NCBI RefSeq assembly: GCF_021295395.1
Contig: NZ_JAIWOU010000001.1
Span: 1,865,001-1,929,000 of the forward strand
DNA length: 64,000 nt
Direction of reading: 5' to 3'
Source: Komagataeibacter sp. FNDCR2
Lineage (GTDB): Bacteria > Pseudomonadota > Alphaproteobacteria > Acetobacterales > Acetobacteraceae
Part shown: positions 1-64,000 of the stretch, piece after piece
How the letters are laid out: each line of letters opens with the position of its first letter
Numbering within the stretch: position 1 is the stretch's first letter
The notes under the pieces: model-generated
Seen by the model: the letters and a program-made list of their open reading frames with translations, nothing else
Databases searched by the model: none
What the model was told of the DNA's origin: nothing
Made by a program: the position numbers and the translations under genes

Positions 1-701
1 TTCAGCGCCTCGGGCACGTCGCCATTGACGATGCGCTGGGCCAGCCCCTCGACAATCGCGGTCTTGCCCACGCCCGGTTCACCGATCAGGACGGGATTGT
101 TCTTGCTGCGCCGGGCCAGAACCTGAATGGCGCGGCGGATTTCCTCATCACGCCCGATCACGGGATCCAGCTTGCCTTCCTGCGCGACCTCGGTCACGTC
201 GCGGGCATATTTCTTCAGCGCGTCAAAATTGGCTTCTGCGTTTTCGCTTGTCACTGTACGTCCCTTGCGGATGGCCGCTATCGCCTTGTCCAGCGCCTGC
301 GGGGTCGCCCCGCCCGTGCGCAGGGCCTGACCGGCCGGCGTTTCGGATGCGGCGATGGCGGCCAGCAGACGGTCCTGCGCCACGTATTCATCGCCCGCTT
401 TCTGCGCGGCCTGTTCGGCGCCATCAAGCACGCGCACAAGATCACCTGTCGCGCTCGGCTGGCCCGCACCGCTGCCCTGCACCTTGGGCAGTTTCGCGAG
501 TGCCGCGTCGTTCGCCGCCGTAATGGCGGGCACCTGCCCGCCTGCCGCGCGGATGAGGGAGGCGGCCGCCCCCTGATCGTCATCCAGCAGGGCCTTGAGC
601 AGGTGCTCCGGTGTCAACTGCTGGTTGTAATCCCGCATGGCTATGGTCTGCGCGGCCTGCAGAAAACCACGCGACCGTTCCGTAAACTTCTCGATATTCA
701 T
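1..701 (-). CDS. clpB: ATP-dependent disaggregase ClpB, N-terminal part (runs off left edge)
   Basis: This is the N-terminal third of the AAA+ disaggregase ClpB, which with DnaK/DnaJ resolubilises aggregated proteins in the cytoplasm. The protein starts [15 protein letters not shown]. The two Clp N-repeats span roughly residues 1-150, and the first nucleotide-binding domain opens with the Walker A motif GEPGVGKT at residues 207-214, the place expected for ClpB. The reading frame is open to base 1, so about 230 of the usual ~860 residues are present; nothing indicates a pseudogene. A sigma32-like promoter lies about 85 bases upstream of the start, which fits a heat-shock gene. ClpA is less likely because the N-domain and start resemble ClpB. 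Confidence 0.96.
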
Positions 702-785
702 TGTTCCCTCGTCCCTTTCAATCAGGCGACATAACGGTTTGCCTTGTGCCGTCCCTCAACAGGCAACGACGCGGCGCTGGATTCC

Positions 786-814
786 AGATGGGGTCAACCA
801 GATGTTATTACAAG
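786..814 (-). promoter_or_regulatory. Sigma32 (RpoH)-type heat-shock promoter of clpB
   Basis: On the minus strand CTTGTAA (814-808) is followed after 14 bases by CCCCATCT (793-786). This is close to the heat-shock consensus CTTGAAA-N11-16-CCCCATnT. It lies about 85 bases before the clpB ATG, in the right orientation. The match is seen directly; use by RpoH is inferred. Confidence 0.6.
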
Positions 815-988
815 ATATCGGAAGCTGATTTCCGTCTCCCCATCTGGCGTCCCGTATCCGGCCCGGCGCCGCATATCAGGCGTTTAGCTGATCATTAACG
901 CTGGGCCCGCATCCTTGATGCAGGTCAATATTGCCGTGTCTTACGGGCGCAACGGCCATTCGCGCGGCAATCATGTAAACACCAGCAG

Positions 989-1012
989 GCCCGCCTGCCT
1001 GGACAGGCGGGC
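989..1012 (-). terminator. GC-rich inverted repeat after the aldo/keto reductase gene
   Basis: GCCCGCCTG (989-997) and CAGGCGGGC (1004-1012) form a perfect 9-bp stem with a 6-base loop, eight bases past the stop of the aldo/keto reductase gene. The flanking sequence lacks a real T tract in either direction. It may be a weak intrinsic terminator or only a 3' stability hairpin. The rest of the 702-1019 gap holds the clpB promoter and no gene that I can support. Confidence 0.4.
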
Positions 1013-1019
1013 GGCAGGC

Positions 1020-2084
1020 TTACGCGCCCTTTTTGGCCACCGTGGGCCCCAGCAGCAGAAGATCCGCCGCGGAAAGCCGGTCCGATGCCGTGCTGGCCTG
1101 ATGCCAGAACGGATAGATCAGCGGGGGGGCGCTGGCTTCATCAAGGCGGCTGATTTCATCCGCCGTCAGCTCCAGTTCGGCGGCCTTGAGGTTATCCACC
1201 AGTTGCGCCTCGGTCCGCGCCCCGATCACGACCGAGGTGATGGCCGGGCGCTGCGCCACCCAGGCCAGCGCCACCTGCGCCGCCGATATGCCGCGCGACC
1301 CGGCGATGTCCACCAGCACTTCCACTACGTCATAGAGCTTTTCAATGTCATGGACGGGTGGCTCGCCCCAGTTCTCGATCTGCCGCGTGCCGGTGGGCTG
1401 GGGCTTGCCGCGCCGGTACTTGCCCGAAAGCAGGCCGCCCGCCAGCGGGCTCCAGACCTGCACGCCAATCCCCTGATCAAGGGCGACGGGCAGCAGTTCA
1501 TACTCGGCATCCCGCGCCTGGAGGGAATAGTAGATCTGCTGTGAGACGGGAGCGATCAGCCGGTTGCGTTCCGCCGTGCCGAGCGCCTTCATCAGGTGCC
1601 AGGCCGAGAAGTTGGAAACACCCGCGTACCGGATCTTGCCCGCGCGCGTCAGGGTGTCGAGGGCTTCGAGCGTTTCCTCCAGCGGGGTCTGGCCATCCCA
1701 TTCATGCAGGTAATACAGGTCGATATGATCGCGGCCCAGACGCCTGAGGCTGGCCTCGCACGCGCTGACGAGGTGATAGCGCGACAGACCGGCGTCATTC
1801 GCCCCCTTGCCCATGCGGAAACGGGCCTTGGTGGTGACCATGATGTCATCGCCGCGCCCCTTGAGCGCCGCACCGAGAATTTCTTCCGATACGCCGGTCG
1901 AATAGATATCGGCCGTATCGAACATGTTGATCCCGGCTTCGATGCACAGGTCGATCTGGCGGCTCGCACCGGCAAGGTCGGTATTCCCGGTCTTGGCGAA
2001 ATCCCCCTTGCCGCCAAATGTCATCGTGCCGAGCGTGAATGCTGAAATCCGCAGGCCGGAGCGGCCAAGCTGACGATAATGCAT
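1020..2084 (-). CDS. Aldo/keto reductase
   Basis: A 354-residue NADPH-dependent oxidoreductase of the aldo/keto reductase superfamily (TIM barrel, cytoplasmic). The N-terminus MHYRQLGRSGLRISAFTLGT is the classic AKR opening. FDTADIYSTGVSEEILG carries the catalytic Asp and Tyr, the catalytic Lys lies in the following TTKARF, and the C-terminal part has the NADPH-binding VVIGARTEAQLVDNL stretch. The start at 2084 is chosen over an in-frame ATG 72 bases upstream because AGAAGGAT sits about 10 bases before it and homology begins there. It is divergent from the LysR-type regulator at 2197, which may control it. The substrate cannot be told from sequence. Confidence 0.93.
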   Translation of the reverse strand: MHYRQLGRSGLRISAFTLGTMTFGGKGDFAKTGNTDLAGASRQIDLCIEAGINMFDTADIYSTGVSEEILGAALKGRGDDIMVTTKARFRMGKGANDAGLSRYHLVSACEASLRRLGRDHIDLYYLHEWDGQTPLEETLEALDTLTRAGKIRYAGVSNFSAWHLMKALGTAERNRLIAPVSQQIYYSLQARDAEYELLPVALDQGIGVQVWSPLAGGLLSGKYRRGKPQPTGTRQIENWGEPPVHDIEKLYDVVEVLVDIAGSRGISAAQVALAWVAQRPAITSVVIGARTEAQLVDNLKAAELELTADEISRLDEASAPPLIYPFWHQASTASDRLSAADLLLLGPTVAKKGA

Positions 2085-2196
2085 GGTGTTTCGATCCTTC
2101 TGGCAGGAAGCGGCGCGCAAATCCACGCGCCCCATACGCCGACTATGGGCGCGCATGGCGGGAGATGATAATCCCCTTTAACCGGAAGCTGCTTGC

Positions 2197-3117
2197 ATGA
2201 AGGATAACAAATATATGCGTGACATCACCGAAATGGCGGTATTTGTCACCATAATACGAAGCGGCAGCCTGTCCGCCGCGGCGCGGGAGCTTGGGCTGGC
2301 CACGTCGGTGGTCAGCGACCGGCTGGCGCGGCTTGAACGCCGCATGGGAACCCGGCTGCTGGTGCGCACCACCCGCCGCCATGCCCTGACCGCCGCCGGG
2401 CAGTTCTATTACCAGGAAGCCTGCGCCATTGTGGAGGCCACCGCCCGGATGGAGGCGCATACCCGCGCCATCGCCACCACCCCCGCCGGTGAACTGCGCA
2501 TTACGGCGCCCATCCCGTTCGGGCGGTGGTGGCTTACGCCGTTCGTGGCGCAGTTCGCGCACCGTCACCCCGATATCCGCATAAGCCTGACGCTGGAAGA
2601 CAGGATAGCGGATATCGTGGGCGAAGGGTTTGACATCGCCATCCGCGCCGCCCCTGCGCTCGATACCATGCTGACGGGGCGGCGCATCATGGAAACCCGG
2701 CGCGTCATCGTGGCCAGCCCCGACTATCTGGCGCGACGCGGCGTACCCGCCGGGCCGGATGACCTTGGGCAACATGACTGCCTGGCCCATGGCCCGACCC
2801 CGCACCTGCACACCCGGTGGCGGCTGGGGCGCGGTGCGGAAGCCCGGACCGAACGGGTCCCGGCCCGCATGGCCTCCACCGATTCCGAAATGCCGGTGCA
2901 CTGGGCGCTGGCCGGGCTGGGGCTTGCCCAGAAATCCCTGTGGGAAGTGGAAAGCTACATGGCCCGTGGCCTGTTGCGGACCGTGCTGGAACAGTGGGAG
3001 CCGGACCCGATCTCCTTCTTCGCAATCCACCCGGTCAGTACGGCGCATTCCCGCAAGATCGGGCTGTTCATTGATGAACTGATGCAGCACCCGCCGCCGA
3101 TGAAGGCGGGTCGCTAA
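2197..3117 (+). CDS. LysR-family transcriptional regulator
   Basis: A 306-residue LysR-type regulator. An N-terminal winged helix-turn-helix (about residues 8-67: MAVFVTIIRSGSLSAAAREL, then a recognition helix with SDRLARLERRMGTRLLVRTTR) is followed by a periplasmic-binding-protein-like effector domain with the usual GELRITAP opening. It belongs to the broad group whose members often sit divergent from an oxidoreductase they control. Here the aldo/keto reductase starts 113 bases away on the other strand, so that gene is the most likely target. No effector can be named. The short intergenic stretch must hold both promoters and the operator, but I could not define a specific T-N11-A box. Confidence 0.93.
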   Translation: MKDNKYMRDITEMAVFVTIIRSGSLSAAARELGLATSVVSDRLARLERRMGTRLLVRTTRRHALTAAGQFYYQEACAIVEATARMEAHTRAIATTPAGELRITAPIPFGRWWLTPFVAQFAHRHPDIRISLTLEDRIADIVGEGFDIAIRAAPALDTMLTGRRIMETRRVIVASPDYLARRGVPAGPDDLGQHDCLAHGPTPHLHTRWRLGRGAEARTERVPARMASTDSEMPVHWALAGLGLAQKSLWEVESYMARGLLRTVLEQWEPDPISFFAIHPVSTAHSRKIGLFIDELMQHPPPMKAGR

Positions 3118-3133
3118 AGGGTTCCGGCTTAAA

Positions 3134-3826
3134 TTACCCCGTATATGTCACGTTCAGTTCGCCCACCCCTGCGCAGGCGGCATGCAGCACGTCGCCACGC
3201 CGTACCGGCCCCACGCCGGCGGGTGTGCCGGTCATGATCAGGTCGCCCGGCTCCAGCGCGACGAACCGGCTCAGGCACGCCACGATTTCCGCCACGGACC
3301 AGATCAGGTCCGACAGATCCCCCTTCTGGCGCAGCTCCCCGTTTACCGTAAGGGTAATCGCACCCGTGGCCGGATGGCCGCATGTCGAGACGGGCACGAT
3401 GGGAGAGATGGGACAGGACTGGTCAAACCCCTTGGCCAGGGACCAGGGGCGACCCGCCTTCTTGGCCACGGCCTGCAGGTCGCGCCGTGTCATGTCCAGC
3501 CCGACCGCGTAGCCATAAATATGCGAAAGCGCCTTTTCCACCGTGATGTCATGCCCCTCCCGCCCGATGGCGGCGACGAGTTCCACCTCATGATGCAGGT
3601 CGGACGTGCTGACGGGAAAAGGCAGCAGCCCGCCGCCGGGCACCACGGCGTCACCGGGCTTGGCGAAGAAGAAAGGATCCGTACGTTCGGGGTTGCTGCC
3701 CATTTCACGCGCATGGGCGGCATAGTTCTGCCCCACGCACCATATCCGCCTGACGGGAAAGACACCCTTACTCCCCGCCACGGGCACGATGGGAAGGGCA
3801 TAGGGGGAAATCACGTAATCCGTCAC
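3134..3826 (-). CDS. Fumarylacetoacetate hydrolase family protein (fumarylpyruvate hydrolase-like)
   Basis: A 230-residue protein of the FAH superfamily, metal-dependent C-C hydrolases or decarboxylases of aromatic catabolism and related steps. Family motifs are RRIWCVGQNYAAHAREMG, PFFFAKPGDAVV, the metal-binding HHEVELVAAIGREG, and DLIMTGTPAGVGPV near the end. Length and motif order best match the short fumarylpyruvate hydrolase / YcgM-type subfamily. I chose the GTG at 3826, preceded by CAGGAGCG at about 8 bases, over an upstream ATG at 3862. It converges with the LysR gene. No other gentisate-pathway gene is nearby, so the physiological substrate is open. Confidence 0.85.
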   Translation of the reverse strand: MTDYVISPYALPIVPVAGSKGVFPVRRIWCVGQNYAAHAREMGSNPERTDPFFFAKPGDAVVPGGGLLPFPVSTSDLHHEVELVAAIGREGHDITVEKALSHIYGYAVGLDMTRRDLQAVAKKAGRPWSLAKGFDQSCPISPIVPVSTCGHPATGAITLTVNGELRQKGDLSDLIWSVAEIVACLSRFVALEPGDLIMTGTPAGVGPVRRGDVLHAACAGVGELNVTYTG

Positions 3827-3912
3827 GGTACGGCGCTCCTGCTGTTCGTATCCGGCGCGCATGGTGGCACCCGTGCCGGGTCGTGTCACGGTAAATGCTG
3901 GAAAAGGCAGGC

Positions 3913-3949
3913 ACAAAAAAACGCCAGCCGGAACAATCCGGCTGGCGTT
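3913..3949 (-). terminator. Intrinsic terminator of the ilv genes
   Basis: A perfect 12-bp stem, AACGCCAGCCGG (3920-3931) with CCGGCTGGCGTT (3938-3949) and a 6-base loop. On the minus strand it is followed by a run of Ts (3920-3914). It lies 45 bases past the ilvC stop and is a textbook Rho-independent terminator for the minus-strand ilv genes. It lies just upstream of the FAH-family start at 3826, so it also insulates that gene. Confidence 0.9.
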
Positions 3950-3993
3950 CGTGAAACCCGCGGCGAACCGCTGGTGTCGCGTCGGTAACCCGA

Positions 3994-5070
<1,077 letters not shown>

Positions 5071-5586
5071 TTACAGGATTGCCGCGCCGCGGGCGATAGC
5101 CGCGACACCCGTACGCGACACTTCGGCCAGACCGAGGGGACGCATGAGGTCGATAAAGGCATCAAGCTTGTCGGTCGCACCCGTCAGTTCAAAAACGAAC
5201 GACGTGGCCGAGGCATCAACCGGATGGGCGCGGAAGGCCTGCGCAATGCGCAGGGCGTCGGCCCGGCGCTCGCCACTGGCGATCACCTTTACAAGCGCCA
5301 TTTCACGCGCCACGTGCGGATCCTGCCGCGTCATGACCGCAACACGATAGACCGGCACCAGGCGTTCGACCTGTGCGCGGATCTGCTCAAGCACATGGGG
5401 CACGGCGGTCGTGACGATATTGATGCGCGACTGGCGGCGGTTTTCATCCACCGGGGCCACGGTCAGGCTCTCGATATTGTACCCACGACCCGAAAACAGC
5501 CCGATGACACGCGCCAGCGCACCGCTTTCGTTCTCGACCTGAATGGAAATGACCGCGGAGACCGGGCTCTCCTGCTGCGTGGTCAT
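5071..5586 (-). CDS. ilvN: Acetolactate synthase small (regulatory) subunit
   Basis: A 171-residue regulatory subunit of acetohydroxyacid synthase (IlvN/IlvH). An N-terminal ACT domain (SAVISIQVENESGALARVIG, then FSGRGYNIESLTVAPV) binds valine for feedback inhibition, followed by the ALS_ss_C domain. The start at 5586 gives the canonical N-terminus MTTQQESPVSAV and has AGGA about 9 bases upstream. An in-frame ATG at 5718 would add 44 unlike residues and overlap ilvB, so it is rejected. It lies 94 bases downstream of ilvB on the same strand and works with it as a heteromer. Confidence 0.97.
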   Translation of the reverse strand: MTTQQESPVSAVISIQVENESGALARVIGLFSGRGYNIESLTVAPVDENRRQSRINIVTTAVPHVLEQIRAQVERLVPVYRVAVMTRQDPHVAREMALVKVIASGERRADALRIAQAFRAHPVDASATSFVFELTGATDKLDAFIDLMRPLGLAEVSRTGVAAIARGAAIL

Positions 5587-5680
5587 GATTGTGTTTCCTG
5601 ACTGCTGAAGCCGCCGCCATACAGGACGGCGGGAACGGAAGAAAGAGGCGCGGGACGGAATGCCGCCCCGGAACGGGGGA

Positions 5681-7504
5681 TCAGACCAGCATGCGGCCTT
5701 CGGCGCTGATCTCGTCATCCTGGTCGGGGCCGAGAAGCATCTGGTTGTGCGGCGCGCCGGACGGGATCATGGGGTAGCAGTTTTCTTCCTGCGCCACGCA
5801 GATATCCGCCACCACCGGGCCGGGATGGGCCAGCATTTCCGTAATCACGCCATCGAGCTCACCCATGCAGGTCGCCCGCAGGCCATGGCCGTGGAAGCTT
5901 TCCGCCAGCCGCACGAAATCCGGCAGGGCCGCGCTGTAACTCTCGGAATAGCGGGATTCATGCAGCAGCTCCTGCCACTGGCGCACCATGCCCATGTACT
6001 GGTTGTTCAGGATAAAGACCTTAACCGGCAGGCGGTACTGCGCGATGGTGGACAGTTCCTGAATGTTCATGAGCGTGGAGGCTTCCCCCGCGATGTCGAT
6101 GACCAGCGCATCGGGATGCGCGATCTGCGCGCCCACGGCGGCGGGCAGGCCGTAGCCCATCGTGCCCAGCCCCCCCGAAGTCAGCCAGCGGTTGGGCTGG
6201 TCGAAGCCGAAATGCTGGGCCGCCCACATCTGGTGCTGCCCCACCTCGGTCGAGACATAGGTGTCACGCCCCGTGGCGGTCGCCAGTTCATGCAGGCGGC
6301 GGACGGCGTATTGCGGGCGGATGATCGCCCCCGGCGCCATGTCCTGCGTGAAGCCGAGGCTGTTGACCGCGCGCCATTCATTGATCTGGTGCCACCACTG
6401 GGCCAGGTCGATCGGCTGGCCGGGATTGGCGGGCGTGCAGTCCCATTCCTCCAGCATCCTTTCGATCACGCGGCCCGCGTCACCCACTATGCCCACATCG
6501 ACCGGCACGATCTTGTTGATCTGGCTGGGGTCGATATCCGCATGGATCTTGAACGAACCGGGCGAGAACGCATCCAGCCGCCCGGTCACCCGGTCGTCAA
6601 AGCGTGCGCCCAGCGCGATCAGCACATCGCAGCCATGGGTGGCCATGTTGGCCTCGTACGTGCCATGCATGCCCAGCATGCCCAGGAAGCGGCGGTCCCC
6701 CGCCGGCATCGCCCCCAGCCCCATGAGGGTGGAGGTGCACGGGAAGCCCGTCTTTTCCACCAGCCTGCGCAGTGCGGCGGAAGCTTCCGGCCCGGCATTG
6801 ATGATGCCACCGCCGATATAGAACAGCGGCCTGCGCCCCTGCTTCATCGCGGTTACGGCGCGGGCGATCACATCGCGCCCCGGTTCGGTCTGCGGCTGGT
6901 AGGACGGGTGCGGCGTGCGCGGCGGCGGGCTGTAGGGGGCCGGCCCCACCATCAGGTTCTTGGGCAGGTCCACCAGAACCGGGCCGGGGCGGCCGCTGCG
7001 CGCGATGTGGAAGGCTTCATGCACGCATGACGCCACATCCTCCGCCCGGCGGATGAGATAGTTGTATTTGGTGGCCGGGCGCGTAATGCCGGTCGTGTCC
7101 GCTTCCTGAAAGGCGTCGGTGCCGATCAGCGGCACGCCCACCTGACCGGAGAAGCAGACCACCGGGATCGAATCCAGCATGGCGTCGAGCAGGCCGGTGA
7201 CCGTATTGGTCGCACCGGGGCCGCTGGTGACCAGCACCACCCCCACCTTGCCGGTGGAGCGGGCATAGGCTTCCGCCGCGTGAACCGCCGCCTGTTCATG
7301 GCGGACCAGCACGTGGCGAATCGCGTTCTGGCGGAAGATCGCGTCGTAAATGGGCAGGACCGCCCCGCCGGGATAGCCGAAAATGACTTCGACCCCCTGC
7401 TCGGCCAGGACGCGCAGAAGCACTTCCGCACCGCTGAGGACGACGGAGGTGTCCGTGCCGGTGGTGTGAGGCTTCAGGTCGGTCTGGTGCGATGCTGCGT
7501 TCAT
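5681..7504 (-). CDS. ilvB: Acetolactate synthase large (catalytic) subunit
   Basis: A 607-residue ThDP- and FAD-dependent enzyme that condenses pyruvate with pyruvate or 2-ketobutyrate, the first step of branched-chain amino acid synthesis. The N-terminal pyrimidine-binding domain holds the catalytic glutamate in RHEQAAVHAAEAYAR (E70). The central domain binds FAD, and the C-terminal domain ends with the ThDP-Mg region and FILNNQYMGMVRQWQ. One oddity is that the Mg-binding motif, normally GDGS or GDAS, reads GEAS here (codon GAA), so the usual aspartate is glutamate. It follows miaA by 68 bases on the same strand, and a GGCCGG/CCGGCC hairpin (7526-7542) sits just before its AAGGAGCAGG ribosome binding site. 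Confidence 0.97.
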   Translation of the reverse strand: MNAASHQTDLKPHTTGTDTSVVLSGAEVLLRVLAEQGVEVIFGYPGGAVLPIYDAIFRQNAIRHVLVRHEQAAVHAAEAYARSTGKVGVVLVTSGPGATNTVTGLLDAMLDSIPVVCFSGQVGVPLIGTDAFQEADTTGITRPATKYNYLIRRAEDVASCVHEAFHIARSGRPGPVLVDLPKNLMVGPAPYSPPPRTPHPSYQPQTEPGRDVIARAVTAMKQGRRPLFYIGGGIINAGPEASAALRRLVEKTGFPCTSTLMGLGAMPAGDRRFLGMLGMHGTYEANMATHGCDVLIALGARFDDRVTGRLDAFSPGSFKIHADIDPSQINKIVPVDVGIVGDAGRVIERMLEEWDCTPANPGQPIDLAQWWHQINEWRAVNSLGFTQDMAPGAIIRPQYAVRRLHELATATGRDTYVSTEVGQHQMWAAQHFGFDQPNRWLTSGGLGTMGYGLPAAVGAQIAHPDALVIDIAGEASTLMNIQELSTIAQYRLPVKVFILNNQYMGMVRQWQELLHESRYSESYSAALPDFVRLAESFHGHGLRATCMGELDGVITEMLAHPGPVVADICVAQEENCYPMIPSGAPHNQMLLGPDQDDEISAEGRMLV

Positions 7505-7572
7505 GTTCCTGCTCCTTCGCCACGGGGCCGGAACAACCGGCCTGCCGCCAGAGGCGAAATCCCGGGCCGGGT

Positions 7573-8577
7573 TTACGGAAACCCTTGGCCCGCGTCAATG
7601 CGGTTAATAACAAAAGAAATGATTTTGTTTGTCCATCTTTCCATTTGTTGCGCGGGGTCGCAATTTTCAAATCGTTTTTCGTGAATAAAAGTGTCATCCG
7701 CCGCCGCCAGCGCATGGTGGGCGAACCATGTCGCCTGCCGCTTGGTGTACTGCCCGGTCAGGCGGATGGCCTGCTCCGCCGCCGCCTCCAGCGTCATCGC
7801 GCCGCGCAGCACGGCGGCCAGTTCCGGCACCCCGTGGGCGCGCATGGCGGGCAGGGTGGGGGGAAGATCCTGCGCCAGCAGGCGGGCGACCTCATCAAGC
7901 GCGCCATGGCCCAGCATGGCCTGAAAACGCCGGGCGATGGCGGCGCGCAGCACGTCGCGCGCGGGGTGCAGCCGCACGGCGATGAAACGGGCGTCAAGCG
8001 GCGGCAGCACGGCTTCGCGCCGCCACCACGCAAGGCCGTGCCCGGTCGCCGCGTGCACTTCCCATGCGCGCGCGATACGCTGGCCATCGGTCGGGCGCAC
8101 GGTGGCGGCGGTCTCGGCATCGGCCTGCCGTAACAGGGCATGCACCGCCTCCGGCCCCAGCCGGGCCACCATGTCACGCGCATCGGCGCGAATGGCGGGG
8201 GGGGGCTGGGGAATATCGGCCAGGCCCTGCGTCAACGCGCGGAAATACATGCCGGTGCCCCCGCAGAACACCGGCACGCGCCCTTCATCCCACGCCGCCT
8301 TCGCCGCCGCGATGGCCTGCACGCGCCACCACGCCACGCTGCCACTTTCGGCCGCGGGCAGGACACCGTACACTGCATGTGGCACGCTGGCCTCGTCATG
8401 CGGGTCGGGGCGGGCCGTAAGGATGCGCAGGTCGCGATAGACCTGCATCGAATCGGCATTGATGACGGTACCGCCCACCTGCCGTGCAAGCGCCAGCGCA
8501 AGTGCGGACTTGCCCGAACAGGTCGGACCCGCCACGATCAGCGCCACACGCGCCGACCCCGCCGGGGGGCGTGTCAT
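7573..8577 (-). CDS. miaA: tRNA dimethylallyltransferase
   Basis: A 334-residue tRNA dimethylallyltransferase that prenylates A37 of tRNAs reading UNN codons. The P-loop GPTCSGKSALALALA is near residue 17, followed by the family signature INADSMQVYRDLRILTARP, the substrate-binding FCGGTGMYFRALTQGL and the C-terminal QYTKRQATWF. The start at 8577 gives the normal N-terminus; the frame stays open upstream but that part is only antisense to serB. It is divergent from serB with 30 bases between start codons. The last ~30 codons are markedly AT-rich and rich in Ile codons compared with the rest, just ahead of ilvB. Confidence 0.96.
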   Translation of the reverse strand: MTRPPAGSARVALIVAGPTCSGKSALALALARQVGGTVINADSMQVYRDLRILTARPDPHDEASVPHAVYGVLPAAESGSVAWWRVQAIAAAKAAWDEGRVPVFCGGTGMYFRALTQGLADIPQPPPAIRADARDMVARLGPEAVHALLRQADAETAATVRPTDGQRIARAWEVHAATGHGLAWWRREAVLPPLDARFIAVRLHPARDVLRAAIARRFQAMLGHGALDEVARLLAQDLPPTLPAMRAHGVPELAAVLRGAMTLEAAAEQAIRLTGQYTKRQATWFAHHALAAADDTFIHEKRFENCDPAQQMERWTNKIISFVINRIDAGQGFP

Positions 8578-8607
8578 TGTCCCACCCCTGTCATATACCC
8601 GGACCCC

Positions 8608-9519
8608 ATGGCTGACTCTTCCCCTTCCTTTTCCCATACCCTTGTACTGGTGGCCAACCGTGGCGCCACATCCCTCACACCGGTCGATATCCAGATGGCG
8701 CGCGACCTGGTACGGGGTGCGGCCCCTGTCACCCTGTCCGAAGGCGAAGCGGTCGAGATCGCGTGCAATGCGCCCGCCACATGGGACGCGCCCGATATCG
8801 GGGCGGCGCGCGACGTGTTTGCCGGGCGGCACATCGACGTGCTGGTAACGCCACGCCCGAACCGCCGCAAGCGCCTGCTGGTCGCGGACATGGACAGCAC
8901 GATTGTCGGGTGCGAGACGCTGGATGATATCGCCACCCATGCCGGGATCGGTGAGAAGATCGCCGAGATCACGCGCCGGTCCATGAACGGGGAGATCGAA
9001 TTCGAAGCCGCGCTGCATGAACGCGTCGCCCTGCTGCGTGGCCTGCCCGTCACCGTGCTGGAAAAGGCGTGGAAGGATGTCCGGCTAAACACCGGCGCGC
9101 AGGAACTGGTACGCACCATGCGCGCCCATGGCGCGCGCACCGCCCTCGTCTCCGGCGGGTTCACCTTCTTTACCAGCCGGGTGGCGGAGATATGCGGCTT
9201 TGATGAAAACCACGCCAATACGCTACTGGCCTCTGGCGGGGAACTGACGGGTGAGGTCGGCCATCCCATTCTGGGGCCGGATGCGAAACTGGCGCATCTG
9301 CGCCGCCTTGTCGCGCAGGGCGGGCTGGACATGACCGACGCCATGGCGACGGGCGATGGCGCGAACGACCTGGCCATGCTGCGCGTGGCGGGCACGGGCA
9401 TCGCCTTCCACGCCAAGCCAGCCGTACGGCGCGAAATCAGCAACCAGGTCAACGCGACGACCCTGCGCAGCCTGCTGTTCGCCCAGGGTTACCACGCGGA
9501 CGAATTCGTCACGGCGTAG
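8608..9519 (+). CDS. serB: Phosphoserine phosphatase SerB
   Basis: A 303-residue phosphoserine phosphatase, the last step of L-serine synthesis. The C-terminal HAD domain shows motif I DMDSTIVGCETLDDIA (aspartyl nucleophile), the SGGFTFFTSR loop of motif II, and motif III GDGANDLAMLRVAG. The N-terminal ~85 residues are the divergent regulatory extension usual in alphaproteobacterial SerB. The start ATG at 8608 is set by the MADSSPSFSHTLVLVAN terminus; the frame is open further upstream but that overlaps miaA. The 3' end overlaps the convergent cation transporter gene by 11 bases. Confidence 0.96.
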   Translation: MADSSPSFSHTLVLVANRGATSLTPVDIQMARDLVRGAAPVTLSEGEAVEIACNAPATWDAPDIGAARDVFAGRHIDVLVTPRPNRRKRLLVADMDSTIVGCETLDDIATHAGIGEKIAEITRRSMNGEIEFEAALHERVALLRGLPVTVLEKAWKDVRLNTGAQELVRTMRAHGARTALVSGGFTFFTSRVAEICGFDENHANTLLASGGELTGEVGHPILGPDAKLAHLRRLVAQGGLDMTDAMATGDGANDLAMLRVAGTGIAFHAKPAVRREISNQVNATTLRSLLFAQGYHADEFVTA

Positions 9520-10468
9520 GCGCGCCGCCGGTCACTTCGGCACCCACGACCTGGGTGCGGAAGTCCTGCGCCTCGATAAACACGCGCGTCACGTCGGGGT
9601 ACTGCTGCTTGATCTGGCGTTCAAGCGCGCTGACCACGGCCTCGACCTGCCCCGCGCTCATGTCGTTGCGGAAATCCACGCTGATGGCCACCAGCACGTC
9701 ATGCGGGCCGAAATGCAGGGAGCGGATCTCGTTCAGCCGCTCCACGCCCTGCGCGGCCAGCGCCATGCGGCGCAGCGCGGCCAGCACCTCCGGCGCGACA
9801 CCTTCCCCCGTCAGCAGGGACTGGGATTCCAGCGCCAGAAAGCCCGCCGTCAGGGCCAGGATGCACCCGATCACGATGGAGGCCACGCCATCGAGAACCG
9901 GCATGTCCAGCCATTCGGCCAGTATGTTGCCCAGCAACGCCACGGCCAGGCCGCACAGCGCCGCCGTATCCTCGAACAGGACCGTGAAAACGGTGGGATC
10001 CTTGCTGACCTGCACGGCCTCGACCCAGCCGCGACGGCCCTTGCCTTCCCTGCGGAAGGCGCGCAGGGCGAACAGCCAGACCGACCCCTCGAACACGATG
10101 CTGACCCCCAGCACCACGTAATTGACCACCACATGCGCCGCAGGCTGGGGGTGGAGAATATGGGTGACCCCCTCAAAAAAGGAGACACCGGCCCCTACCC
10201 CGAAAATCAGCAGCGCCACCACGAAAGTCCAGAAATACAGTTCCAGGCCATGCCCGAACGGGTGCTGCACCGTGGCCGGGCGCTGCGCGCGGCGGATACC
10301 CACCAGAAGCAGGCCCTGATTGCCGGTGTCGATGAGGGAGTGGATGGCCTCGCTCAGCATGGAGGAACTGCCGGTCAGGAAGGCCGCGCCAAATTTGGTG
10401 GCCGCCACCAGCAGGTTGCCCCCAAGGGCGGCGAAAATGACTGTTCGGGAAGATGCGGTATGCGCCAT
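9509..10468 (-). CDS. Cation diffusion facilitator family transporter
   Basis: A 319-residue CDF-family divalent metal/proton antiporter of the inner membrane. About six hydrophobic segments precede a cytoplasmic C-terminal domain of ~90 residues ending in VFIEAQDF. Metal-site residues appear in TM2 as SEAIHSLIDTGNQ (HxxxD), while TM5 reads FEDTAALCGL, where the usual His is replaced. That combination is typical of the SLC30A9/YdfM-like branch and not of ZitB/FieF. The metal cannot be assigned. The gene is convergent with serB and divergent from the nitrilase-family gene. Confidence 0.9.
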   Translation of the reverse strand: MAHTASSRTVIFAALGGNLLVAATKFGAAFLTGSSSMLSEAIHSLIDTGNQGLLLVGIRRAQRPATVQHPFGHGLELYFWTFVVALLIFGVGAGVSFFEGVTHILHPQPAAHVVVNYVVLGVSIVFEGSVWLFALRAFRREGKGRRGWVEAVQVSKDPTVFTVLFEDTAALCGLAVALLGNILAEWLDMPVLDGVASIVIGCILALTAGFLALESQSLLTGEGVAPEVLAALRRMALAAQGVERLNEIRSLHFGPHDVLVAISVDFRNDMSAGQVEAVVSALERQIKQQYPDVTRVFIEAQDFRTQVVGAEVTGGAPTP

Positions 10469-10612
10469 TGATTTTTCAATATGAAGTCTGGCTTCATCCT
10501 AGCCTTCCCCAACATCTTTTAACAGGCCGAACCCGTATTGCGCCCCCGGTTGCGGGGATGGCGGTGCCTGTCCTATGGTCGGGGCAACCTGCCCATGGAG
10601 GGATCTGTCCCG

Positions 10613-11464
10613 ATGCGCACCACTGTCATCCAGATGGCGCCCGGCGCATCCGCGCCCGAGAATATCGAACGCGCCCGCGCGCTGATCGGCGCCGCCGTCC
10701 GCTCGGACAAGCCTGAGCTGGTCATCCTGCCTGAAATGTGGAGCTGCCTTGGCGGCACACGGGACATGAAGTTCGCCGCCGCCGAAAGCCTGCCCGCCCC
10801 CGATGATTCGGGTGAGGCCGGGCCGCTGTACCGGTTCCTGTCCACCATGGCGCGCGAGCATGGCATCACGCTCCATGGCGGCTCCATAGGGGAGAAGCAT
10901 GGCGGCAGGCTGTTCAATACCTCCGTGCTGTTCGACGCGACGGGCCATGAGTGCGCGCGCTACCGCAAGATCCACCTGTTCGACGTCACCACGCCGGGCG
11001 GCGAAGGCTACCGGGAGAGTGATACCTACGAACCCGGCTCCGACATCGTGACCGCCGCCCTGCCCCATGGCATGACGGCGGGGCTGGCCATCTGTTACGA
11101 CATCCGTTTTCCCGCCCTGTTCCATGCGCTGCGCGCGCGCGGCGCGAACGTGCTGCTGGTGCCTGCCGCCTTTACGGTCGAGACCGGCCTCGCGCATTGG
11201 GAGACGCTGCTGCGCGCCCGCGCCATCGAGACCCAGTGCTGGCTGGTCGCCTGCGGCACCACCGGCACCCATACGGATGAAAGCGGCCAGAAACGCCGCA
11301 CCTACGGCCATTCCATGATCATCGACCCGTGGGGGACCATCGTGGCGCAGGTCTCGGACGGGCCGGGATGGAGCACCGCCCGCCTTGACCGGGGTGTTAC
11401 GGACAGCATCCGCGAGCGCATGCCGGTCATGGCCCATCACCGCCTGTCCATCCACACTCCATGA
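10613..11464 (+). CDS. Carbon-nitrogen hydrolase (nitrilase superfamily, Nit/omega-amidase-like)
   Basis: A 283-residue cytoplasmic amidase of the nitrilase superfamily. The catalytic triad is readable: Glu in [12 protein letters not shown], Lys in [12 protein letters not shown], and Cys in [15 protein letters not shown]. The pattern resembles the Nit1/Nit2/YafV-like branch acting on omega-amides or deaminated glutathione, but the substrate is not certain. The start at 10613 ([11 protein letters not shown]) follows GGAGGG by about 10 bases; an in-frame ATG at 10595 is less likely. Its stop overlaps the nadK start (ATGA), so the two are translationally coupled. Confidence 0.92.
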
Positions 11465-12264
11465 GTGACACATCCTACCCGGGATGGACCGACGGGGCCG
11501 TGCCCACGCGGCTGAGTTTCGCCGCCGCCCCCAACGAGAGCGCGCAGATCTGGCTGGAACGCCTGGTGGGGCAGTACGGCCAGTGCGCGCCGGAGGAAGC
11601 GGACGCCCTGATCTGCCTGGGCGGGGATGGCTTCATGCTGGAGATGCTGCATACGACGCTGGGCCGCGCGCTGCCGGTCTATGGCATCAACTGCGGGACG
11701 GTGGGCTTTCTCATGAACCCCGCCGTGCCCGACAACCTGCCCGAACGCCTGGCCGCAACACAGGCCGCCATCCTGCACCCCCTGCGCATGAAGGCCCGCA
11801 CGCGGGAGGGGGAATGCGTGCATGCGCTGGCGCTCAATGACGTGTTCCTGTTCCGCCAGACGCGGCAGGCCGCGAAAATCCGTATCGAGGTGGATGGCCG
11901 CGTGCGCCTGCCCGAACTGATATGCGATGGCGTGCTGATCTCGACCCCGGCGGGATCGACCGCCTACAACCTGTCCGCCCATGGGCCGATCGTGCCGCTT
12001 TCGGCCAACCTGCTGCCCCTGACCCCCATAAGCGCGTTCCGCCCCCGCCGGTGGCGTGGCGCCCTGCTGCCGTCCACCGCGCAGGTCCGTTTCGACATTC
12101 TGGAAACCGACAAGCGCCCCGTCGCCGCCGTTGCCGATTTTACCGAGGTGCGTGACGTCATTTCCGTCGAGATCAGCGAGGCGCGCGAACTCCACACCAC
12201 CGTCCTGTTCGATCCCGGGCAGAGCCTGTCCGAGCGGATCATAACCGAACAGTTCACCGCCTGA
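11461..12264 (+). CDS. nadK: NAD kinase
   Basis: A 267-residue NAD kinase that makes NADP+ from NAD+ with ATP. The hallmark GGDG is at residues 54-57 in [12 protein letters not shown], followed by the NAD-binding ALNDV and the [19 protein letters not shown] region. The family normally has AGGP where this protein has AHGP, which is common in alphaproteobacterial forms. The start overlaps the stop of the nitrilase-family gene (ATGA), a tight two-gene unit. The 3' end is three bases from the convergent metallopeptidase gene. Confidence 0.95.
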
Positions 12265-12267
12265 ACT

Positions 12268-12987
12268 TCAGGCGGACCCCAGCCGGTGCAGGCCCGCGCC
12301 ATGGGCATGGAGCCATTTTTCGGCCTGCCGGCGGTGGGGGGTGATCTGGTCCACCAGATGCCAGAAATCCGGCCCGTGGTTCATGTGCCGCAGATGCGCG
12401 AGTTCATGGGCGATGATGTAATGCTGCACTTCCCGTGGGGCCATGACCAGCCGCCAGCACAGCATGATGCCGCCATCGGATGAGCAGCTTCCCCACCGGC
12501 TGCGGGTGTCGCGCAGCCTGACCTGCGTGGGGCGGAACCCGCCCTGCGCGGCCTGAAGGCGCAGGCGCGCGGGCAGCAGATGCTCCGCCTGCGCGCGCAG
12601 CCAGGCCATGACACGGCGCGCGATGAATTCCTCCGCGCCGCTGACATGCAGCAGCCCCTCTTCCAGCCATACGCCGCGCCGCGCCTGTGGCGCGTGACGG
12701 ATCTCGTGGCTTTGCCCATCAAGCAGGACATGGCCGCCATGGCGCAGTTCCGCCCGGGGCGGCAGGCGCGACAGCCCCGCCGCGACCCATGCGGAATGCG
12801 CGCGCAGCAGCGCCAGCCCGTCCGCCCTGCGCGCGCCACGCGGCAGAGTGATGATGACATGCCCGCTGCGCGGGTCGATGCGCATGGAAATGCGCCGCGC
12901 CCGCGGCGAGGCCCGCCACTGCACCGCCACCTGGCCCGAGGCGATGGGCACGACTTCGGTCGCGGGCGCCTTCGCCCCCGTGGTCAT
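12268..12987 (-). CDS. YgjP-like (DUF45) zinc metallopeptidase
   Basis: A 239-residue protein of the YgjP/SprT-like metallopeptidase family. The zinc site is HELAHLRHMNH (HExxH with a downstream His), followed by the usual GPDFWHLVDQITP. Upstream is the family-specific RDTRSRWGSCSSDG. The N-terminal half (RRISMRIDPRSGHVIITLPRG) is the typical small beta domain. No signal peptide, so cytoplasmic. It starts inside the stop of the YcgN-like gene (ATGA overlap) and so is likely cotranslated with it. The physiological substrate of the family is not well established. Confidence 0.9.
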   Translation of the reverse strand: MTTGAKAPATEVVPIASGQVAVQWRASPRARRISMRIDPRSGHVIITLPRGARRADGLALLRAHSAWVAAGLSRLPPRAELRHGGHVLLDGQSHEIRHAPQARRGVWLEEGLLHVSGAEEFIARRVMAWLRAQAEHLLPARLRLQAAQGGFRPTQVRLRDTRSRWGSCSSDGGIMLCWRLVMAPREVQHYIIAHELAHLRHMNHGPDFWHLVDQITPHRRQAEKWLHAHGAGLHRLGSA

Positions 12988-13475
12988 GAACGCCGGGGCG
13001 GGGGCGTGCGGCGGAAGGCATGCCGGGGCGCTTCGCCCGGCCAGTCGATCACATGATCCTCCAGCATGCCCGCCTCACGTTCGCTGACCACCCGGCCACT
13101 GACGGATATGCCCGCCTCATGCACGCTCTCGTGCGTGCCGGACACGAGTGGGTGCCACCATGGCAGGGGTTCGCCATCACGCACCAGAATGTAGCCGCAG
13201 GTGGGGGGAAGCCAGTCGATATCGGCCAGCATGTCCGGCGTGAGGCTGATGCAGTCCTGCACCCGGCGCTGGCGATGGGCATAGTCGGTGCACTGGCAGG
13301 TTCCGGTATCGAGCAGGCGGCAGGCGACATCGGTGAACAGCACCTCGTCCGTCTCGTCCTCGCGCAGCTTGTGCAGGCAGCACCGCCCACAGCCGTCACA
13401 CAGCGATTCCCACTGCGCGCGCGACATCTCTTTCAGCGGCGTCGTTTCCCAAAAGGGAGGGTTATCGTCCGTCAT
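12984..13475 (-). CDS. YcgN/UPF0260 family cysteine-cluster protein
   Basis: A 163-residue member of the YcgN (UPF0260, zinc/iron-chelating CxxCxxCC-type) family. The N-terminus WESLCDGCGRCCLHKLRED shows the cysteine cluster, with further cysteines in VACRLLDTGTCQCTDYAHR and the LPPTCGY segment. The start at 13475 (MTDDNPPFWETTPL) is the family start; the in-frame ATG 48 bases upstream is not. It overlaps the YgjP-like gene by four bases. Function is unassigned in the family; metal or cluster binding is likely from the cysteines. Confidence 0.9.
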   Translation of the reverse strand: MTDDNPPFWETTPLKEMSRAQWESLCDGCGRCCLHKLREDETDEVLFTDVACRLLDTGTCQCTDYAHRQRRVQDCISLTPDMLADIDWLPPTCGYILVRDGEPLPWWHPLVSGTHESVHEAGISVSGRVVSEREAGMLEDHVIDWPGEAPRHAFRRTPPPRRS

Positions 13476-13509
13476 GTGCGTGATCCCGCCGTATCCAGTC
13501 CATGAAAAT

Positions 13510-13974
13510 TCACTGCCGCGCACCCGCCGCCAGTACGCAGAGCACGATCATCCCCCCCGAGAACACGCCCACACCCGCGACCGGCCCCCCCAGCAGGGGC
13601 AGCCAGACCAGCCGGAGCCGCGCCTTCGCATCCGCCCCCAGCCCGCTGGCCGTACGGACCAGACCGGGGGGAATCCGGTCCATGACCCGCAAGATCGGCC
13701 ACATGGCGGCGGGCGCGCCCAGCACGCCCTGCACCACGCTGCCCGCAACACCCATCGGCTGTGCGACAGTGGGCCACCATAACGCAAGCCATAGCCCCGG
13801 CAGCGCGAGGGCCAGCATCAGCCCGCGCAGCACGACGCAGCGCGCGGGCCATGCCCCGTGCACCACGGCCCGCACCGCCAGCACCAGCATGCACGCACCC
13901 AGCAGCCCCGCCGCCGTGCAGGCCCCGTCCAGCCCCATCAGGCCGGCAGGCCGCAGCGCCATGTCTGGCAGCAT
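13510..13974 (-). CDS. Very short ABC permease-like membrane protein
   Basis: A 154-residue hydrophobic protein with about four membrane segments. Residues 106-127 (RTASGLGADAKARLRLVWLPLL) resemble the EAA loop of binding-protein-dependent permeases (…aA.sLGA…fr.v.LPll), followed by a last membrane segment. Normal permeases of this type have at least five or six segments and over 200 residues, so this is a shortened form. The start ATG at 13974 overlaps the stop of the binding-protein gene (ATGA). The overlap and intact frame argue that it is expressed. Assignment as a permease rests on the EAA-like loop and context. Confidence 0.65.
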   Translation of the reverse strand: MLPDMALRPAGLMGLDGACTAAGLLGACMLVLAVRAVVHGAWPARCVVLRGLMLALALPGLWLALWWPTVAQPMGVAGSVVQGVLGAPAAMWPILRVMDRIPPGLVRTASGLGADAKARLRLVWLPLLGGPVAGVGVFSGGMIVLCVLAAGARQ

Positions 13975-15032
13975 CAGCCCGCGTCCCGCAGCCAGGTGTC
14001 GAACCGCTGCGACAGGGGGGCGTAATGGGTCTGCCAGAACTGCACGTCCATGGGCAGTGCGGTGCCCGGCGCGGCCCCGGCGGGCTGCTGCGCGGCGGCG
14101 GGATAGCGGGTCAGGAAGTCGGCCTGCCGGTCGGGCTGGACAATGAAGTGCAGCAGGTTGCGCGACTGCACCAGTTGCTCCGCCGACTGGCCCGCCACGA
14201 CCCCCCATGACAGGCCATAGGACAGCGCCATGTCCGTATTGACCCCGATCGTATCCCGGCGGCGCGCGGCGATGGTGCGTACCGCATCCGCCGGTGCGCT
14301 GCTCATCAGCACCTGCCCGCGTTCAAGGATACTGGCGGCATCGGCGGGCGTGGACCACCACGTTATGTAAGGCCGCAACTGGCTGAGCTTGCGAAAGGCG
14401 CGCTCCACCCCCTCCGGCGTGGCCAGCTGGCCATAGACATCGGCCGGGGCGACGCCATCGGCCATAAGCGCGATTTCCAGCGTCGTGCGCGGGTCGCGCC
14501 GCAGGCCACGCTTGCCGGGAAAGCGCACGATGTCCCAGAAATCGGCCCAGCGCGGCGCCGTCCTGCGCCATGCCTGGTCCCACGCCACCACCACCTGCGT
14601 GGTCAGCCCCGGCGCGCCGCAGCCATCGGGGTTGGCGCTGCTGCCCGCCAGATGCACGACCAGACCCTGCATGCAGGCGGCGCGGATGGTGCTGTCCTCG
14701 GTAAAGACCAGCGACCATGGGCCGCCGCTGCCCGCGTGCAGGCCATGGCTGTCCAGTTCCGCCAGGGTGCCACTCCAGACCCTGCGCGCCACCGCCTGAC
14801 CGGACGCCCGGGCAAAGGGCTGGAAAAACGCCATATTCTGCGCCTGTTCCAGCCGCGAATCCATTGTCGCCACCACCAGGGCGGGTCTGGCGCGCACATG
14901 CGCGGCGGCCGCGCACGCAGGCAGCATGGACAGACCACCCACCACAAGCAGGGGGAGCAGGGCTGGATGGCGGAAACGGCAGGGCACGAACGGGGGCGCG
15001 AACTGGGGCACGGACAGGAAACGATCTTTCAC
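13974..15032 (-). CDS. PotD-like periplasmic substrate-binding protein
   Basis: A ~352-residue exported protein resembling polyamine/iron-type binding proteins (PotD/AfuA fold). A signal peptide (FRHPALLPLLVVGG, then MLPACAAAAHV) precedes the mature domain beginning ALVVATMDSRLEQAQNMAFF. PRWADFWDIVRFPGKRGLRRDP is the characteristic middle segment (compare the SWADLWDP…GKvall motif of PotD). The start is uncertain; I use GTG 15032, just after the upstream stop, because no ATG precedes the signal peptide in the free space. It sits between the ATPase-like gene (24 bases) and the short permease (overlap). The ligand is not predictable. Confidence 0.75.
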   Translation of the reverse strand: MKDRFLSVPQFAPPFVPCRFRHPALLPLLVVGGLSMLPACAAAAHVRARPALVVATMDSRLEQAQNMAFFQPFARASGQAVARRVWSGTLAELDSHGLHAGSGGPWSLVFTEDSTIRAACMQGLVVHLAGSSANPDGCGAPGLTTQVVVAWDQAWRRTAPRWADFWDIVRFPGKRGLRRDPRTTLEIALMADGVAPADVYGQLATPEGVERAFRKLSQLRPYITWWSTPADAASILERGQVLMSSAPADAVRTIAARRRDTIGVNTDMALSYGLSWGVVAGQSAEQLVQSRNLLHFIVQPDRQADFLTRYPAAAQQPAGAAPGTALPMDVQFWQTHYAPLSQRFDTWLRDAG

Positions 15033-15055
15033 ACACTGTTGAGGAACGCCGGACG

Positions 15056-16171
15056 CTACCCCATTTCCCCCCGGAACGGAAAGGCAATTGCCTGCCCCGG
15101 CTGCCATGCCAGCAGGGCGGTCCGCCCCGGCGCCACGCGCTGGAGGGCGGCCGTGGGGGGACGGCGGGCCAGCAGTTCCTCCCCATTTTCCAGCCGGAAG
15201 CGCAGCAGCACATGGTCCCCCATCTGCCGCAGATCCGTCAGCGTCGCCTCCAGCGGCGGCGGGCCATCGGGCTCGGCGCTGACCATCATGCCGGGACGGG
15301 TGGGAAAGATGACCGCGATCTGGTCGGGGCGGATGCACAGCGTGGCCAGATGGTCCGCCGCCACGTCCGGCGCGGCCATGGCCTCCACCGGCAGGCCGCC
15401 GGGCAGGTGCGCCATGGCCACGTCATCCTCCACCGTGGCCACGCGCACCGTCAGGCTGTTGGCATGGCCGAATCCGGTGGCGACCCGGTCACAGGCCGGG
15501 CGTTCAAACAGATCCAGCGCGCTGCCCGCCTGCACGATTTCCATGCCGGACATGTAGGCGATCGTATCGCCCAGCAGCAGCGCGTCCTCACGCTCACGCG
15601 TCAGCAGCACCACGCACAGCCCGCGCGCGCGGACAAGCCGGCCAATCAGGCGGTGCATGGTCGCCCGGCTGGCGGGCGGCAGGCGCGTGAACGGGTCTTC
15701 CAGCACCAGCACGGCCGGATCCCACACCAGTGCGCGGCCGATCATGACCCGCAGCGCCTGTTCGGGCGCGAGCGTGGCGGGGCGGGCGGCTTCCAGCCCG
15801 TCCAGACCCAGCAGCGCGAGAATGGCGCTGACCCGCGCGGCCACGGCCTGCGCGCCCAGCCCGCGCGCGCGCAGGGCGAAGGCCAGGTTGGCCTGCACGT
15901 TCAGATGCGGAAACAGCGGATCCCGCCACCCCACCAGCGCGCAGGGACGCCGCGCCGCGGGCCATCGGGTCACGTCGGTACCATCGACAAGGATATGCCC
16001 GGCATGCACCAACGCATGCCCCGCAAGCATATCTGCCAGTACGGACAGACATTCGCCCCGGTCGTTCACGATAGCCAGACACGCACCCGTCCCGGCGGAA
16101 AACGACAGGTCCGGCGCATCGGGAAATGCCTTCAGCGCCTTGGCAACCAGCCTTATGGAGAAAGGAGACAT
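15056..16171 (-). CDS. PotA-like ABC protein lacking all catalytic motifs
   Basis: A 371-residue protein collinear with spermidine/iron-type ABC ATPases (PotA/FbpC): an ATPase-like domain to about residue 240, then a TOBE-like C-terminal domain. Landmarks align (LFPHLNVQANLAFALR, RALVWDPAVLVLEDP, EDALLLGDTIAYM), but each catalytic element is changed. The Walker A site reads NDRGECLS (36-43, no Lys), the Q-loop Gln is gone, the LSGGQ signature reads LAPEQ (134-138), the Walker B/catalytic pair reads ED for DE, and the H-loop His is Arg (192). The frame is intact over 371 codons. An in-frame ATG at 16228 is an alternative start. It probably cannot hydrolyse ATP. Confidence 0.8.
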   Translation of the reverse strand: MSPFSIRLVAKALKAFPDAPDLSFSAGTGACLAIVNDRGECLSVLADMLAGHALVHAGHILVDGTDVTRWPAARRPCALVGWRDPLFPHLNVQANLAFALRARGLGAQAVAARVSAILALLGLDGLEAARPATLAPEQALRVMIGRALVWDPAVLVLEDPFTRLPPASRATMHRLIGRLVRARGLCVVLLTREREDALLLGDTIAYMSGMEIVQAGSALDLFERPACDRVATGFGHANSLTVRVATVEDDVAMAHLPGGLPVEAMAAPDVAADHLATLCIRPDQIAVIFPTRPGMMVSAEPDGPPPLEATLTDLRQMGDHVLLRFRLENGEELLARRPPTAALQRVAPGRTALLAWQPGQAIAFPFRGEMG

Positions 16172-16271
16172 GCGATAACAGAAACCTGACTGGGGGGATA
16201 AGGCGTTATAAGCGATGGTTGCCTCCATACCAGAGGATTATCGGCTTCACCCGCCATAAAAGGACAGGACA

Positions 16272-16529
16272 ATGAGCAAGACAGACACCATCAAGCAGGT
16301 CACCCACGAAGACCTGCAGGCCCTGAAAAGCCACATTGAAAACCTGCTGCACTCCCACGGCAAGCAGGCCCTGCACGACGCCGCCGGCAAGGCGGAGCAC
16401 CTGATCACCAACGCGCGTGAAACCATTGCGGAACACGCCCCCAAGAGCGGTTGCTCCCGGGTCCGCCCGCTTGTGGCTATCGCCATTTTCTCGGTGATCA
16501 GCTATTTTCTTGGCCGCGCAACGAAATAA
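16272..16529 (+). CDS. DUF883 (ElaB/YqjD-like) membrane-anchored protein
   Basis: An 85-residue protein of the ElaB/YgaM/YqjD family. It is an amphipathic helical region (residues 1-60, DLQALKSHIENLLHSHGKQAL, then repeated Ala/Glu helices) with one C-terminal membrane helix (LVAIAIFSVISYFLGRATK). In E. coli, family members bind ribosomes or localise to the inner membrane in stationary phase. It is followed 40 bases later by another small membrane protein and divergent from the ABC-like operon. Confidence 0.85.
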   Translation: MSKTDTIKQVTHEDLQALKSHIENLLHSHGKQALHDAAGKAEHLITNARETIAEHAPKSGCSRVRPLVAIAIFSVISYFLGRATK

Positions 16530-16569
16530 GGCATTCTAGCCTGCTGCAACCAGAGGATATGCGAGCATC

Positions 16570-17004
16570 ATGAGAATAGGCGAAATCGGTAAAACCATCA
16601 TCGAAGGGGAACTGACCCTACGCAAGCTGATGGCAATCCGTCTTGGTCGTCAGGCCGCTTTTCTGGTTGTAGCAGCTATATTTGCTTTCTTCGCCGTCAT
16701 TTCGGGCCATGGCCTGCTGTGGGCCTTCTGTTACCAGACGCTGGGCTTCAGCGCGCTTGGCGCGGCGGCGGCGGTGTTCGCGGCCGATGTGGTGGTGGTA
16801 CTGATGGGGCTGGTCCTGGGGCGGCGGTCCTACATGACGCCGGAAGAAATCCGCGTGCGATTCGCCCGCGAACACGCCCTGAACGAGCTGCGGCAGACCG
16901 TCGCCCTCTCCGCCGTGGCGACGGCGGTGGCGGGCCCGCTGACCCGCCATACGGCCCGCACCCTGTGGAGCCTGTTCCAGGTCGTGACAGGACGCCGCAA
17001 ATAA
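16570..17004 (+). CDS. Small membrane protein (holin superfamily III-like)
   Basis: A 144-residue protein with two membrane helices (AAFLVVAAIFAFFAVISGHGLLW and LGAAAAVFAADVVVVLMGLVLG) and a basic C-terminal region with an amphipathic helix. The pattern resembles the 'putative Actinobacterial Holin-X / phage holin superfamily III' family that commonly follows DUF883 genes; it is not a sign of a phage here. It is probably cotranscribed with the DUF883 gene, and the pair may help the membrane under stress. The family assignment is by pattern only. Confidence 0.75.
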   Translation: MRIGEIGKTIIEGELTLRKLMAIRLGRQAAFLVVAAIFAFFAVISGHGLLWAFCYQTLGFSALGAAAAVFAADVVVVLMGLVLGRRSYMTPEEIRVRFAREHALNELRQTVALSAVATAVAGPLTRHTARTLWSLFQVVTGRRK

Positions 17005-17038
17005 CCGCGCGGGGCCACCGTGCCGACTCCGCGCCGGG

Positions 17039-17072
17039 CTATCTGGCAATGATCTACGTCATTGCCAGATAG
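17039..17072. repeat. Perfect 14-bp inverted repeat between the holin-like and marR genes
   Basis: CTATCTGGCAATGA (17039-17052) and TCATTGCCAGATAG (17059-17072) are perfect inverse complements with a 6-base spacer TCTACG. It lies 35 bases after one stop codon and about 124 bases before the marR start. There is no T run after either arm. It could be a terminator stem or a binding site for a dimeric regulator such as the adjacent MarR protein. Confidence 0.8.
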
Positions 17073-17195
17073 TATCCATGCCGAAATTGCATTGGCTCAC
17101 ATTGTCGTTTTCTGGAAACGTGCGGCGGACGGATATACTAAGCACGCGAATGGTTTGCATGCTTCATAACTGTATGTCCCCGCTGACGGAACAGA

Positions 17196-17678
17196 ATGCC
17201 CGATCTGGAGCGCAATGAGAAAGAACTGTCGTTTGGTCGTCGCCTCGCCCGGCTGGGTGCGGCATGGCGGCGGCAGGTCGATCACGATCTGCGCGAATAT
17301 GGCCTGACCGAGGCGACATGGCGGCCGGTCCTGTACCTTGGCCTGCTGCCGCCGCCCGTCCGCCAGACCGATCTGGTGCGCGCGCTTGAAATCGAGGCCC
17401 CGTCCGTTGGCCGCCTGCTTGACGTGCTGGAACGCAGCGGGCTCGTCTTCCGCTCCCCCGACCGCGAGGACAAACGCTCCAAGCTCGTCAGCCTGACGGA
17501 AAAGGGAGAGCGCACCGCGCGTCAGGTCCGCCACGCGGTGGAAGCCGTCTCGCGCCGCCTGCTCCAGGGCATATCCACCCCCGAACTGCTGGCGTGCTAT
17601 TCGGTCTTTGAACGGATCGAGGCCAATCTGCACAACCGGAGCTTCCAGCCGGCCGAAATGGCGGGAAGCCGGTCATGA
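17196..17678 (+). CDS. MarR-family transcriptional regulator
   Basis: A 160-residue MarR-family regulator. A winged helix-turn-helix (RQTDLVRALEIEAPSVGRLL as helix-turn-helix, then the wing SPDREDKRSKLVSLTEKG with the conserved DxRxxxL pattern) is flanked by dimerisation helices. It heads the efflux operon that follows, so it most likely represses that operon and responds to aromatic or phenolic substrates, as MarR proteins of such operons do. A perfect 14-bp inverted repeat lies about 124 bases upstream. Its stop overlaps an ATG (ATGA) at 17675. Confidence 0.92.
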   Translation: MPDLERNEKELSFGRRLARLGAAWRRQVDHDLREYGLTEATWRPVLYLGLLPPPVRQTDLVRALEIEAPSVGRLLDVLERSGLVFRSPDREDKRSKLVSLTEKGERTARQVRHAVEAVSRRLLQGISTPELLACYSVFERIEANLHNRSFQPAEMAGSRS

Positions 17679-17896
17679 CCCCTGTTTTTCGCACTGCCGC
17701 CATAGGCATGCGCCCCACTGGCGGCTTCCATGCCGCGCGGCACCGGGTGTCGGCATCTTTGCGCCCTGCCGGCATTGCCGGTTTCTTCTGGTCGCCCGGT
17801 CAGCTACAGATAGCGATGCAGGGGGGCGAAAGCCGTCATCGCCCGTCCGCGCCTGATTCTCCTTCAACGGGACCGTTCCGAATGAGACCCGCCTGA
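17675..17896 (+). other. Short coupled reading frame where a FUSC pump gene is expected
   Basis: A 73-codon frame whose ATG overlaps the marR stop (ATGA) and whose stop overlaps the next start (TGATG). Its product has no membrane segment and matches no family I recognise. In related MarR-DUF1656-HlyD-OMF operons a FUSC (AaeB-like) inner-membrane pump gene of ~2 kb often lies here. The perfect coupling at both ends with no recognisable content is what an internal deletion of such a gene would leave. It could equally be a spacer with a chance frame. I do not claim a product. Confidence 0.3.
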
Positions 17897-18090
17897 TGCT
17901 GAGCGAATTCAATCTATTCGGTGTCTTCATGGCGCCGATTGTCGTCTATGCTGTCGCCGCCCTGCCCGTCACCATGCTGCTCCGGTCCCTGCTGTGGTGG
18001 TGCGGCATCATGAAATGGTTCTGGCATCTCGCCCTGTTCGAGGTCGCGCTTTACACTTGCGTCCTCTGCCTCATGATCCTGTACATCTGA
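17896..18090 (+). CDS. DUF1656 (AaeX-like) small membrane protein
   Basis: A 64-residue inner-membrane protein of the DUF1656/AaeX family. MLSEFNLFGVFMAPIVVYAVA opens with the family's E(F/I)..fGv..sP pattern, followed by a second hydrophobic segment with paired Trp (LWWCGIMKWFWH) and a C-terminal LFEVALYTCVLCLMILY. These genes nearly always sit next to an HlyD adaptor and a FUSC pump. Here it is followed by the HlyD gene after 28 bases. Function beyond accessory membership of the pump is unknown. Confidence 0.85.
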   Translation: MLSEFNLFGVFMAPIVVYAVAALPVTMLLRSLLWWCGIMKWFWHLALFEVALYTCVLCLMILYI

Positions 18091-18118
18091 CCGCCCCAAG
18101 AAGGTTCGAGAAATCCCC

Positions 18119-19030
18119 ATGCCCCTGCTGCGCACCCTCATCCGTGTGGTCCTGACCCTGGCGGTCGTGACGATGGCCATCGTCATGGGAGTCACCTTAT
18201 GGGACACCTACATGATTGCTCCGTGGACACGTGACGGGCGTGTCCGTGTCTATGTCGTGGACGTGGCGCCCGAAGTCTCGGGAACGGTCGTGCAGCTTCC
18301 CGTGGTGGACAACCAGTTCGTGCACCGGGGCGACCCCCTGTTCGTGCTTGACCCCGTGCGTTTCCGCCTGGCCATCCGCGAGGCGCAGGCCCGCCTTGAC
18401 GGCGCGCTGGAAGACCTGAAGCTCAAGCAGAACGACGCACGCCGCCGCATGGGGCTGGGTGGCATCGTCTCGGCGGAAGAGCAGGAAGTCTTCAACTCGA
18501 ACGTGGCGACGCAGATCGCCTCGGTCGATGCGGCGCGCGCGGCCCTTGACCTGGCCAAGCTGAACCTCCAGCGCTCCATCCTGTATTCCCCGGTCAATGG
18601 CAACATCACCAACCTGAACCTGCGGGTGGGTGATTACGTGACCGAGGGCCATGCCCGCCTGGCCGTGATCGACGCCGATTCCTACTGGGTCAACGGCTAT
18701 TTCGAGGAAACGAAGATGTGGGGCGTGCACGTGGGGGATGAAGCCCGCGTCAAGCTCATGGGGTACAAGGACATCATTCCGGGCCATGTGGTCAGTATCG
18801 CCCGTGGTATCAATGACCAGAACGGCAAGCCCGACGGGCTCGGGCTGCAGGATGTCAGCCCGATCTTTACATGGGTGCGACTGGCGCAGCGTATTCCGGT
18901 GCGCATCCATCTCGACCATGTGCCTGACAGCGTGACACTGGCGGCGGGCATGACCGCCACGATCAGCGTGGGTCCGCAGGCCCGTACCCAACGCGGCCGT
19001 CTGACGACATGGCTGCAAGACCATCTGTAA
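18119..19030 (+). CDS. HlyD/AaeA-family membrane fusion protein
   Basis: A 303-residue periplasmic adaptor of an efflux system. It has one N-terminal membrane helix (LIRVVLTLAVVTMAIVMGVTLW), then a barrel-sandwich hybrid split by a short helical hairpin (VDVAPEVSGTVVQLPVVDNQ on one side, LYSPVNGNITNLNLRVGDYV on the other) and a beta-barrel domain (FEETKMWGVHVGDEARVKLMG). The closest type is AaeA/YibH, which works with DUF1656 and FUSC proteins in export of aromatic acids. It precedes the outer membrane factor by 16 bases. No inner-membrane pump gene is present in this operon. Confidence 0.92.
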   Translation: MPLLRTLIRVVLTLAVVTMAIVMGVTLWDTYMIAPWTRDGRVRVYVVDVAPEVSGTVVQLPVVDNQFVHRGDPLFVLDPVRFRLAIREAQARLDGALEDLKLKQNDARRRMGLGGIVSAEEQEVFNSNVATQIASVDAARAALDLAKLNLQRSILYSPVNGNITNLNLRVGDYVTEGHARLAVIDADSYWVNGYFEETKMWGVHVGDEARVKLMGYKDIIPGHVVSIARGINDQNGKPDGLGLQDVSPIFTWVRLAQRIPVRIHLDHVPDSVTLAAGMTATISVGPQARTQRGRLTTWLQDHL

Positions 19031-19046
19031 GGCGCCGGGCACGATC

Positions 19047-20564
19047 ATGAACATCAATTCAGTTACCCGCAGGACCGGCCTGTTCCTGACTTCGGCCATT
19101 TTCCTGGCCGGCTGCACGGTCGGGCCACGGTACCAGCCGGACCGGATGAAACCCCCGGCCAAGTTCACCGAGGACGATCACGCCGCAACGCCCGAGGAAA
19201 TCGAGGAAACCAACAGGGAACTGAAGCAGTGGTGGCACCTCTTCAAGGATCCTGAACTCGACAAGCTGGTGGATAAGGCCATTGCGGGGAATTACGACCT
19301 GCAGGCGGCCGGGCAGCATATCCTGGCGGAGCGCGCGATCCGCGACGTGCAGGCATCGCAGTGGTATCCGCAACTGGATGCCGACGCGGGCGGCGGTAAC
19401 GTGCGGTATTCGATCAACATCGAAAACTGGCCCATCCGTCCGGGCAACCCGATGAACCACCCGGATGCGAACTACCTGACCTATGGCATGGCCGGTAGCT
19501 GGCAGCTTGATGTCTTCGGCCGCATCCGCCGCAGCGTGGAAGCGCAGAAATACGCGGTCGAGGCGACGATCGAGGATCGCCGCGCCCTGATGGTCATGAT
19601 CCTGTCCGAAGTGGCGAGCGATTACATGATGCTGCGTGACCAGCAGCTACGGCTGGAAATCGCGAACAACAACATCCACGTTGCCCAGGACGCCTATGAC
19701 CTGACCAACCGCCTGTACCTTGAAGGCGTGGGCAACACGATGCAGATCGCGCAGGCCAAGGCGGAACTGGATTCCCAGACTGCGGCGCGTGAACCGCTGA
19801 AGACCCATATCTCCCAGATCACGCATGCGCTTGACGTGTTGATGGGGCAGATGCCCGGCACATCGGAACTGGAACTGAAGGTGGCCAAGCCCCTGCCCAT
19901 CGTGCCGGAATTCCCCGCCAGCCTGCCGTCGATCGTCCTTGCCAACCGTCCCGACATCCGCTCGGCCGAGCGCCAGTACGCCGAGGCCACGGCACGAATC
20001 GGCATGGCGGTGGCGCAGCTTTACCCGAATTTCAGCATCCCCATCAGCTTCAACCCGAACGCCTCCATGATGTCGCAGATGACGGAAGCCGCCACGATGA
20101 GCTGGCAGTTCCTGATGATGGCGTCGCTGCCGCTGATGCATGGCGGCAAGATGACATCGCAGGTGCGCGCGGTGCAGGCCGCCGCCGAAGCCAGCCGCCT
20201 GAACTATCGCCAGACCGTGCTCAGGGGCTTCAAGGAAGTCGAGGACGCAATGGCCGCATGGCATGATGATGAGGAACACACGGAACTGCTGGCCAAGGCG
20301 GCGGAAGACAGCGCACTGGCCAGCGAACGCGCCCGCAAGCTGTATGCGGCCGGCCTTGTCGGCTTTCTGGAAGTGCTGACAACGGAACGCACCACCCTGA
20401 ACGCCCAGAACGCCGAGGCCATGGCGCGGCTGGAGCGGCTACAGGATGCGATCAACCTCTACACCGCCCTTGGCGCGGGATGGCAGGGTATCGCGCTGAC
20501 CAATACGACGCTGCCCATCTCGCTTGAAAAACAGAACGTGCTGGCCCGCGCCTTCCAGCAGTAA
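19047..20564 (+). CDS. NodT-type outer membrane efflux lipoprotein
   Basis: A 505-residue outer-membrane factor (TolC/OprM/NodT type). The signal peptide ends in a lipobox (SAIFLAGCTVGPRY), predicting lipidation at Cys. Two OEP repeats follow, with the family marks QWWHLFKDPELDKLVDKAI, SWQLDVFGRIRRSVEAQK, RPDIRSAERQYAEATARIGMA and the second-repeat FKEVEDAMAAW. It forms the outer-membrane exit channel for the HlyD adaptor upstream and is the last gene of the operon. Downstream bases 20565-20722 hold no gene. Confidence 0.94.
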   Translation: MNINSVTRRTGLFLTSAIFLAGCTVGPRYQPDRMKPPAKFTEDDHAATPEEIEETNRELKQWWHLFKDPELDKLVDKAIAGNYDLQAAGQHILAERAIRDVQASQWYPQLDADAGGGNVRYSINIENWPIRPGNPMNHPDANYLTYGMAGSWQLDVFGRIRRSVEAQKYAVEATIEDRRALMVMILSEVASDYMMLRDQQLRLEIANNNIHVAQDAYDLTNRLYLEGVGNTMQIAQAKAELDSQTAAREPLKTHISQITHALDVLMGQMPGTSELELKVAKPLPIVPEFPASLPSIVLANRPDIRSAERQYAEATARIGMAVAQLYPNFSIPISFNPNASMMSQMTEAATMSWQFLMMASLPLMHGGKMTSQVRAVQAAAEASRLNYRQTVLRGFKEVEDAMAAWHDDEEHTELLAKAAEDSALASERARKLYAAGLVGFLEVLTTERTTLNAQNAEAMARLERLQDAINLYTALGAGWQGIALTNTTLPISLEKQNVLARAFQQ

Positions 20565-20722
20565 GACGCTGTTTGAAAATAACTGACTGATAAGAAAAAA
20601 CAAAAACCTCCAAGTACCGCCTTTTTTCACTCCCCTTTCCTGACCGGCCTGCCGCAAACCGGCGGGTTGGCCGGGGGCGGCAATTCACAGCCGCGCATTT
20701 TCAATAAAATCACGACCGCCAA

Positions 20723-20750
20723 TTGTTCTGCGCCCCACATGTGCTAAACA
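20723..20750 (+). promoter_or_regulatory. Possible promoter of tRNA-Leu
   Basis: TTGTTC (20723-20728) and TAAACA (20745-20750) are separated by 16 bases, about 12 bases before the mature tRNA 5' end. This is a plausible but imperfect sigma70-type promoter. It is supported only by position and partial match. Confidence 0.35.
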
Positions 20751-20761
20751 GGGCGCGTTAC

Positions 20762-20849
20762 GCGAGCTTGGCGGAATGGTAGACGCACGAGACTTAAAAT
20801 CTTGCGCCCGCAACAGGGCGTGCGGGTTCGAGTCCCGCAGCTCGCACCA
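20762..20849 (+). tRNA. tRNA-Leu (UAA)
   Basis: An 88-base tRNA with CCA encoded. The acceptor stem GCGAGCT pairs with AGCTCGC (20839-20845), with discriminator A 20846 and CCA 20847-20849. The anticodon stem CGAGA/TCTTG encloses the loop CTTAAAA, giving anticodon UAA (Leu). A long variable arm (class II, as leucine tRNAs require) and the T loop GGTTCGAGTCC follow. It lies immediately upstream of the AT-richer block at 21.2-29.5 kb, a typical neighbour of acquired DNA. Confidence 0.96.
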
Positions 20850-21211
20850 ACAATCCATTGAAATTTATGGTAATTCCCCGGATGCGGGGCAACAGGGCCA
20901 TTTCCCATTCGCCACTGTGGAATGGGAACAGACATGTGCCGCAGTCCCTGCGTGCGGCAATGCCGCACGACATTCAGGGCAGGCTTCCGTTTCACTTTAC
21001 AAAAAACCATCGGGAAAGATTTGAAATCCACGGAAGGGGCGCCAGACCTTCCCCCGTGGTTGACACCGTCAGCCATAAAGCCATACTGCAAGCATCAGGG
21101 GGAGTTTGGGATGGTTGACTTCTAGAATAGCTTCCGAATTCAGGCACGTACTTGGCAGTGGGACCAGCAGACGTCTCTTTTTGGCACAATATTCACGAAA
21201 GAGAATTACTC
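20850..21211. other. Intergenic stretch after tRNA-Leu with three hairpins
   Basis: No gene is supported here. Three short perfect inverted repeats follow one another: CCCCG/CGGGG (20876-20889), TTCCCATTC/GAATGGGAA (20902-20928) and CGTGCGGCA/TGCCGCACG (20951-20969). None is followed by a T run. They may process or terminate the tRNA transcript. The second half (to 21211) must contain the promoter of the DegT gene; TTGACT at 21115 is a possible -35 element, but no convincing -10 was found. Confidence 0.6.
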
Positions 21212-22411
21212 TTGGCCACTCAGCCCATTGACCTCAAGGATGACAGTTCGGCATTCCAGGCGTCCAGTACGACCATTCGCAGTCTTGCCCCACACCGCCC
21301 CGATCATATTGATATTCCTGTGGCACTGCCCCGGTTGCCCACGACGGATTGCATAACACCGTACCTGCGCCAGATCGACCAGAACCGTTGGTACACCAAT
21401 CAGGGGCCCCTGTGCGATGCCCTGCAGGACCGGCTGGGCCAGTTCTGGGGGGTGGGATATGAGCGGGTCGCACTTGTAACCAACGCAACCACCGGGCTGA
21501 GCCTTGCCCTTCGGGCGCATGGCATTCCGGCCGGTACACGTTGCCTTATGCCATCATGGACATTTACAGCCAGTGCGGCCGCTGTCGTGGGCGCGAACCT
21601 GCGGCCGCATTTTGTCGATGTCTGCCCTGCCACATGGTGCCCTGATCCAGCCCGGATTGAACATCTGGCCAAAGCCGATGATGTAGGGGCCATTTTCATC
21701 GTCGCTCCGTTTGGCGCGCCCCTTGACCTTGACCTGTGGGACGGCATAGCCGAACGCACGGGCCGCCCGGTCATTATTGATGCCGCGGCCGCCTTCGACA
21801 CCCTGCGCGACCATGGACCCATGCGCCCCCGACGCAGCACAATTGTGGTCAGCTTGCATGCCACCAAGGTTTTTGGCCTTGGCGAAGGCGGTGCGGTGCT
21901 GACACATGACCCTGCCCTGGCCGAACATGTGCGTACACTGGCCCGTTTTGGATTTGCGGGCAGCCGATCAGCCCAATACCCGGCCATGAACGCCAAAATT
22001 TCCGAATACACGGCCGCAGTTGGACTGGCGGGGCTGGATTACTGGGAACCGATGCGCGCCCGGTGGCGCAATGTCACGGAACTCTACCGCAGGGCCCTAC
22101 CCTCCAGCGTGATACTTCCGCCGGATTTCGGCAATAACTGGGTGTCGGCCACATTGACCGCCATCTGCCCCACGGATGCCGGACCCGTAACCGGATACCT
22201 CGCCGCGCATGGTGTGCAGACGGTTTCATGGTGGGGAACAGGCTGTCATACCCAGCCGGCATATGCGCACTGTACCCGTGATCCCCTGCCTGTTACCGAA
22301 GACTATGGTCGGTGCTCTGTCGGGTTGCCGTTCTGGCAGGATTTAAGCGCCGAGCAGATTACCTATGTATGCGACCTTCTTAACAAAGCACTGAAGCTGG
22401 GAAATACATGA
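21212..22411 (+). CDS. DegT/DnrJ/EryC1 family sugar aminotransferase
   Basis: A ~399-residue PLP-dependent aminotransferase of the DegT/DnrJ/EryC1 family, which aminates nucleotide-linked keto-deoxysugars. The PLP lysine is in VVSLHATKVFGLGEGGAVL; IIDAAAAF holds the Asp that contacts the PLP ring nitrogen; the N-terminal part has the usual YTNQGPLCDALQDRLGQFWG and the substrate-side NATTGLSLALRAHG. The start is uncertain: I chose TTG 21212, preceded by AAAGAGA, but the frame opens at TTG 21152. It leads the sugar cluster and, with RfbA/RfbB, could make a dTDP-amino-dideoxyhexose. The C-3 or C-4 position of amination cannot be told. Confidence 0.88.
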   Translation: MATQPIDLKDDSSAFQASSTTIRSLAPHRPDHIDIPVALPRLPTTDCITPYLRQIDQNRWYTNQGPLCDALQDRLGQFWGVGYERVALVTNATTGLSLALRAHGIPAGTRCLMPSWTFTASAAAVVGANLRPHFVDVCPATWCPDPARIEHLAKADDVGAIFIVAPFGAPLDLDLWDGIAERTGRPVIIDAAAAFDTLRDHGPMRPRRSTIVVSLHATKVFGLGEGGAVLTHDPALAEHVRTLARFGFAGSRSAQYPAMNAKISEYTAAVGLAGLDYWEPMRARWRNVTELYRRALPSSVILPPDFGNNWVSATLTAICPTDAGPVTGYLAAHGVQTVSWWGTGCHTQPAYAHCTRDPLPVTEDYGRCSVGLPFWQDLSAEQITYVCDLLNKALKLGNT

Positions 22412-22469
22412 TTTCCTGAAATCTGTTTTTGCCTGACCTGACACTATTTTCTACACGGATCTTTCAAGC

Positions 22470-23681
22470 ATGTCTTCTCCCCGCAATATCGTCGCATTTG
22501 TAGGTGAAAACGAAAACAATATTCTCCGCCAGTTCAGTCATGATTTCATGTCCTTTCTCGACCCTTCCAAGTTCAGGGGGCATGTGGTCAACCTGCGGGG
22601 TCCGAACTGGAGTGATCAGCTTAACGGCCTGATAAACGAGGGTATTGCCTTGGGGTGGTCCCAGGCCGGCATTGGGGCCTCTCTGGAAATCAATAACGAA
22701 ATTCTATGGGATACGCTGAAAGTCCCGTTTGTTTCCGTTATGGCGGACTCACCGTGCTGGTGCGTGCGGAACCACTTCATCCGCTCACGTTATGTCGCCA
22801 ATGCTTATGTATTTCCCGAGTGGCTGAACGTGCAGAACCGCTTTGTACGCTCTCCCCAGCTTTCCACACTTATCGAGCATCTTGGCATTATCCCCAACCT
22901 GAAGCGGGACGCCATCGCGTGGCGCGACCGGCCGCAGCGCATGGTGTTTGTCAAGACTGGCGGCAACCCGGAACTGCGCCGCGAAAACTGGCGGCACCTG
23001 CCCCCCCGCTGGCGCGCCATACTGGAAGACGCCAGCAGCACCGCCATAAAGCAGCCAACAGGCGATATTACGGACACCTATGTCAGCGCCTGCGCCAGCC
23101 ACCATCTTTCATCCGAGCACAGGCTCGATATTTTTTATAGCCTGATGTATGAACTTGACCTGTATGTGCGTGAATATCGCATGAATACCGTGGTCAGGGC
23201 GCTGCTGGACCTGCCGGTGGACATTTACGGGCGTGGCTGGGACCATCTGGCCTCTCTGGCCACAAAGGCACGGTTCCATCCTGCTTTTGACGCAACCCTT
23301 CTTTCCAGCGTTTACGCTGGCACGCAGTTCCTGCTGAATACAACGCCCAATTTTGCCTCCAACATTCATGAACGTGTCGGACAGGGGCTGGATTCACGTT
23401 GTGTAGTCGTGTCCGACCAGAACAGGTTTTCCAGGGAGAATCTGTCGCATATCCCAACTTTTTACGGCTTTGACAGCACGGATCCAGCCCTGAAGGACCA
23501 GTTGCATTCCCTGTATTATACCCAGAAAGATTATACAGAAGAAACGCAGATCGGTGTTGATTACATTGCCAGGAACTTTGACTGCTCGAGATTCATGCAA
23601 TCTTTGCTTGATATAGCGCATGAGATCCAGATATCCGCCCAGTTTGCGTCTGTATTTCCGCCAGCACTGCTGTACAGTTGA
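22470..23681 (+). CDS. CgeB-like (GT4-type) glycosyltransferase
   Basis: A 403-residue protein with the layout of CgeB/YkvP-type glycosyltransferases (two Rossmann-like halves). The C-terminal half contains LLNTTPNFASNIHERVGQGLDSRCVVVSD, matching the family pattern N.tp....l..RvfEalaaGg..vsd, followed by FYGFDSTDPALKDQLHSL. The N-terminal half is divergent (VAFVGENENNILRQFSHDFMSFL). Base composition is AT-richer than the window average. It presumably transfers the sugar made by this cluster, but acceptor and sugar are unknown. No membrane segment is evident. Confidence 0.7.
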   Translation: MSSPRNIVAFVGENENNILRQFSHDFMSFLDPSKFRGHVVNLRGPNWSDQLNGLINEGIALGWSQAGIGASLEINNEILWDTLKVPFVSVMADSPCWCVRNHFIRSRYVANAYVFPEWLNVQNRFVRSPQLSTLIEHLGIIPNLKRDAIAWRDRPQRMVFVKTGGNPELRRENWRHLPPRWRAILEDASSTAIKQPTGDITDTYVSACASHHLSSEHRLDIFYSLMYELDLYVREYRMNTVVRALLDLPVDIYGRGWDHLASLATKARFHPAFDATLLSSVYAGTQFLLNTTPNFASNIHERVGQGLDSRCVVVSDQNRFSRENLSHIPTFYGFDSTDPALKDQLHSLYYTQKDYTEETQIGVDYIARNFDCSRFMQSLLDIAHEIQISAQFASVFPPALLYS

Positions 23682-23740
23682 ACCAGCGCGTCCAATGTGC
23701 CTTTGTCCTTGTATCGAACCTGGGCAGGAAAAAGGAACGG

Positions 23741-23770
23741 TTGACAATATCAAGAATTATTCAATAATAT
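23741..23770 (+). promoter_or_regulatory. Sigma70-type promoter before the ACP-KAS III genes
   Basis: A perfect -35 TTGACA (23741-23746) and a -10 TAATAT (23765-23770) with an 18-base spacer stand 47 bases before the ACP start, in a conspicuously AT-rich 135-base gap. An overlapping TATAAT at 23768 would give a 21-base spacer and is less likely. This suggests that the ACP-to-rfbA genes form their own transcript. Confidence 0.65.
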
Positions 23771-23816
23771 AATTCCATCTTTTTACAAATAACAACGCAC
23801 CCCGAGATTAAATATT

Positions 23817-24041
23817 ATGCAAAACCTATACGAAGGCCTTGCCGAAATTCTGGAAGTTCCCGTTGAACAGATCACGCCAGAATTCAGTCTTGCCGGGCAT
23901 GAGTGGGATTCAATGGCGATCATTTCCTGTGTTGCCCTGATTGATGAAGTCTCCGGTCATATTGTATCCGGCTCGGAACTGGCGAAATGCACATCCGTAG
24001 CCGACATTCAAAAACTTGTCCCCTCGCTAAGGGCAGAATAA
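23817..24041 (+). CDS. Dedicated acyl carrier protein
   Basis: A 74-residue acyl carrier protein. The phosphopantetheine site is Ser32 in HEWDSMAIIS (family DSL/DSM), in a four-helix layout starting LYEGLAEILEVPVEQITPEF. It is not the housekeeping AcpP, being AT-richer, less acidic and placed directly before a KAS III and an SDR reductase. This suggests that it carries a small beta-keto or beta-hydroxyacyl group made by those enzymes for transfer to a sugar. It has its own likely promoter 47 bases upstream. Confidence 0.9.
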   Translation: MQNLYEGLAEILEVPVEQITPEFSLAGHEWDSMAIISCVALIDEVSGHIVSGSELAKCTSVADIQKLVPSLRAE

Positions 24042-24053
24042 AGGCTTTCCGTC

Positions 24054-25073
24054 ATGTCGAAATGTTCCGTCAAAGGTGTGGCGCCCCGAGGTATTGTCTG
24101 CGCCCTCCCTGCAAACCGTGTGGAGAATGACTATTTCGCGGGACGTTTTGATGAAAAAACCATTAAGGATGTTACAGCACTAACCGGTGTATCCACCCGC
24201 TACGTGGCAGCACCCGACCAGACGGCGGGCGACCTGTGCCTTGCCGCAGCCGAGCGCCTTCTGGAAGACCTGCAATGGCCACGTGAAAGCGTGGATGCGT
24301 TGATTTTCGTCTCCCAGACCCCAGACCAGCGTATGCCTGCGACAGCCTGCATTCTGCACGGGCGGCTTGGCCTGTCCAAGAACTGTCAGGCATTCGACGT
24401 GGGGCTGGGATGCTCGGGCTACGTTTATGGGACGTGGCTGGTTGCGGCCCTTATGGCTGCTGGCGTGCGCCGTGTCCTGCTGCTGGCGGGAGATACCAGC
24501 AGCCGCATGATCAACCCGGACGACCGAAGCACGGCCATGCTGTTTGGCGATGCCGGGTCCGCCACGGCCTTTGAACATGACCCCGACGCCGCGCCAGCAT
24601 ATTTTGACCTTGGGACAGATGGCAGCGGCGCCAACTTCCTGACTGTCCCCGGTGGTGGCTTCCGCCCTTCTGATAAACAGGATCCCAAGGCTGATACGCT
24701 GCATATGGACGGTAGTGCCGTTTTCGGCTTTACGATCAGCACCGTACCCAAACTGATCAAGGCCATACTGGTGCAGGCCGATCTCACGAAAGACAATACT
24801 GATCTGTTTGCCCTCCATCAGGCCAACCGCTTCATCCTTCAGCATATTGGCAAAAAGCTTGGTCTTTCCGCAGAGCAGCTTCCGATCAATATTGATAAGT
24901 TCGGCAATACCAGTTCCGCTTCCATTCCGTTGCTGATCTGCACGGACATGGCCAAACGGATAACAGCACAACCCATGACCGTGCTCATGGCCGGATTTGG
25001 TGTAGGTCTGTCCTGGGGGGCTGCCATATTCAAAGATGTCCAGTTGCAATGCGCGTCGGTAATAGAAATATGA
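24054..25073 (+). CDS. 3-oxoacyl-ACP synthase III-like condensing enzyme
   Basis: A 339-residue thiolase-fold enzyme of the KAS III (FabH-like) family. The catalytic triad is complete: Cys120 in DVGLGCSGYVYG, His255 in LFALHQANRF, and Asn285 in DKFGNTSSASIP. It would condense an acyl-CoA with malonyl-ACP. It sits 12 bases after the ACP gene and overlaps the SDR gene by four bases (ATGA), so all three are likely coexpressed. A second FabH embedded in sugar genes points to making a short beta-ketoacyl-ACP for a special purpose, not general fatty acid synthesis. That role is inferred. Confidence 0.9.
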   Translation: MSKCSVKGVAPRGIVCALPANRVENDYFAGRFDEKTIKDVTALTGVSTRYVAAPDQTAGDLCLAAAERLLEDLQWPRESVDALIFVSQTPDQRMPATACILHGRLGLSKNCQAFDVGLGCSGYVYGTWLVAALMAAGVRRVLLLAGDTSSRMINPDDRSTAMLFGDAGSATAFEHDPDAAPAYFDLGTDGSGANFLTVPGGGFRPSDKQDPKADTLHMDGSAVFGFTISTVPKLIKAILVQADLTKDNTDLFALHQANRFILQHIGKKLGLSAEQLPINIDKFGNTSSASIPLLICTDMAKRITAQPMTVLMAGFGVGLSWGAAIFKDVQLQCASVIEI

Positions 25074-25825
25074 TTTTTACGTCCTCGGCGCTTGAGGGAC
25101 GCACCATTCTGGTTACCGGTGCGTCCTCCGGACTGGGGCGGGCAACCGCACACCTGATTGCCCAATGCGGTGGGCGGGTTATTGCAACCGGACGCAACGG
25201 GGAACGGCTGGCCGACACGCTTGCGGCCCTGCCCGGCTCCGGGCACACCATGATTGTCGCAGCGCTGGAAACGGCCGAAGGCACAACGGACCTTGTTGTA
25301 AAAGCCGCCAGGAATGCCAACGGGCTTGATGGCGTATTCCACTCCGCCGGTCTCGAACTCAGCCGCCCGGCCCGGCTTGTAAAACAGAAACAGATCGACG
25401 CTGTTTTCAATGCGGCCCTTTTTGGCGCGATCGGCATTGCGGCCGCAGCAGGCAAGCGCGATGTATTTCACGCTGGCAGTTCCATCGTTTTCATGTCCTC
25501 TGCGGCGGCGCATCGCGGCCAGCAGGGGCTAAGTACCTATTCCGCCGCCAAAGCCGGCATCGAGGGGCTGACCCGCTCCCTTGCGTGGGAGCTGCGTTCC
25601 ATCCGGGTCAATGCCATTGCGGCTGGCGGTGTAGAGACCGAAATGCATCACCGGCTGTTAAACGGTCTTTCCGAACATTCGATATCCGATTATGAACGCG
25701 CACATGCACTGGGTTTTGGCAAGCCGGAGGATGTAGCCTCAGCCGCCCTGTTCCTGCTTTCTCCCGCAGCGGCATGGGTTACTGGAGCCGTCTGGGCCGT
25801 GGATGGCGGCTACACAGCGGGATAA
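25070..25825 (+). CDS. FabG-like short-chain dehydrogenase/reductase
   Basis: A 251-residue classical SDR. The NAD(P) motif TGASSGLG starts near residue 17, the catalytic Ser lies in VFMSSAAAH, and the YSAAKAG motif holds the Tyr and Lys; the C-terminus ends VDGGYTAG, as in FabG proteins. The most likely role is reduction of the beta-ketoacyl group on the neighbouring ACP to the beta-hydroxyacyl form. The start ATG 25070 overlaps the KAS III stop; an in-frame start at 25049 would overlap that gene further. The next gene begins five bases after its stop. Confidence 0.9.
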   Translation: MIFTSSALEGRTILVTGASSGLGRATAHLIAQCGGRVIATGRNGERLADTLAALPGSGHTMIVAALETAEGTTDLVVKAARNANGLDGVFHSAGLELSRPARLVKQKQIDAVFNAALFGAIGIAAAAGKRDVFHAGSSIVFMSSAAAHRGQQGLSTYSAAKAGIEGLTRSLAWELRSIRVNAIAAGGVETEMHHRLLNGLSEHSISDYERAHALGFGKPEDVASAALFLLSPAAAWVTGAVWAVDGGYTAG

Positions 25826-25830
25826 CGGAC

Positions 25831-26451
25831 ATGACGGAGTATATTCTTGTTGGCGGGGGCGGTTTTGCGCGGGAACTGTACGACTGGTTTACCCCATCAC
25901 TGACCGCCTCGGGCAGCCGTTTTATCGGGTATCTGGATGATGGCTCCGCCCCTATGCAGGCCTATGGGCATACGCTCCCGCAGCTAGGCCGCATTGTTGA
26001 TTACAGGCCCAACCCCGCCCACCGTCTGGTCATGGCAGTCGGGTCGCCCGCAGGCAAACAGAAAATTACAGGCATACTGGGCACACAGCAGTTTGCATCG
26101 CTCATTCACCCCACCGCATGGGTTTCTGCCTCTGCCTGCATCGAGACGGGAGCTGTCATCGGGGTTTTTGCTGATATTTCAGCCAATGCAACTGTACGGC
26201 AATTTGCGACAGTCAATGGCTATAGCAGTGTTGGCCATGACGCGGAGCTGGGTCCCTATGCCACACTGTCCGGTTACGTGGATCTTACAGGAAACAGCAA
26301 GGTTGGCACGGCCTCCTTTATCGGTTCCGGCGCCCGCCTGCTGCCTCATGTACATGTGGGAGAGCGCTGCACCGTGGGGGCAGGTTCCATAGTAGTGCGT
26401 TCCACCCAGAATGACGTGACCATGTATGCTCCTCCAGCCCGCAGGTTGTGA
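25831..26451 (+). CDS. Left-handed beta-helix sugar acyltransferase (PglD/NeuD-like)
   Basis: A 206-residue protein of the PglD/NeuD sugar O- or N-acyltransferase family. The N-terminal Rossmann-like domain (EYILVGGGGFARELYDWF) binds the nucleotide sugar. The C-terminal hexapeptide repeats form the left-handed beta-helix (IETGAVIGVFADISANATV, then SVGHDAELGPYATLSGYVDL). PglD enzymes acetylate amino groups of UDP-4-amino sugars from acetyl-CoA. In this operon, with its own ACP, KAS III and reductase, the donor may be a beta-hydroxyacyl thioester. That is inference. It begins five bases after the SDR stop and overlaps the Rieske gene. Confidence 0.87.
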   Translation: MTEYILVGGGGFARELYDWFTPSLTASGSRFIGYLDDGSAPMQAYGHTLPQLGRIVDYRPNPAHRLVMAVGSPAGKQKITGILGTQQFASLIHPTAWVSASACIETGAVIGVFADISANATVRQFATVNGYSSVGHDAELGPYATLSGYVDLTGNSKVGTASFIGSGARLLPHVHVGERCTVGAGSIVVRSTQNDVTMYAPPARRL

Positions 26452-27506
26452 TGTTCATGCCTCCTGAAATTGATGGTTATCTGGCCCGTACATTCTGGCA
26501 TTGCGTCGCACACCGGTCCGAACTGCCAAATGACCGGGACTTTCTGCGGCTTGAATGGATACTGGGCGATCTTATTTTATATAACGACATGGGCACCATT
26601 ATTGCATTCGACAATATATGTCCCCATCGCGGCAATCGGTTCCTGCCAGAGCATGAGGGCAACGCACCCCTTTCATGCACATATCATGGCTGGGGATACA
26701 GGGGAGGCAAACTCCGCATTCCCAAACCGGATTCCTACAAGCCATGCGATCTGAAGCGCGTACGTCTCAATAGCTTCCATACGGCGTGGTGCGGGGATTT
26801 TCTGTTTGTCGCCATTGCCCCACGAACGGATCTGGCTACGCAACTGGGTGGACTGGCGGATATTCTGACAGGCATGTCGCACGATATTTCCAGACGACAT
26901 GCACGTATTGGCTATCCCTATGAATGCCAGTGGCGTGTTGCCGTGGAAAACGCACTGGAACCGGACCATGTGCCTTTTGTACATTCCGATACGCTCGGCT
27001 CCCTCCAGCTAAAACCTGGCCATAACGCGTATTATGAGCGTAATTCGGTTTTAAATGCGCCCATAGGAAACGAGCGCATAAAGCGTGGATTGAACAGAAT
27101 TTCCCGTTTCTTTGACGTTCAGCATAACGAAAAGTCATATATAGCGATTTTTATATTTCCATTCTCTTTTTTATCAAGCACATTTGGCTATACTTATTCC
27201 CTGCAGAATTTTTTTCCGTCCCGTAACGGACGGCATACGCATTTTACGACCCGCATGTTCCATTCCAGACTCACATCAACAGGGGAAAACGAGGCTATCA
27301 TTAAGCCTTTTCTTGCGGGCGTAGAAAAATTAAACTCTCAGGTATTTCAGGAAGATAGCGAAATATGTAAAAATATTTCGCCTGATTTCCCACTGGATGG
27401 CATGAACAGTATCCTCTCGACCACCGAAGAAAAGATTGCCCATTTCCGCAAATGTATTGAAGACATCAAAAAAGAACAGTCCCCAAGTCATACAGCTCAC
27501 GCGTGA
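26451..27506 (+). CDS. Rieske-type non-heme iron oxygenase
   Basis: A ~351-residue Rieske oxygenase. The [2Fe-2S] site is CPHRGNR with SCTYHGW (Cys57, His59, Cys76, His79), and the mononuclear iron site is in [13 protein letters not shown] (HxxxxH). The C-terminal catalytic domain is unlike the well-known aromatic dioxygenases and AT-rich. No ferredoxin or reductase gene lies nearby, so electrons must come from elsewhere. Position inside the acyl-sugar operon suggests hydroxylation or desaturation of the sugar or its acyl group. GTG 26448 (overlapping the previous stop) and ATG 26457 are alternative starts. Confidence 0.88.
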
Positions 27507-27528
27507 CAGACGCATAGGCAGATCGGCA

Positions 27529-28617
27529 ATGCGTATTCTCCTGACCGGCGGGTGTGGTTTCATCGGTTCCGCGGTAATCCGGCATCTCATCGGCACGACC
27601 CGCCATAGCGTGCTCAATGTTGACTGTCTGACCTATGCGGCATCACCCGAAACGGTCCAGGGCGTCCGGGGGGACGGTCGTTACATATTTTCGCGCACGG
27701 ATATTACGGATACGGCCGGTCTGGAGCGCCTGTTTGCTGATTTCCAGCCCAACGCCGTCATGCATCTCGCGGCCGAAACCCATGTGGATCGCTCCATAGA
27801 CGGGCCGGATGTATTCATACGCACCAATATCACCGGCACCTACTCCCTTCTGGAGGCGGCACGCAAATACTGGCAGACGCTTGGCAGGGCGGAACGTGAC
27901 GCCTTTCGCTTCCATCATATCTCCACCGATGAGGTATTCGGCGCCCTGGGCCCCACCGATCCGCCCTTTACCGAAACCACGCCCTACGACCCGCGCAGCC
28001 CCTATTCGGCCAGCAAGGCCGCGTCGGATCATCTGGTGCGGGCGTGGCATCATACCTTCGGGCTTCCCACCTTCGTTACCAATACGACCAACAATTATGG
28101 TCCATGGCAGTTTCCCGAAAAGCTGATCCCCCTGACAGTCATCAACGCCATTGAAGGCCAGGAACTCCCGTTATACGGCACGGGTGCGAATATACGGGAC
28201 TGGCTGTTCGTGCAGGATCATGCCAGGGGGCTGGTTCAGGCCATGGAACAGGGGCGCCCCGGTGAAACCTATATTCTGGGCGCGCGCCAGCCGCGCAGTA
28301 ATCTGGAAGTGGTCCGGACCATCTGTAGGGTGCTTGATGAACTGCGCCCCGACCCCGCAGGCCCCCGCGAACGCCTGATCCGCTTTGTTGCTGACCGTCC
28401 CGGGCATGACTTCCGTTATGAAATCGACCCGTCATATACCCAGGAACGTCTGGGCTGGACCGCGACGCACAGTTTTGAAGACGGTATCCGCCGTACGATC
28501 ATGTGGTATCTGGACAATCGCCACTGGTGGGAGGCCATTCGTGCGCGCCGCTATGCTGGCCACAGGCTGGGCCAGAAGAATTGTGCCGTCATTGCCGAAG
28601 GAACAGTGAATTCATGA
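27529..28617 (+). CDS. rfbB: dTDP-glucose 4,6-dehydratase
   Basis: A 362-residue extended SDR that converts dTDP-glucose to dTDP-4-keto-6-deoxyglucose with bound NAD+. [20 protein letters not shown] is the Rossmann motif, [15 protein letters not shown] and the [11 protein letters not shown] segment (catalytic Thr-Asp-Glu) are RfbB signatures, and [22 protein letters not shown] holds Tyr and Lys. The start ATG 27529 is 22 bases after the Rieske stop. It is coupled to rfbA (ATGA). rfbC and rfbD are not here, so the ketosugar more likely feeds the DegT aminotransferase than rhamnose synthesis. Confidence 0.97.
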
Positions 28618-29489
28618 AGGGTATCCTTCTGGCCGGGGGAACGGGAACCCGCCTCTATCCCCTCACGCTTGCAACCAGCAAACAGTTGCTGCCGATCTAT
28701 GACAAGCCGATGGTCTATTACCCTTTGTCCACGCTGATGCTGGCGGGGATCCGGGATATCATGATCATCAGTACGCCGCAGGATCTTCCCCAGTTCCAGC
28801 GCCTTCTGGGTGATGGCGGGCAGTTTGGATTACGGATCGAATACCGTGTGCAGGCCGCGCCAAACGGTATTCCGCAGGCGTTCCTCATCGCTGAGGACTG
28901 GCTGGCCGGGAGCCCATGCGCGCTGGCGCTGGGTGACAACCTGATTTTCGCGGACCGCCTGAGCACCATGCTCCAGCAGGCCGCAACGCAGGATCAGGGC
29001 GCCACCGTATTCGCCTATCAGGTGCGCGACCCGGAGCGTTATGGTGTCGTCACCTTCGATGCGAACGGCAAGGCCACGGAAATCATAGAGAAACCTGCCT
29101 CTCCCACCTCAAGCTGGGCGGTTGTCGGCCTGTATTTCTATGACAGCCGCGTTCTGGACTTTGTGCGTACTTTACGGCCCTCGGCGCGGGGGGAACTGGA
29201 AATCACGGATCTGAACCGCGCCTATCTGGAAGATGGCAGCCTGAGAGTACAGCAACTGTGCCGGGGGTGCGCATGGCTGGATGCCGGCATGCCTTCCAGC
29301 CTTCTGGAAGCCAGCCAGTTCGTCCACACCATCCAGACCCGACAGGGTATGCTGGTGGGCAGCCCGTCTGAAATTGCCTTTCGGATGGGCTATATTACCG
29401 CCCGACAGCTTGAGGAACACGCCCTGCGGATGGGCAAGACGGAACTGGGCCATATCCTGCTTTCCCTTGCCCGCCAGCAGGAACTATAG
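28614..29489 (+). CDS. rfbA: Glucose-1-phosphate thymidylyltransferase
   Basis: A 291-residue nucleotidyltransferase making dTDP-glucose from glucose-1-phosphate and d[21 protein letters not shown] is the signature nucleotide-binding loop, followed by [20 protein letters not shown], the metal/substrate LALGDNLIF, and the terminal [18 protein letters not shown]. Length matches RmlA/RfbA. Its start overlaps the rfbB stop, and a bidirectional terminator follows 18 bases after its stop. It supplies the first activated sugar for the cluster. Confidence 0.97.
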
Positions 29490-29506
29490 AACACGGCAGG
29501 CTTGCG

Positions 29507-29532
29507 TGCCGCCTTTTTTCAAAAAGGCGGCA
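29507..29532. terminator. Bidirectional terminator between rfbA and tonB
   Basis: TGCCGCCTTTTT and AAAAAGGCGGCA form a 12-bp stem with almost no loop, with T tracts readable on either strand. It lies between the convergent rfbA and tonB genes and can end both transcripts. A 15-of-16 base copy of its left arm (GTnCCGCCTTTTTTCA) also occurs at 20614-20629, before tRNA-Leu. Confidence 0.8.
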
Positions 29533-29540
29533 TTACCGGA

Positions 29541-30359
29541 TCAGTGGCCCTGGGCCTGATGCAGATGGAACATGACCGGCAGCACCACATGCCTGCCCTC
29601 CACTGTACCGCTCTCCATGGTGCATTGCACCTTGCGCGCGGCCGCGAGGGCGGTGCTGTCGAGGTCATCATAACCCGTGCCGGTTTTGAGAACGGCCTGC
29701 GTGACCTGCCCGGTCGCCCCTAGAGTCAGCTCAACCATGGCGGTTCCTTCCTCATGCATATGCCGGGCCATTGCCGGGTAACGCCACGCGGGCGGCGTGC
29801 AGTGCAGGGTTGTCGATGACGGGCCGGATGGGGCCGTGGCTTCCGGTCGGGCCGCGGCGGCCGGATGGTCCGGTCCCGCCTGCCCGCTCTTCATGCCCGC
29901 CCTCGCATTTGCGCCGCCCTGAACAGGTGGTGGGGATGTCGGGGCGGACGGACGGGCTGCTGCTGGCGGTTCCTGCGCCGCGCGGCGTGTATTGACCGGC
30001 GGCGTGCGCGAAACGGCAGGCCGGGCTACGGGCTGTGGCTGTGGCTGTGGCTGTGGCTGTGGCTGTGGCTGTGGCTGTGGCTGTGGCTGTGGCTGTGGCT
30101 GTGGCGTAGCCGCCATGGGGGGAGATGCAACCTCCGGCCGGTCAAAAAAGACCTGAATGGCGTTTTTTCCCTCTTCGGGCTCATGCACCCGCGTATGGCC
30201 CGGCAGCAGCCACGCCACGACCACGCCATGCACCAGCAGGGCAAGCAGGATGGCCCACCCGATGGCCATGCCACGCCAGCCCCGGCCTTCCATCATGACG
30301 GGGCGCAATACGGGCGTTCTGTGCGTCGTCCCGTCCTGCTGCTGCACGGTTCCACCCAT
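29541..30359 (-). CDS. tonB: TonB energy-transducing protein
   Basis: A ~272-residue TonB. A single N-terminal membrane helix (MAIGWAILLALLVHGVVVAWLL) is followed by a long Pro-rich periplasmic linker with a run of about 12 Pro-Gln dipeptides. The C-terminal TonB domain reads YPAMARHMHEEGTAMVELTLGATG, then GYDDLDSTALAAARKVQC. It transmits proton-motive-force energy from ExbB/ExbD to outer membrane receptors. Start 30359 has GGAGG upstream, though 30416 is also in frame. The divergent DUF2946-like and copper receptor genes suggest a dedicated TonB for that receptor. ExbB/ExbD are not in the window. Confidence 0.92.
   Translation of the reverse strand: MGGTVQQQDGTTHRTPVLRPVMMEGRGWRGMAIGWAILLALLVHGVVVAWLLPGHTRVHEPEEGKNAIQVFFDRPEVASPPMAATPQPQPQPQPQPQPQPQPQPQPQPQPVARPAVSRTPPVNTRRAAQEPPAAARPSAPTSPPPVQGGANARAGMKSGQAGPDHPAAAARPEATAPSGPSSTTLHCTPPAWRYPAMARHMHEEGTAMVELTLGATGQVTQAVLKTGTGYDDLDSTALAAARKVQCTMESGTVEGRHVVLPVMFHLHQAQGH
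30031..30102. repeat. Tandem hexanucleotide array (GGCTGT)12 inside tonB
   Basis: Twelve perfect copies of GGCTGT (CAGCCA-phase on the coding strand) encode the Pro-Gln dipeptide run of the TonB linker. The unit is six bases, so gain or loss by slippage stays in frame and only changes linker length. Confidence 0.97.
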
Positions 30360-30464
30360 TATGGCTGTGGGGCCTCCATCCGGATTTGACAAAAAATAAC
30401 GCACATCCGATAACACACTCCGGTTACCATCCCGATCTTACAGCCAGAAAGAACCAGTTCAATC

Positions 30465-30929
30465 ATGGGCCACGCCCGCCACCCCTTTCTGCACGACAGA
30501 CCCGTGATCCGCTGGATCATGGTGCTGTGCGCGTGCCTGGGGCTGTGGGGGCAACTCCTGATCGAAAGCCGCAGCCTGCCCGGTGAGTTGCCGCGCGCGA
30601 CCATCATACGGCTGACGGGCATCGACATTGCCCCGCCCGCGACCGAAGCGACCGCGCCGGAACATCCCGCGTTCCATCATCATACCATGATGGACCGCAT
30701 GCCGGAGCACCGGCATGAGACCGGGGGCCATACCGGCCACGACCATGCCGAAGGGTGCCCGCTCTGCCCGCTTCTGCACCTGCCCGCGCTGGTCCTTGCA
30801 ACCCTTCCCTTCATCCCCAGCCCGTCCGTCGTCGGGGCGCGCGACAGGCATGAACCACGCCAGCCGCGCGCGCCGCCGCCCGCACCGCTGGGGCTGCCGC
30901 CTTCGCACGGGCCACCTTCTATTTCCTGA
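30465..30929 (+). CDS. DUF2946-like His-rich protein next to the copper receptor
   Basis: A 154-residue protein with an N-terminal membrane or signal segment (VIRWIMVLCACLGLWGQLLI). The middle is His- and Met-rich (HPAFHHHTMMDRMPEHRHETG, then HTGHDH), and a CPLCPLLHLPAL motif is the mark of DUF2946-type proteins. The C-terminus is Pro-rich. Such genes usually stand beside TonB-dependent copper receptors, and His, Met and Cys together suggest copper binding or delivery in the periplasm. It precedes the receptor by 65 bases on the same strand. The molecular role is not established. Confidence 0.75.
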   Translation: MGHARHPFLHDRPVIRWIMVLCACLGLWGQLLIESRSLPGELPRATIIRLTGIDIAPPATEATAPEHPAFHHHTMMDRMPEHRHETGGHTGHDHAEGCPLCPLLHLPALVLATLPFIPSPSVVGARDRHEPRQPRAPPPAPLGLPPSHGPPSIS

Positions 30930-30994
30930 ACCCCTGATCCGCCGCATGCCTGCACGGGCATGCGCATCCCGGTTTCCTGTTCAGGACATGAAAA

Positions 30995-33154
30995 GTGACA
31001 TCGAAAAAAAGAACAGCCACGCTGCTTGCCGTGGCTGCTGGTGGCGGCATGCTGGCCACCGGCCTGTGCCATGACGTGGCCCATGCCGAAACCACCGTAA
31101 CCCTGCCCGGCCTGTCCATTGACGACTCGGCGGAAGACACGCCGATGGGCGAACGCCCGCTTTCCGCCAGTTCGCCCTCGCAGGCGCAAACCACGGCCGC
31201 GCGCCTCAGCAGCCCCGATGCCGTCAGCCTGTTTCGCGACCAGCCCGGCGTCAGCGCCTATTCGGCGGGGGGGCTTGCGGCACTCCCGGCCCTCAACGGC
31301 ATGGCGGATGACCGCGTGGCCACCGTGGTCGATGGGGTGCGTATCGCCTCGGGTTGCCCCAACCACATGAATCCGGCGCTGTCCTTCATCGACACGGACA
31401 GCGTGGAGACCGCGACCGCCATTGCCGGGATCACACCCGTCAGCATGGGCGGTGACAGCACCGGCGGCACCATCGACGTGGAACGCCGCGACCCGCAATT
31501 CGCCAGACATGGCAGGATACTCGTCACCGGCCACGTCACCGGCACCTATCGCAGCAACGGCGGCGGCTACGGCGCCTCAGGCAGCCTGACGGTGGCGAAC
31601 GACACCTTCAGCCTGCGCTACAACGCCGCCTACAGCCAGGCGGGAGACTATAACGGCGGGGGTGACGCCGGGATCGTGCGCTCCACCAGCTACCTGACCT
31701 ACAACCACGATGTGACCTTTGGCGTGCACAGGGACAACCACCTGTTCTCCCTGACCTTTGGCCAGCAGGACACCCCGCGTGAGGGATTCGCCAACCAGTA
31801 CATGGACATGACCAACAACCGCTCCACATTCGTGAACGGCAAGTATGTCGGCACGTTCGACTGGGGCGAACTGGAAGCGCGTGGTTACTGGCAGCGCGAG
31901 GACCACGCCATGGACTTCCTGCCCGACCGCCAGAAAACCACCCACATGCCCATGAACACCAATGCCCGCATGGCGGGCTACAGCGTAAAGGCCACCATCG
32001 CGCTGGCCGAGCGGCATACCCTGCGGCTGGGCAGTTCGTTCGACCATTCCGGCCTGAACGACTGGTGGCCCCCCGTAAGCGGGAGCATGATGATGGGGCC
32101 GGACACCTATCACAGCATCAATGACGGCCACCGTGACCGGCTGGGTCATTTCGTGGAATGGGAAGCGGCATGGACGCCGCGCGTCTCGACGCTGCTGGGC
32201 TTTCGCAACGATCTGGTCATGATGGATACCGGCCCCGTCGCCCCCTATTCCACCACGCCGTCCATGATGAACAACGCGAACATCAATGCCGCCAATGCGT
32301 TCAATGCGCTGGACCGGGGGCGGACGGATGTGAACTTCGATGTCACGGCCCTTGTGCGCTGGAAGCCGCGCCGCGACCTGTCGATCGAGGGCGGGTACGC
32401 CCGCAAGACCCGCTCACCCAACCTGTACGAACGCTACGCATGGGGCCAGTCCGCCATGGTCAGCAGCATGATCAACTGGTTTGGCGACGGGAACGGCTAT
32501 GTCGGCAACCCCGACCTCAAGCCGGAAGTGGCCAATACCGCCTCCATCACCGCCGACTGGCACGACCCCGATGGCGACCGCTGGGACCTGAAAATCCAGC
32601 CCTATTACACCTATACCCATCATTACGTGAACGCGCAGCGCCTGGCCCCCGCCGCCAACGGGTTCTACACGCTGGGCTTCGTCAACCATAACGCCCAGAG
32701 CTACGGCATCAACGCATCGGGCAATTACCGCCTGTGGCGCAGTGCACGCTTCGGGCGCGGTGAGATCGTGACCAACATCAACTGGGTGCGCGGGCAGGAC
32801 CTGACCAATGGCGCGGGGCTGTACCACCAGATGCCCACCAACGGAAACGTGGCGCTGCACGAACAGTGGAAAAACTGGACCGGCCGGGTGGAAATGACCT
32901 TTGTAAAGGCCAAGGACACGGTGGACTGGGTGCGCAGCGAACCGCGCACGCCCGGCTATGCCCTGCTGGGGCTGGGGGGGCAGTACACATGGCGCTACAT
33001 GACGCTGGACGCCAGCATAGACAATGTTCTGAACCAGAAATACGAACTGCCGCTTGGCGGCTGGTCGCTGGCGGATTCCGCCGCCACGGGGGTGCTGCGC
33101 GCCCTGCCGGGCATGGGGCGGTCGTTCAATGTCAGCCTGACCGCCCGCTTCTGA
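30995..33154 (+). CDS. TonB-dependent copper receptor (OprC/NosA-like)
   Basis: A 719-residue outer membrane receptor. A signal peptide (residues 1-31, ending AHA) precedes a plug domain (SSPDAVSLFRDQPGVSAYSAG, VATVVDGVRIASG) and a 22-strand barrel ending in aromatic Phe (NVSLTARF). The plug segment SGCPNHMNPALSF is the Cys-x3-Met copper-site motif of OprC/NosA, and Met-rich loops (MDFLPDRQKTTHMPMN; GSMMMGP) add further ligands. It is therefore assigned to copper uptake, not siderophores. The start is GTG 30995, with AGGA upstream. Neighbours are a divergent tonB and a His-rich DUF2946-like gene. Confidence 0.9.
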   Translation: MTSKKRTATLLAVAAGGGMLATGLCHDVAHAETTVTLPGLSIDDSAEDTPMGERPLSASSPSQAQTTAARLSSPDAVSLFRDQPGVSAYSAGGLAALPALNGMADDRVATVVDGVRIASGCPNHMNPALSFIDTDSVETATAIAGITPVSMGGDSTGGTIDVERRDPQFARHGRILVTGHVTGTYRSNGGGYGASGSLTVANDTFSLRYNAAYSQAGDYNGGGDAGIVRSTSYLTYNHDVTFGVHRDNHLFSLTFGQQDTPREGFANQYMDMTNNRSTFVNGKYVGTFDWGELEARGYWQREDHAMDFLPDRQKTTHMPMNTNARMAGYSVKATIALAERHTLRLGSSFDHSGLNDWWPPVSGSMMMGPDTYHSINDGHRDRLGHFVEWEAAWTPRVSTLLGFRNDLVMMDTGPVAPYSTTPSMMNNANINAANAFNALDRGRTDVNFDVTALVRWKPRRDLSIEGGYARKTRSPNLYERYAWGQSAMVSSMINWFGDGNGYVGNPDLKPEVANTASITADWHDPDGDRWDLKIQPYYTYTHHYVNAQRLAPAANGFYTLGFVNHNAQSYGINASGNYRLWRSARFGRGEIVTNINWVRGQDLTNGAGLYHQMPTNGNVALHEQWKNWTGRVEMTFVKAKDTVDWVRSEPRTPGYALLGLGGQYTWRYMTLDASIDNVLNQKYELPLGGWSLADSAATGVLRALPGMGRSFNVSLTARF

Positions 33155-33320
33155 CCCCTGCGGCGGCATAAGGAGAGAAATTCCCCTTGCGGGCAGGGCG
33201 GACGCCCACGGCCCGCATGCGCTTTCGCTTTGACGTGGGAGACGCCGCGCGCTACGGCAGGACTATGTTGGCCGAACCTGTCGCCCGGTGCGGTTATCAC
33301 CCTCATGCGCGGGAGGCGTT

Positions 33321-34106
33321 GTGAACGGCGTTCTGGATTTTGTTGCCGGACTGGGCAGGACCGTTCTGGATATCGTCCGCACCGCCGGACGGGTTGCGCT
33401 GTTTGCCGCCGTCGCCCTGTCGCACATGGTCCGTCCGCCCTTTTACTGGCGCACGCTGTGGACCACGCTGGTGGAGATCGGGTTCTTCTCCCTGCCGGTC
33501 GTGGCCCTGACCGCCCTGTTTTCCGGTGGGGTGATCGCGCTGCAATCCTATACCGGATTCGCGCAGTACCATGCGCAGAACGCCATTGCCGGTATCGTCA
33601 TCCTTGCGGTCACGCGCGAACTTGGCCCGGTTCTGGCCGGACTCATGGTCGCGGGCCGTGTCGGGGCCGCAATGTCGGCCGAGATCGGGACCATGCGCGT
33701 CACCGACCAGATCGACGCGCTGAGCACGCTGTCCACCAACCCCATCAAGTACCTGGTCACGCCCCGGCTCGTGGCGGGCACGCTGGCGCTGCCGTTCCTG
33801 GTGCTGGTGGCCGACATACTGGGGGTGCTGGGCGGGTTTACCGTGTGCGTGATGAAGCTGGATTTCTCGGCTTCCGCCTATATCGCGGCCACCATTGCAT
33901 CGCTCAAGGTCATGGATGTGACCGTGGGGCTGGTGAAGGCCGCGATCTTCGGGTTCCTGATCGCGCTCATGGGCTGCTACCATGGCTATCACAGCCGTGG
34001 CGGGGCCGAAGGCGTGGGGGCCGCGACGACGGCGGCGGTGGTCGCCGCCTCCATCCTGCTGCTGACATTCGATTACCTCCTGACGGATGTGTTCTTTTCC
34101 CAATGA
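33321..34106 (+). CDS. mlaE: MlaE-family ABC permease
   Basis: A 261-residue inner-membrane permease of the MlaE family, which moves phospholipids or related lipids between membranes. It shows the family stretch GGVIALQSYTGFAQYHAQNAI, then TRELGPVLAGLMVAGRVGAAMSAEIGTMRV, and later FGFLIALMGCYHGYHSRGGAEGVG, all MlaE hallmarks. GTG 33321 follows GGGAGG by six bases. It overlaps mlaF by four bases. The MlaD, MlaC and MlaB partners are not adjacent. Confidence 0.93.
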   Translation: MNGVLDFVAGLGRTVLDIVRTAGRVALFAAVALSHMVRPPFYWRTLWTTLVEIGFFSLPVVALTALFSGGVIALQSYTGFAQYHAQNAIAGIVILAVTRELGPVLAGLMVAGRVGAAMSAEIGTMRVTDQIDALSTLSTNPIKYLVTPRLVAGTLALPFLVLVADILGVLGGFTVCVMKLDFSASAYIAATIASLKVMDVTVGLVKAAIFGFLIALMGCYHGYHSRGGAEGVGAATTAAVVAASILLLTFDYLLTDVFFSQ

Positions 34107-34897
34107 CCGAAGCGACCCCCAAGATCCGCATTCGCGGCCTGAAAAAGGCATTTGGCCCCAAGGTTGTGCTTGATGGGGTGGACCTTGATGTCATGGGCGG
34201 CACGTCGTTCGTGGTCATCGGCGGGTCGGGCACGGGCAAGTCGGTGCTGCTGCGCTGCATACTGGGGCTGATCACGCCCGATGCCGGCTCCATCGAAATA
34301 GACGGCGTGGACGTGACCACGCTGTCACCCCGGCAGCGCGAGCCCTATATGGCGCGCATCGGCATGCTGTTCCAGAACGGCGCGCTGTTCGACAGCCTGA
34401 GCGTATGGGAAAACGTGACCTTCGGCCTGATGGCCGCCGCCCGGATCGGCCGTGGGCCGCGCATTACCCGCGCGCAGGCCCGCGTGCGCGCGGGCGGCCT
34501 GCTGGAACAGGTGGGCATGGACCCGGCGGTGGGCACGCTTTCGCCTTCCGAACTGTCGGGGGGCATGCAGAAGCGCGTGGGGCTGGCGCGCGCCATCGCG
34601 GCCCAGCCTGAAATCCTGTTCTTTGATGAACCGACCACGGGTCTCGACCCGATCATGGGGGCCGTGATCGACGGGCTGATCGCCGATTGCGTGCGCAGGC
34701 TGGGCTCCACCGCCATCGCCATCACGCATGACATGGCCTCCGCCCAGCGGATCGGTGACAGGGTCGGCATGCTGTATGAGGGCAGGCTGATCTGGCAGGG
34801 CACGCCGTCCACCCTGTTTGACAGCGGCAACCCGGTGGTGGACCAGTTCACCCATGGCCGCCGCGAAGGGCCGATCAAGATTGACGTGCCCACCTGA
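34103..34897 (+). CDS. mlaF: MlaF-family ABC ATPase
   Basis: A 264-residue ABC ATPase of the MlaF type. Walker A is GGSGTGKSVLLRCILG, the Q-loop is in MLFQNGALFDSLSVWENV, the signature is LSGGMQKRVGLARAIA, Walker B is EILFFDEPTTGLDPI, and the H-loop is ITHDMASAQRIGDRV. LSGGM and FQNGALFDSLSV are typical of lipid-transport MlaF proteins. It starts in the mlaE stop codon (ATGA) and so is cotranslated with the permease. The next gene, radA, follows 56 bases later. Confidence 0.95.
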   Translation: MTEATPKIRIRGLKKAFGPKVVLDGVDLDVMGGTSFVVIGGSGTGKSVLLRCILGLITPDAGSIEIDGVDVTTLSPRQREPYMARIGMLFQNGALFDSLSVWENVTFGLMAAARIGRGPRITRAQARVRAGGLLEQVGMDPAVGTLSPSELSGGMQKRVGLARAIAAQPEILFFDEPTTGLDPIMGAVIDGLIADCVRRLGSTAIAITHDMASAQRIGDRVGMLYEGRLIWQGTPSTLFDSGNPVVDQFTHGRREGPIKIDVPT

Positions 34898-34953
34898 TTC
34901 CGGCGGCCCGCCACCCCATATATATCCGGTCTGTTCTTGCGCAAGGAGCCATC

Positions 34954-36360
34954 ATGGCGCGTCGGCCCGCTAACCGTTTTGTCTGCCAGTCCTGTGGGGC
35001 GGTCTTTTCCAAGTGGTCGGGCCGGTGCGATGCCTGTGGCGCGTGGAACAGCATTGTCGAGGAAACGGTCGAACCCACCGCGACCGGCGGCACCAACGCG
35101 CGCAGGCGCACCGGCGCGCGCATCAACCTTGTGGGGCTTGCGGGCGACACCCCACCGCCACCGCGCATAGAAACCCGCATAAGCGAACTGGACCGCGTGC
35201 TGGGGGGCGGGCTGGTGCCGGCCTCGGTCGTGCTGGTGGGCGGGGATCCGGGCATTGGCAAATCCACCCTGCTGTTGCAGGGCGCATGCGCGCTGGCGCG
35301 GCTGGGGCGCAAGGTCATGTACATCTCGGGCGAGGAAGCGGTGGACCAGATCCGCCTGCGCGCGCGCAGGCTGGGGCTGGACGCGCCTACGCTGGAACTC
35401 GCCGCCGCCATCAACGTGGCCGACATCGTCGCGACGCTGGAGGCGGAAAGCGATCTGGCGCTGGTCGTGATCGACTCCATCCAGACCATGTGGATGGAAA
35501 CGGTGGAAAGCGCACCCGGCACCGTAAGCCAGGTCCGCGCCTGCGCATTCGAACTGATCCGCCTGGCCAAGCAGCGCGGTTTCAGCCTGATCCTTGTCGG
35601 CCATGTCACCAAGGAAGGGGCGCTGGCCGGTCCGCGCGTGCTGGAACACATGGTCGATGCGGTGCTGTATTTCGAGGGCGATCGCGGCCACCAGTTCCGT
35701 ATCCTGCGCGCGGCCAAGAACCGCTTTGGTGCCACGGACGAAATCGGCGTTTTCGCCATGACCGATCAGGGGCTGGAGGAAGTGCCCAATCCTTCCGCCC
35801 TGTTCCTGGCCGAGCGGCGGGGCCATATCGCGGGCTCCGCCGTGTTCGCGGGCATGGAAGGCACCCGGCCCGTCCTGCTGGAGGTGCAGACCCTGCTTTC
35901 GCCCAAGGCGGGCGATGGCGGTGCGCGCCGTGCGGTCGTGGGGTGGGATACGGGGCGGCTGAACATGCTGCTGGCCGTGCTGGAAGCGCGCTGCGGCATC
36001 AAGCTCAACACCATGGATGTCCACCTCAACATCGCAGGCGGCCTGCGGGTGGGGGAACCCGCGGCCGACATGGCGGTGGCAGCCGCCCTCGTATCCGCCG
36101 CCACCGGACAGCCGACCAGTGCGGGTTCGGTCTATTTTGGCGAAGTCGGCCTGTCGGGCGAAATCCGCCAGGTCTCGCAACCCGATACACGGCTGAAGGA
36201 AGCGCACAAGCTGGGATTCGAGCACGCTTTCCTGCCGCGCCGCATTGCGCGCGGCAACCGCAGGCCGTCCGCCCCGGATGGACTTGGCATTCAGGAAATC
36301 GGCCATCTGGGCGATCTGGTCGGCCTGTTCACGCAGGCGGGGGAGGAGGCCAGCGCGTGA
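34954..36360 (+). CDS. radA: DNA repair protein RadA
   Basis: A 468-residue RadA/Sms, a DnaB-like branch-migration helicase in recombination. The N-terminal zinc finger FVCQSCGAVFSKWSGRCDACG (four Cys) is followed by a RecA-like ATPase with Walker A GGDPGIGKSTLLLQ, the RadA-specific KNRFG motif (AAKNRFGATDE), and a C-terminal Lon-like domain (GGLRVGEPAADMAVAAALVSA). Length is standard. The YigZ-family gene starts within its stop codon. Confidence 0.97.
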   Translation: MARRPANRFVCQSCGAVFSKWSGRCDACGAWNSIVEETVEPTATGGTNARRRTGARINLVGLAGDTPPPPRIETRISELDRVLGGGLVPASVVLVGGDPGIGKSTLLLQGACALARLGRKVMYISGEEAVDQIRLRARRLGLDAPTLELAAAINVADIVATLEAESDLALVVIDSIQTMWMETVESAPGTVSQVRACAFELIRLAKQRGFSLILVGHVTKEGALAGPRVLEHMVDAVLYFEGDRGHQFRILRAAKNRFGATDEIGVFAMTDQGLEEVPNPSALFLAERRGHIAGSAVFAGMEGTRPVLLEVQTLLSPKAGDGGARRAVVGWDTGRLNMLLAVLEARCGIKLNTMDVHLNIAGGLRVGEPAADMAVAAALVSAATGQPTSAGSVYFGEVGLSGEIRQVSQPDTRLKEAHKLGFEHAFLPRRIARGNRRPSAPDGLGIQEIGHLGDLVGLFTQAGEEASA

Positions 36361-36983
36361 GTGCGCCCCAACGCTTCATGCTGCGTGAACCCGCGATACT
36401 GGAGCGGGAAATAAAGAAAAGCATTTTCCTTGCGCAGGCGGCCCCCGTTTCCACCCCCGCGGAAGCGATGGAATTCATCGCCACGGTCAGCGACGCGGAC
36501 GCCACCCATAACTGCTGGGCCTACCTGATTGGCCAGACCTACCGCAGCGATGACGCGGGCGAGCCGGGCGGCACGGCGGGCCGTCCCATCCTGCAGGTAA
36601 TCGAGGGGCAGGGATTCGACCGCACCGTGGTCGTCGTCACCCGCTGGTTCGGGGGCACCAAGCTGGGTGCGGGCGGGCTGGTGCGGGCCTATGGCGGGAC
36701 AGCGGCGGAATGCCTGCGCCAGGCCCCCCGGCTCCCGATCGTGGAGAGGGTGGACCTGACCTTCACCTGCGGCTTTTCCGAACATGCGCTGCTGCGCGCC
36801 CGGCTGGAAGGCATGGAGTGCCGGATCGTGGCGGAAGATTTCGGCGCGGATGGCGTGGGCCTGCATATCAGCGCCCCCGCCACGCGCGAGCCGGAGGTGC
36901 GCACGCGCATTACCGACATAACCCGGGGGCAGGCCATGATCCGCGTGGTCGAGGAAGATGCGCCGCAGGGTGTTGGAGAGTAA
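36357..36983 (+). CDS. YigZ/IMPACT family protein (UPF0029)
   Basis: A 208-residue protein of the YigZ/IMPACT family. The N-terminal UPF0029 domain shows EREIKKSIFLAQAAPVSTPAEAMEFI, then DATHNCWAYLIG, DAGEPGGTAGRPILQVIEGQGFDRTVVVVTRWFGGTKLGAGGLVRAYG, all strongly conserved, followed by a DUF1949-like C-terminal domain. In eukaryotes IMPACT binds GCN1; the bacterial role is not settled. The start is GTG 36357 overlapping the radA stop; ATG 36378 is an alternative. Confidence 0.9.
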   Translation: MSAPQRFMLREPAILEREIKKSIFLAQAAPVSTPAEAMEFIATVSDADATHNCWAYLIGQTYRSDDAGEPGGTAGRPILQVIEGQGFDRTVVVVTRWFGGTKLGAGGLVRAYGGTAAECLRQAPRLPIVERVDLTFTCGFSEHALLRARLEGMECRIVAEDFGADGVGLHISAPATREPEVRTRITDITRGQAMIRVVEEDAPQGVGE

Positions 36984-37040
36984 CGGCATTCCCGCTATGT
37001 CAGACAGCGTTTCACGTTCAGCATACGGAAAAGACCAGAT

Positions 37041-37277
37041 ATGACCGATACCCCGCCGGACCGTCTGTCCGTCAATCCCGCCAGTCCCTTTTATGACGAA
37101 GCCCTGCTCGATCGCGGCATTGGCGTGCGCTTCAAGGGCATCGAGAAAACCAATGTCGAGGAATACTGCATAAGCGAAGGCTGGGTGCGGCTGGCGGTCG
37201 GACGCGGCACCGACCGCTTCGGCAACCCCATGGCCATGAAGGTGACCGGCCCGGTCGAGGTCTGGTTCAAGTCCTGA
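37041..37277 (+). CDS. DUF3297 family protein
   Basis: A 78-residue conserved small protein of the DUF3297 family: residues 1-20 read MTDTPPDRLSVNPASPFYDE and are followed by a LLDRGIGVRFKGIEKTNVEE stretch and the terminal GPVEVWFKS. It is common in proteobacteria and has no established function. No membrane segment or signal. It stands alone between the YigZ-family gene and a strong terminator. Confidence 0.9.
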   Translation: MTDTPPDRLSVNPASPFYDEALLDRGIGVRFKGIEKTNVEEYCISEGWVRLAVGRGTDRFGNPMAMKVTGPVEVWFKS

Positions 37278-37296
37278 CCCCCGCGCATCGGTAACG

Positions 37297-37334
37297 AAAA
37301 AGGCCGCGTCCGAAAGGACAGCGGCCTTTTTTTG
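37297..37334 (+). terminator. Strong intrinsic terminator
   Basis: AAAAAGGCCGC-GTCC pairs with GGAC-GCGGCCTTTTT around a GAAA tetraloop (one unpaired A), followed by seven Ts. It ends the DUF3297 transcript and, being near-symmetrical with an A run on the other side, probably also ends hpnN on the minus strand. Confidence 0.9.
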
Positions 37335-37374
37335 AAGGTGGACGTTTTTTCGGAAACTTCCGTTTCCAGTAGCC

Positions 37375-39969
37375 TCACGCCTCGTCAATCGGGCGTTTGG
37401 GCAGCAGCGCGGGCACGAACACCAGCGTCGCCACCAGCGTGCAGCCCAGTGAGAGCAGTAGCAGCCGCCCCATGCTGGCCGTGCCCGGATGGTGCGATGC
37501 CGCCAGCGAGCCGAACGCCGTGCCCGTCGTCAGCGCCGAGAACAGCACCGCGCGCGCCGTGGGGCTGGACAGCGGCAGCTTGATGCCCGCGCGCCAGTTC
37601 ATGACGAAATAGATATTGAACGACACCCCGACCCCCAGCAGCAGGGGCAGGGCGATGATGTTGGCGAAGTTGAGCTGCTCGGGCACGACGATGACCAGAA
37701 TCACCGTCATCAGCGCCGAAAGCAGCAGCGGCGCCAGCACCAGCGCCGTATCCAGCACCCGGCGCAGGGCAACCGACAGGATGATCGCGATCATGACGAT
37801 GGCCGCCGCCGCCGCCGTGACGAAGGCATGCACCATGGTGGCGGCGCTCTGCACGATGTCGATGGCGGAACCGGCCGCCATGGGGGCGATCGCGCGGATC
37901 TCGTTGACATAGGTATGCAGCGCCCTGTTGCCCTTCATCTCATGGCTGGGATGGACCTCGACCAGGGCGCGCCCGTCCGGCAGCAGGTAGTCATGGGCAA
38001 GTTGCGCCGGCACGTCGGCCACCGTAACCGGCCTGACACGCAGCATGTCGCGCAGCATGTCAAGCTGCATGGGCAGGAAGCGCACCAGTGCCTCGTTGGT
38101 GGCCAGCACACGCTGGTCATCCGCCTTCGACAGATGCGCCAGCGCCGACTGGATGCGGCGCAGCGGGTCATTGGCGGGCAGCTTGTCCAGAACGCCCCCA
38201 AGTGCCGCCGCCGTCCGCGCGGCGGCGGCGCGCAGGGCGGCGGCATCCGGCGCGGGCTTGGGGTTGGCGACCAGCAGGGTCGGCAGCAGGATGTTGGCCG
38301 CATCGGCGATCAGCGGCAGCTTGTCCTTCTGGTCCGATGGCACGAGCGAGCCGAGCCACAGCGCGTCATGCACCATCGGCAGGCCGGACAGCCTGTCGGA
38401 CATGGCCCCGGCCTGTTTCAGGTCCGGCAGCAGCACATCCACGGTATAGGGCGAATACTGCGGCTCGGACATGAGCATGCCCAGCGTGACCATCCCTTCG
38501 GATTTGGGGTTCTTGGTATGCAGGGGGTCGGCATCGAATGTCAGGCGCGGCGTCAGCGCCAGGCCCGCCAGCGCGATGACCATGAACACGCCAAGGATCG
38601 GCCTGCGGTGGCGACGGATGGCATGGTCGATGGGACGGGCGAAGACAAAGCCCATCCGGCCATGTCCCGCCGTGGGGCGGAACAGCCGCAGCAGCGCGGG
38701 CAGCAGCGTAAGCGTGCAGACAAAGGCGAACAGCATGCCAAAGCCCGCGATCAGCCCAAGCTGCGCCACCCCGACGAAGGCGGTGGGGGTAAAGGCCAGA
38801 AAGCCCGCCGATGTGGCCGTGGCGGCGACGAGGATCTGGTGCCCGGTTTCATTGCCGGTGCGCTCAAGGGCTTCGAGCAGGACGGGGGCGGATCCATCGG
38901 GCAGGGTCTGTGCCCGGAAGCGGACCGAGAACTGGATGGCGAAGTCCACCGCGATCCCCACGAACAGGATGGCGAAGGCGACCGAGATCAGGTTCAGCTT
39001 GCCCACCGCAAGCGCGGCGAAGCCCGTGGTCAGCAGCAGCCCCGACACCAGCGTGATGATGATGGGCACGATGATGCGCCATGTATGCACCGCCAGCACC
39101 AGCCACAGCGTGACCAGGACCAGAGAGCCGAGCAGACCGGCCACCATGCCTTCGGCCACGGTCGCGAATTCCTCATCCGCGATCTGGACATCGCCGGTGA
39201 TATGGACATGCGCCCGCCCGCTTTTGACAAAGGGCAGGTCGCGCGCCGCGGCCCGGATCGCGTCCGACGCCGCGCCGCCGGGCTGGAAGGAATCATAATC
39301 CAGCCGGGGCTGGGTCACGACAAACTGGTACTTGCCCCCCAGGTCGGCCAGGTCGCCCGCCAGCATCCGCTCCCATGAAAGGGGTTCGGGCGTGCCGTCC
39401 ACCGAATGCTGCAACGTGGTGGCGAAACCATCCAGCGCGGCGCGGAAATTGCCCAGATCCGCCTGCCCCTGGCTCAGGCCCAGCGCGATCAGGTCCAGCG
39501 CGCTGAACAGCCCGCGCCCCGACGGATCCGCCGCCAGTTCGCTCAGGAAGGGCTGGGCGATGATGACGGTATTGAGCACCCGCTCCAGCGCCTTGGGGTC
39601 AAGGAACATGAGCCCGTTGCGCACCAGGTAGGGATCGGTCTGGGGCGTGGTGACGTAATTGAAATTGGCGTGGTCGTCGCGCAGTCTGGCCGCCAGCCCC
39701 AGGGCGGTCTGCTGCGCTTCCTCGGGCAGGGCCGCGTCGATGACGGCGACAAGCAGGTCCTGCTTCTGCGGGAACAGCCGCCCCATCTCGTCGGAGCGCT
39801 TCTTCCAGTCCAGCGAGGACGAGAACATCGTGTCCGTATCGGTGGTCACGCCCAGCAGGCTGTAGCTGGCATAGGTCGCGCCCACTATCAGCACGGCAAA
39901 GGCCAGCACGACCGCAATGGCGCGACGGGAACAGAAAGCGACGAGACGCCCAAGCGGTACCGATAGCAT
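37375..39969 (-). CDS. hpnN: Hopanoid transporter HpnN (RND/MMPL family)
   Basis: An 864-residue RND-superfamily transporter of the HpnN group, which moves hopanoids from the inner to the outer membrane. The arrangement is TM1 (AIAVVLAFAVLIVGATYASYSLL), a large periplasmic loop, five or six membrane segments including LISVAFAILFVGIAVDFAIQF with the conserved GxxVD(F/Y), then the same order again (NIIALPLLLGVGVSFNIYFVMNW). Length matches the HpnN family. It is far from the hpnA-G operon in this window but near an HpnL-like gene. A long antisense frame covers it and is a shadow of its GC-rich codons. Confidence 0.95.
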   Translation of the reverse strand: MLSVPLGRLVAFCSRRAIAVVLAFAVLIVGATYASYSLLGVTTDTDTMFSSSLDWKKRSDEMGRLFPQKQDLLVAVIDAALPEEAQQTALGLAARLRDDHANFNYVTTPQTDPYLVRNGLMFLDPKALERVLNTVIIAQPFLSELAADPSGRGLFSALDLIALGLSQGQADLGNFRAALDGFATTLQHSVDGTPEPLSWERMLAGDLADLGGKYQFVVTQPRLDYDSFQPGGAASDAIRAAARDLPFVKSGRAHVHITGDVQIADEEFATVAEGMVAGLLGSLVLVTLWLVLAVHTWRIIVPIIITLVSGLLLTTGFAALAVGKLNLISVAFAILFVGIAVDFAIQFSVRFRAQTLPDGSAPVLLEALERTGNETGHQILVAATATSAGFLAFTPTAFVGVAQLGLIAGFGMLFAFVCTLTLLPALLRLFRPTAGHGRMGFVFARPIDHAIRRHRRPILGVFMVIALAGLALTPRLTFDADPLHTKNPKSEGMVTLGMLMSEPQYSPYTVDVLLPDLKQAGAMSDRLSGLPMVHDALWLGSLVPSDQKDKLPLIADAANILLPTLLVANPKPAPDAAALRAAAARTAAALGGVLDKLPANDPLRRIQSALAHLSKADDQRVLATNEALVRFLPMQLDMLRDMLRVRPVTVADVPAQLAHDYLLPDGRALVEVHPSHEMKGNRALHTYVNEIRAIAPMAAGSAIDIVQSAATMVHAFVTAAAAAIVMIAIILSVALRRVLDTALVLAPLLLSALMTVILVIVVPEQLNFANIIALPLLLGVGVSFNIYFVMNWRAGIKLPLSSPTARAVLFSALTTGTAFGSLAASHHPGTASMGRLLLLSLGCTLVATLVFVPALLPKRPIDEA

Positions 39970-40111
39970 GACGAGTATTCAGCCCTTCAGAAACCTACGT
40001 CGTGCCGCACGGGACGCGGCAGTCGGTGGAGAGGCCCGGTTTGGCCCATGATGTGGCATGGATGCAAGGTGGTTCTTTATATCGGGATGGGGAGCCGACG
40101 GCGCAACTTTG

Positions 40112-41122
40112 TCATGGCTGGCCGGGCAGGTGTATTTCCTTGGCGGGGGACGGGTCGGGACGGATCCAGCGTATTTCCATCGCCTGCCATGCCAGAAGCG
40201 AGGGCAGGCCCCATGCGATCTCACGCAGGCGCTTGATCAGGGACAGCGCGATCCCCACCTGCGGCGACAGGCCGAACAGCCCCCCGATGATGATATAACC
40301 GCCTTCCGACACCCCCAGCGCCCCCGGTACGGCAAACCCGGCGGACTTCGCGGCCTGCCCCACGCTCTCGATCACAAAACTGTCAGCCAGTGAAAGCGGG
40401 TGCCCCATCGCATCGAGAATGAGAAAAACCTCGAACGTGCCCAGCGACCAGCCCAGCAGTTGCAACGCCCCCGCGCGCACCGAGTTTTCGTGCGTGCGGT
40501 AGAGGGCCAGGATTTCATGGTGCAGGCCCCGGATGTCCTCCACCCCGTCCCACCCCAGATGGGCGGCGATGCGCACCAGCAGCCTTTCCACGACCGAGAC
40601 GGCGCCAAGATACTGGCTGCCCAGGAAAACCGCCCCCAGCAGGAACGCCGCCAGCGCGCTTTCCATCAGCTCATCCGTCACATGCGAACGATGAACGAGA
40701 CAGAACAGCACCCCCAGCCCGACCAGCGTGAACGTAACCTGACTGAGCAGTTCGATCGTCAGGTCGCATATGGTGGATGCCGCCGCCCGCCGTATGCCCA
40801 GCCCGTCGCGCCGGGCCAGCAGGCGGGTCGTTATGACTTCCCCCCCCACCTGCGCCACCGGCAGGAGGTTGTTGATCCCTTCACGCGCGCAGCGCAGGGC
40901 GAAGAAATCCATGAAACCCAGCGGACGCCGCCCGGTCTGGGCCAGGATGCGCCACGCCTGCGCCGAGGCGCAGACCTGGCTTGCATGGAAAACGATGACG
41001 GCGGGAATGCTCCACCCGCCAGCCGCGATCAGCCAGAGAATGTCGCGCAGGCCGAAACGCCCGAGCATCCATATGGTAAGACCGATCCCGAATGCCCCGG
41101 CGATGAGGGTGAACTGCCGCAT
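40112..41122 (-). CDS. HpnL-like / UPF0104 flippase-fold membrane protein (copy 1)
   Basis: A 336-residue polytopic membrane protein of the lysylphosphatidylglycerol synthase TM-region/UPF0104 family that includes HpnL. It has about eight hydrophobic segments. Family marks include NNLLPVAQVGGEVITTRLLARR and the C-terminal PGALGVSEGGYIIIGGLFGL with the final LLAWQAMEIRWIR. A second member of the same family (54565-55644) ends in the matching LLIWQGMEMRGLR. Lying next to hpnN, it is a reasonable candidate for HpnL itself, but family members without a hopanoid role exist, so no symbol is given. Confidence 0.85.
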   Translation of the reverse strand: MRQFTLIAGAFGIGLTIWMLGRFGLRDILWLIAAGGWSIPAVIVFHASQVCASAQAWRILAQTGRRPLGFMDFFALRCAREGINNLLPVAQVGGEVITTRLLARRDGLGIRRAAASTICDLTIELLSQVTFTLVGLGVLFCLVHRSHVTDELMESALAAFLLGAVFLGSQYLGAVSVVERLLVRIAAHLGWDGVEDIRGLHHEILALYRTHENSVRAGALQLLGWSLGTFEVFLILDAMGHPLSLADSFVIESVGQAAKSAGFAVPGALGVSEGGYIIIGGLFGLSPQVGIALSLIKRLREIAWGLPSLLAWQAMEIRWIRPDPSPAKEIHLPGQP

Positions 41123-41198
41123 CCGTCATCCCTGTCCATATAGCGAAAACAGGACCATAACAGGCTGATTTCAGCCATTTGTCTGGCCCCGCGCCATC

Positions 41199-41684
41199 CT
41201 AGCAGCCTCTGATTTTCTGAAGCAATGCGAGACTTTCAACACAGGCGGCCACGGCTTCACGCCCCTTGTTGTGCACATCATCGCGCGAACGGACCACGGC
41301 CTGCTCATCGGTGTAGGTTGTCAGCACGCCAAAGGCGATCGGCACTTCCGTGTTCAGCGATGCCTGTTGCAGGCCAATCGCCGTTCCAAGGCTTATGAAT
41401 TCGAAATGCGCGGTGTCGCCCTTGATCACGCAGCCAAGGCAGACCACGCCGTCATACCGGCCGGTACGGGCCAGTGTCTGCGCCAGCAGGGGCAGTTCAT
41501 ACGCGCCCGGCGCATACATGACATCTTCCTCACGCATGGAAATCGCATGTTCCGCCAGCCATGCCAGCGCGCCGTCGCGCAGGCCGTGGGTCACGTTCTC
41601 ATTGAAACGGCTGACCACGATGGCAAGACGCGGCGGGTGGGCGAACTCAAGGCGCGCGGGGGTGGAGGGGGTGTTGGTACTCAT
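41199..41684 (-). CDS. ribH: 6,7-dimethyl-8-ribityllumazine synthase
   Basis: A 161-residue lumazine synthase, which condenses 5-amino-6-ribitylamino-uracil with 3,4-dihydroxy-2-butanone 4-phosphate. Motifs are AIVVSRFNENVTHGLRDGAL, YAPGAYELPLLAQTL, LGCVIKGDTAHFEFIS and the catalytic-His segment IAFGVLTTYTDEQAVVRS. The ATG at 41684 gives the family start MSTNTPSTPARLEF; an in-frame ATG further upstream lies inside ribBA. It is the last gene of the rib operon, 31 bases after ribBA. Confidence 0.97.
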   Translation of the reverse strand: MSTNTPSTPARLEFAHPPRLAIVVSRFNENVTHGLRDGALAWLAEHAISMREEDVMYAPGAYELPLLAQTLARTGRYDGVVCLGCVIKGDTAHFEFISLGTAIGLQQASLNTEVPIAFGVLTTYTDEQAVVRSRDDVHNKGREAVAACVESLALLQKIRGC

Positions 41685-41715
41685 ATCCGGCTTTATCCGT
41701 ATCCAGTGGTCTGGT

Positions 41716-42981
41716 TCAGTGTATGTCCGCCGTTTCCGGCTCGCACAGGGCATGGCCCATCCGGGTCCGCTTGGCTTCCAGATAGGCGCGGTTGAAGGGA
41801 TTGGCCGCAACCTGCAGGGCAATGCGCTCGCGCACGTCAAAGCCATGCTGTTGCAGGGCGCGCACCTTGTCGGGGTTGTTGGTCAGCAGGTCGAGCCGGT
41901 TCACGCCCAGCGCATGCAGGATGGCGGACGCCGCATGCCAGTCGCGCGCATCGGTCTCGAAGCCAAGGCGGTGGTTGGCGTCCACCGTGTCCAGCCCCTC
42001 GTCCTGCAGGGCATAGGCGCGGATCTTGTTGGCCAGCCCGATGCCGCGCCCTTCATGCCCGCGCACGTATACCAGCACCCCGGCCTTTGCCTGGCCGATC
42101 TGCTGGAGCGCGCCCTGCAACTGCGCGCCACAGTCACAGCGCAGCGAACCCAGCGCATCCCCGGTCACGCATTCGGAATGCAGGCGTACCAGCGGAACGG
42201 TGCCGGGAGCCGCCGGATCGCCCTTCACCATGGCCACGTGCTCGGTCCCGTCCGCCGCGCGGAAGGCATGGATCATCATGTCCGGCCCGCCAAAGCGGCC
42301 GGGCAGGCGGGCGCGGGCGACCTGCTCGATACCGGCGGGCGCGTCCGTCCCGCCGTCCAGCGGATGGGCCGCAAGCCAGCGCGCCAGCTCCGCGATGGAA
42401 AGGATCTGCAACCCGTGCCTTTCGGCAAAGGGGCGCAGGTCATCCATGCGGGACATGCTGCCATCGGCATTCATGATCTCACAGATCACGGCCGCGGGGA
42501 TCAGCCCCGCCATGCGCGCCAGATCGACCGATGCCTCCGTATGGCCGGGACGCGCGACCGTACCGCCGGGCACCGCGCGCAGCGGGAAGATATGCCCCGG
42601 CGAGACAAGGTCGGCCGCCGTGGCGTCGGGTGCTGCCGCCACGAGCACCGTGCGCGCGCGATCGGCGGCGGAGATGCCAGTGGTGACGCCTTCACGCGCC
42701 TCGATCGAGACGGTGAACGCCGTGCCGCGCGGGCAGGTGTTCACCTGCGTCATCATGGGCAGGTCAAGCTGGGCGATCCGTTCGGGCGACATGGGCATGC
42801 ACACCAGCCCACGGGCATGCGTGACCATGAAGTTCATGGCCTCGGGGGTCATGAACTCGGCGGCCATGACCAGATCACCTTCGTTCTCGCGGTCCTCATC
42901 ATCCACAAGGATGATCATTCCGCCCCGGCGAATGGTGGCGACAGCCTGCGCCACCGCCGGGGGCATCAACGGTACTGACAT
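41716..42981 (-). CDS. ribBA: Bifunctional DHBP synthase / GTP cyclohydrolase II
   Basis: A 421-residue fusion. The N-terminal half is 3,4-dihydroxy-2-butanone 4-phosphate synthase, with the metal and substrate motif DDEDRENEGD at residues 27-36. The C-terminal half is GTP cyclohydrolase II-like, with the three zinc cysteines in SECVTGDALGSLRCDCGAQL and the GHEGRGIGLANKI segment. It supplies both riboflavin precursors. In some alphaproteobacterial RibBA proteins the cyclohydrolase half is inactive, but the metal ligands look intact here. Its start overlaps the end of ribE by 16 bases. Confidence 0.96.
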   Translation of the reverse strand: MSVPLMPPAVAQAVATIRRGGMIILVDDEDRENEGDLVMAAEFMTPEAMNFMVTHARGLVCMPMSPERIAQLDLPMMTQVNTCPRGTAFTVSIEAREGVTTGISAADRARTVLVAAAPDATAADLVSPGHIFPLRAVPGGTVARPGHTEASVDLARMAGLIPAAVICEIMNADGSMSRMDDLRPFAERHGLQILSIAELARWLAAHPLDGGTDAPAGIEQVARARLPGRFGGPDMMIHAFRAADGTEHVAMVKGDPAAPGTVPLVRLHSECVTGDALGSLRCDCGAQLQGALQQIGQAKAGVLVYVRGHEGRGIGLANKIRAYALQDEGLDTVDANHRLGFETDARDWHAASAILHALGVNRLDLLTNNPDKVRALQQHGFDVRERIALQVAANPFNRAYLEAKRTRMGHALCEPETADIH

Positions 42982-43586
42982 ACGCTCTCCACATATTTGG
43001 CGATGACATCGACCTCGACATTCACCGCGTCTCCCGGCTTCAGGGTGCCAAGGCTGGTATGGTCCCACGTGTGGGGAATGATCATGAGGGCAATGCGGAA
43101 CATGTCCGCCGCACAGCCGTCACCGCCCGGCGCGCCGACCTCGTTCAGTGTCAGGCTGATGCCATCGAGCGTGATGGACCCCTTCTCCACCAGGTAGCGC
43201 CGCAGGCGCGCGGGCACCGCAAAGGTGATATGGCGTCCCTCGCCCGTCTTTTCCACGCCCAGCAGCCGCGCCGTGCCATCCACATGCCCCTGCACGATAT
43301 GGCCCGACAGGCGCGTGGCCGGGGTGACCGCGCGCTCCAGATTGACGATATGACCGGCTTCGATCCGGCCCAGCGCGGTACAGGCCAGCGTTTCCGAACT
43401 GAGGAAGAACATGGCCGTGCCCGCCGCGTCAAACGAGGTGATGGTGAGGCACACGCCATTGACGGCGATGCTTTCACCCAGGCTGAGATCGGTAATGCCG
43501 GTTGCAACCGTTATTTCCAGATCCCGGTCCAGCCTGCGCGCCGCGCTTACGCGGCCCTGGTGCTCGATAATACCAGAAAACATCAT
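42966..43586 (-). CDS. ribE: Riboflavin synthase alpha chain
   Basis: A 206-residue riboflavin synthase that dismutates two lumazines to riboflavin. The two homologous barrel repeats are visible: FSGIIEHQGRVSA with ESIAVNGVCLTITS, then RLSGHIVQGHVDGTARLLG with GSITLDGISLTLNEV. It overlaps ribD by four bases at its start and ribBA by 16 bases at its end, so the operon is tightly coupled. It is controlled by the FMN riboswitch before ribD. Confidence 0.96.
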   Translation of the reverse strand: MMFSGIIEHQGRVSAARRLDRDLEITVATGITDLSLGESIAVNGVCLTITSFDAAGTAMFFLSSETLACTALGRIEAGHIVNLERAVTPATRLSGHIVQGHVDGTARLLGVEKTGEGRHITFAVPARLRRYLVEKGSITLDGISLTLNEVGAPGGDGCAADMFRIALMIIPHTWDHTSLGTLKPGDAVNVEVDVIAKYVESVCQYR

Positions 43587-44662
43587 GACTCCTTCATGGC
43601 GGGGGGTTCAGGGGCGAATTCGGGAAAAAGGCGCAGCGGGGTCACATCCCCGGTGCGCACGCGCACATCAAGGTGGTCCACCCCGTCGCCCGCGGTAATG
43701 GTCAGCCAGTCATGCCACAGGTTGCGCGCGCGGATTTCGGCCAGCAGCGCGGGGCCGGCCTCCACCATTGCCCAGGTCACGCCCGCCTGGCCCAGCATGT
43801 CGGGCAGGGCTTCGATGTCGGTGCACAGGCGGACATCGAAGCCCCGCCCGCGGGCGGCCAGCAGGTAGGCGTCATCCACCTCGCCGCTACGGGTGCAGAT
43901 GGCAAGGATACGCGCGGCGCGACCGGGATGGTCCGGCACGCGGCGCACGGTCAGTGCGGGGCTGTCGGCACGGATGGTGCCGCCCGTGGTGATCACGGCG
44001 TCCGTCGCACGGCGCAGCCGGTGCGCGAGGTCGAGCGAGGCGTCGGAGGTAAAGGTCGTGCGGCCAGCGGGCGGCACCATGGAACCGGCGGCGTCCAGCG
44101 CCTGCTTTACGGTGATCCACGGCTGGCCCGTGTGCATGAAATGGGTAAAGGGAGCCAGCAGGCTGCGGCACATCGCCAGAACCGGGGCCTGCGCGCCCGT
44201 GGGCTGGAGCACATGCACGGCGCATCCGTGCTGGCGCAGGTAATCGGCCCCGCCCCCTTCGACATGGGGGTTGGGATCGCGCACCCCGATCCAGACCTCA
44301 CGCACCGGCGTGGCCAGCAGCGCCTGCGAACACGGGCCGGTCCGCCCGGTATGGTTGCATGGTTCCAGCGTCACCACGGCGGCATGGGCGCGATCGAGCA
44401 GGCCGCGGTCGCGGCACTGGTTTATGGCCTGTATCTCGGCATGGGGGGTACCGGCGCGGTGGTGGCCGCCCACGGCAAGGATGGTGCCGCCACGGTCCAG
44501 CAGCGCACAGCCCACCGGGGGGTTGGGCGCGGTCGCGCCGACATGACGGGCCGCCTCGTCCACCGCCGCGTAAAAGGCGCGCCTGACCGCTTCGGGCATG
44601 TCGGGAACTGGGGGGGTATCGGCACCCTGTGGCAACGCGTCCAAAAACAGTACTCCATCCAT
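43583..44662 (-). CDS. ribD: Bifunctional riboflavin deaminase/reductase RibD
   Basis: A 359-residue RibD. The N-terminal deaminase has the zinc motif GTPHAEIQAI and PCNHTGRTGPC; the C-terminal reductase has ITVKQALDAAGSMVPPAG and a nucleotide-binding region near the end. It performs the second and third steps of the riboflavin pathway. M1 at 44662 lies about 35 bases after the riboswitch expression-platform hairpin; a second Met 21 codons in is the alternative start. First gene of ribD-ribE-ribBA-ribH. Confidence 0.95.
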   Translation of the reverse strand: MDGVLFLDALPQGADTPPVPDMPEAVRRAFYAAVDEAARHVGATAPNPPVGCALLDRGGTILAVGGHHRAGTPHAEIQAINQCRDRGLLDRAHAAVVTLEPCNHTGRTGPCSQALLATPVREVWIGVRDPNPHVEGGGADYLRQHGCAVHVLQPTGAQAPVLAMCRSLLAPFTHFMHTGQPWITVKQALDAAGSMVPPAGRTTFTSDASLDLAHRLRRATDAVITTGGTIRADSPALTVRRVPDHPGRAARILAICTRSGEVDDAYLLAARGRGFDVRLCTDIEALPDMLGQAGVTWAMVEAGPALLAEIRARNLWHDWLTITAGDGVDHLDVRVRTGDVTPLRLFPEFAPEPPAMKES

Positions 44663-44736
44663 CCGGACGGACTCAGGGCGCGTAAAACCATCTCACCGCC
44701 AGTTCCAGGGGAAATGGCGGGGGCACGGTTTTCGTT

Positions 44737-44889
44737 CTCTCTCATCCGGACTGTAACCGTCGGTTCCGGAATCACACCGGATCTGCTTGACCCCGTCCGC
44801 ACGGAATGCGGTCGGGCGCTCGCGGACTTATGCGCCCCGCAAAGGGCACAATCACCGCCGGTGGGGAATTTCGCCCCGCCCTGAGAACG
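44737..44889 (-). promoter_or_regulatory. FMN riboswitch (RFN element)
   Basis: On the minus strand the conserved RFN blocks are all present: a 5' TCAGGGCGGGGCGAAATTCC segment, CCACCGGCGGTGAT, a variable stem with GCGAGCGCCCGACC, then GGGTCAAGCAGATCCGGTG, TTCCGGAACCGACGGTTACA and AGTCCGGATGAGAGA. About 16 bases later an inverted repeat CCGCCA/TGGCGG (44720-44715 with 44701-44696) followed by GATGGTTTTAC can serve as the expression platform. FMN binding would switch off ribD-ribE-ribBA-ribH. Confidence 0.95.
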
Positions 44890-44978
44890 CCCGCGAAAGG
44901 GGCCCAAGGCCCGATTCGCGTTCTATATGCCATGATAGTGGGAACAATCCGGACCGATTGCAAGTATCTGCACATCAA

Positions 44979-45887
44979 TCACCCTGCATCCCCCTTCACC
45001 TCCCGCACCGGCCTGCCCGCACGGCGGCCCGGATGCAGCAGGGAGGGAACGCGGCCATGATGGCCGAAATTGACCAGCCGCGCTTCCTCGACCTCGATAC
45101 GGTCGAACCACTTCGACTGTAGCAGCCATGTGGCCAGCGCGGCTCCCATGAACGGCCCCAGCGCGTAGATCCAGAACGCATGCCACTGCCCGGCCATAAG
45201 GGCGGGACCAAAGCTGCGGGCCAGGTTGGAACTGTTGCCCGACAGCCAGGCCGAAACCGGGTTGCAGACAAGAAAGAACAGCCCGCCCGCCCATGGCGTC
45301 ACCCATTTCAGGGTGGGATGCGCGGCCAGGCAGAACAGCATGAGCACCAGCAGGCCGGTCAGCACCACCTCCGTCACCAGCGGCCATATGACCGCCACCC
45401 CCGAAAAGGGAATGGTCGCGGCATAGGCGGAGGCCTGCACCATATGCCCCCACCCCGGCAGCATGTGCCCCACAACCGCCAGCACCAGCGTCGCCACGCA
45501 CGCGCCCGCCATCTGCGCCACCATGTACCCGCACAGATCCACGCCCCCCAGCCGCCCCGCCAGGCTGAATGCCAGCGAGACGGAGGGGCTGACATGCGCC
45601 CCGCTGACCCGCCCGAACGGCGTGAACGCGGCCACCGTGCCCGACAGCCCGAAAAACAGCCCGCACAGCGCGGTCTGGGCGATGGGATGGTGGTCCAGCA
45701 CCCGGCCAACAGGGGTATAGGGCGTGGTCAGCACGGTGACGGAAACGATGCCGCAGAGCATCAGCACCGCCGTCGCGATCAGTTCGCAGCCATACAGTTT
45801 CCAGTGCAGGGGATGGTCCGGATGCGCGGCGCCGGCAAGGGGACGGTCCTCGGCGGGATGGAAACCGGGCTGACGGGCTACGGTCAT
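44979..45887 (-). CDS. Aquaporin-family (MIP) protein with altered NPA motifs
   Basis: A 302-residue MIP-family channel with six membrane segments and an N-terminal extension of ~30 residues. The pore motifs depart from consensus: the first NPA is SPS (residues 100-102, in GRVSGAHVSPSVSLAF), and the second is NLA (221-223, in SGNSSNLARSFGPAL). The selectivity-filter Arg after the second motif (R224) is kept. The fold is clear from the flanking SGAH and ARSFGPA. Substrate may differ from water or glycerol. It is transcribed toward the rib operon but lies upstream of the riboswitch. Confidence 0.88.
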   Translation of the reverse strand: MTVARQPGFHPAEDRPLAGAAHPDHPLHWKLYGCELIATAVLMLCGIVSVTVLTTPYTPVGRVLDHHPIAQTALCGLFFGLSGTVAAFTPFGRVSGAHVSPSVSLAFSLAGRLGGVDLCGYMVAQMAGACVATLVLAVVGHMLPGWGHMVQASAYAATIPFSGVAVIWPLVTEVVLTGLLVLMLFCLAAHPTLKWVTPWAGGLFFLVCNPVSAWLSGNSSNLARSFGPALMAGQWHAFWIYALGPFMGAALATWLLQSKWFDRIEVEEARLVNFGHHGRVPSLLHPGRRAGRPVREVKGDAG

Positions 45888-46176
45888 CTGTCTTACTCCG
45901 TCATCAGCATGTACAGCTCTTGAGTTAACGGAAGAAATGGTGTGAAATAAAGAAGATCATGCGAATATATGCCGTGCATGAGAATAGTTAATGCATAACA
46001 GTTCAACATTTTTTCTATATAGGATGCCGCCCGGTCCCGTATTGCGTATGCCGCCATGCAGGCAATAAGGGTTCTGGCTTTATCTACCGTCAGTCGATCG
46101 GAACCGATATTCTTCACGCGCCACGATGCAGGTGGGCTTTGTTAACCGTATGTTCAGGGGCAGACACGCCAGACTG
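45888..46176. other. AT-rich gap between aquaporin and porin genes
   Basis: This divergent intergenic stretch is markedly richer in A and T than its surroundings, as expected for promoters of two membrane-protein genes. I see no convincing gene. A 74-codon minus-strand frame (45893-46117) has no family features and is most likely chance. Confidence 0.6.
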
Positions 46177-48015
46177 ATGAATTGCTGTTGGAAAGAAGAC
46201 CCTCTTTCCTGCCCTTCCGGCAGGGGCGGCAGGTCGGTGCTGATGCTGGGCGGGCTTGTGGCCATGCTGGGCGGCATGGCCACGGTGGATCGCGCACGGG
46301 CGGATGACATGGCGGAAATACGGGCGCTGCGGGCGGAAATGCGGCGCATGGAAGCCAAGGTCGAAGTGCTTGAGGCCCGTCACGGCATGGCGCATGGCGG
46401 CCCGTCCGGTCCCGTCAGCCGCTCCCTGCGCTCCGGCGGGCATGTGCCGGGCGGCTGGTCCGCGCCCACGCAGTCCAGCCAGATTACCGCCATGCCCGAC
46501 CTGTCACGCCTCGTCATCGGCGGGCCTACCCTGTCGGATGACGCGCAGGCCGCGGCGGCGGCCGAAAACACCATGACCGACACCATCATTCCCGCGCAGC
46601 CGAGGCTCGATCTCGATTCCTCCAGCCCGCTGGCCATTACCCAGACCGGTGTTGACAGCCTGCCCCCCATATTCCGCATTGGCGGGGTGTCGGTGCGGCT
46701 GGGGGGGTTCATCGACTTTTCCAACATCTACCGCAGCAAGAACCTGACCAGCGGCCCGGCCACGAGCTGGGGCAGCTTCCCCTACGCCAACAACCCCAAT
46801 GCCCATACCGGGGAGTACCGCCCCTCCGCCCAGCTTACCCGCCTGAGCGTGCTGCTGCAGGGATCCCCCACCAAGGATGAAACCCTGTCCGGCTATATCG
46901 AAACCGATTTCGGCGGGGCGGCGGGCACGGCCAACAGTTACCAGACCAACAGCTACACGCCGCGCATCCGTCAGGCGTACATGACCTACAGCAACACGAA
47001 ATGGGGCTTCCATGTGCTGGCCGGGCAGGCATGGAGCCTGACCACGGGTTACACGCAGGGCCTGCTGTCGCGCCATGAACAGTTGCCGCCAGTGGTCGAT
47101 AACAACCAGATTCCGGGCATTGTGTTCACCCGCGTGCCGCAGATCCGCTTCATCAAGGATTTCGGGCGCAAATGGTGGCTGGGGCTTTCGCTTGAAGCGC
47201 CGCAGGTGGCCTATGCGACGTCAGGAAGCGTGGGCGACCACCCCATGCTGACTAATGGGGATACCCTCTCCTCAGGCACGGCGCTGCTTTACAGCAACGC
47301 CGGTTCCGGCATGCTCAACCCCAATGCCAAATACAGCATGGATGTCGCCCCGGACATCGTGCTGAAGGGCGCGCTGGACACCAAGCCCGCGCATTACGAA
47401 ATCTATGGCCTCGCACGCTGGTTCAAGGCCATGGCGCAGGCCCCCAACGGCCCGATCAAGGAACGGATCGCCTTTGCCGGCGGCGTGGGCGGCGACGTGA
47501 CGGTACATGTCATTCCCCGTTTCCTGCAGTTTACCGGCAATGTGCTGGCGGGCGAAGGGATCGGCCGCTATGGCCCCGGCATGCTGCCCGACGCCACGTT
47601 CAAGGCGGATGGCACGCCCGCCCCCATTCCCGAAATCATCGGCAGCATGGGGCTGATCGGCCATCCGACCCCCAACCTGCTGGTCTATCTGTATGGCGGG
47701 GTGGAAAGCTCCGGGCGGCGTACATATACCGGCAAGGACGGGTTCCAGTACGGCTACGGCGTGAACGACCTGGCCCTGCATAGCTGTGACGTGGAACTGA
47801 TTACCGGCGGGAGCTGCGACGCCCAGACCCATACCCTGGCCGACCTGACGGTAGGCGGCTGGTGGCATGTGCTACAGGGCGGCTATGGCGCGGTCATGAC
47901 CGGCGTACAGTACACCTACCTGCGGAAATTCGCCTATAAGGGCGGTGATGGCACGTCTCCCACCACGGGGGGCAACACCATTTACGTCACGTTCCGTTAT
48001 CTGCCGTTTCGGTAG
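46177..48015 (+). CDS. Outer membrane porin with N-terminal coiled coil
   Basis: A ~612-residue outer membrane beta-barrel protein. After a signal peptide (SVLMLGGLVAMLGGMATVDRARA) comes a short coiled coil (MAEIRALRAEMRRMEAKVEVLEARHG), a low-complexity linker, then a barrel starting FRIGGVSVRLGGFIDFSNIY and ending in Phe-Arg (VTFRYLPFR). The layout of an N-terminal coiled coil and porin barrel with GYIETDFGG is that of DcaP-like or phosphate/sugar porins. I use ATG 46177; the frame opens at 46126. Substrate is unknown. Its end overlaps a convergent gene by 29 bases. Confidence 0.82.
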   Translation: MNCCWKEDPLSCPSGRGGRSVLMLGGLVAMLGGMATVDRARADDMAEIRALRAEMRRMEAKVEVLEARHGMAHGGPSGPVSRSLRSGGHVPGGWSAPTQSSQITAMPDLSRLVIGGPTLSDDAQAAAAAENTMTDTIIPAQPRLDLDSSSPLAITQTGVDSLPPIFRIGGVSVRLGGFIDFSNIYRSKNLTSGPATSWGSFPYANNPNAHTGEYRPSAQLTRLSVLLQGSPTKDETLSGYIETDFGGAAGTANSYQTNSYTPRIRQAYMTYSNTKWGFHVLAGQAWSLTTGYTQGLLSRHEQLPPVVDNNQIPGIVFTRVPQIRFIKDFGRKWWLGLSLEAPQVAYATSGSVGDHPMLTNGDTLSSGTALLYSNAGSGMLNPNAKYSMDVAPDIVLKGALDTKPAHYEIYGLARWFKAMAQAPNGPIKERIAFAGGVGGDVTVHVIPRFLQFTGNVLAGEGIGRYGPGMLPDATFKADGTPAPIPEIIGSMGLIGHPTPNLLVYLYGGVESSGRRTYTGKDGFQYGYGVNDLALHSCDVELITGGSCDAQTHTLADLTVGGWWHVLQGGYGAVMTGVQYTYLRKFAYKGGDGTSPTTGGNTIYVTFRYLPFR

Positions 48016-48541
48016 GCGCGCCCGCCGAAAGCGCGGCCAGGCAGTCGGTGGCCTGATGGGCAATGTGAATGTCATGCATGGCGCTGACGGCGCGCGTGCT
48101 GTCACGCCGCCAGCGGGTGGACATGCCATGGGGCGTGCAGACCGCACCCGCGCCCAGCAGCGCGCCATTGCCCGGGTCGATCACCGCCAGCACGGCGCGC
48201 GGGTTGCGGGGCAGGGCCAGACGCAGCGCCGTGCGCAGGCGGCTGGCCGTCGCGTCATCGGCATGGATGATCAGGTCGGGCACCAGTTCAATCCACCCAT
48301 CCCACCCGGCCGCCACCGCGCGGCGCAGGCGGGGCCAGGCCTTCTGGTCATCCAGCGTGCGGACGGTGGCCTGCGCGCCCTCTTCATGAATCTGGCGGGC
48401 CAGCGCGCGGGCGCTCAGGGTGGAAACGGATTCGGTCACCGCCGCGTCCTTGGGCAGGCTCGCCGCCAGCGCCGTCAGCCCGGCGGCGGGACCAAGCAGG
48501 GCCACGAGCAGCATCAGCCGGGGAAACAACCGGATACGCAT
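47987..48541 (-). CDS. Putative exported protein of unknown function
   Basis: A 184-residue protein with a clear signal peptide (RLFPRLMLLVALLGPAAGLTALAA). The mature part has a VSTLSARALARQIHEEGAQATVRTL stretch and the segments LVPDLIIHADD and RAVLAVIDPGNGALLG. It looks like a small secreted or periplasmic protein, but I recognise no family. Convergent with the porin gene and overlapping its last 29 bases, which suggests that one end may be slightly mis-set or that the overlap is real. Confidence 0.65.
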   Translation of the reverse strand: MRIRLFPRLMLLVALLGPAAGLTALAASLPKDAAVTESVSTLSARALARQIHEEGAQATVRTLDDQKAWPRLRRAVAAGWDGWIELVPDLIIHADDATASRLRTALRLALPRNPRAVLAVIDPGNGALLGAGAVCTPHGMSTRWRRDSTRAVSAMHDIHIAHQATDCLAALSAGAPTETADNGT

Positions 48542-48804
48542 GGTTTATGTTCTCCCTTCTTACTGGTGTTGCGCTATGGTCCAGAAAAGGCGGCAATCGT
48601 GGCGCTGGCAGGGCAGTGATGGGGAAAATCATGGGCACGCCGGTTGCGGCCTGCCGCGCATATGCCTATAGCCTGCGGCGGTGCCCGTATTTACCGGGGC
48701 AGCCGCGCGATCCTGACCGGACCAGCCACGCGCGTTGACGGGGGGCCATATCCGGCCCCGATTCCATTTCCGGCGGGTCCTGCCTTTGTGGAGAACATAC
48801 GTTC

Positions 48805-49032
48805 ATGAGTGCCATGTCCTCTTCTGAAATTTCGCGCCTTCAGGTCTGCCTGCGTCGTCTGCTGGGTTCACCGGGGCTTACAGTCAACGCACCGCCGCGC
48901 GCCGGCCTGTCGGTCGAACTGGCCGTTAACGGCGAAGTGGTGGGAACGGTCCATCGTGACGAGGATGAAGGCGAAGTTTCCTACGCCGTACACATGACGG
49001 TGCTGGAAGAAGACCTGCCCGCCCCGAAATAA
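48805..49032 (+). CDS. DUF3126 family protein
   Basis: A 75-residue conserved alphaproteobacterial small protein of the DUF3126 family. It has the stretch SEISRLQVCLRRLLGSPGLTV, then GLSVELAVNGEVVGTVHRDEDEGEVSYAVHMTVLEEDL. No signal or membrane segment. Function is unknown. It stands alone; the 263 bases before it hold no supported gene. Confidence 0.85.
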   Translation: MSAMSSSEISRLQVCLRRLLGSPGLTVNAPPRAGLSVELAVNGEVVGTVHRDEDEGEVSYAVHMTVLEEDLPAPK

Positions 49033-49073
49033 CCCGTTACCGGGGCGGAAGTTCTTTCCGCTCCAGCCGCAGC

Positions 49074-49709
49074 CTAGGGCTGCGTAAGGGGCTGCGGAAC
49101 CGGCCCCGCCGAGGCCTCGATCAGGGGTTCGGGAGGGGCCGCGGGCAGTTCCACGCGGTCGATCTTCCACTGGAAGGCATGAATCCGCATCTGCAGGCGC
49201 AGCGGCGTCTCGTTTTCATGCCCCGGCATGATGACGCTGGCCTCGAACACGCCCGGATGGGTGAAATGCATATGCACCCGCCCCAGCAGGCCCACCATGG
49301 CGGACCATGTATGGTAGGACGCACTGGCCGGACCCTGCGGCAGCAGGTGGTCCACCAGCGTACCCAGCCGGTCGGGGCGCACTTCCTCATCAATCGCGTT
49401 GGACACGGCGGAGGACGCGAAGGATTCCCCGAATCCGGGCAGTTCGTCATCCGCGTGCGGGGGACCGATCAGGCCATCCACCACCTGGTTTTTCAGGCTG
49501 CTGCGCACGGATTCCCACTTGAGACAGGTGTTCAGGCTGCCCATGTCGTGGGTGCGGACCGCCGATGTAATCGACCACAGCGTGAAAAAGGGCGACGCCG
49601 CATAAAGCGATGTCGCGGCCGCCAGCGTGCCCGCGCAGACCCAGCGCGCCTGCTGGCGGCGCAGGGCGGCGACACCGCCGGGAATTTCCATACGGGAAAG
49701 ATAAGACAT
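49074..49709 (-). CDS. DUF2939 family protein
   Basis: A 211-residue protein with one N-terminal membrane segment (WVCAGTLAAATSLYAAS), then the DUF2939 signature SPFFTLWSITSAVRTHDMGSLNTCLKWESVRSSLKNQV. The C-terminal part is a small mixed domain with VPQPLTQP at the end. The family is conserved in proteobacteria without an assigned role. ATG 49709 is chosen for the GGAG about nine bases upstream. Confidence 0.8.
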   Translation of the reverse strand: MSYLSRMEIPGGVAALRRQQARWVCAGTLAAATSLYAASPFFTLWSITSAVRTHDMGSLNTCLKWESVRSSLKNQVVDGLIGPPHADDELPGFGESFASSAVSNAIDEEVRPDRLGTLVDHLLPQGPASASYHTWSAMVGLLGRVHMHFTHPGVFEASVIMPGHENETPLRLQMRIHAFQWKIDRVELPAAPPEPLIEASAGPVPQPLTQP

Positions 49710-49907
49710 TGATTTATACTCCCCCCGAGATGGTTTCACGTGCCCTATGGACTATACTGGAAACATATCCGGCATGCATTGGTTTCATGATTATATGAAG
49801 AAATTATCACGTAATCGTGATCTCATGACCACTGCTTCCCGCTGCGTTCCGCCACGCGCACGGTGTATCCGCCATGAAGGCGCCATGCGACGCGCCAGGA
49901 GACAGGG

Positions 49908-50732
49908 ATGAATTTTACCGAGGAAGAGATCCAGCGCTACGCGCGCCACATCCTCCTGCCCGAAGTGGGCGGAACGGGTCAGGATGCCCTGAAAAAAGCA
50001 CGTATTCTGATAGTTGGCGCAGGGGGCCTGGGCTCCCCTGTCGCGCTGTATCTCGCCGCCGCCGGGGTGGGCCGGATCGGGCTGGTCGATGACGACGTGG
50101 TGGACCTGTCCAATCTCCAGCGCCAGATCGCGCATGTGACCGACCGGATCGGTCAGCCAAAGGTCGAATCGGCGGCGCAGGCGCTGCGCGCGATCAATCC
50201 GGGAACACGGGTTGATTGTCATAACGTCCGGCTGACGGCGGACAACGCGCGCGAACTGGTGCGCGGCTACGACCTGGTCTGCGATGGCAGCGACAATTTC
50301 GCGACCCGCTATCTGGTGGCCGATGCCTGCGCGCTGGAACGGCGCACCCTTGTCTCCGCCGCCGTGCTGCGCTTTGAGGGGCAGCTTTCCACCTTCCGCC
50401 CCGGTGGGCCATGCTATCGCTGCCTGTACCCCGAAGCGCCACCGGCGGGCACCGTGCCTTCCTGCGCGGAAGCGGGGGTGTTCGGCGCGGTGACCGGCGT
50501 GATGGGCACGTTGCAGGCGACCGAGGCGCTGAAGGAAATCCTGGGAATAGGCGAAAGCCTTGCCGGTCGCCTGCTGGTATGGGACGCGCTGGCCATGCGC
50601 TTTCACACCATCGCGCTGCCAGCCGACTCCGATTGCGCCCTGTGTGGCGCGCACCCGTCCATCCATGACCTGTCGGCCCACCGCCACGCACCTGCCGCCA
50701 CCTGCGCGGTGGCGGCGGAACCCGCGTCATGA
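49908..50732 (+). CDS. moeB: ThiF/MoeB-family adenylyltransferase
   Basis: A 274-residue E1-like enzyme that adenylates the C-terminus of a sulfur-carrier protein. It has RYARHILLPEVGGTGQ, the nucleotide loop GAGGLGSPVALYLAAAGVG, DDDVVDLSNLQRQ, the catalytic DGSDNFATRYL, and a zinc site of two Cys pairs, CYRC and CALC. The pattern fits MoeB (molybdopterin) and ThiF (thiamine) equally in general; MoeB is favoured by the domain layout and absence of thiamine genes. It overlaps the DsrE gene by four bases (ATGA). Confidence 0.88.
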   Translation: MNFTEEEIQRYARHILLPEVGGTGQDALKKARILIVGAGGLGSPVALYLAAAGVGRIGLVDDDVVDLSNLQRQIAHVTDRIGQPKVESAAQALRAINPGTRVDCHNVRLTADNARELVRGYDLVCDGSDNFATRYLVADACALERRTLVSAAVLRFEGQLSTFRPGGPCYRCLYPEAPPAGTVPSCAEAGVFGAVTGVMGTLQATEALKEILGIGESLAGRLLVWDALAMRFHTIALPADSDCALCGAHPSIHDLSAHRHAPAATCAVAAEPAS

Positions 50733-51121
50733 CGCCCGAGGGCGAGACAGCGGCGCTGGCCATCCTGCTTCATGATGGAACCTATGCCCGGGCGCATTAC
50801 GCCTTCATGCTGGCGGCGGGCGCGCTGGCCATCGACCGCCCGGTCATCGTGTTCGCCGCCGGGCGCGGGGTGCATGCGCTGGCGCGTGACTGGAGCGGCC
50901 TGCACGACGCCTGCGATGACCGGGCGGTCCAGGCCCGTGGCGTCGCGGGGATGGACAGCCTGCGCGAAGCCGCGATCGAACTTGGCGCGGACCTCATGGC
51001 CTGCGAGGCGGCGCTGAAACTTCGTGACCTCACGCCGCAACTTCTGCTTGATGGTGTCCGGATAGCCGGGATCCCCACCTTTCTCGAAGCCGCCCGGGGG
51101 CGGCAGATCATAACCCTGTAA
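50729..51121 (+). CDS. DsrE/DsrF-like family protein
   Basis: A 130-residue protein of the DsrE-like fold. It has AILLHDGTYARAHYAFMLAAGAL, then DRPVIVFAAGRGVHAL and GADLMACEAALKLRDL. A single Cys (MACEAAL) sits where DsrE-type proteins place the persulfide-carrying cysteine. It starts in the stop codon of moeB, so it is likely cotranslated and may handle sulfur for the MoeB-dependent carrier. That link is inferred from coupling only. Confidence 0.82.
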   Translation: MTPEGETAALAILLHDGTYARAHYAFMLAAGALAIDRPVIVFAAGRGVHALARDWSGLHDACDDRAVQARGVAGMDSLREAAIELGADLMACEAALKLRDLTPQLLLDGVRIAGIPTFLEAARGRQIITL

Positions 51122-51136
51122 GGATTGAAGAACACG

Positions 51137-52132
51137 ATGGCGCGGTGCGTGCGGCATGAATTCCTTGCGCGAGTGGCCGGAGCGCCCTCTCGCGCCATGA
51201 TGCGGTTGCGGTGGGGCAATCTGGCGGGCGGCGTGGGCCTGCTGGCCCTGGGCTGGGGCCACATGGCCTGCGCGGCGGCACCAGCGGCCCCGGTGGCGAC
51301 GGCGCACCACCACCATGCCGCCCATGCCCCGCAGGGCGCGACCAGCAGCCTTGGCCATGCCCATGTGCATACGGTCCACACCCATGCGGGCAAGGAAAAG
51401 GCCGGCCACCATGCCGCCCGCCACCACCATGCCGCCGCCGTCGCCACCGGGGCGGCAGCGGTCGGGGCGGGGGCGGTCGCTGCCACCGGCGGCACCCCGC
51501 CCCCCCCCGCACCGGGCACGACTCCGCCCGCCGAAACCGCGCCGCCTCCCCCGCCGGTGGACAACAGCAAGGGCAGCGTGACCGGGCTGCCCCTGCCCCG
51601 CTTCGCCGCCTTCCGCGCGGATGAGGTCAACCTGCGCACGGGACCGGGCCAGCGTTACCCGATCGACTGGGTCTATCACCGCCGTGGCCTGCCCGTGAAA
51701 ATCGAACGGGAATTCGATGTCTGGCGTCTGGTCGAGGACGCGGACGGACAGAAGGGCTGGGTCCAGCAGGCAACCCTGGTGGGAACCCGCACGTTTGTCA
51801 TACCGGGTCTCCCGCCACAGGGCGACGCCCGGCAGGCAGGCCAGCCCGACGCCGGGACAACCGACGTGATCGGCCGGGCCGATACCCGGCTGGTCGGGCA
51901 TGTGGCGGACGCGACGCAGGCGGCGGACATCCGGGGGGCAGTCATGCTGCGCGCGGACGCCAGCACCACGTCCGCCATCGTGGCCGTGCTGCGTCCGGGC
52001 GTGGTCGGCACCCTGCGCCAGTGCCAAGCGGGAAGCCTGTGGTGCAAGGTCTCGGTCAAGCAGTATGGTGGCTGGCTGGAACGCAGCGCAATATGGGGAT
52101 TATTACCGCAGGAGGTCGTCTCGCCCTCCTGA
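51137..52132 (+). CDS. Exported SH3-domain protein with His-rich linker
   Basis: A 331-residue exported protein. A signal segment (LAGGVGLLALGWGHMACAAA) is followed by a His-rich region (HHHHAAHAP, HAHVHTVHTHAG, HHAARHHHAA), an Ala/Pro linker, then two bacterial SH3-like domains (RADEVNLRTGPGQRYPIDWVY, then RADASTTSAIVAVLRPG). Such SH3 domains occur in envelope and cell-wall-related proteins. The His-rich stretch may bind metals, which I cannot verify. It follows the moeB-DsrE pair on the same strand and precedes pyruvate kinase by 26 bases. Confidence 0.82.
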   Translation: MARCVRHEFLARVAGAPSRAMMRLRWGNLAGGVGLLALGWGHMACAAAPAAPVATAHHHHAAHAPQGATSSLGHAHVHTVHTHAGKEKAGHHAARHHHAAAVATGAAAVGAGAVAATGGTPPPPAPGTTPPAETAPPPPPVDNSKGSVTGLPLPRFAAFRADEVNLRTGPGQRYPIDWVYHRRGLPVKIEREFDVWRLVEDADGQKGWVQQATLVGTRTFVIPGLPPQGDARQAGQPDAGTTDVIGRADTRLVGHVADATQAADIRGAVMLRADASTTSAIVAVLRPGVVGTLRQCQAGSLWCKVSVKQYGGWLERSAIWGLLPQEVVSPS

Positions 52133-52158
52133 GGACGATTACGGACAGGTAGGAGAAA

Positions 52159-53601
52159 ATGATGCCGGAAACACCTTATCGCGCCATACGCCGGACCAAG
52201 ATCGTATCAACACTGGGGCCGGCCACATCAGACCATGCGAGCATACGCGCGCTGGCGGTGGCGGGGGTGGATGTATTCAGGCTCAATTTCTCCCACGGCA
52301 CGCATGAGAACCACGCCGCCCGCCATGGCGTGATCCGCGACGTGGAGGCCGAACTGGGCCGCCCCATCGGCATACTGGCCGATGTGCAGGGCCCCAAGCT
52401 GCGTGTCGGCAATTTCGTCAACGGCCGCGTGCAACTGACCGCGGGCGCCCGCTTCCGGCTCGATCTCGACCCGACTCCGGGCAACGAGACCCGGGTGTGC
52501 CTGCCGCACCCCGAAATTCTGGCCGCTGCGGGCAAGGGAAGTTCCCTGCTGCTCGATGACGGGCGGCTGGCGCTGCAGGTATGTGAGCGCGGCGATGATT
52601 TCCTGCTGACCGAGGTCACGCTTGGTGGCGCGCTGTCCGACCACAAGGGCGTCAACGTGCCCGACGTGGTCCTGCCCATCCCGGCCCTGACGGACAAGGA
52701 CCGGGCGGACATGGCCTTCGCGCTGGAACTCGGCATCGAATATGTCGGCCTGTCCTTCGTCCAGCGCCCCGATGACGTGCGTGAGGCCCGCGCGCTGGCC
52801 GATGGCCGCGCATGGATCATGACCAAGCTGGAAAAACCGCAGGCCATGGACAATCTGGAAGAGATTGTCGCCCTGTCGGACGCGGTCATGGTGGCGCGCG
52901 GCGATCTGGGCGTGGAACTGCCGCCCGAACACGTCCCGCTGGCCCAGAAGCGCATTATCCGCGTGGCCCGGCAGATGGGGCGGCCCGTTGTCGTGGCGAC
53001 CCAGATGCTGGAAAGCATGATCCATGCCCCCACCCCCACCCGCGCGGAAGCGTCGGACGTGGCGACGGCGGTGTTCGACGGCGCGGACGCCGTGATGCTC
53101 TCGGCCGAGACGGCGGTCGGGTCCTACCCGCGTGAGGCGGTGGCCATGATGGACCGGATCGTACGCCGGGTGGAGGGGGACGAAAGCTGGCACCGCCACA
53201 TGGAAAGCTCCGGCCCCGCGCCCGAACATGACGTGACCGGGGCCATCGCCGCCGCCACGGGACAGATCGCCGCCACGGTGGACGCCGCCGCCATCGCGGC
53301 CTTCACCCTGTCGGGGCGGACCGCGCTCCGGATCGCGCGTGAACGCCCGGCCTGCGCCATCCTCGGTCTCACACCCACCGATGACATCGCCCGCAGGCTG
53401 GCCGTGGCCTGGGGGGTGCAGGCCATATCCGTCGGGCAGGAAGCGCCGGTCCATACGATCGAAAGCGTGGTGGACCAGGCCCTGTCCGTTACGCGGATGG
53501 ATGGTTATGGCACGGTGGGCGACAGGGTGGTGATCGTCGCGGGCCTGCCGTTCGGTGTGGCGGGCAGCACCAACACGCTGCGTGTCGCCATCATCAAATG
53601 A
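52159..53601 (+). CDS. pyk: Pyruvate kinase
   Basis: A 480-residue pyruvate kinase (phosphoenolpyruvate + ADP to pyruvate + ATP). It begins RRTKIVSTLGPATSDHASI, with VFRLNFSHGTHENH for substrate and metal binding, the catalytic-Lys region IMTKLEKPQAM, the signature VMVARGDLGVELPPEHVP, and the AVMLSAETAVGSYPREAV stretch. Length is that of the bacterial type. It is independent of its neighbours apart from 26 bases after the SH3 gene. Confidence 0.97.
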   Translation: MMPETPYRAIRRTKIVSTLGPATSDHASIRALAVAGVDVFRLNFSHGTHENHAARHGVIRDVEAELGRPIGILADVQGPKLRVGNFVNGRVQLTAGARFRLDLDPTPGNETRVCLPHPEILAAAGKGSSLLLDDGRLALQVCERGDDFLLTEVTLGGALSDHKGVNVPDVVLPIPALTDKDRADMAFALELGIEYVGLSFVQRPDDVREARALADGRAWIMTKLEKPQAMDNLEEIVALSDAVMVARGDLGVELPPEHVPLAQKRIIRVARQMGRPVVVATQMLESMIHAPTPTRAEASDVATAVFDGADAVMLSAETAVGSYPREAVAMMDRIVRRVEGDESWHRHMESSGPAPEHDVTGAIAAATGQIAATVDAAAIAAFTLSGRTALRIARERPACAILGLTPTDDIARRLAVAWGVQAISVGQEAPVHTIESVVDQALSVTRMDGYGTVGDRVVIVAGLPFGVAGSTNTLRVAIIK

Positions 53602-53618
53602 CCCCCGGGAAATGACCC

Positions 53619-54521
53619 TCAGGCCTGCCGGTTCTCGATCAGGCTGCGCCGGATGGCGCGGCCACGCTTGATCCGGCCCACGATCACGTCCTCGTCGCCC
53701 GTGCGGATGGCGTTGCCCATGGCCTGCGCATCCGCGATGAAGCGGTCGAGCATCTCCAGCAGCGCCTCACGGTTATTGAGGAAGATGTCGCGCCACATCG
53801 TCGGATCCGAAGCCGCGATGCGCGTGAAATCCCGGAAGCCCGACGCCGCGAAATCCAGCACCTCCGAACGGGTTTCATCCGCCAGGTCATCCGCCGTGCC
53901 GCAGATGGTGAAGGCCAGCAGGTGCGGCAGGTGGCTGACAATGGCGCATACCCGGTCATGATGCTCGACCGTCATGGAGCGCACGCGCGCGCCCATCATC
54001 TCCCACAGGGTCGTGATGCGGGCGATCGCGGGGGGGGGCGTGTTTTCCGGCGGGGTCAGCAGGCACCACCGATCCTCGAACAGGGTGGCGAAACCGGCGT
54101 CCGGGCCTGAAAACTCCGTGCCCGCCATGGGGTGCGCGGGCACGAAGGCGATATCGGGGTGCGCGGCCAGAAGCGGTTCCATGGCGTCCATGACCGTTTT
54201 CTTGACCGACCCGACCTCGCTCAGGATCGCGCCCGGCTTCATGGCGGGCAGCACCTGGGCCGCCACCAGCGCGATCGCCCCCACCGGCACGCAGATGATG
54301 ACGCACTCAGCCCCCCGCACCGCCCTGACCGGATCGGCTTCGACCGTGTCGGCAATATCCAGTTCGGCCACCCGCGCGCGGACCTCGGGGCTTATGTCGC
54401 ACGCGACCAGATGGCGGGCGATGCGCCGGTCATCACGCGCGCGGCGCAGGATGGAGGAGCCGATCAGGCCCGGCCCGATAATGACCAGCGTATCGAACAG
54501 GGGGGGGGTGACGTCCGGCAT
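53619..54521 (-). CDS. tyrC: Prephenate/arogenate (cyclohexadienyl) dehydrogenase
   Basis: A 300-residue TyrA-family dehydrogenase of tyrosine synthesis. The NAD motif GPGLIGSSILRRARDD opens it, followed by CVPVGAIALVAAQVLPAMKPGAILSEVGSVK and the helical dimer domain with HPMAGTEFSG and VSHLPHLLAFTICG. No chorismate mutase or ACT domain. The ATG at 54521 is the family start. It lies 43 bases downstream of an HpnL-like gene on the same strand, so they may be cotranscribed. Confidence 0.94.
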   Translation of the reverse strand: MPDVTPPLFDTLVIIGPGLIGSSILRRARDDRRIARHLVACDISPEVRARVAELDIADTVEADPVRAVRGAECVIICVPVGAIALVAAQVLPAMKPGAILSEVGSVKKTVMDAMEPLLAAHPDIAFVPAHPMAGTEFSGPDAGFATLFEDRWCLLTPPENTPPPAIARITTLWEMMGARVRSMTVEHHDRVCAIVSHLPHLLAFTICGTADDLADETRSEVLDFAASGFRDFTRIAASDPTMWRDIFLNNREALLEMLDRFIADAQAMGNAIRTGDEDVIVGRIKRGRAIRRSLIENRQA

Positions 54522-54564
54522 GGTGGGGTCTGTCTGGCTCAAGGTTCGCACACAGCACGCGGGA

Positions 54565-55644
54565 TCAGTCCCGCGCGGCCTCCGTCTGTTCGCGCAGGGA
54601 ACCCGACGCGGGCAGCGGGGCCGCCGCGTCATCGGCCATGGGGCTGGCTGATTTGTGGCGCAGGCCGCGCATTTCCATTCCCTGCCATATCAGCAGCATG
54701 GGAATGCCGATGACCAGTTCACGCCCGCGCCGCAGCAGCGACAGCCCCAGCGAGACCGAGGGTGCGATGCCAAAGGCCGAGCCAAGCGTGATATAGGCCG
54801 CTTCCTGCACCCCCAGCCCGGCGGGCACCAGAAACGAGACGGACATGATGCCGCAGGCCACGCCCTCGATCGCGATGGCGCCGCTGAAGCTCAGATGCGC
54901 GCCCAGGAAATAATAGGCGATCCAGATCGTGGCCGCGCTGCCCAGCCAGCCCACGTAATGCAGGAGCGCGCCCTGCACGATACGGCCGGGGCGCGACCAG
55001 ATGGCGTTGAAACGGTCCTGGATGCTGTCCGCGCTGTTCAGCATCGCATCCTGCCACTGCGCGGCCATGTTGCTGCCCAGCTTGTTGCCCACGCGCTTGA
55101 GCAGGTCGCCCCCGTGGCGCTGGGTCCAGATGAAACCGCCGATGCCCAGGCTCAGCAGCACAAGGCCGATGATGACCGGCCGCGCGAACGGGCTGGACTG
55201 CTGGTGGGCCACAAGGCACAGCACCGCGGTCAGGATGAACAGGATCTGCCCCATCACCTCGGTGGTGATGTCCACCAGGTTGGCGCAGGCGGCTTCCCCC
55301 CCGCTGACATGATGCCCCTTGCCGCGCGCGAACAGGTCGCTCGAGCAGGTGGCCCGGATCCCCACCACCATGCCGCCAAGCTGCGAGAAGGGCAGGCATG
55401 CGGCCGCCGCATCGCGGATCATGCGCGAAACCAGCAGTTGCACGAACGGAATGTCCCGGTAAGCCGCGTGCCACGCAAGACCCAGTATTGCGTCAACTGC
55501 AAGCTGCGCCATGACGGTCGCCATGAACCCGACGAACCCGATGGAGACGACGGCCCTGATCACGGACCCGGCCCCGTACCACGCGGTGCAGCCAGTCAGC
55601 AGGGCCAGGCCAAGGATGGCCAGCAGGATGGTGAGCTTTCTCAA
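54565..55644 (-). CDS. HpnL-like / UPF0104 flippase-fold membrane protein (copy 2)
   Basis: A 359-residue polytopic membrane protein of the same family as the 40112-41122 protein. It starts MRKLTILLAILGLALLTGC and has ISFLVPAGLGVQEAAY-like and LLIWQGMEMRGLR motifs, with about eight hydrophobic segments. It is divergent from hpnA, separated by about 190 bases, and upstream of tyrC. Lying beside the hopanoid operon, it is a candidate HpnL or a hopanoid-intermediate transporter. Which of the two copies is HpnL cannot be decided here. Confidence 0.85.
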   Translation of the reverse strand: MRKLTILLAILGLALLTGCTAWYGAGSVIRAVVSIGFVGFMATVMAQLAVDAILGLAWHAAYRDIPFVQLLVSRMIRDAAAACLPFSQLGGMVVGIRATCSSDLFARGKGHHVSGGEAACANLVDITTEVMGQILFILTAVLCLVAHQQSSPFARPVIIGLVLLSLGIGGFIWTQRHGGDLLKRVGNKLGSNMAAQWQDAMLNSADSIQDRFNAIWSRPGRIVQGALLHYVGWLGSAATIWIAYYFLGAHLSFSGAIAIEGVACGIMSVSFLVPAGLGVQEAAYITLGSAFGIAPSVSLGLSLLRRGRELVIGIPMLLIWQGMEMRGLRHKSASPMADDAAAPLPASGSLREQTEAARD

Positions 55645-55836
55645 AAAAGATCCGTCTTGGTCTGTGGGCGTCGGAACACCGGGTGAAATCGGACCACAGT
55701 GGTCAACTGGGCCTGACTTACACTACAGCAGGGTCTGGCGCCACCGGGAGGTGTCGGGATAAATGGAACCTTCTCCGGTTGCGAGTCCGTATCGCAATCG
55801 TGAATTCTGTCCTCTGACGGAGTGATCATTCAGACC

Positions 55837-56832
55837 ATGACTGCCCCAACCCTTGTGACCGGCGCGACCGGTTTTGTCGGCTCGGCCGTTGCCCGCAACC
55901 TGGTGGAACGTGGGCACACGCTCCGGCTCATGGTGCGCAAGGGGAGCGACCTGACCAATCTGCGCGATCTCCCCGCCGAACTGGTGGAGGGGGATCTCTC
56001 CACCCCCGGCAGCTTCGACGCGGCGGTGAAGGGCTGCCGCTACGTCTTCCATGTCGCGGCGGATTACCGGCTGTGGGTGCCCGACCCGGTCCCGATGATG
56101 GTGGCCAACGTGGAGGGCACGCGCGCGCTCATGCTCGCGGCGCAGAAGGCGGGGGTGGAGCGGATCGTGTACTGTTCCTCCGTCGCGGCGCTGGGGCTGA
56201 TCGGGGACGGCACGATTTCGGATGAGGAAACGCCGGTGCACGAACATGGCGTGATCGGCATCTACAAACGCTCCAAGTACCGCGCGGAGCAGGAAGTCCT
56301 GCGCCTGGTGCATGAACGCGCCCTGCCCGCCGTGATCGTGAACCCCTCCACCCCCGTCGGCCCGCGCGACATCAAGCCCACGCCCACCGGGCAGATGATC
56401 CTGGACTGCGCGGCGGGGCGCATGCCGGCCTATGTCGATACCGGCGTGAACATCGTGCATGTGGATGACGTGGCCGAAGGCCATGCGCTGGCGCTGGAGC
56501 GCGGGCGCATCGGGGAAAAATACATTCTGGGCGGCCAGAACTACCTGCTGCGCGACCTGTTCGCCATGACGGCCGAACTGGCCGGTGTCGCGCCGCCGCG
56601 CATAAGCCTGCCGCAGGCGGTGATCTGGCCGGTGGCGGTGGCGAGCGAATGGCTGTCCCGCGCTTTTGGCATCGCGCCGCGCGTCACGCGTGAGATGCTG
56701 GCCATGTCGCACAAGAAAATGTTCTTTTCATCGGACAAGGCGATCCGGGAACTGGGCTACGCCCCCCGCCCCGCGCGTGAGGCGGTGAAGGACGCCATAG
56801 ACTGGTTCCGCCAGCACGGCATGCTGGACTGA
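55837..56832 (+). CDS. hpnA: Hopanoid-associated sugar epimerase HpnA
   Basis: A 331-residue extended SDR of the HpnA family: TLVTGATGFVGSAVARNLVERGH at the start, CSSVAALGLIGDGT, the catalytic GIYKRSKYRAEQEVL (YxxxK), and NIVHVDDVAEGHALALE. HpnA is the first gene of many hopanoid operons, although its reaction is not firmly shown. The start is ATG 55837 or GTG 55822. It precedes hpnB by 11 bases and is divergent from the HpnL-like gene. Confidence 0.95.
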   Translation: MTAPTLVTGATGFVGSAVARNLVERGHTLRLMVRKGSDLTNLRDLPAELVEGDLSTPGSFDAAVKGCRYVFHVAADYRLWVPDPVPMMVANVEGTRALMLAAQKAGVERIVYCSSVAALGLIGDGTISDEETPVHEHGVIGIYKRSKYRAEQEVLRLVHERALPAVIVNPSTPVGPRDIKPTPTGQMILDCAAGRMPAYVDTGVNIVHVDDVAEGHALALERGRIGEKYILGGQNYLLRDLFAMTAELAGVAPPRISLPQAVIWPVAVASEWLSRAFGIAPRVTREMLAMSHKKMFFSSDKAIRELGYAPRPAREAVKDAIDWFRQHGMLD

Positions 56833-56843
56833 GGTTTCCGGTC

Positions 56844-58094
56844 ATGCTCGTGCTCCCCCTTTCCATCCTGACCCTTGTCATCTGGCTGGGGCTGATCTTC
56901 TGCCATGGCCGCTTCTGGCAGGCGGGGCCCATCCTGCGCCCGGTGCGCGGCGCGCAGCTTGCCGCCGCCGGGAACCGCCCCGAAATGTGCCTGCCCGAGG
57001 TGTGCGTGGTGGTGCCCGCGCGTGATGAGGCGGCCTCCATCGCGCGGTGTGTCGGTTCCCTGCTGGCCCAGGATTACCCCGGTGAGCTGCATGTCATCGT
57101 GGTCGATGACAACAGCACCGACGGCACCGGCAGGCTGGCGCGCTCCGTGCCGGATCCGCGCAGGCGGCTGACGGTGGTGACGGGCAAGTCCCGCCCGCCG
57201 GGATGGAGCGGCAAGCTGTGGGCGGTGTCGCAGGGGGTGGCGCGGGCGCGTGAACTCATGCCCGATTCCAGCGGCTTCGTGCTGCTGACCGATGCCGACA
57301 TCACCCACGACCCGCGCCATGTCTCGACACTGGTGGCCAAGGCGGAGGCCGACCATCTCGACCAGGTGTCCGAAATGGTGGAGCTGAACTGCGCCAGCCC
57401 CGCCGAGCGCATGCTGGTCCCGGCTTTCGTGTTCTTCTTCACGCTGCTCTATCCCTTCGCCAGCGTGAACAATCCGCGCAGCCGGGTCGCGGGGGCGGCG
57501 GGCGGCACGGTGCTGGTGCGCTGGGCCGCGCTCGCGCGCATCGGCGGGATCGAGAGCCTGCGCGGCGCGCTGATCGATGACTGCACGCTGGCGGCCCATA
57601 TCAAGCACAGCGGCGGCGCGATCTATCTGGGCCATAGCTGCCTGGCCCGCTCGATCCGCCCCTATCCCGACCCGGCGGATATCTGGCGCATGGTGGCGCG
57701 CACGGCCTATGTGCAGCTCGACTATTCGCCGATGATGCTGGTGGGCACCATCATCGGCATGATCCTGCTGTGGATCGTTCCCATGCAGCTTGCCCTGTTC
57801 GGCCACGGGCTGCCCTGCCTGCTGGGGGCGGGCGCGTGGATCATGTCCATGGCGTCGTACACCCCCACGCTGCGCCGCTTCAGACAGTCACCCGCATGGG
57901 CGATGTTGCTGCCGGCCATCGCCGGGTTCTATATGCTGGCGACAATCGGTTCGGCGGTGGACCACCACCGGGGCCGGGGCGTGGTGTGGAAAAGCCGCGC
58001 CTATACCGAGCCTGACGGCGCGATCTCGACCTCCATGCGGGGCGAGGGCAACGCCACCGTAATGAACCGCACCATGGGAGACGACGTAGGGTGA
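56844..58094 (+). CDS. hpnB: Hopanoid-associated glycosyltransferase HpnB
   Basis: A 416-residue GT2-family glycosyltransferase with an N-terminal membrane segment and about three C-terminal ones. The catalytic domain has VCVVVPARDEAASIARCVG, VVDDNSTDGTGRLA, the metal-binding LLTDADITHDPRHV, and IDDCTLAAHIKHSGG. It likely adds a sugar to hopanoid side chains or a lipid intermediate. The 3' end overlaps the hpnC GTG start. Confidence 0.95.
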   Translation: MLVLPLSILTLVIWLGLIFCHGRFWQAGPILRPVRGAQLAAAGNRPEMCLPEVCVVVPARDEAASIARCVGSLLAQDYPGELHVIVVDDNSTDGTGRLARSVPDPRRRLTVVTGKSRPPGWSGKLWAVSQGVARARELMPDSSGFVLLTDADITHDPRHVSTLVAKAEADHLDQVSEMVELNCASPAERMLVPAFVFFFTLLYPFASVNNPRSRVAGAAGGTVLVRWAALARIGGIESLRGALIDDCTLAAHIKHSGGAIYLGHSCLARSIRPYPDPADIWRMVARTAYVQLDYSPMMLVGTIIGMILLWIVPMQLALFGHGLPCLLGAGAWIMSMASYTPTLRRFRQSPAWAMLLPAIAGFYMLATIGSAVDHHRGRGVVWKSRAYTEPDGAISTSMRGEGNATVMNRTMGDDVG

Positions 58095-58954
58095 ACACTG
58101 ATGAGCGGGCCGTGTGGGGAAACGCGGATGTCTCGTCCGGCAAGGACGCCGGCGATGAGAATTTTCCGGTAGGCTCCCTGCTGATCAGCCGCAGGCTGCG
58201 TCCGCACGTACATGCCTATTACGATTTCGCGCGCGTGATCGATGATATCGTCGATACCGACCGCCTGGACCCGCAGGCCAAGATCGCGCGCCTCAACGCC
58301 ATGGAAGACGTGGTGCTGGGCCGCCGCGACGCCCCCCCACGGCGCGACGCGCAGACGGCAGTGCGCGTGGGCCGCACGCTGGCGCAGACCGGCGTTTCCA
58401 CCTCCACCGCCACGGACCTGATCGTGGCGTTCCGGCAGGACGCGGTGAAGAACCGGTATGATTCGTGGGAGGAGCTGGCCGAATACTGCCGCTATTCCGC
58501 CAACCCCGTGGGGCGGTTCCTGCTGGAGCTGCATGGCGAGGATCCGCGCACCTTCGGCCCGTCCGATGCGCTGTGCACCGCGTTGCAGGTCCTGAACCAC
58601 CTGCAGGACTGCGCCGATGACCTGCGCAATCTCGACCGCTGCTACCTGCCGCGCCCGTGGCTGGAGCGTGAGGGCGTGCGGGTGGACGACCTGCGCGGGG
58701 CCGCCACCGTGCCGGGCCTGCGCCGGGTGTTCGACGCGCTGCTCGACCAGGTGGACAGGCTCAACCGGGAGGCCGCCCGCCTGCCCGGCCTGATCCGCGA
58801 CCGGCGCATGCGCATGGAGGCGGCGGTGATCGTCGGGCTTTCGCGCAGGCTGGCGGCCCGGCTGCGCGTGCAGGATCCGCTGGCGCAGCGCGTCAAGCTG
58901 TCCCGCCCCGATGTGCTGCGCGCCCTTGCCGGTGCGCTGCGCACGCTGCTCTAG
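58091..58954 (+). CDS. hpnC: Squalene synthase HpnC
   Basis: A 287-residue trans-prenyltransferase of the squalene/phytoene synthase family. The Asp-rich motif is in YYDFARVIDDIVDTDRL and the second in LNHLQDCADDLRNLDRCYLP. HpnC acts with HpnD and HpnE to make squalene from two farnesyl diphosphates via presqualene diphosphate and hydroxysqualene. Its start is a GTG overlapping the hpnB stop. hpnD begins 105 bases later, the longest gap in the operon. Confidence 0.95.
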   Translation: MNTDERAVWGNADVSSGKDAGDENFPVGSLLISRRLRPHVHAYYDFARVIDDIVDTDRLDPQAKIARLNAMEDVVLGRRDAPPRRDAQTAVRVGRTLAQTGVSTSTATDLIVAFRQDAVKNRYDSWEELAEYCRYSANPVGRFLLELHGEDPRTFGPSDALCTALQVLNHLQDCADDLRNLDRCYLPRPWLEREGVRVDDLRGAATVPGLRRVFDALLDQVDRLNREAARLPGLIRDRRMRMEAAVIVGLSRRLAARLRVQDPLAQRVKLSRPDVLRALAGALRTLL

Positions 58955-59059
58955 GGCCGGGCTCCGGGACCGGGCTCTGGCGCCGGATTTTGTCCTTGGC
59001 CGTGATTGCCGCTAAGAACAGGCGGACTGTAATTCGTAAAGTGAACGGAACACGCGGGA

Positions 59060-59941
59060 ATGGGTTTTTTGCGCGCGCGGCATGATGAGGCCCCGGTACT
59101 GGGCTGCGATCCCGCCGATCTGGCGGCGGTCGAACGGGTGGTGGTGCGTTCGGGCACCTCCTTTGGCAAGGGCATGCGCATCCTGCCGCCCGAGCGGCGG
59201 TATGGCATGTACGCGGTCTATGCCTTCTGCCGCCTGGTCGATGACGTGGCCGATGACGCGGGCGAGGCGGACGACAAATGCCGCAGGCTGGAGGAATGGC
59301 GCGCGCGCATCGCCCGGCTTTACGCCGGTGAGGCGCGTGACGGCATCGACCGCGTGCTGATGGCCACCATCCGCCGCTTCGACCTGCGGCGCGAGGATTT
59401 CGCCGCCGTGATCGACGGGATGGAAATGGACGCGCGCGGCCCCGTCGTCGCGCCGGACGAGGCGACGTTCGACCTGTACTGCGACCGCGTGGCCTCAGCG
59501 GTGGGGCGTCTGTCCGTGCGGGTGTTCGGTGATTCGTCGGCCGATGCGGACCAGGTCGCCTACCATCTGGGCCGTGCGTTGCAGATCACCAACATCCTGC
59601 GCGACGTGGCGGAGGACGCGCGGCTTGGCCGCCTGTACCTGCCGCGCGAACTGCTGGCGCGTTTTGACATCCCGCCCGAGCCCGATGCCGTGGTGCGCGC
59701 GCCCGGGCTGGAGCAGGTGGGGCGCATCCTTGCCGGTCGCGCGCATGACCATTTCCGCGCCGCCGCCGCCGCCATGGCCCGGTGCGACCGCACGGCCATG
59801 CGCCCGGCGCGCCTCATGGGGGCTACCTACGCCGCCATCCTCGGCGCGCAGGAACGCCAGGGATGGGGAACACCGGAACGGCGCGTCTCGCTTTCGCGCC
59901 CGCGCAAGGTGCTGATCGCCCTGCGCGCGCTGGTGGGCTGA
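59060..59941 (+). CDS. hpnD: Presqualene diphosphate synthase HpnD
   Basis: A 293-residue member of the same prenyltransferase family as HpnC. It has SFGKGMRILPPERRYGMYAVY, the first Asp-rich motif FCRLVDDVADD, and NILRDVAEDARLGRLYLP as the second. In hopanoid bacteria HpnD joins two farnesyl diphosphates into presqualene diphosphate, which HpnC converts to hydroxysqualene. The assignment to HpnD rather than HpnC rests on order and the RYGMYAVY/RLGRLYLP motifs. Confidence 0.95.
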   Translation: MGFLRARHDEAPVLGCDPADLAAVERVVVRSGTSFGKGMRILPPERRYGMYAVYAFCRLVDDVADDAGEADDKCRRLEEWRARIARLYAGEARDGIDRVLMATIRRFDLRREDFAAVIDGMEMDARGPVVAPDEATFDLYCDRVASAVGRLSVRVFGDSSADADQVAYHLGRALQITNILRDVAEDARLGRLYLPRELLARFDIPPEPDAVVRAPGLEQVGRILAGRAHDHFRAAAAAMARCDRTAMRPARLMGATYAAILGAQERQGWGTPERRVSLSRPRKVLIALRALVG

Positions 59942-59945
59942 AGGC

Positions 59946-61259
59946 ATGTCCGGGCATGTCCATATCGTGGGGGGCGGGCTGGCGGGACTTTCCGCCGCCG
60001 TGGAGCTGGCTGGCGGCTCCGAGCGTGTCACGGTCTATGAGGCCGGGCCGGCCTGTGGCGGGCGGGCGCGTTCGTATCTCGACCGGCATCTGGGCTGCCG
60101 CATCGACAATGGCAACCACCTGCTGCTGTCGGGCAACCCGGCGGTGTACCGCTATCTGGGCCTGATCGGCGCGCGCGATACGCTGGTCGGGCCCAGCCGC
60201 CCGGTCTTCCCGTTCGTGGATCTGGCCGAGCGGCTGCGCTGGACGCTGGACCTGTCGCGCGGGCGGGTGCCGCTGTGGGTGCTCTCGCGCCGCAGGCGCG
60301 TGCCCGGCATGCGGCTGGGGGAACTGCGCGGGCTGCTCGCACTCATGGACGCGACACCGGACATGGTGGTGGCGGACTGCCTGCAACCCGGCACCCTCGC
60401 GCGCCGGCTGCTCGAACCCTTCGCCATTTCCGTACTCAACACCATGCCCGATACCGGCAGCGCCGCCCTGCTGGGCGCGGTGGTGAAGGAAAGCCTGGCG
60501 CGCGGTGGCCGCAACTGCCTGCCGCGCTTTCCCGCCCGCGGCCTGTCCGAAAGTTTCGTGGACCCGGCCCTCGATCACCTGTCGGTGCTGAAGGCGGAGG
60601 TCCTGCATACAAGCCGGGTCAGCGCCGTGGAAATGGATGATGGCCTCGTCACGGCCCTGCGGCTGGGCGCGGCACGCATTGCCATCGGCCCGCGCGATAC
60701 GGTCATCATGGCCGTCCCGGCCCCGGTCGCGGCCAGCCTGCTGGCGGCGGAGCTGCCCGGTTTCAGCGCGCCCGATGCGTTCGAATCCATCCTGAACGTG
60801 CATTTCGTGCTGCCGGAGGCCCCGCGCCTGACGGGCGGGCTGGCGCAGGCGCGCTTTATCGGCGTGGTGGGCGGCGTGAGCGAGTGGGTGTTCGTCAAGG
60901 ACCGGATCCTGTCGGTCACGGTCAGCGCCGCCAACCGCTACGACACGCGCGATCAGGATGAACTGGCCGCCATCATCTGGAACGAGGTGCGCGCCGCGAT
61001 CGACCCCGCCGCCACGGCCCCGCTGCCCGTGGCCATGCCGCCGCTGCGCATCGTGCGTGAAAAGCGCGCGACCTTCGCCGCAACGCCTGCGCAGGACCGC
61101 CTGCGCCCCGCCACGCGGACCATGGCGGCCAACCTGCTGCTGGCGGGAGACTGGACGGCAACGGGATTGCCCGCCACAATCGAGGGCGCGATCCGGTCAG
61201 GCCATGCTGCGGCGCAGGCCGTCCATGCCCGCAGGGGCCTGCCGGGCCGACCGGAATGA
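59946..61259 (+). CDS. hpnE: Hydroxysqualene dehydroxylase HpnE
   Basis: A 437-residue FAD-dependent oxidoreductase. The dinucleotide motif GGGLAGLSAAVELAGGSERV is at the N-terminus, followed by AGPACGGRARSYLDRHLGCRIDNGNHLL, and a C-terminal FAD segment LLAGDWTATGLPATIEGAIRSG. It reduces hydroxysqualene to squalene in the three-enzyme route. It starts five bases after hpnD, and its stop is 52 bases before shc. Confidence 0.96.
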   Translation: MSGHVHIVGGGLAGLSAAVELAGGSERVTVYEAGPACGGRARSYLDRHLGCRIDNGNHLLLSGNPAVYRYLGLIGARDTLVGPSRPVFPFVDLAERLRWTLDLSRGRVPLWVLSRRRRVPGMRLGELRGLLALMDATPDMVVADCLQPGTLARRLLEPFAISVLNTMPDTGSAALLGAVVKESLARGGRNCLPRFPARGLSESFVDPALDHLSVLKAEVLHTSRVSAVEMDDGLVTALRLGAARIAIGPRDTVIMAVPAPVAASLLAAELPGFSAPDAFESILNVHFVLPEAPRLTGGLAQARFIGVVGGVSEWVFVKDRILSVTVSAANRYDTRDQDELAAIIWNEVRAAIDPAATAPLPVAMPPLRIVREKRATFAATPAQDRLRPATRTMAANLLLAGDWTATGLPATIEGAIRSGHAAAQAVHARRGLPGRPE

Positions 61260-61311
61260 AAACGATATACGGATTTGCAACAGGCCCCCGTCACGCGACG
61301 GGGAACGTGGA

Positions 61312-63315
61312 ATGATGGCGAACACAATCGATACACTCACCGCTACCCGCAACACCACAGGCCCGGCGGACGCCGCCGCGCCGGTGGACACGGCCAGCCT
61401 GGAGCGGGCCGTCACCCGCGCCCACGCCGCGCTGGGCAGGCGACAGGCCGATGACGGCCACTGGGTCTTCGACCTCGAGGCCGATGCGACCATCCCGGCC
61501 GAATACGTGCTGCTGGAACATTACCTGGACCGGATCGACCCGGCGCTGGAACAGCGTATCGGCGTCTATCTGCGCCGTATCCAGGGCACGCATGGCGGAT
61601 GGCCGCTCTATCAGGATGGCAAGTTCGACCTGTCGGCATCGGTCAAGGCGTATTTCGCCCTCAAGGCCATCGGGGACAGCGTGAACGCCCCGCACATGAT
61701 CCGCGCCCGCCAGGCGATACTGGACCATGGCGGCGCCGAGCGGACGAATGTGTTCACCCGCCTCCAGCTTGCCCTGTTTGGCGAGGTGCCGTGGGAAGCC
61801 GCGCCCGCCATGCCGGTCGAGATCATGCTGCTGCCGCGCACGGCCCTGTTCTCGGTCTGGAACATGTCCTACTGGTCGCGCACGGTCATCGCCCCGCTGC
61901 TGGTGCTGGCCGCGCTGCGCCCGCGCGCCATCAACCCGCGCGAGGTACATGTACAGGAACTGTTCGTCACCCCGCCGGCAAAGGTGCGCGACTGGATTCG
62001 CGGGCCGTACCGCTCGGTATGGGGGCGTGTGTTCAAATATGTGGATACGGTGCTGCGCCCCATCGAGCGCATGATCCCCGAAAAAACCCGCCGCAGGGCC
62101 ATCCGGGCGGCGGTGGACTTCATCGAGCCGCGCCTGAACGGCCTGGACGGGCTGGGCGCCATCTACCCGGCCATGGCCAATACGGTCATGATGTTCCGCG
62201 CCCTGAACGTGCCCGATACCGACCCGCGCGCGAAAACCGCGTGGGAAGCCGTGCAGCGCCTGCTGGTCAATCAGGGCGAGGAGACCTACTGCCAGCCCTG
62301 CGTCTCCCCCATCTGGGATACGGGACTGGCCGGTCACGCCATGATCGAGGCCGCCTCCGGCCCCACGGGAATCGCCCCCGAAGAGACGAAAAAGAAACTG
62401 GAAGCGGCGGGAAAATGGCTGCGTGAGCGCCAGATCCTGGATGTGAAGGGCGACTGGGCCATCAACCGCCCGGGCCTGCGCCCCGGTGGCTGGGCCTTCC
62501 AGTACGCCAATGACTATTACCCCGATGTGGATGACACCGCTGTCGTGGGCATGCTGCTGCACCGCGAAGGGGATCCCGCCAACGCGGAAGCCATTGAACG
62601 CGCGCGGGAATGGATCATCGGCATGCAGAGCACGAATGGCGGCTGGGGCGCGTTCGATGTCGATAACAACCTCGACCTGCTCAACCACATTCCCTTTGCC
62701 GACCATGGCGCGCTGCTCGACCCGCCCACGGCGGACGTGACGGCACGGTGCATCTCCTTCCTGGCGCAGCTTGGCCATGTCGAGGACCAGCCCGTCATCG
62801 AGCGCGGCATCGCCTATCTCCGCGCGGATCAGGAGGAAGACGGTTCATGGTTCGGGCGCTGGGGCACCAATTACATCTATGGCACATGGTCGGTGCTGTG
62901 CGCGCTGAACGCGGCCGGCGTGGCCCATGACGACCCCATGATCATCCGCGCCGCCGACTGGCTGCGCAGCCACCAGCGCGAAGATGGCGGCTGGGGCGAG
63001 GACTGCGCCAGCTATGAAGGCGCCGCCCACGGCACCTACAAGGAAAGCCTGCCGTCACAGACCGCATGGGCGGTACTGGGCATGATGGCCGCCGGCCTGC
63101 GCGACGACCCCGCCGTCGCCCGTGGCATCACCTATCTGGGCCGCACGCAGGGCGAGGATGGCGAATGGGCGGAAGAGCCGTACAACGCCGTCGGGTTCCC
63201 CAAGGTGTTCTACCTGCGCTACCACGGCTACCGCCAGTTCTTCCCGCTCATGGCCCTGTCGCGCTACCGCAACATGCAGGTCAGCAACAGCGGCCGCGTG
63301 GGCTACGGGTTCTGA
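61312..63315 (+). CDS. shc: Squalene-hopene cyclase
   Basis: A 667-residue squalene-hopene cyclase (HpnF), a monotopic membrane enzyme that forms the hopane skeleton. The acid motif DxDDTA appears as DVDDTA at residues 405-410. Several QW repeats are visible (GTHGGWPLYQDGKFDLSAS, STNGGWGAFDVDNN, EDGSWFGRWGTNYIYG, EDGGWGEDCASY). The start at ATG 61312 is preceded by GGGGAACGTGGA. Length is normal. It is the committed step of the operon and precedes hpnG by 19 bases. Confidence 0.98.
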   Translation: MMANTIDTLTATRNTTGPADAAAPVDTASLERAVTRAHAALGRRQADDGHWVFDLEADATIPAEYVLLEHYLDRIDPALEQRIGVYLRRIQGTHGGWPLYQDGKFDLSASVKAYFALKAIGDSVNAPHMIRARQAILDHGGAERTNVFTRLQLALFGEVPWEAAPAMPVEIMLLPRTALFSVWNMSYWSRTVIAPLLVLAALRPRAINPREVHVQELFVTPPAKVRDWIRGPYRSVWGRVFKYVDTVLRPIERMIPEKTRRRAIRAAVDFIEPRLNGLDGLGAIYPAMANTVMMFRALNVPDTDPRAKTAWEAVQRLLVNQGEETYCQPCVSPIWDTGLAGHAMIEAASGPTGIAPEETKKKLEAAGKWLRERQILDVKGDWAINRPGLRPGGWAFQYANDYYPDVDDTAVVGMLLHREGDPANAEAIERAREWIIGMQSTNGGWGAFDVDNNLDLLNHIPFADHGALLDPPTADVTARCISFLAQLGHVEDQPVIERGIAYLRADQEEDGSWFGRWGTNYIYGTWSVLCALNAAGVAHDDPMIIRAADWLRSHQREDGGWGEDCASYEGAAHGTYKESLPSQTAWAVLGMMAAGLRDDPAVARGITYLGRTQGEDGEWAEEPYNAVGFPKVFYLRYHGYRQFFPLMALSRYRNMQVSNSGRVGYGF

Positions 63316-63334
63316 GGGCGGGGGAGCGCTGAAC

Positions 63335-64000
63335 ATGTCCGATACGGTATCCGCCCCCCCGTTTTCCCGGCTCGGGATTGTGGTGGGGATGGAGGCGGAA
63401 GCCTCGCTGATCCGCCCGTTCCTGCCGCATGCCCGCATCGGTCTGAGCGGGGCGACCCTGTCGGGCGCGCGGCAGGCGGTGCTTGACCTGCTGGAAGGCG
63501 GCGTGGACGCCCTGCTGTCCTTTGGTCTGGCGGCGGGGCTCGATCCGGCGCTGCCCCCCGGCACGGTGGTCATTCCCCGGCATGTGATGGTGAATGGCGA
63601 ACGTCTGCCCGCCACGCCGCCCCTGCTGGCATGGCTGGGCGCGGAGCGGGCCGATGTGACCGGCGGCGACCTGCTGCATAGCGATGTGATCGTGACCGCC
63701 GCCCGGCGCAAGACGGAGTTGTTCAGCCAGACGGGCTGCGTGGCGCTGGATATGGAAAGCGGGGTGGTGGCGGAAATGGCCAGCATGCGCAAGGTGCCCT
63801 TCGCCGCGCTGCGCGTCATATGCGACCCGGCGGACCGCACCCTGCCGCCCGCCGCCGTCGTGGCGCTGCGGCCCGATGGCAGCCTTGCGGTGGGCGCCCT
63901 GATCCGCAGCATCCTGTGCGACCCGTTGCAGATTCCCGCCCTGATCCGCGTCGGCCGCGATGCGGGGCAGGCGCGTGCCGCCGCGCGGACCGTGCTGGCG
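63335..64000 (+). CDS. hpnG: Hopanoid-associated phosphorylase HpnG (cut by right edge)
   Basis: The first 222 codons of HpnG, a nucleoside-phosphorylase-like protein. It has FSRLGIVVGMEAEASLIRPFL, ALLSFGLAAGLDPALPPGTVVIPRH, the QTGCVALDMESGVVAEMA substrate-binding stretch, and LRVICDPADRTLPPAA. It removes adenine from adenosylhopane to give (phospho)ribosylhopane in side-chain synthesis. The frame remains open at base 64000, so the last part and any following genes (for example hpnH) are outside the window. Confidence 0.93.
   Translation, partial: MSDTVSAPPFSRLGIVVGMEAEASLIRPFLPHARIGLSGATLSGARQAVLDLLEGGVDALLSFGLAAGLDPALPPGTVVIPRHVMVNGERLPATPPLLAWLGAERADVTGGDLLHSDVIVTAARRKTELFSQTGCVALDMESGVVAEMASMRKVPFAALRVICDPADRTLPPAAVVALRPDGSLAVGALIRSILCDPLQIPALIRVGRDAGQARAAARTVLA

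Follow-up and report, generated by a model that had tools for sequence, protein, structure and literature searches.

A candidate pathway to an N-(3-hydroxyacyl) viosamine, with a conserved Rieske oxygenase, in Komagataeibacter sp. FNDCR2

The window (the whole stretch of 64,000 nucleotides of Komagataeibacter sp. FNDCR2 DNA that was analysed) carries at positions 21212-29489 an island of nine intact and compact genes, all on the + strand, as judged by open reading frames, family matches and motifs. These genes, together with the tRNA gene at the left edge of the island, are as follows.

20762-20849, + strand: tRNA-Leu (taa), found by ARAGORN; left island edge
21212-22411, + strand: DegT/DesI-like PLP aminotransferase, predicted dTDP-4-keto-6-deoxyglucose 4-aminotransferase (open frame from 21152)
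22470-23681, + strand: putative glycosyltransferase (GT) of 403 aa, weakly CgeB-like, predicted sugar transferase (PF13524, 14.7 bits, cut-off 25)
23817-24041, + strand: acyl carrier protein, ACP (PF00550, PP-binding, 22.5 bits, cut-off 20.8; D31-S32)
24054-25073, + strand: KAS III of the 'KASb' subtype (two Pfam domains over cut-off; Cys120-His255-Asn285; subtype from tree)
25049-25825, + strand: SDR, predicted 3-oxoacyl-ACP reductase, VioR-like (family matches; motif YSAAK)
25831-26451, + strand: VioB/PglD/NeuD-type N-acyltransferase (TIGR03570, 151.3 bits, cut-off 160.8; motif GHD)
26448-27506, + strand: Rieske non-haem iron oxygenase (Rieske 44.2 bits and Ring_hydroxyl_A 36 bits, both over cut-off)
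27529-28617, + strand: RmlB, dTDP-glucose 4,6-dehydratase (TIGR01181, 445.9 bits, cut-off 365.1; motif YSASK)
28614-29489, + strand: RmlA, glucose-1-phosphate thymidylyltransferase (TIGR01207, 432.2 bits, cut-off 360.65)

The first-pass annotation had described the genes from the ACP onward as overlapping or within 22 bases of each other, and counting the spacings with the chosen ATGs bore this out. The ACP and KAS III genes are 12 nt apart, the KAS III and SDR genes overlap, the acyltransferase gene follows the SDR gene by 5 nt (ATG at 25831) and overlaps the Rieske gene by 4 nt, RmlB begins 22 nt after the Rieske gene (ATG at 27529) and RmlA overlaps RmlB by 4 nt; for DegT, SDR, acyltransferase and RmlB the true start may lie some codons away. 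A search of other genomes for the seven-gene order, as the annotation had proposed, found DegT to Rieske kept in A. syzygii at 73-86% identity. Nine collinear genes with family matches and catalytic motifs, seven of them order-kept at this level of identity, rule out a chance cluster.

The island starts just 3' of the tRNA-Leu gene, and same-genus similarity stops there in all ten loci fetched (nine lose it 0-19 bases beyond the tRNA, the tenth 3 bases short of the tRNA's end). Its GC content (21212-29489) is 0.562 against 0.649 for the window, and it was probably acquired horizontally. A recent element with a repeated tRNA end was rejected, as the 3' end of tRNA-Leu has no second copy within the window.

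The DegT protein matched PF01041 with 211.9 bits. Its best NCBIfam model was DesI (177.1 bits, far under the model's cut-off of 650), and PDB 2po3, which we take to be DesI, was the second-best structure match (E 4.2e-33). Lys219 is present, and identity is 76% to the A. syzygii protein and 31% to B. glumae VioA. Amination at C3 of the Qdt/Fdt type was rejected: none of the nine genes matched a 3,4-ketoisomerase, and the best aminotransferase model was that of DesI, a C4 enzyme.

The set of dedicated ACP, KAS III, SDR and VioB-type acyltransferase that characterises viosamine islands is present together here. The ACP is 81% identical to that of A. syzygii and 40% to that of B. glumae, the SDR 86% and 59%, respectively; the nearest solved structure to the acyltransferase is VioB (7txp, E 1.4e-16) and the best PDB match of the KAS III is 4efi (323.5 bits). 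A role for this KAS III in fatty-acid initiation was rejected, since the genome has another KAS III at C1:1078285, presumably the housekeeping FabH, which branches far away in the KAS III tree (drawn without the short pieces L034 and L047). Five Pseudomonas islands with acyltransferase and SDR (L103, L106, L107, L108 and L110) have the KASa subtype and, within the stretch fetched, neither KASb nor a Rieske gene, so that KASb and Rieske look like an add-on. At two other Pseudomonas loci, L141 and L145, the tree puts a KAS III on the side of KASb, yet there is no Rieske match. The Acetobacteraceae clusters have KASb only, whereas VioS of P. syringae is, by gene order, of the KASa type; hence another acyl group than 3-hydroxybutyryl is conceivable here.

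Neither the glycosyltransferase nor its A. syzygii homologue (74% identity, 16.7 bits) reached the cut-off of the CgeB-like family PF13524, and its structure model, built on two sequences, was poor (pLDDT 31.4). Matches were found in 19 of 397 genomes of the family, and in seven of the ten loci fetched a DegT gene like that of the window adjoins the glycosyltransferase gene. None of the nine island proteins has a methyltransferase domain, nor a Glycos_transf_2 domain as in the VioT-like protein of L043.

The Rieske protein has a predicted cluster site at C58/H60/C77/H80 and a predicted iron site at E171-x2-H174-x4-H179 and D303. C58, H60, C77, H80, H174, H179 and D303 are invariant in all 16 aligned rows, giving both the CxH...CxxH pattern and the 2-His-1-carboxylate triad; the alignment (A3) and its model omit L047, a MAG with a broken frame, and L034. 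An AlphaFold model (pLDDT 83.2, pTM 0.86) shows a complete-oxygenase fold. Its closest fold is that of the carnitine monooxygenase CntA, at 18-20% identity, and the best profile matches include carnitine and glycine betaine monooxygenases. The substrates of CntA are quaternary amines and the fold therefore gives no pointer to acyl hydroxylation. No ferredoxin or reductase was found among the nine genes.

This Rieske family is sharply bounded. It occurs in at least 16 of 46 scanned loci (the scan used two exact peptide patterns), plus B. glumae, and the Rieske proteins of the remaining 30 are further removed (E 1e-11 and weaker); in a phylum sample of 398 genomes the only one with the family was the strain's own. 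The gene, with all ligands kept, spans alpha-, beta- and gammaproteobacteria. It shares a cluster with KASb in 15 of the 16 loci, and in the other one the contig ends first, with the acyltransferase beside the Rieske gene. In Burkholderia, the five of 65 genomes that have KASa are also those with a second KAS III and the Rieske gene (four fetched, L146-L149), which rules out a module general to that genus. L101 comes from the same genome as L044, L102 from that of L050 and L104 (a cut contig) from that of L041; among the three Pseudomonas places bearing both KASb and Rieske, L135 alone therefore adds to the 46-locus scan as an independent case. Nine Rieske islands also have a common methyltransferase and a PhyH dioxygenase, implying that other modifications accompany the Rieske gene there; the window and A. 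syzygii have Rieske without that methyltransferase (no match in L035).

Our favoured reading, which we hold with about even confidence, is that the island makes a flagellin N-(3-hydroxyacyl) viosamine whose acyl chain is hydroxylated by the Rieske enzyme. RmlA and RmlB would provide dTDP-4-keto-6-deoxyglucose, which the DesI-like DegT would aminate at C4 to dTDP-4-amino-4,6-dideoxyglucose (dTDP-Qui4N, viosamine). A short 3-hydroxyacyl-ACP, most simply 3-hydroxybutyryl, would come from KASb, the SDR and the dedicated ACP, and the VioB-type acyltransferase would place the acyl group on the 4-amine. CMAH (CMP-N-acetylneuraminic acid hydroxylase), an enzyme of the Rieske type, works on an amino-sugar nucleotide and hydroxylates its N-acyl group, converting N-acetyl- to N-glycolylneuraminic acid. 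In a CMAH-like manner, the Rieske enzyme may add one hydroxyl to the N-acyl chain before or after its transfer to the sugar, which would raise the residue from 231.11 to about 247.11 Da. The adjacent glycosyltransferase could then pass the sugar to an acceptor at the cell surface, for which the flagellin of contig C3 is the likeliest candidate.

Flagellin is likely a better candidate acceptor than LPS or exopolysaccharide, a preference drawn from gene neighbourhoods. Beyond the seven-gene cluster of A. syzygii lie an FkbM-type methyltransferase gene, then fliL and fliM, the flagellin gene and genes resembling flgC and flgB. In Burkholderia (B. glumae and three further genomes) and on two Paraburkholderia contigs, of which one is a MAG with broken frames, the order VioA-KASa-ACP-KASb-SDR-AT-Rieske comes after fliC, fliD and a TPR glycosyltransferase. 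In the strain's own genome, flagellin and other flagellar genes are on the 111-kb contig C3 and the island is on a different contig. Genome counts point weakly the same way: flagellin is present in 16 of 16 genomes behind L035-L050, most such genera being flagellated, and in two of 19 genomes of the genus, where the one Rieske-bearing genome is flagellated (2 in 19 by chance). By term counts, flagellin and glycosylation are not mentioned in a paper that deals with Drosophila colonisation and flagellar genes.

The first-pass annotation had pointed to LPS or exopolysaccharide, and an N-(hydroxyacyl) amino sugar belonging to such a polymer is, although less probable than the flagellin reading, the best of the alternatives. 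In L037, L040 and L135 all or part of the module lies among genes of polysaccharide type (ORFs read by eye; in L040 no acyltransferase or SDR match within 21 kb), so the acyl module is not tied to flagellin. Moreover, seven other Acetobacteraceae genomes carry the GT-DegT pair with none of the tested flagellar genes in the 20 kb fetched, and the island here is itself apart from the flagellar contig. Against this stand the flagellar locus of the nearest relative, A. syzygii, and, weakly, the genus counts.

A further reading, which we think unlikely, keeps the same acylated viosamine but has the Rieske enzyme act on the sugar ring, or demethylate or dehydrogenate. The resemblance to carnitine and glycine betaine monooxygenases fits such chemistry, and ring modification is known in this sugar class, from VioM at O-2 and the methyltransferase of the nine Rieske islands; however, the Rieske gene tracks the KAS III subtype, and neither the window nor A. 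syzygii pairs it with the common methyltransferase. Least probable, and in our view improbable, is a plain 3-hydroxybutyryl (or acetyl) viosamine island with the Rieske gene as a passenger: the core set does fit the known pathway without it, and L103 and four other Pseudomonas islands lack it, but its ligands are all kept across three proteobacterial classes, it lies with KASb, or with the acyltransferase where the contig ends, in each of the 16 loci, and it overlaps the acyltransferase gene by 4 nt.

Extending the favoured reading of acyl-chain hydroxylation, we propose, speculatively and with low expectation, that KASb and Rieske form an accessory module leading to a new class of poly-hydroxyacyl amino sugars, with the Rieske enzyme as the bacterial counterpart of CMAH. 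With one KAS III, as in this strain and A. syzygii, the residue would be about 247.11 Da; with KASa and KASb it would be about 291.13 Da (Qui4N plus trihydroxyhexanoyl, from two extension rounds followed by hydroxylation). Both subtypes are present in Pseudomonas graminis DSM 11363, where a C6 residue would weigh 291.13 or 275.14 Da. The B. glumae KASa has a close relative in B. pseudomallei (PDB 3GWA, 617.6 bits), a locus known here from that KASa relative alone. According to a review, the B. pseudomallei flagellin glycan is 291.1 Da with an unsettled structure; its parts are given as acetyl, formic acid and possibly acetamidino, and it depends on O-antigen genes. The formula of the 291.13 proposal is also that of rhamnose plus Qui4N. 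3GWA and 4EFI are described, in an excerpt of PMC3561365, as orthologs/in-paralogs of FabH; our data suggest that they belong to the sugar pathway and not to fatty-acid initiation.

The Rieske-bearing variant is common to similar clusters in several bacterial groups. We know of no Rieske enzyme that acts on the N-acyl group of a sugar in bacterial glycan assembly; if our reading is true, this would be a new reaction there, and presence or absence of the gene would be a genomic marker predicting a 16-Da difference in glycan mass. Motility and recognition by the host are both influenced by flagellin glycans. According to PMC3927599, glycosylation with the modified-viosamine trisaccharide is required for virulence in P. 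syringae. In the open-licence literature we found no publication on Rieske and viosamine together, and none by title on Burkholderia flagellin glycosylation with Rieske; the Rieske gene of a B. thailandensis paper sits, in its excerpted text, with halobenzoate dioxygenase genes.

Among known systems, CntA acts on a quaternary amine, unlike the substrate proposed here, and CMAH, which has a Rieske domain (PMC9219854, excerpt), is likened to the window enzyme in reaction only, not in sequence or fold. The viosamine island of P. syringae makes dTDP-4-(3-hydroxybutyryl)amino-4,6-dideoxyglucose for flagellin, as demonstrated by mutants and mass spectrometry (PMC3927599). In pv. tabaci, deltavioR flagellin is without the sugar and deltavioM flagellin carries a 231-Da residue (PMC3927599), which equals Qui4N(3-hydroxybutyryl), computed as 231.11; VioM modifies the sugar ring at O-2 (PMC3927599). 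Like the window, the pv. tabaci 6605 island (vioA, vioM, vioT, vioS, vioB, vioR, acp; PMC3927599) has an aminotransferase, KAS III, ACP, SDR and VioB-type acyltransferase. It differs in having no Rieske gene, a KASa-type KAS III (as gene order in L106-L110 indicates) where the window has KASb, the methyltransferase VioM and the 1,173-aa VioT in place of Rieske and the 403-aa glycosyltransferase, and RmlA and RmlB outside its seven ORFs, whereas here they lie inside the island.

The window island thus appears to work like a viosamine island, by analogy with the established P. syringae route to N-(3-hydroxybutyryl)viosamine, but with neither VioT nor VioM it is not classed as one. The beta-hydroxyacylated amino-deoxysugar route of the first-pass annotation gains from the family matches and this precedent (PMC3927599), while its CgeB-like transferase is weak. 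Since the P. syringae island works alike, the core was already known from plant-associated Pseudomonas, and the claim that no described pathway has this exact set holds only owing to the Rieske gene and the glycosyltransferase. Relative to the published route the Rieske oxygenase, which the first-pass annotation had mentioned, is, on its sequence, the new and conserved element.

The B. glumae BGR1 flagellin locus (NZ_DQ996271), on whose product we found no publication in the open-licence literature, has VioA, KASb, ACP, SDR, acyltransferase and Rieske (44% identity) beside fliC and fliD. It differs in its second KAS III (KASa), in a TPR protein with a family-41 glycosyltransferase domain, and in having no RmlA or RmlB match within 22 kb. 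Closest is the A. syzygii 9H-2 locus (NZ_BAMZ01000008), which has a single KAS III and the identical seven genes in order, with the FkbM-type methyltransferase and fliL/fliM/flagellin where the window has RmlB and RmlA.

The window occupies positions 1865001-1929000 of contig C1 in a source genome (G000) of 3.29 Mb and five contigs. Open reading frames and family searches place nine genes in its island, in the order DegT aminotransferase, putative glycosyltransferase, ACP, KAS III, SDR, VioB-type acyltransferase, Rieske oxygenase, RmlB and RmlA, with overlaps or gaps of at most 22 nt from ACP to RmlA.

20762-20849: tRNA-Leu, 5' of the island
21212-29489, + strand: island of nine genes
second gene of the island, + strand: putative glycosyltransferase, 403 aa

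The first-pass annotation had read this gene set correctly: all nine genes are present, catalytic motifs are present in all seven of the nine that were checked, and the nucleotidyltransferase motif of RmlA was also seen. The closest solved structure to the acyltransferase is VioB (PDB 7txp, E 1.4e-16). For the aminotransferase the best model is DesI, at a score far under that model's cut-off, and the second-ranked PDB match is 2po3, a DesI structure.

The island has a GC content of 0.562 versus 0.649 for the window. In all ten fetched same-genus loci the match to window 10001-45000 reaches the end of the tRNA-Leu (from 3 bases before it to 19 after) and then stops, with about 3 to 15 kb visible past the tRNA. 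The tRNA-Leu is a variable site, the DNA 3' of it being unlike the window in 10 of 10 loci. In six of 18 other same-genus genomes, fragments of 23-36 bases from its 3' end turn up again on the same contig, at a distance of 2.3-15.6 kb.

In Pseudomonas syringae pv. tabaci, dTDP-N-(3-hydroxy-1-oxobutyl)viosamine is supplied by vioA, vioS, acp, vioR and vioB, with vioM for its methylation and vioT for its transfer to flagellin glycans; vioA, vioB, vioT, vioR and vioM were tested by mutants and mass spectrometry, and vioS and acp were assigned by homology (PMC3927599).

A plasmid tblastn search with the window Rieske protein gave one strong match, in B. glumae BGR1 (44% over 90%), the next standing at about 26%. 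The gene order there is flagellin, FliD, FliT, a TPR protein with a family-41 glycosyltransferase domain, then VioA, KAS III, ACP, a second KAS III, SDR, acyltransferase and Rieske. The second KAS III gene (L034, NZ_DQ996271, 17415-18514) carries no annotation in that record and has an interrupted frame; one genome of the same genus holds an open copy. A GTDB genome scan queried with a two-row alignment returned 46 loci, 16 of which (L035-L050) form a clear Rieske group at E 6e-79 or better and 38-73% identity, with the next locus at 1e-11. Their on-contig partners are KASb, the KAS III subtype of the window (15 loci), the acyltransferase (15), SDR (14), ACP (13) and KASa, the subtype of Pseudomonas islands that lack the Rieske gene (13). 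The L036 contig is 4 kb long, and another contig of its genome holds two such KAS III matches; the L046 contig begins within KASb. No acyltransferase or SDR match was found in the 21 kb of L040, no ACP match in L037 and no KASa in L035. The cluster closest to that of the window is from Acetobacter. L035, from A. syzygii 9H-2, keeps the seven-gene order of the window at 73-86% identity; 3' of it lie an FkbM-type methyltransferase, FliL, FliM, flagellin and flgC/flgB-like genes.

Nine of the Rieske loci, in Pseudomonas and Paraburkholderia, also carry adjoining genes for a methyltransferase and a PhyH-type dioxygenase; at a limit of E 1e-20 the pair went unmatched across loci L101-L149, a set of 49 in which some stretches stop short of the site.

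L043 7007-8430: methyltransferase and PhyH pair
L047 11113-12504: methyltransferase and PhyH pair
L041, L042, L044, L045, L048, L049, L050: the same pair

KASa and Rieske matches coincide in the same five of 65 sampled Burkholderia genomes. In each, a second KAS III match (E limit 1e-60) starts about 1.3 kb from the first, at 39-43% to the KASa query, and in the four that were fetched it is KASb (62-66% to a KASb reference). VioA was found in 44 of 298 Pseudomonas genomes, at 45 places, all of which were fetched. Three of these (L101, L102 and L135) hold both KASb (at least 63%) and a family Rieske gene (at least 55%), and by those limits none of the 45 holds either alone; the L101 and L102 genomes were already among the 16 loci of the GTDB scan. 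In another five (L103, L106, L107, L108 and L110), VioA stands with a VioT-like gene, KASa, acyltransferase and SDR, and neither KASb nor Rieske is present; L105 has a partial KASa. Since L106-L110, except L109, keep the published P. syringae gene order, KASa is by order the VioS type. Most remaining VioA places have a different acyl module or none that is recognisable. Together with its KAS III subtype, the Rieske oxygenase forms a conserved addition to a known pathway, and no description of this addition was found in the open-licence literature searched.

In a KAS III tree of 59 rows the window pairs with A. syzygii (100/99), and both fall in a 27-row group that includes KASb (93/88). The VioS-like rows form a separate group of 25 rows (96/97). 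Deep joins in this tree are unsure because the program flagged long branches. A third subtype lies inside the 27-row group (L134, L138, L140, L141 and L145, all Pseudomonas; 41-44% to KASb references; L140 is a cut stretch). The Rieske oxygenases of L134 and L138 are distant ones, at 22-27% to references of the family; they sit beside VioA, KAS III, SDR and acyltransferase, in clusters adjoining genes that read as flagellar.

L134 5471-6595: distant Rieske oxygenase
L138 13372-14589: distant Rieske oxygenase
L138 16502-17689: distant Rieske oxygenase

No Rieske match was found in L141 or L145. Hence islands of this kind have probably gained a Rieske gene more than once, and a KAS III from the KASb side of the tree can also stand without one. 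Among solved structures, the top PDB match of window KASb is 4EFI (323.5 bits versus 202.1 for the next) and that of KASa is 3GWA (617.6 versus 214.5); PMC3561365 describes both as KAS III orthologs/in-paralogs of FabH.

In the proposed route, RmlA, RmlB and the DegT enzyme would give dTDP-Qui4N, KASb, ACP and SDR would make a 3-hydroxyacyl-ACP, the VioB-type enzyme would acylate the amine, and the Rieske enzyme would put one oxygen into the acyl chain. The computed residue masses for a C4 acyl group are 231.11 Da without and 247.11 Da with that oxygen, and for a C6 group from two extensions 275.14 and 291.13 Da. The first, Qui4N(3-hydroxybutyryl), equals the 231-Da residue given for the P. 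syringae pv. tabaci deltavioM mutant (PMC3927599). B. pseudomallei has a KASa: 3GWA, which is BURPS1710b_0096 (PMC3561365), is the 617.6-bit match of the B. glumae KASa. The 291.13 Da of the C6 form with extra oxygen would equal the 291.1 Da that a review gives for flagellin of B. pseudomallei (PMC3958885), but this reading, in which KASa is the one gene of that locus considered, has a low probability; Rha-Qui4N has the identical formula, and the glycan parts listed in the review do not obviously fit the proposal.

Flagellin as the target is favoured by the loci of A. syzygii, Burkholderia and Paraburkholderia. The source genome encodes a flagellin of its own (C3:32534-32944, by domain match) in a set of flagellar genes, and a 466-aa protein bearing a glycerophosphotransferase-like domain belongs to the same set; L082 (G000:C3:20000-39999) lies on this 111-kb contig, which matches a K. 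saccharivorans plasmid at 80.8% over 25% of 20 kb. Of the 19 genomes in the genus sample, two have flagellin and one, the source genome itself, has the Rieske gene. All 16 genomes of the Rieske-family loci have flagellin, which is weak evidence because most of these genera are flagellated. Against flagellin, the sugar could instead go to a polysaccharide: L037, L040 and L135 resemble polysaccharide loci when judged by eye, and seven of ten fetched Acetobacteraceae loci have the glycosyltransferase-DegT pair but none of the acyl-module and flagellar genes tested. These ten come from 19 of 397 genomes with a glycosyltransferase match. In the seven, from other Acetobacteraceae (L165, L166 and L168-L172), DegT and glycosyltransferase form a two-gene unit lacking the acyl module, and the sugar there may carry no acyl group or receive one from other enzymes; an eighth locus, L173, has a DegT-family gene closer to VioA.

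The idea of a beta-hydroxyacylated amino-deoxysugar pathway joined to a Rieske oxygenase was largely right, but the set had been thought undescribed and the core of the route is already published: the window set resembles the viosamine island of P. syringae pv. tabaci (PMC3927599).
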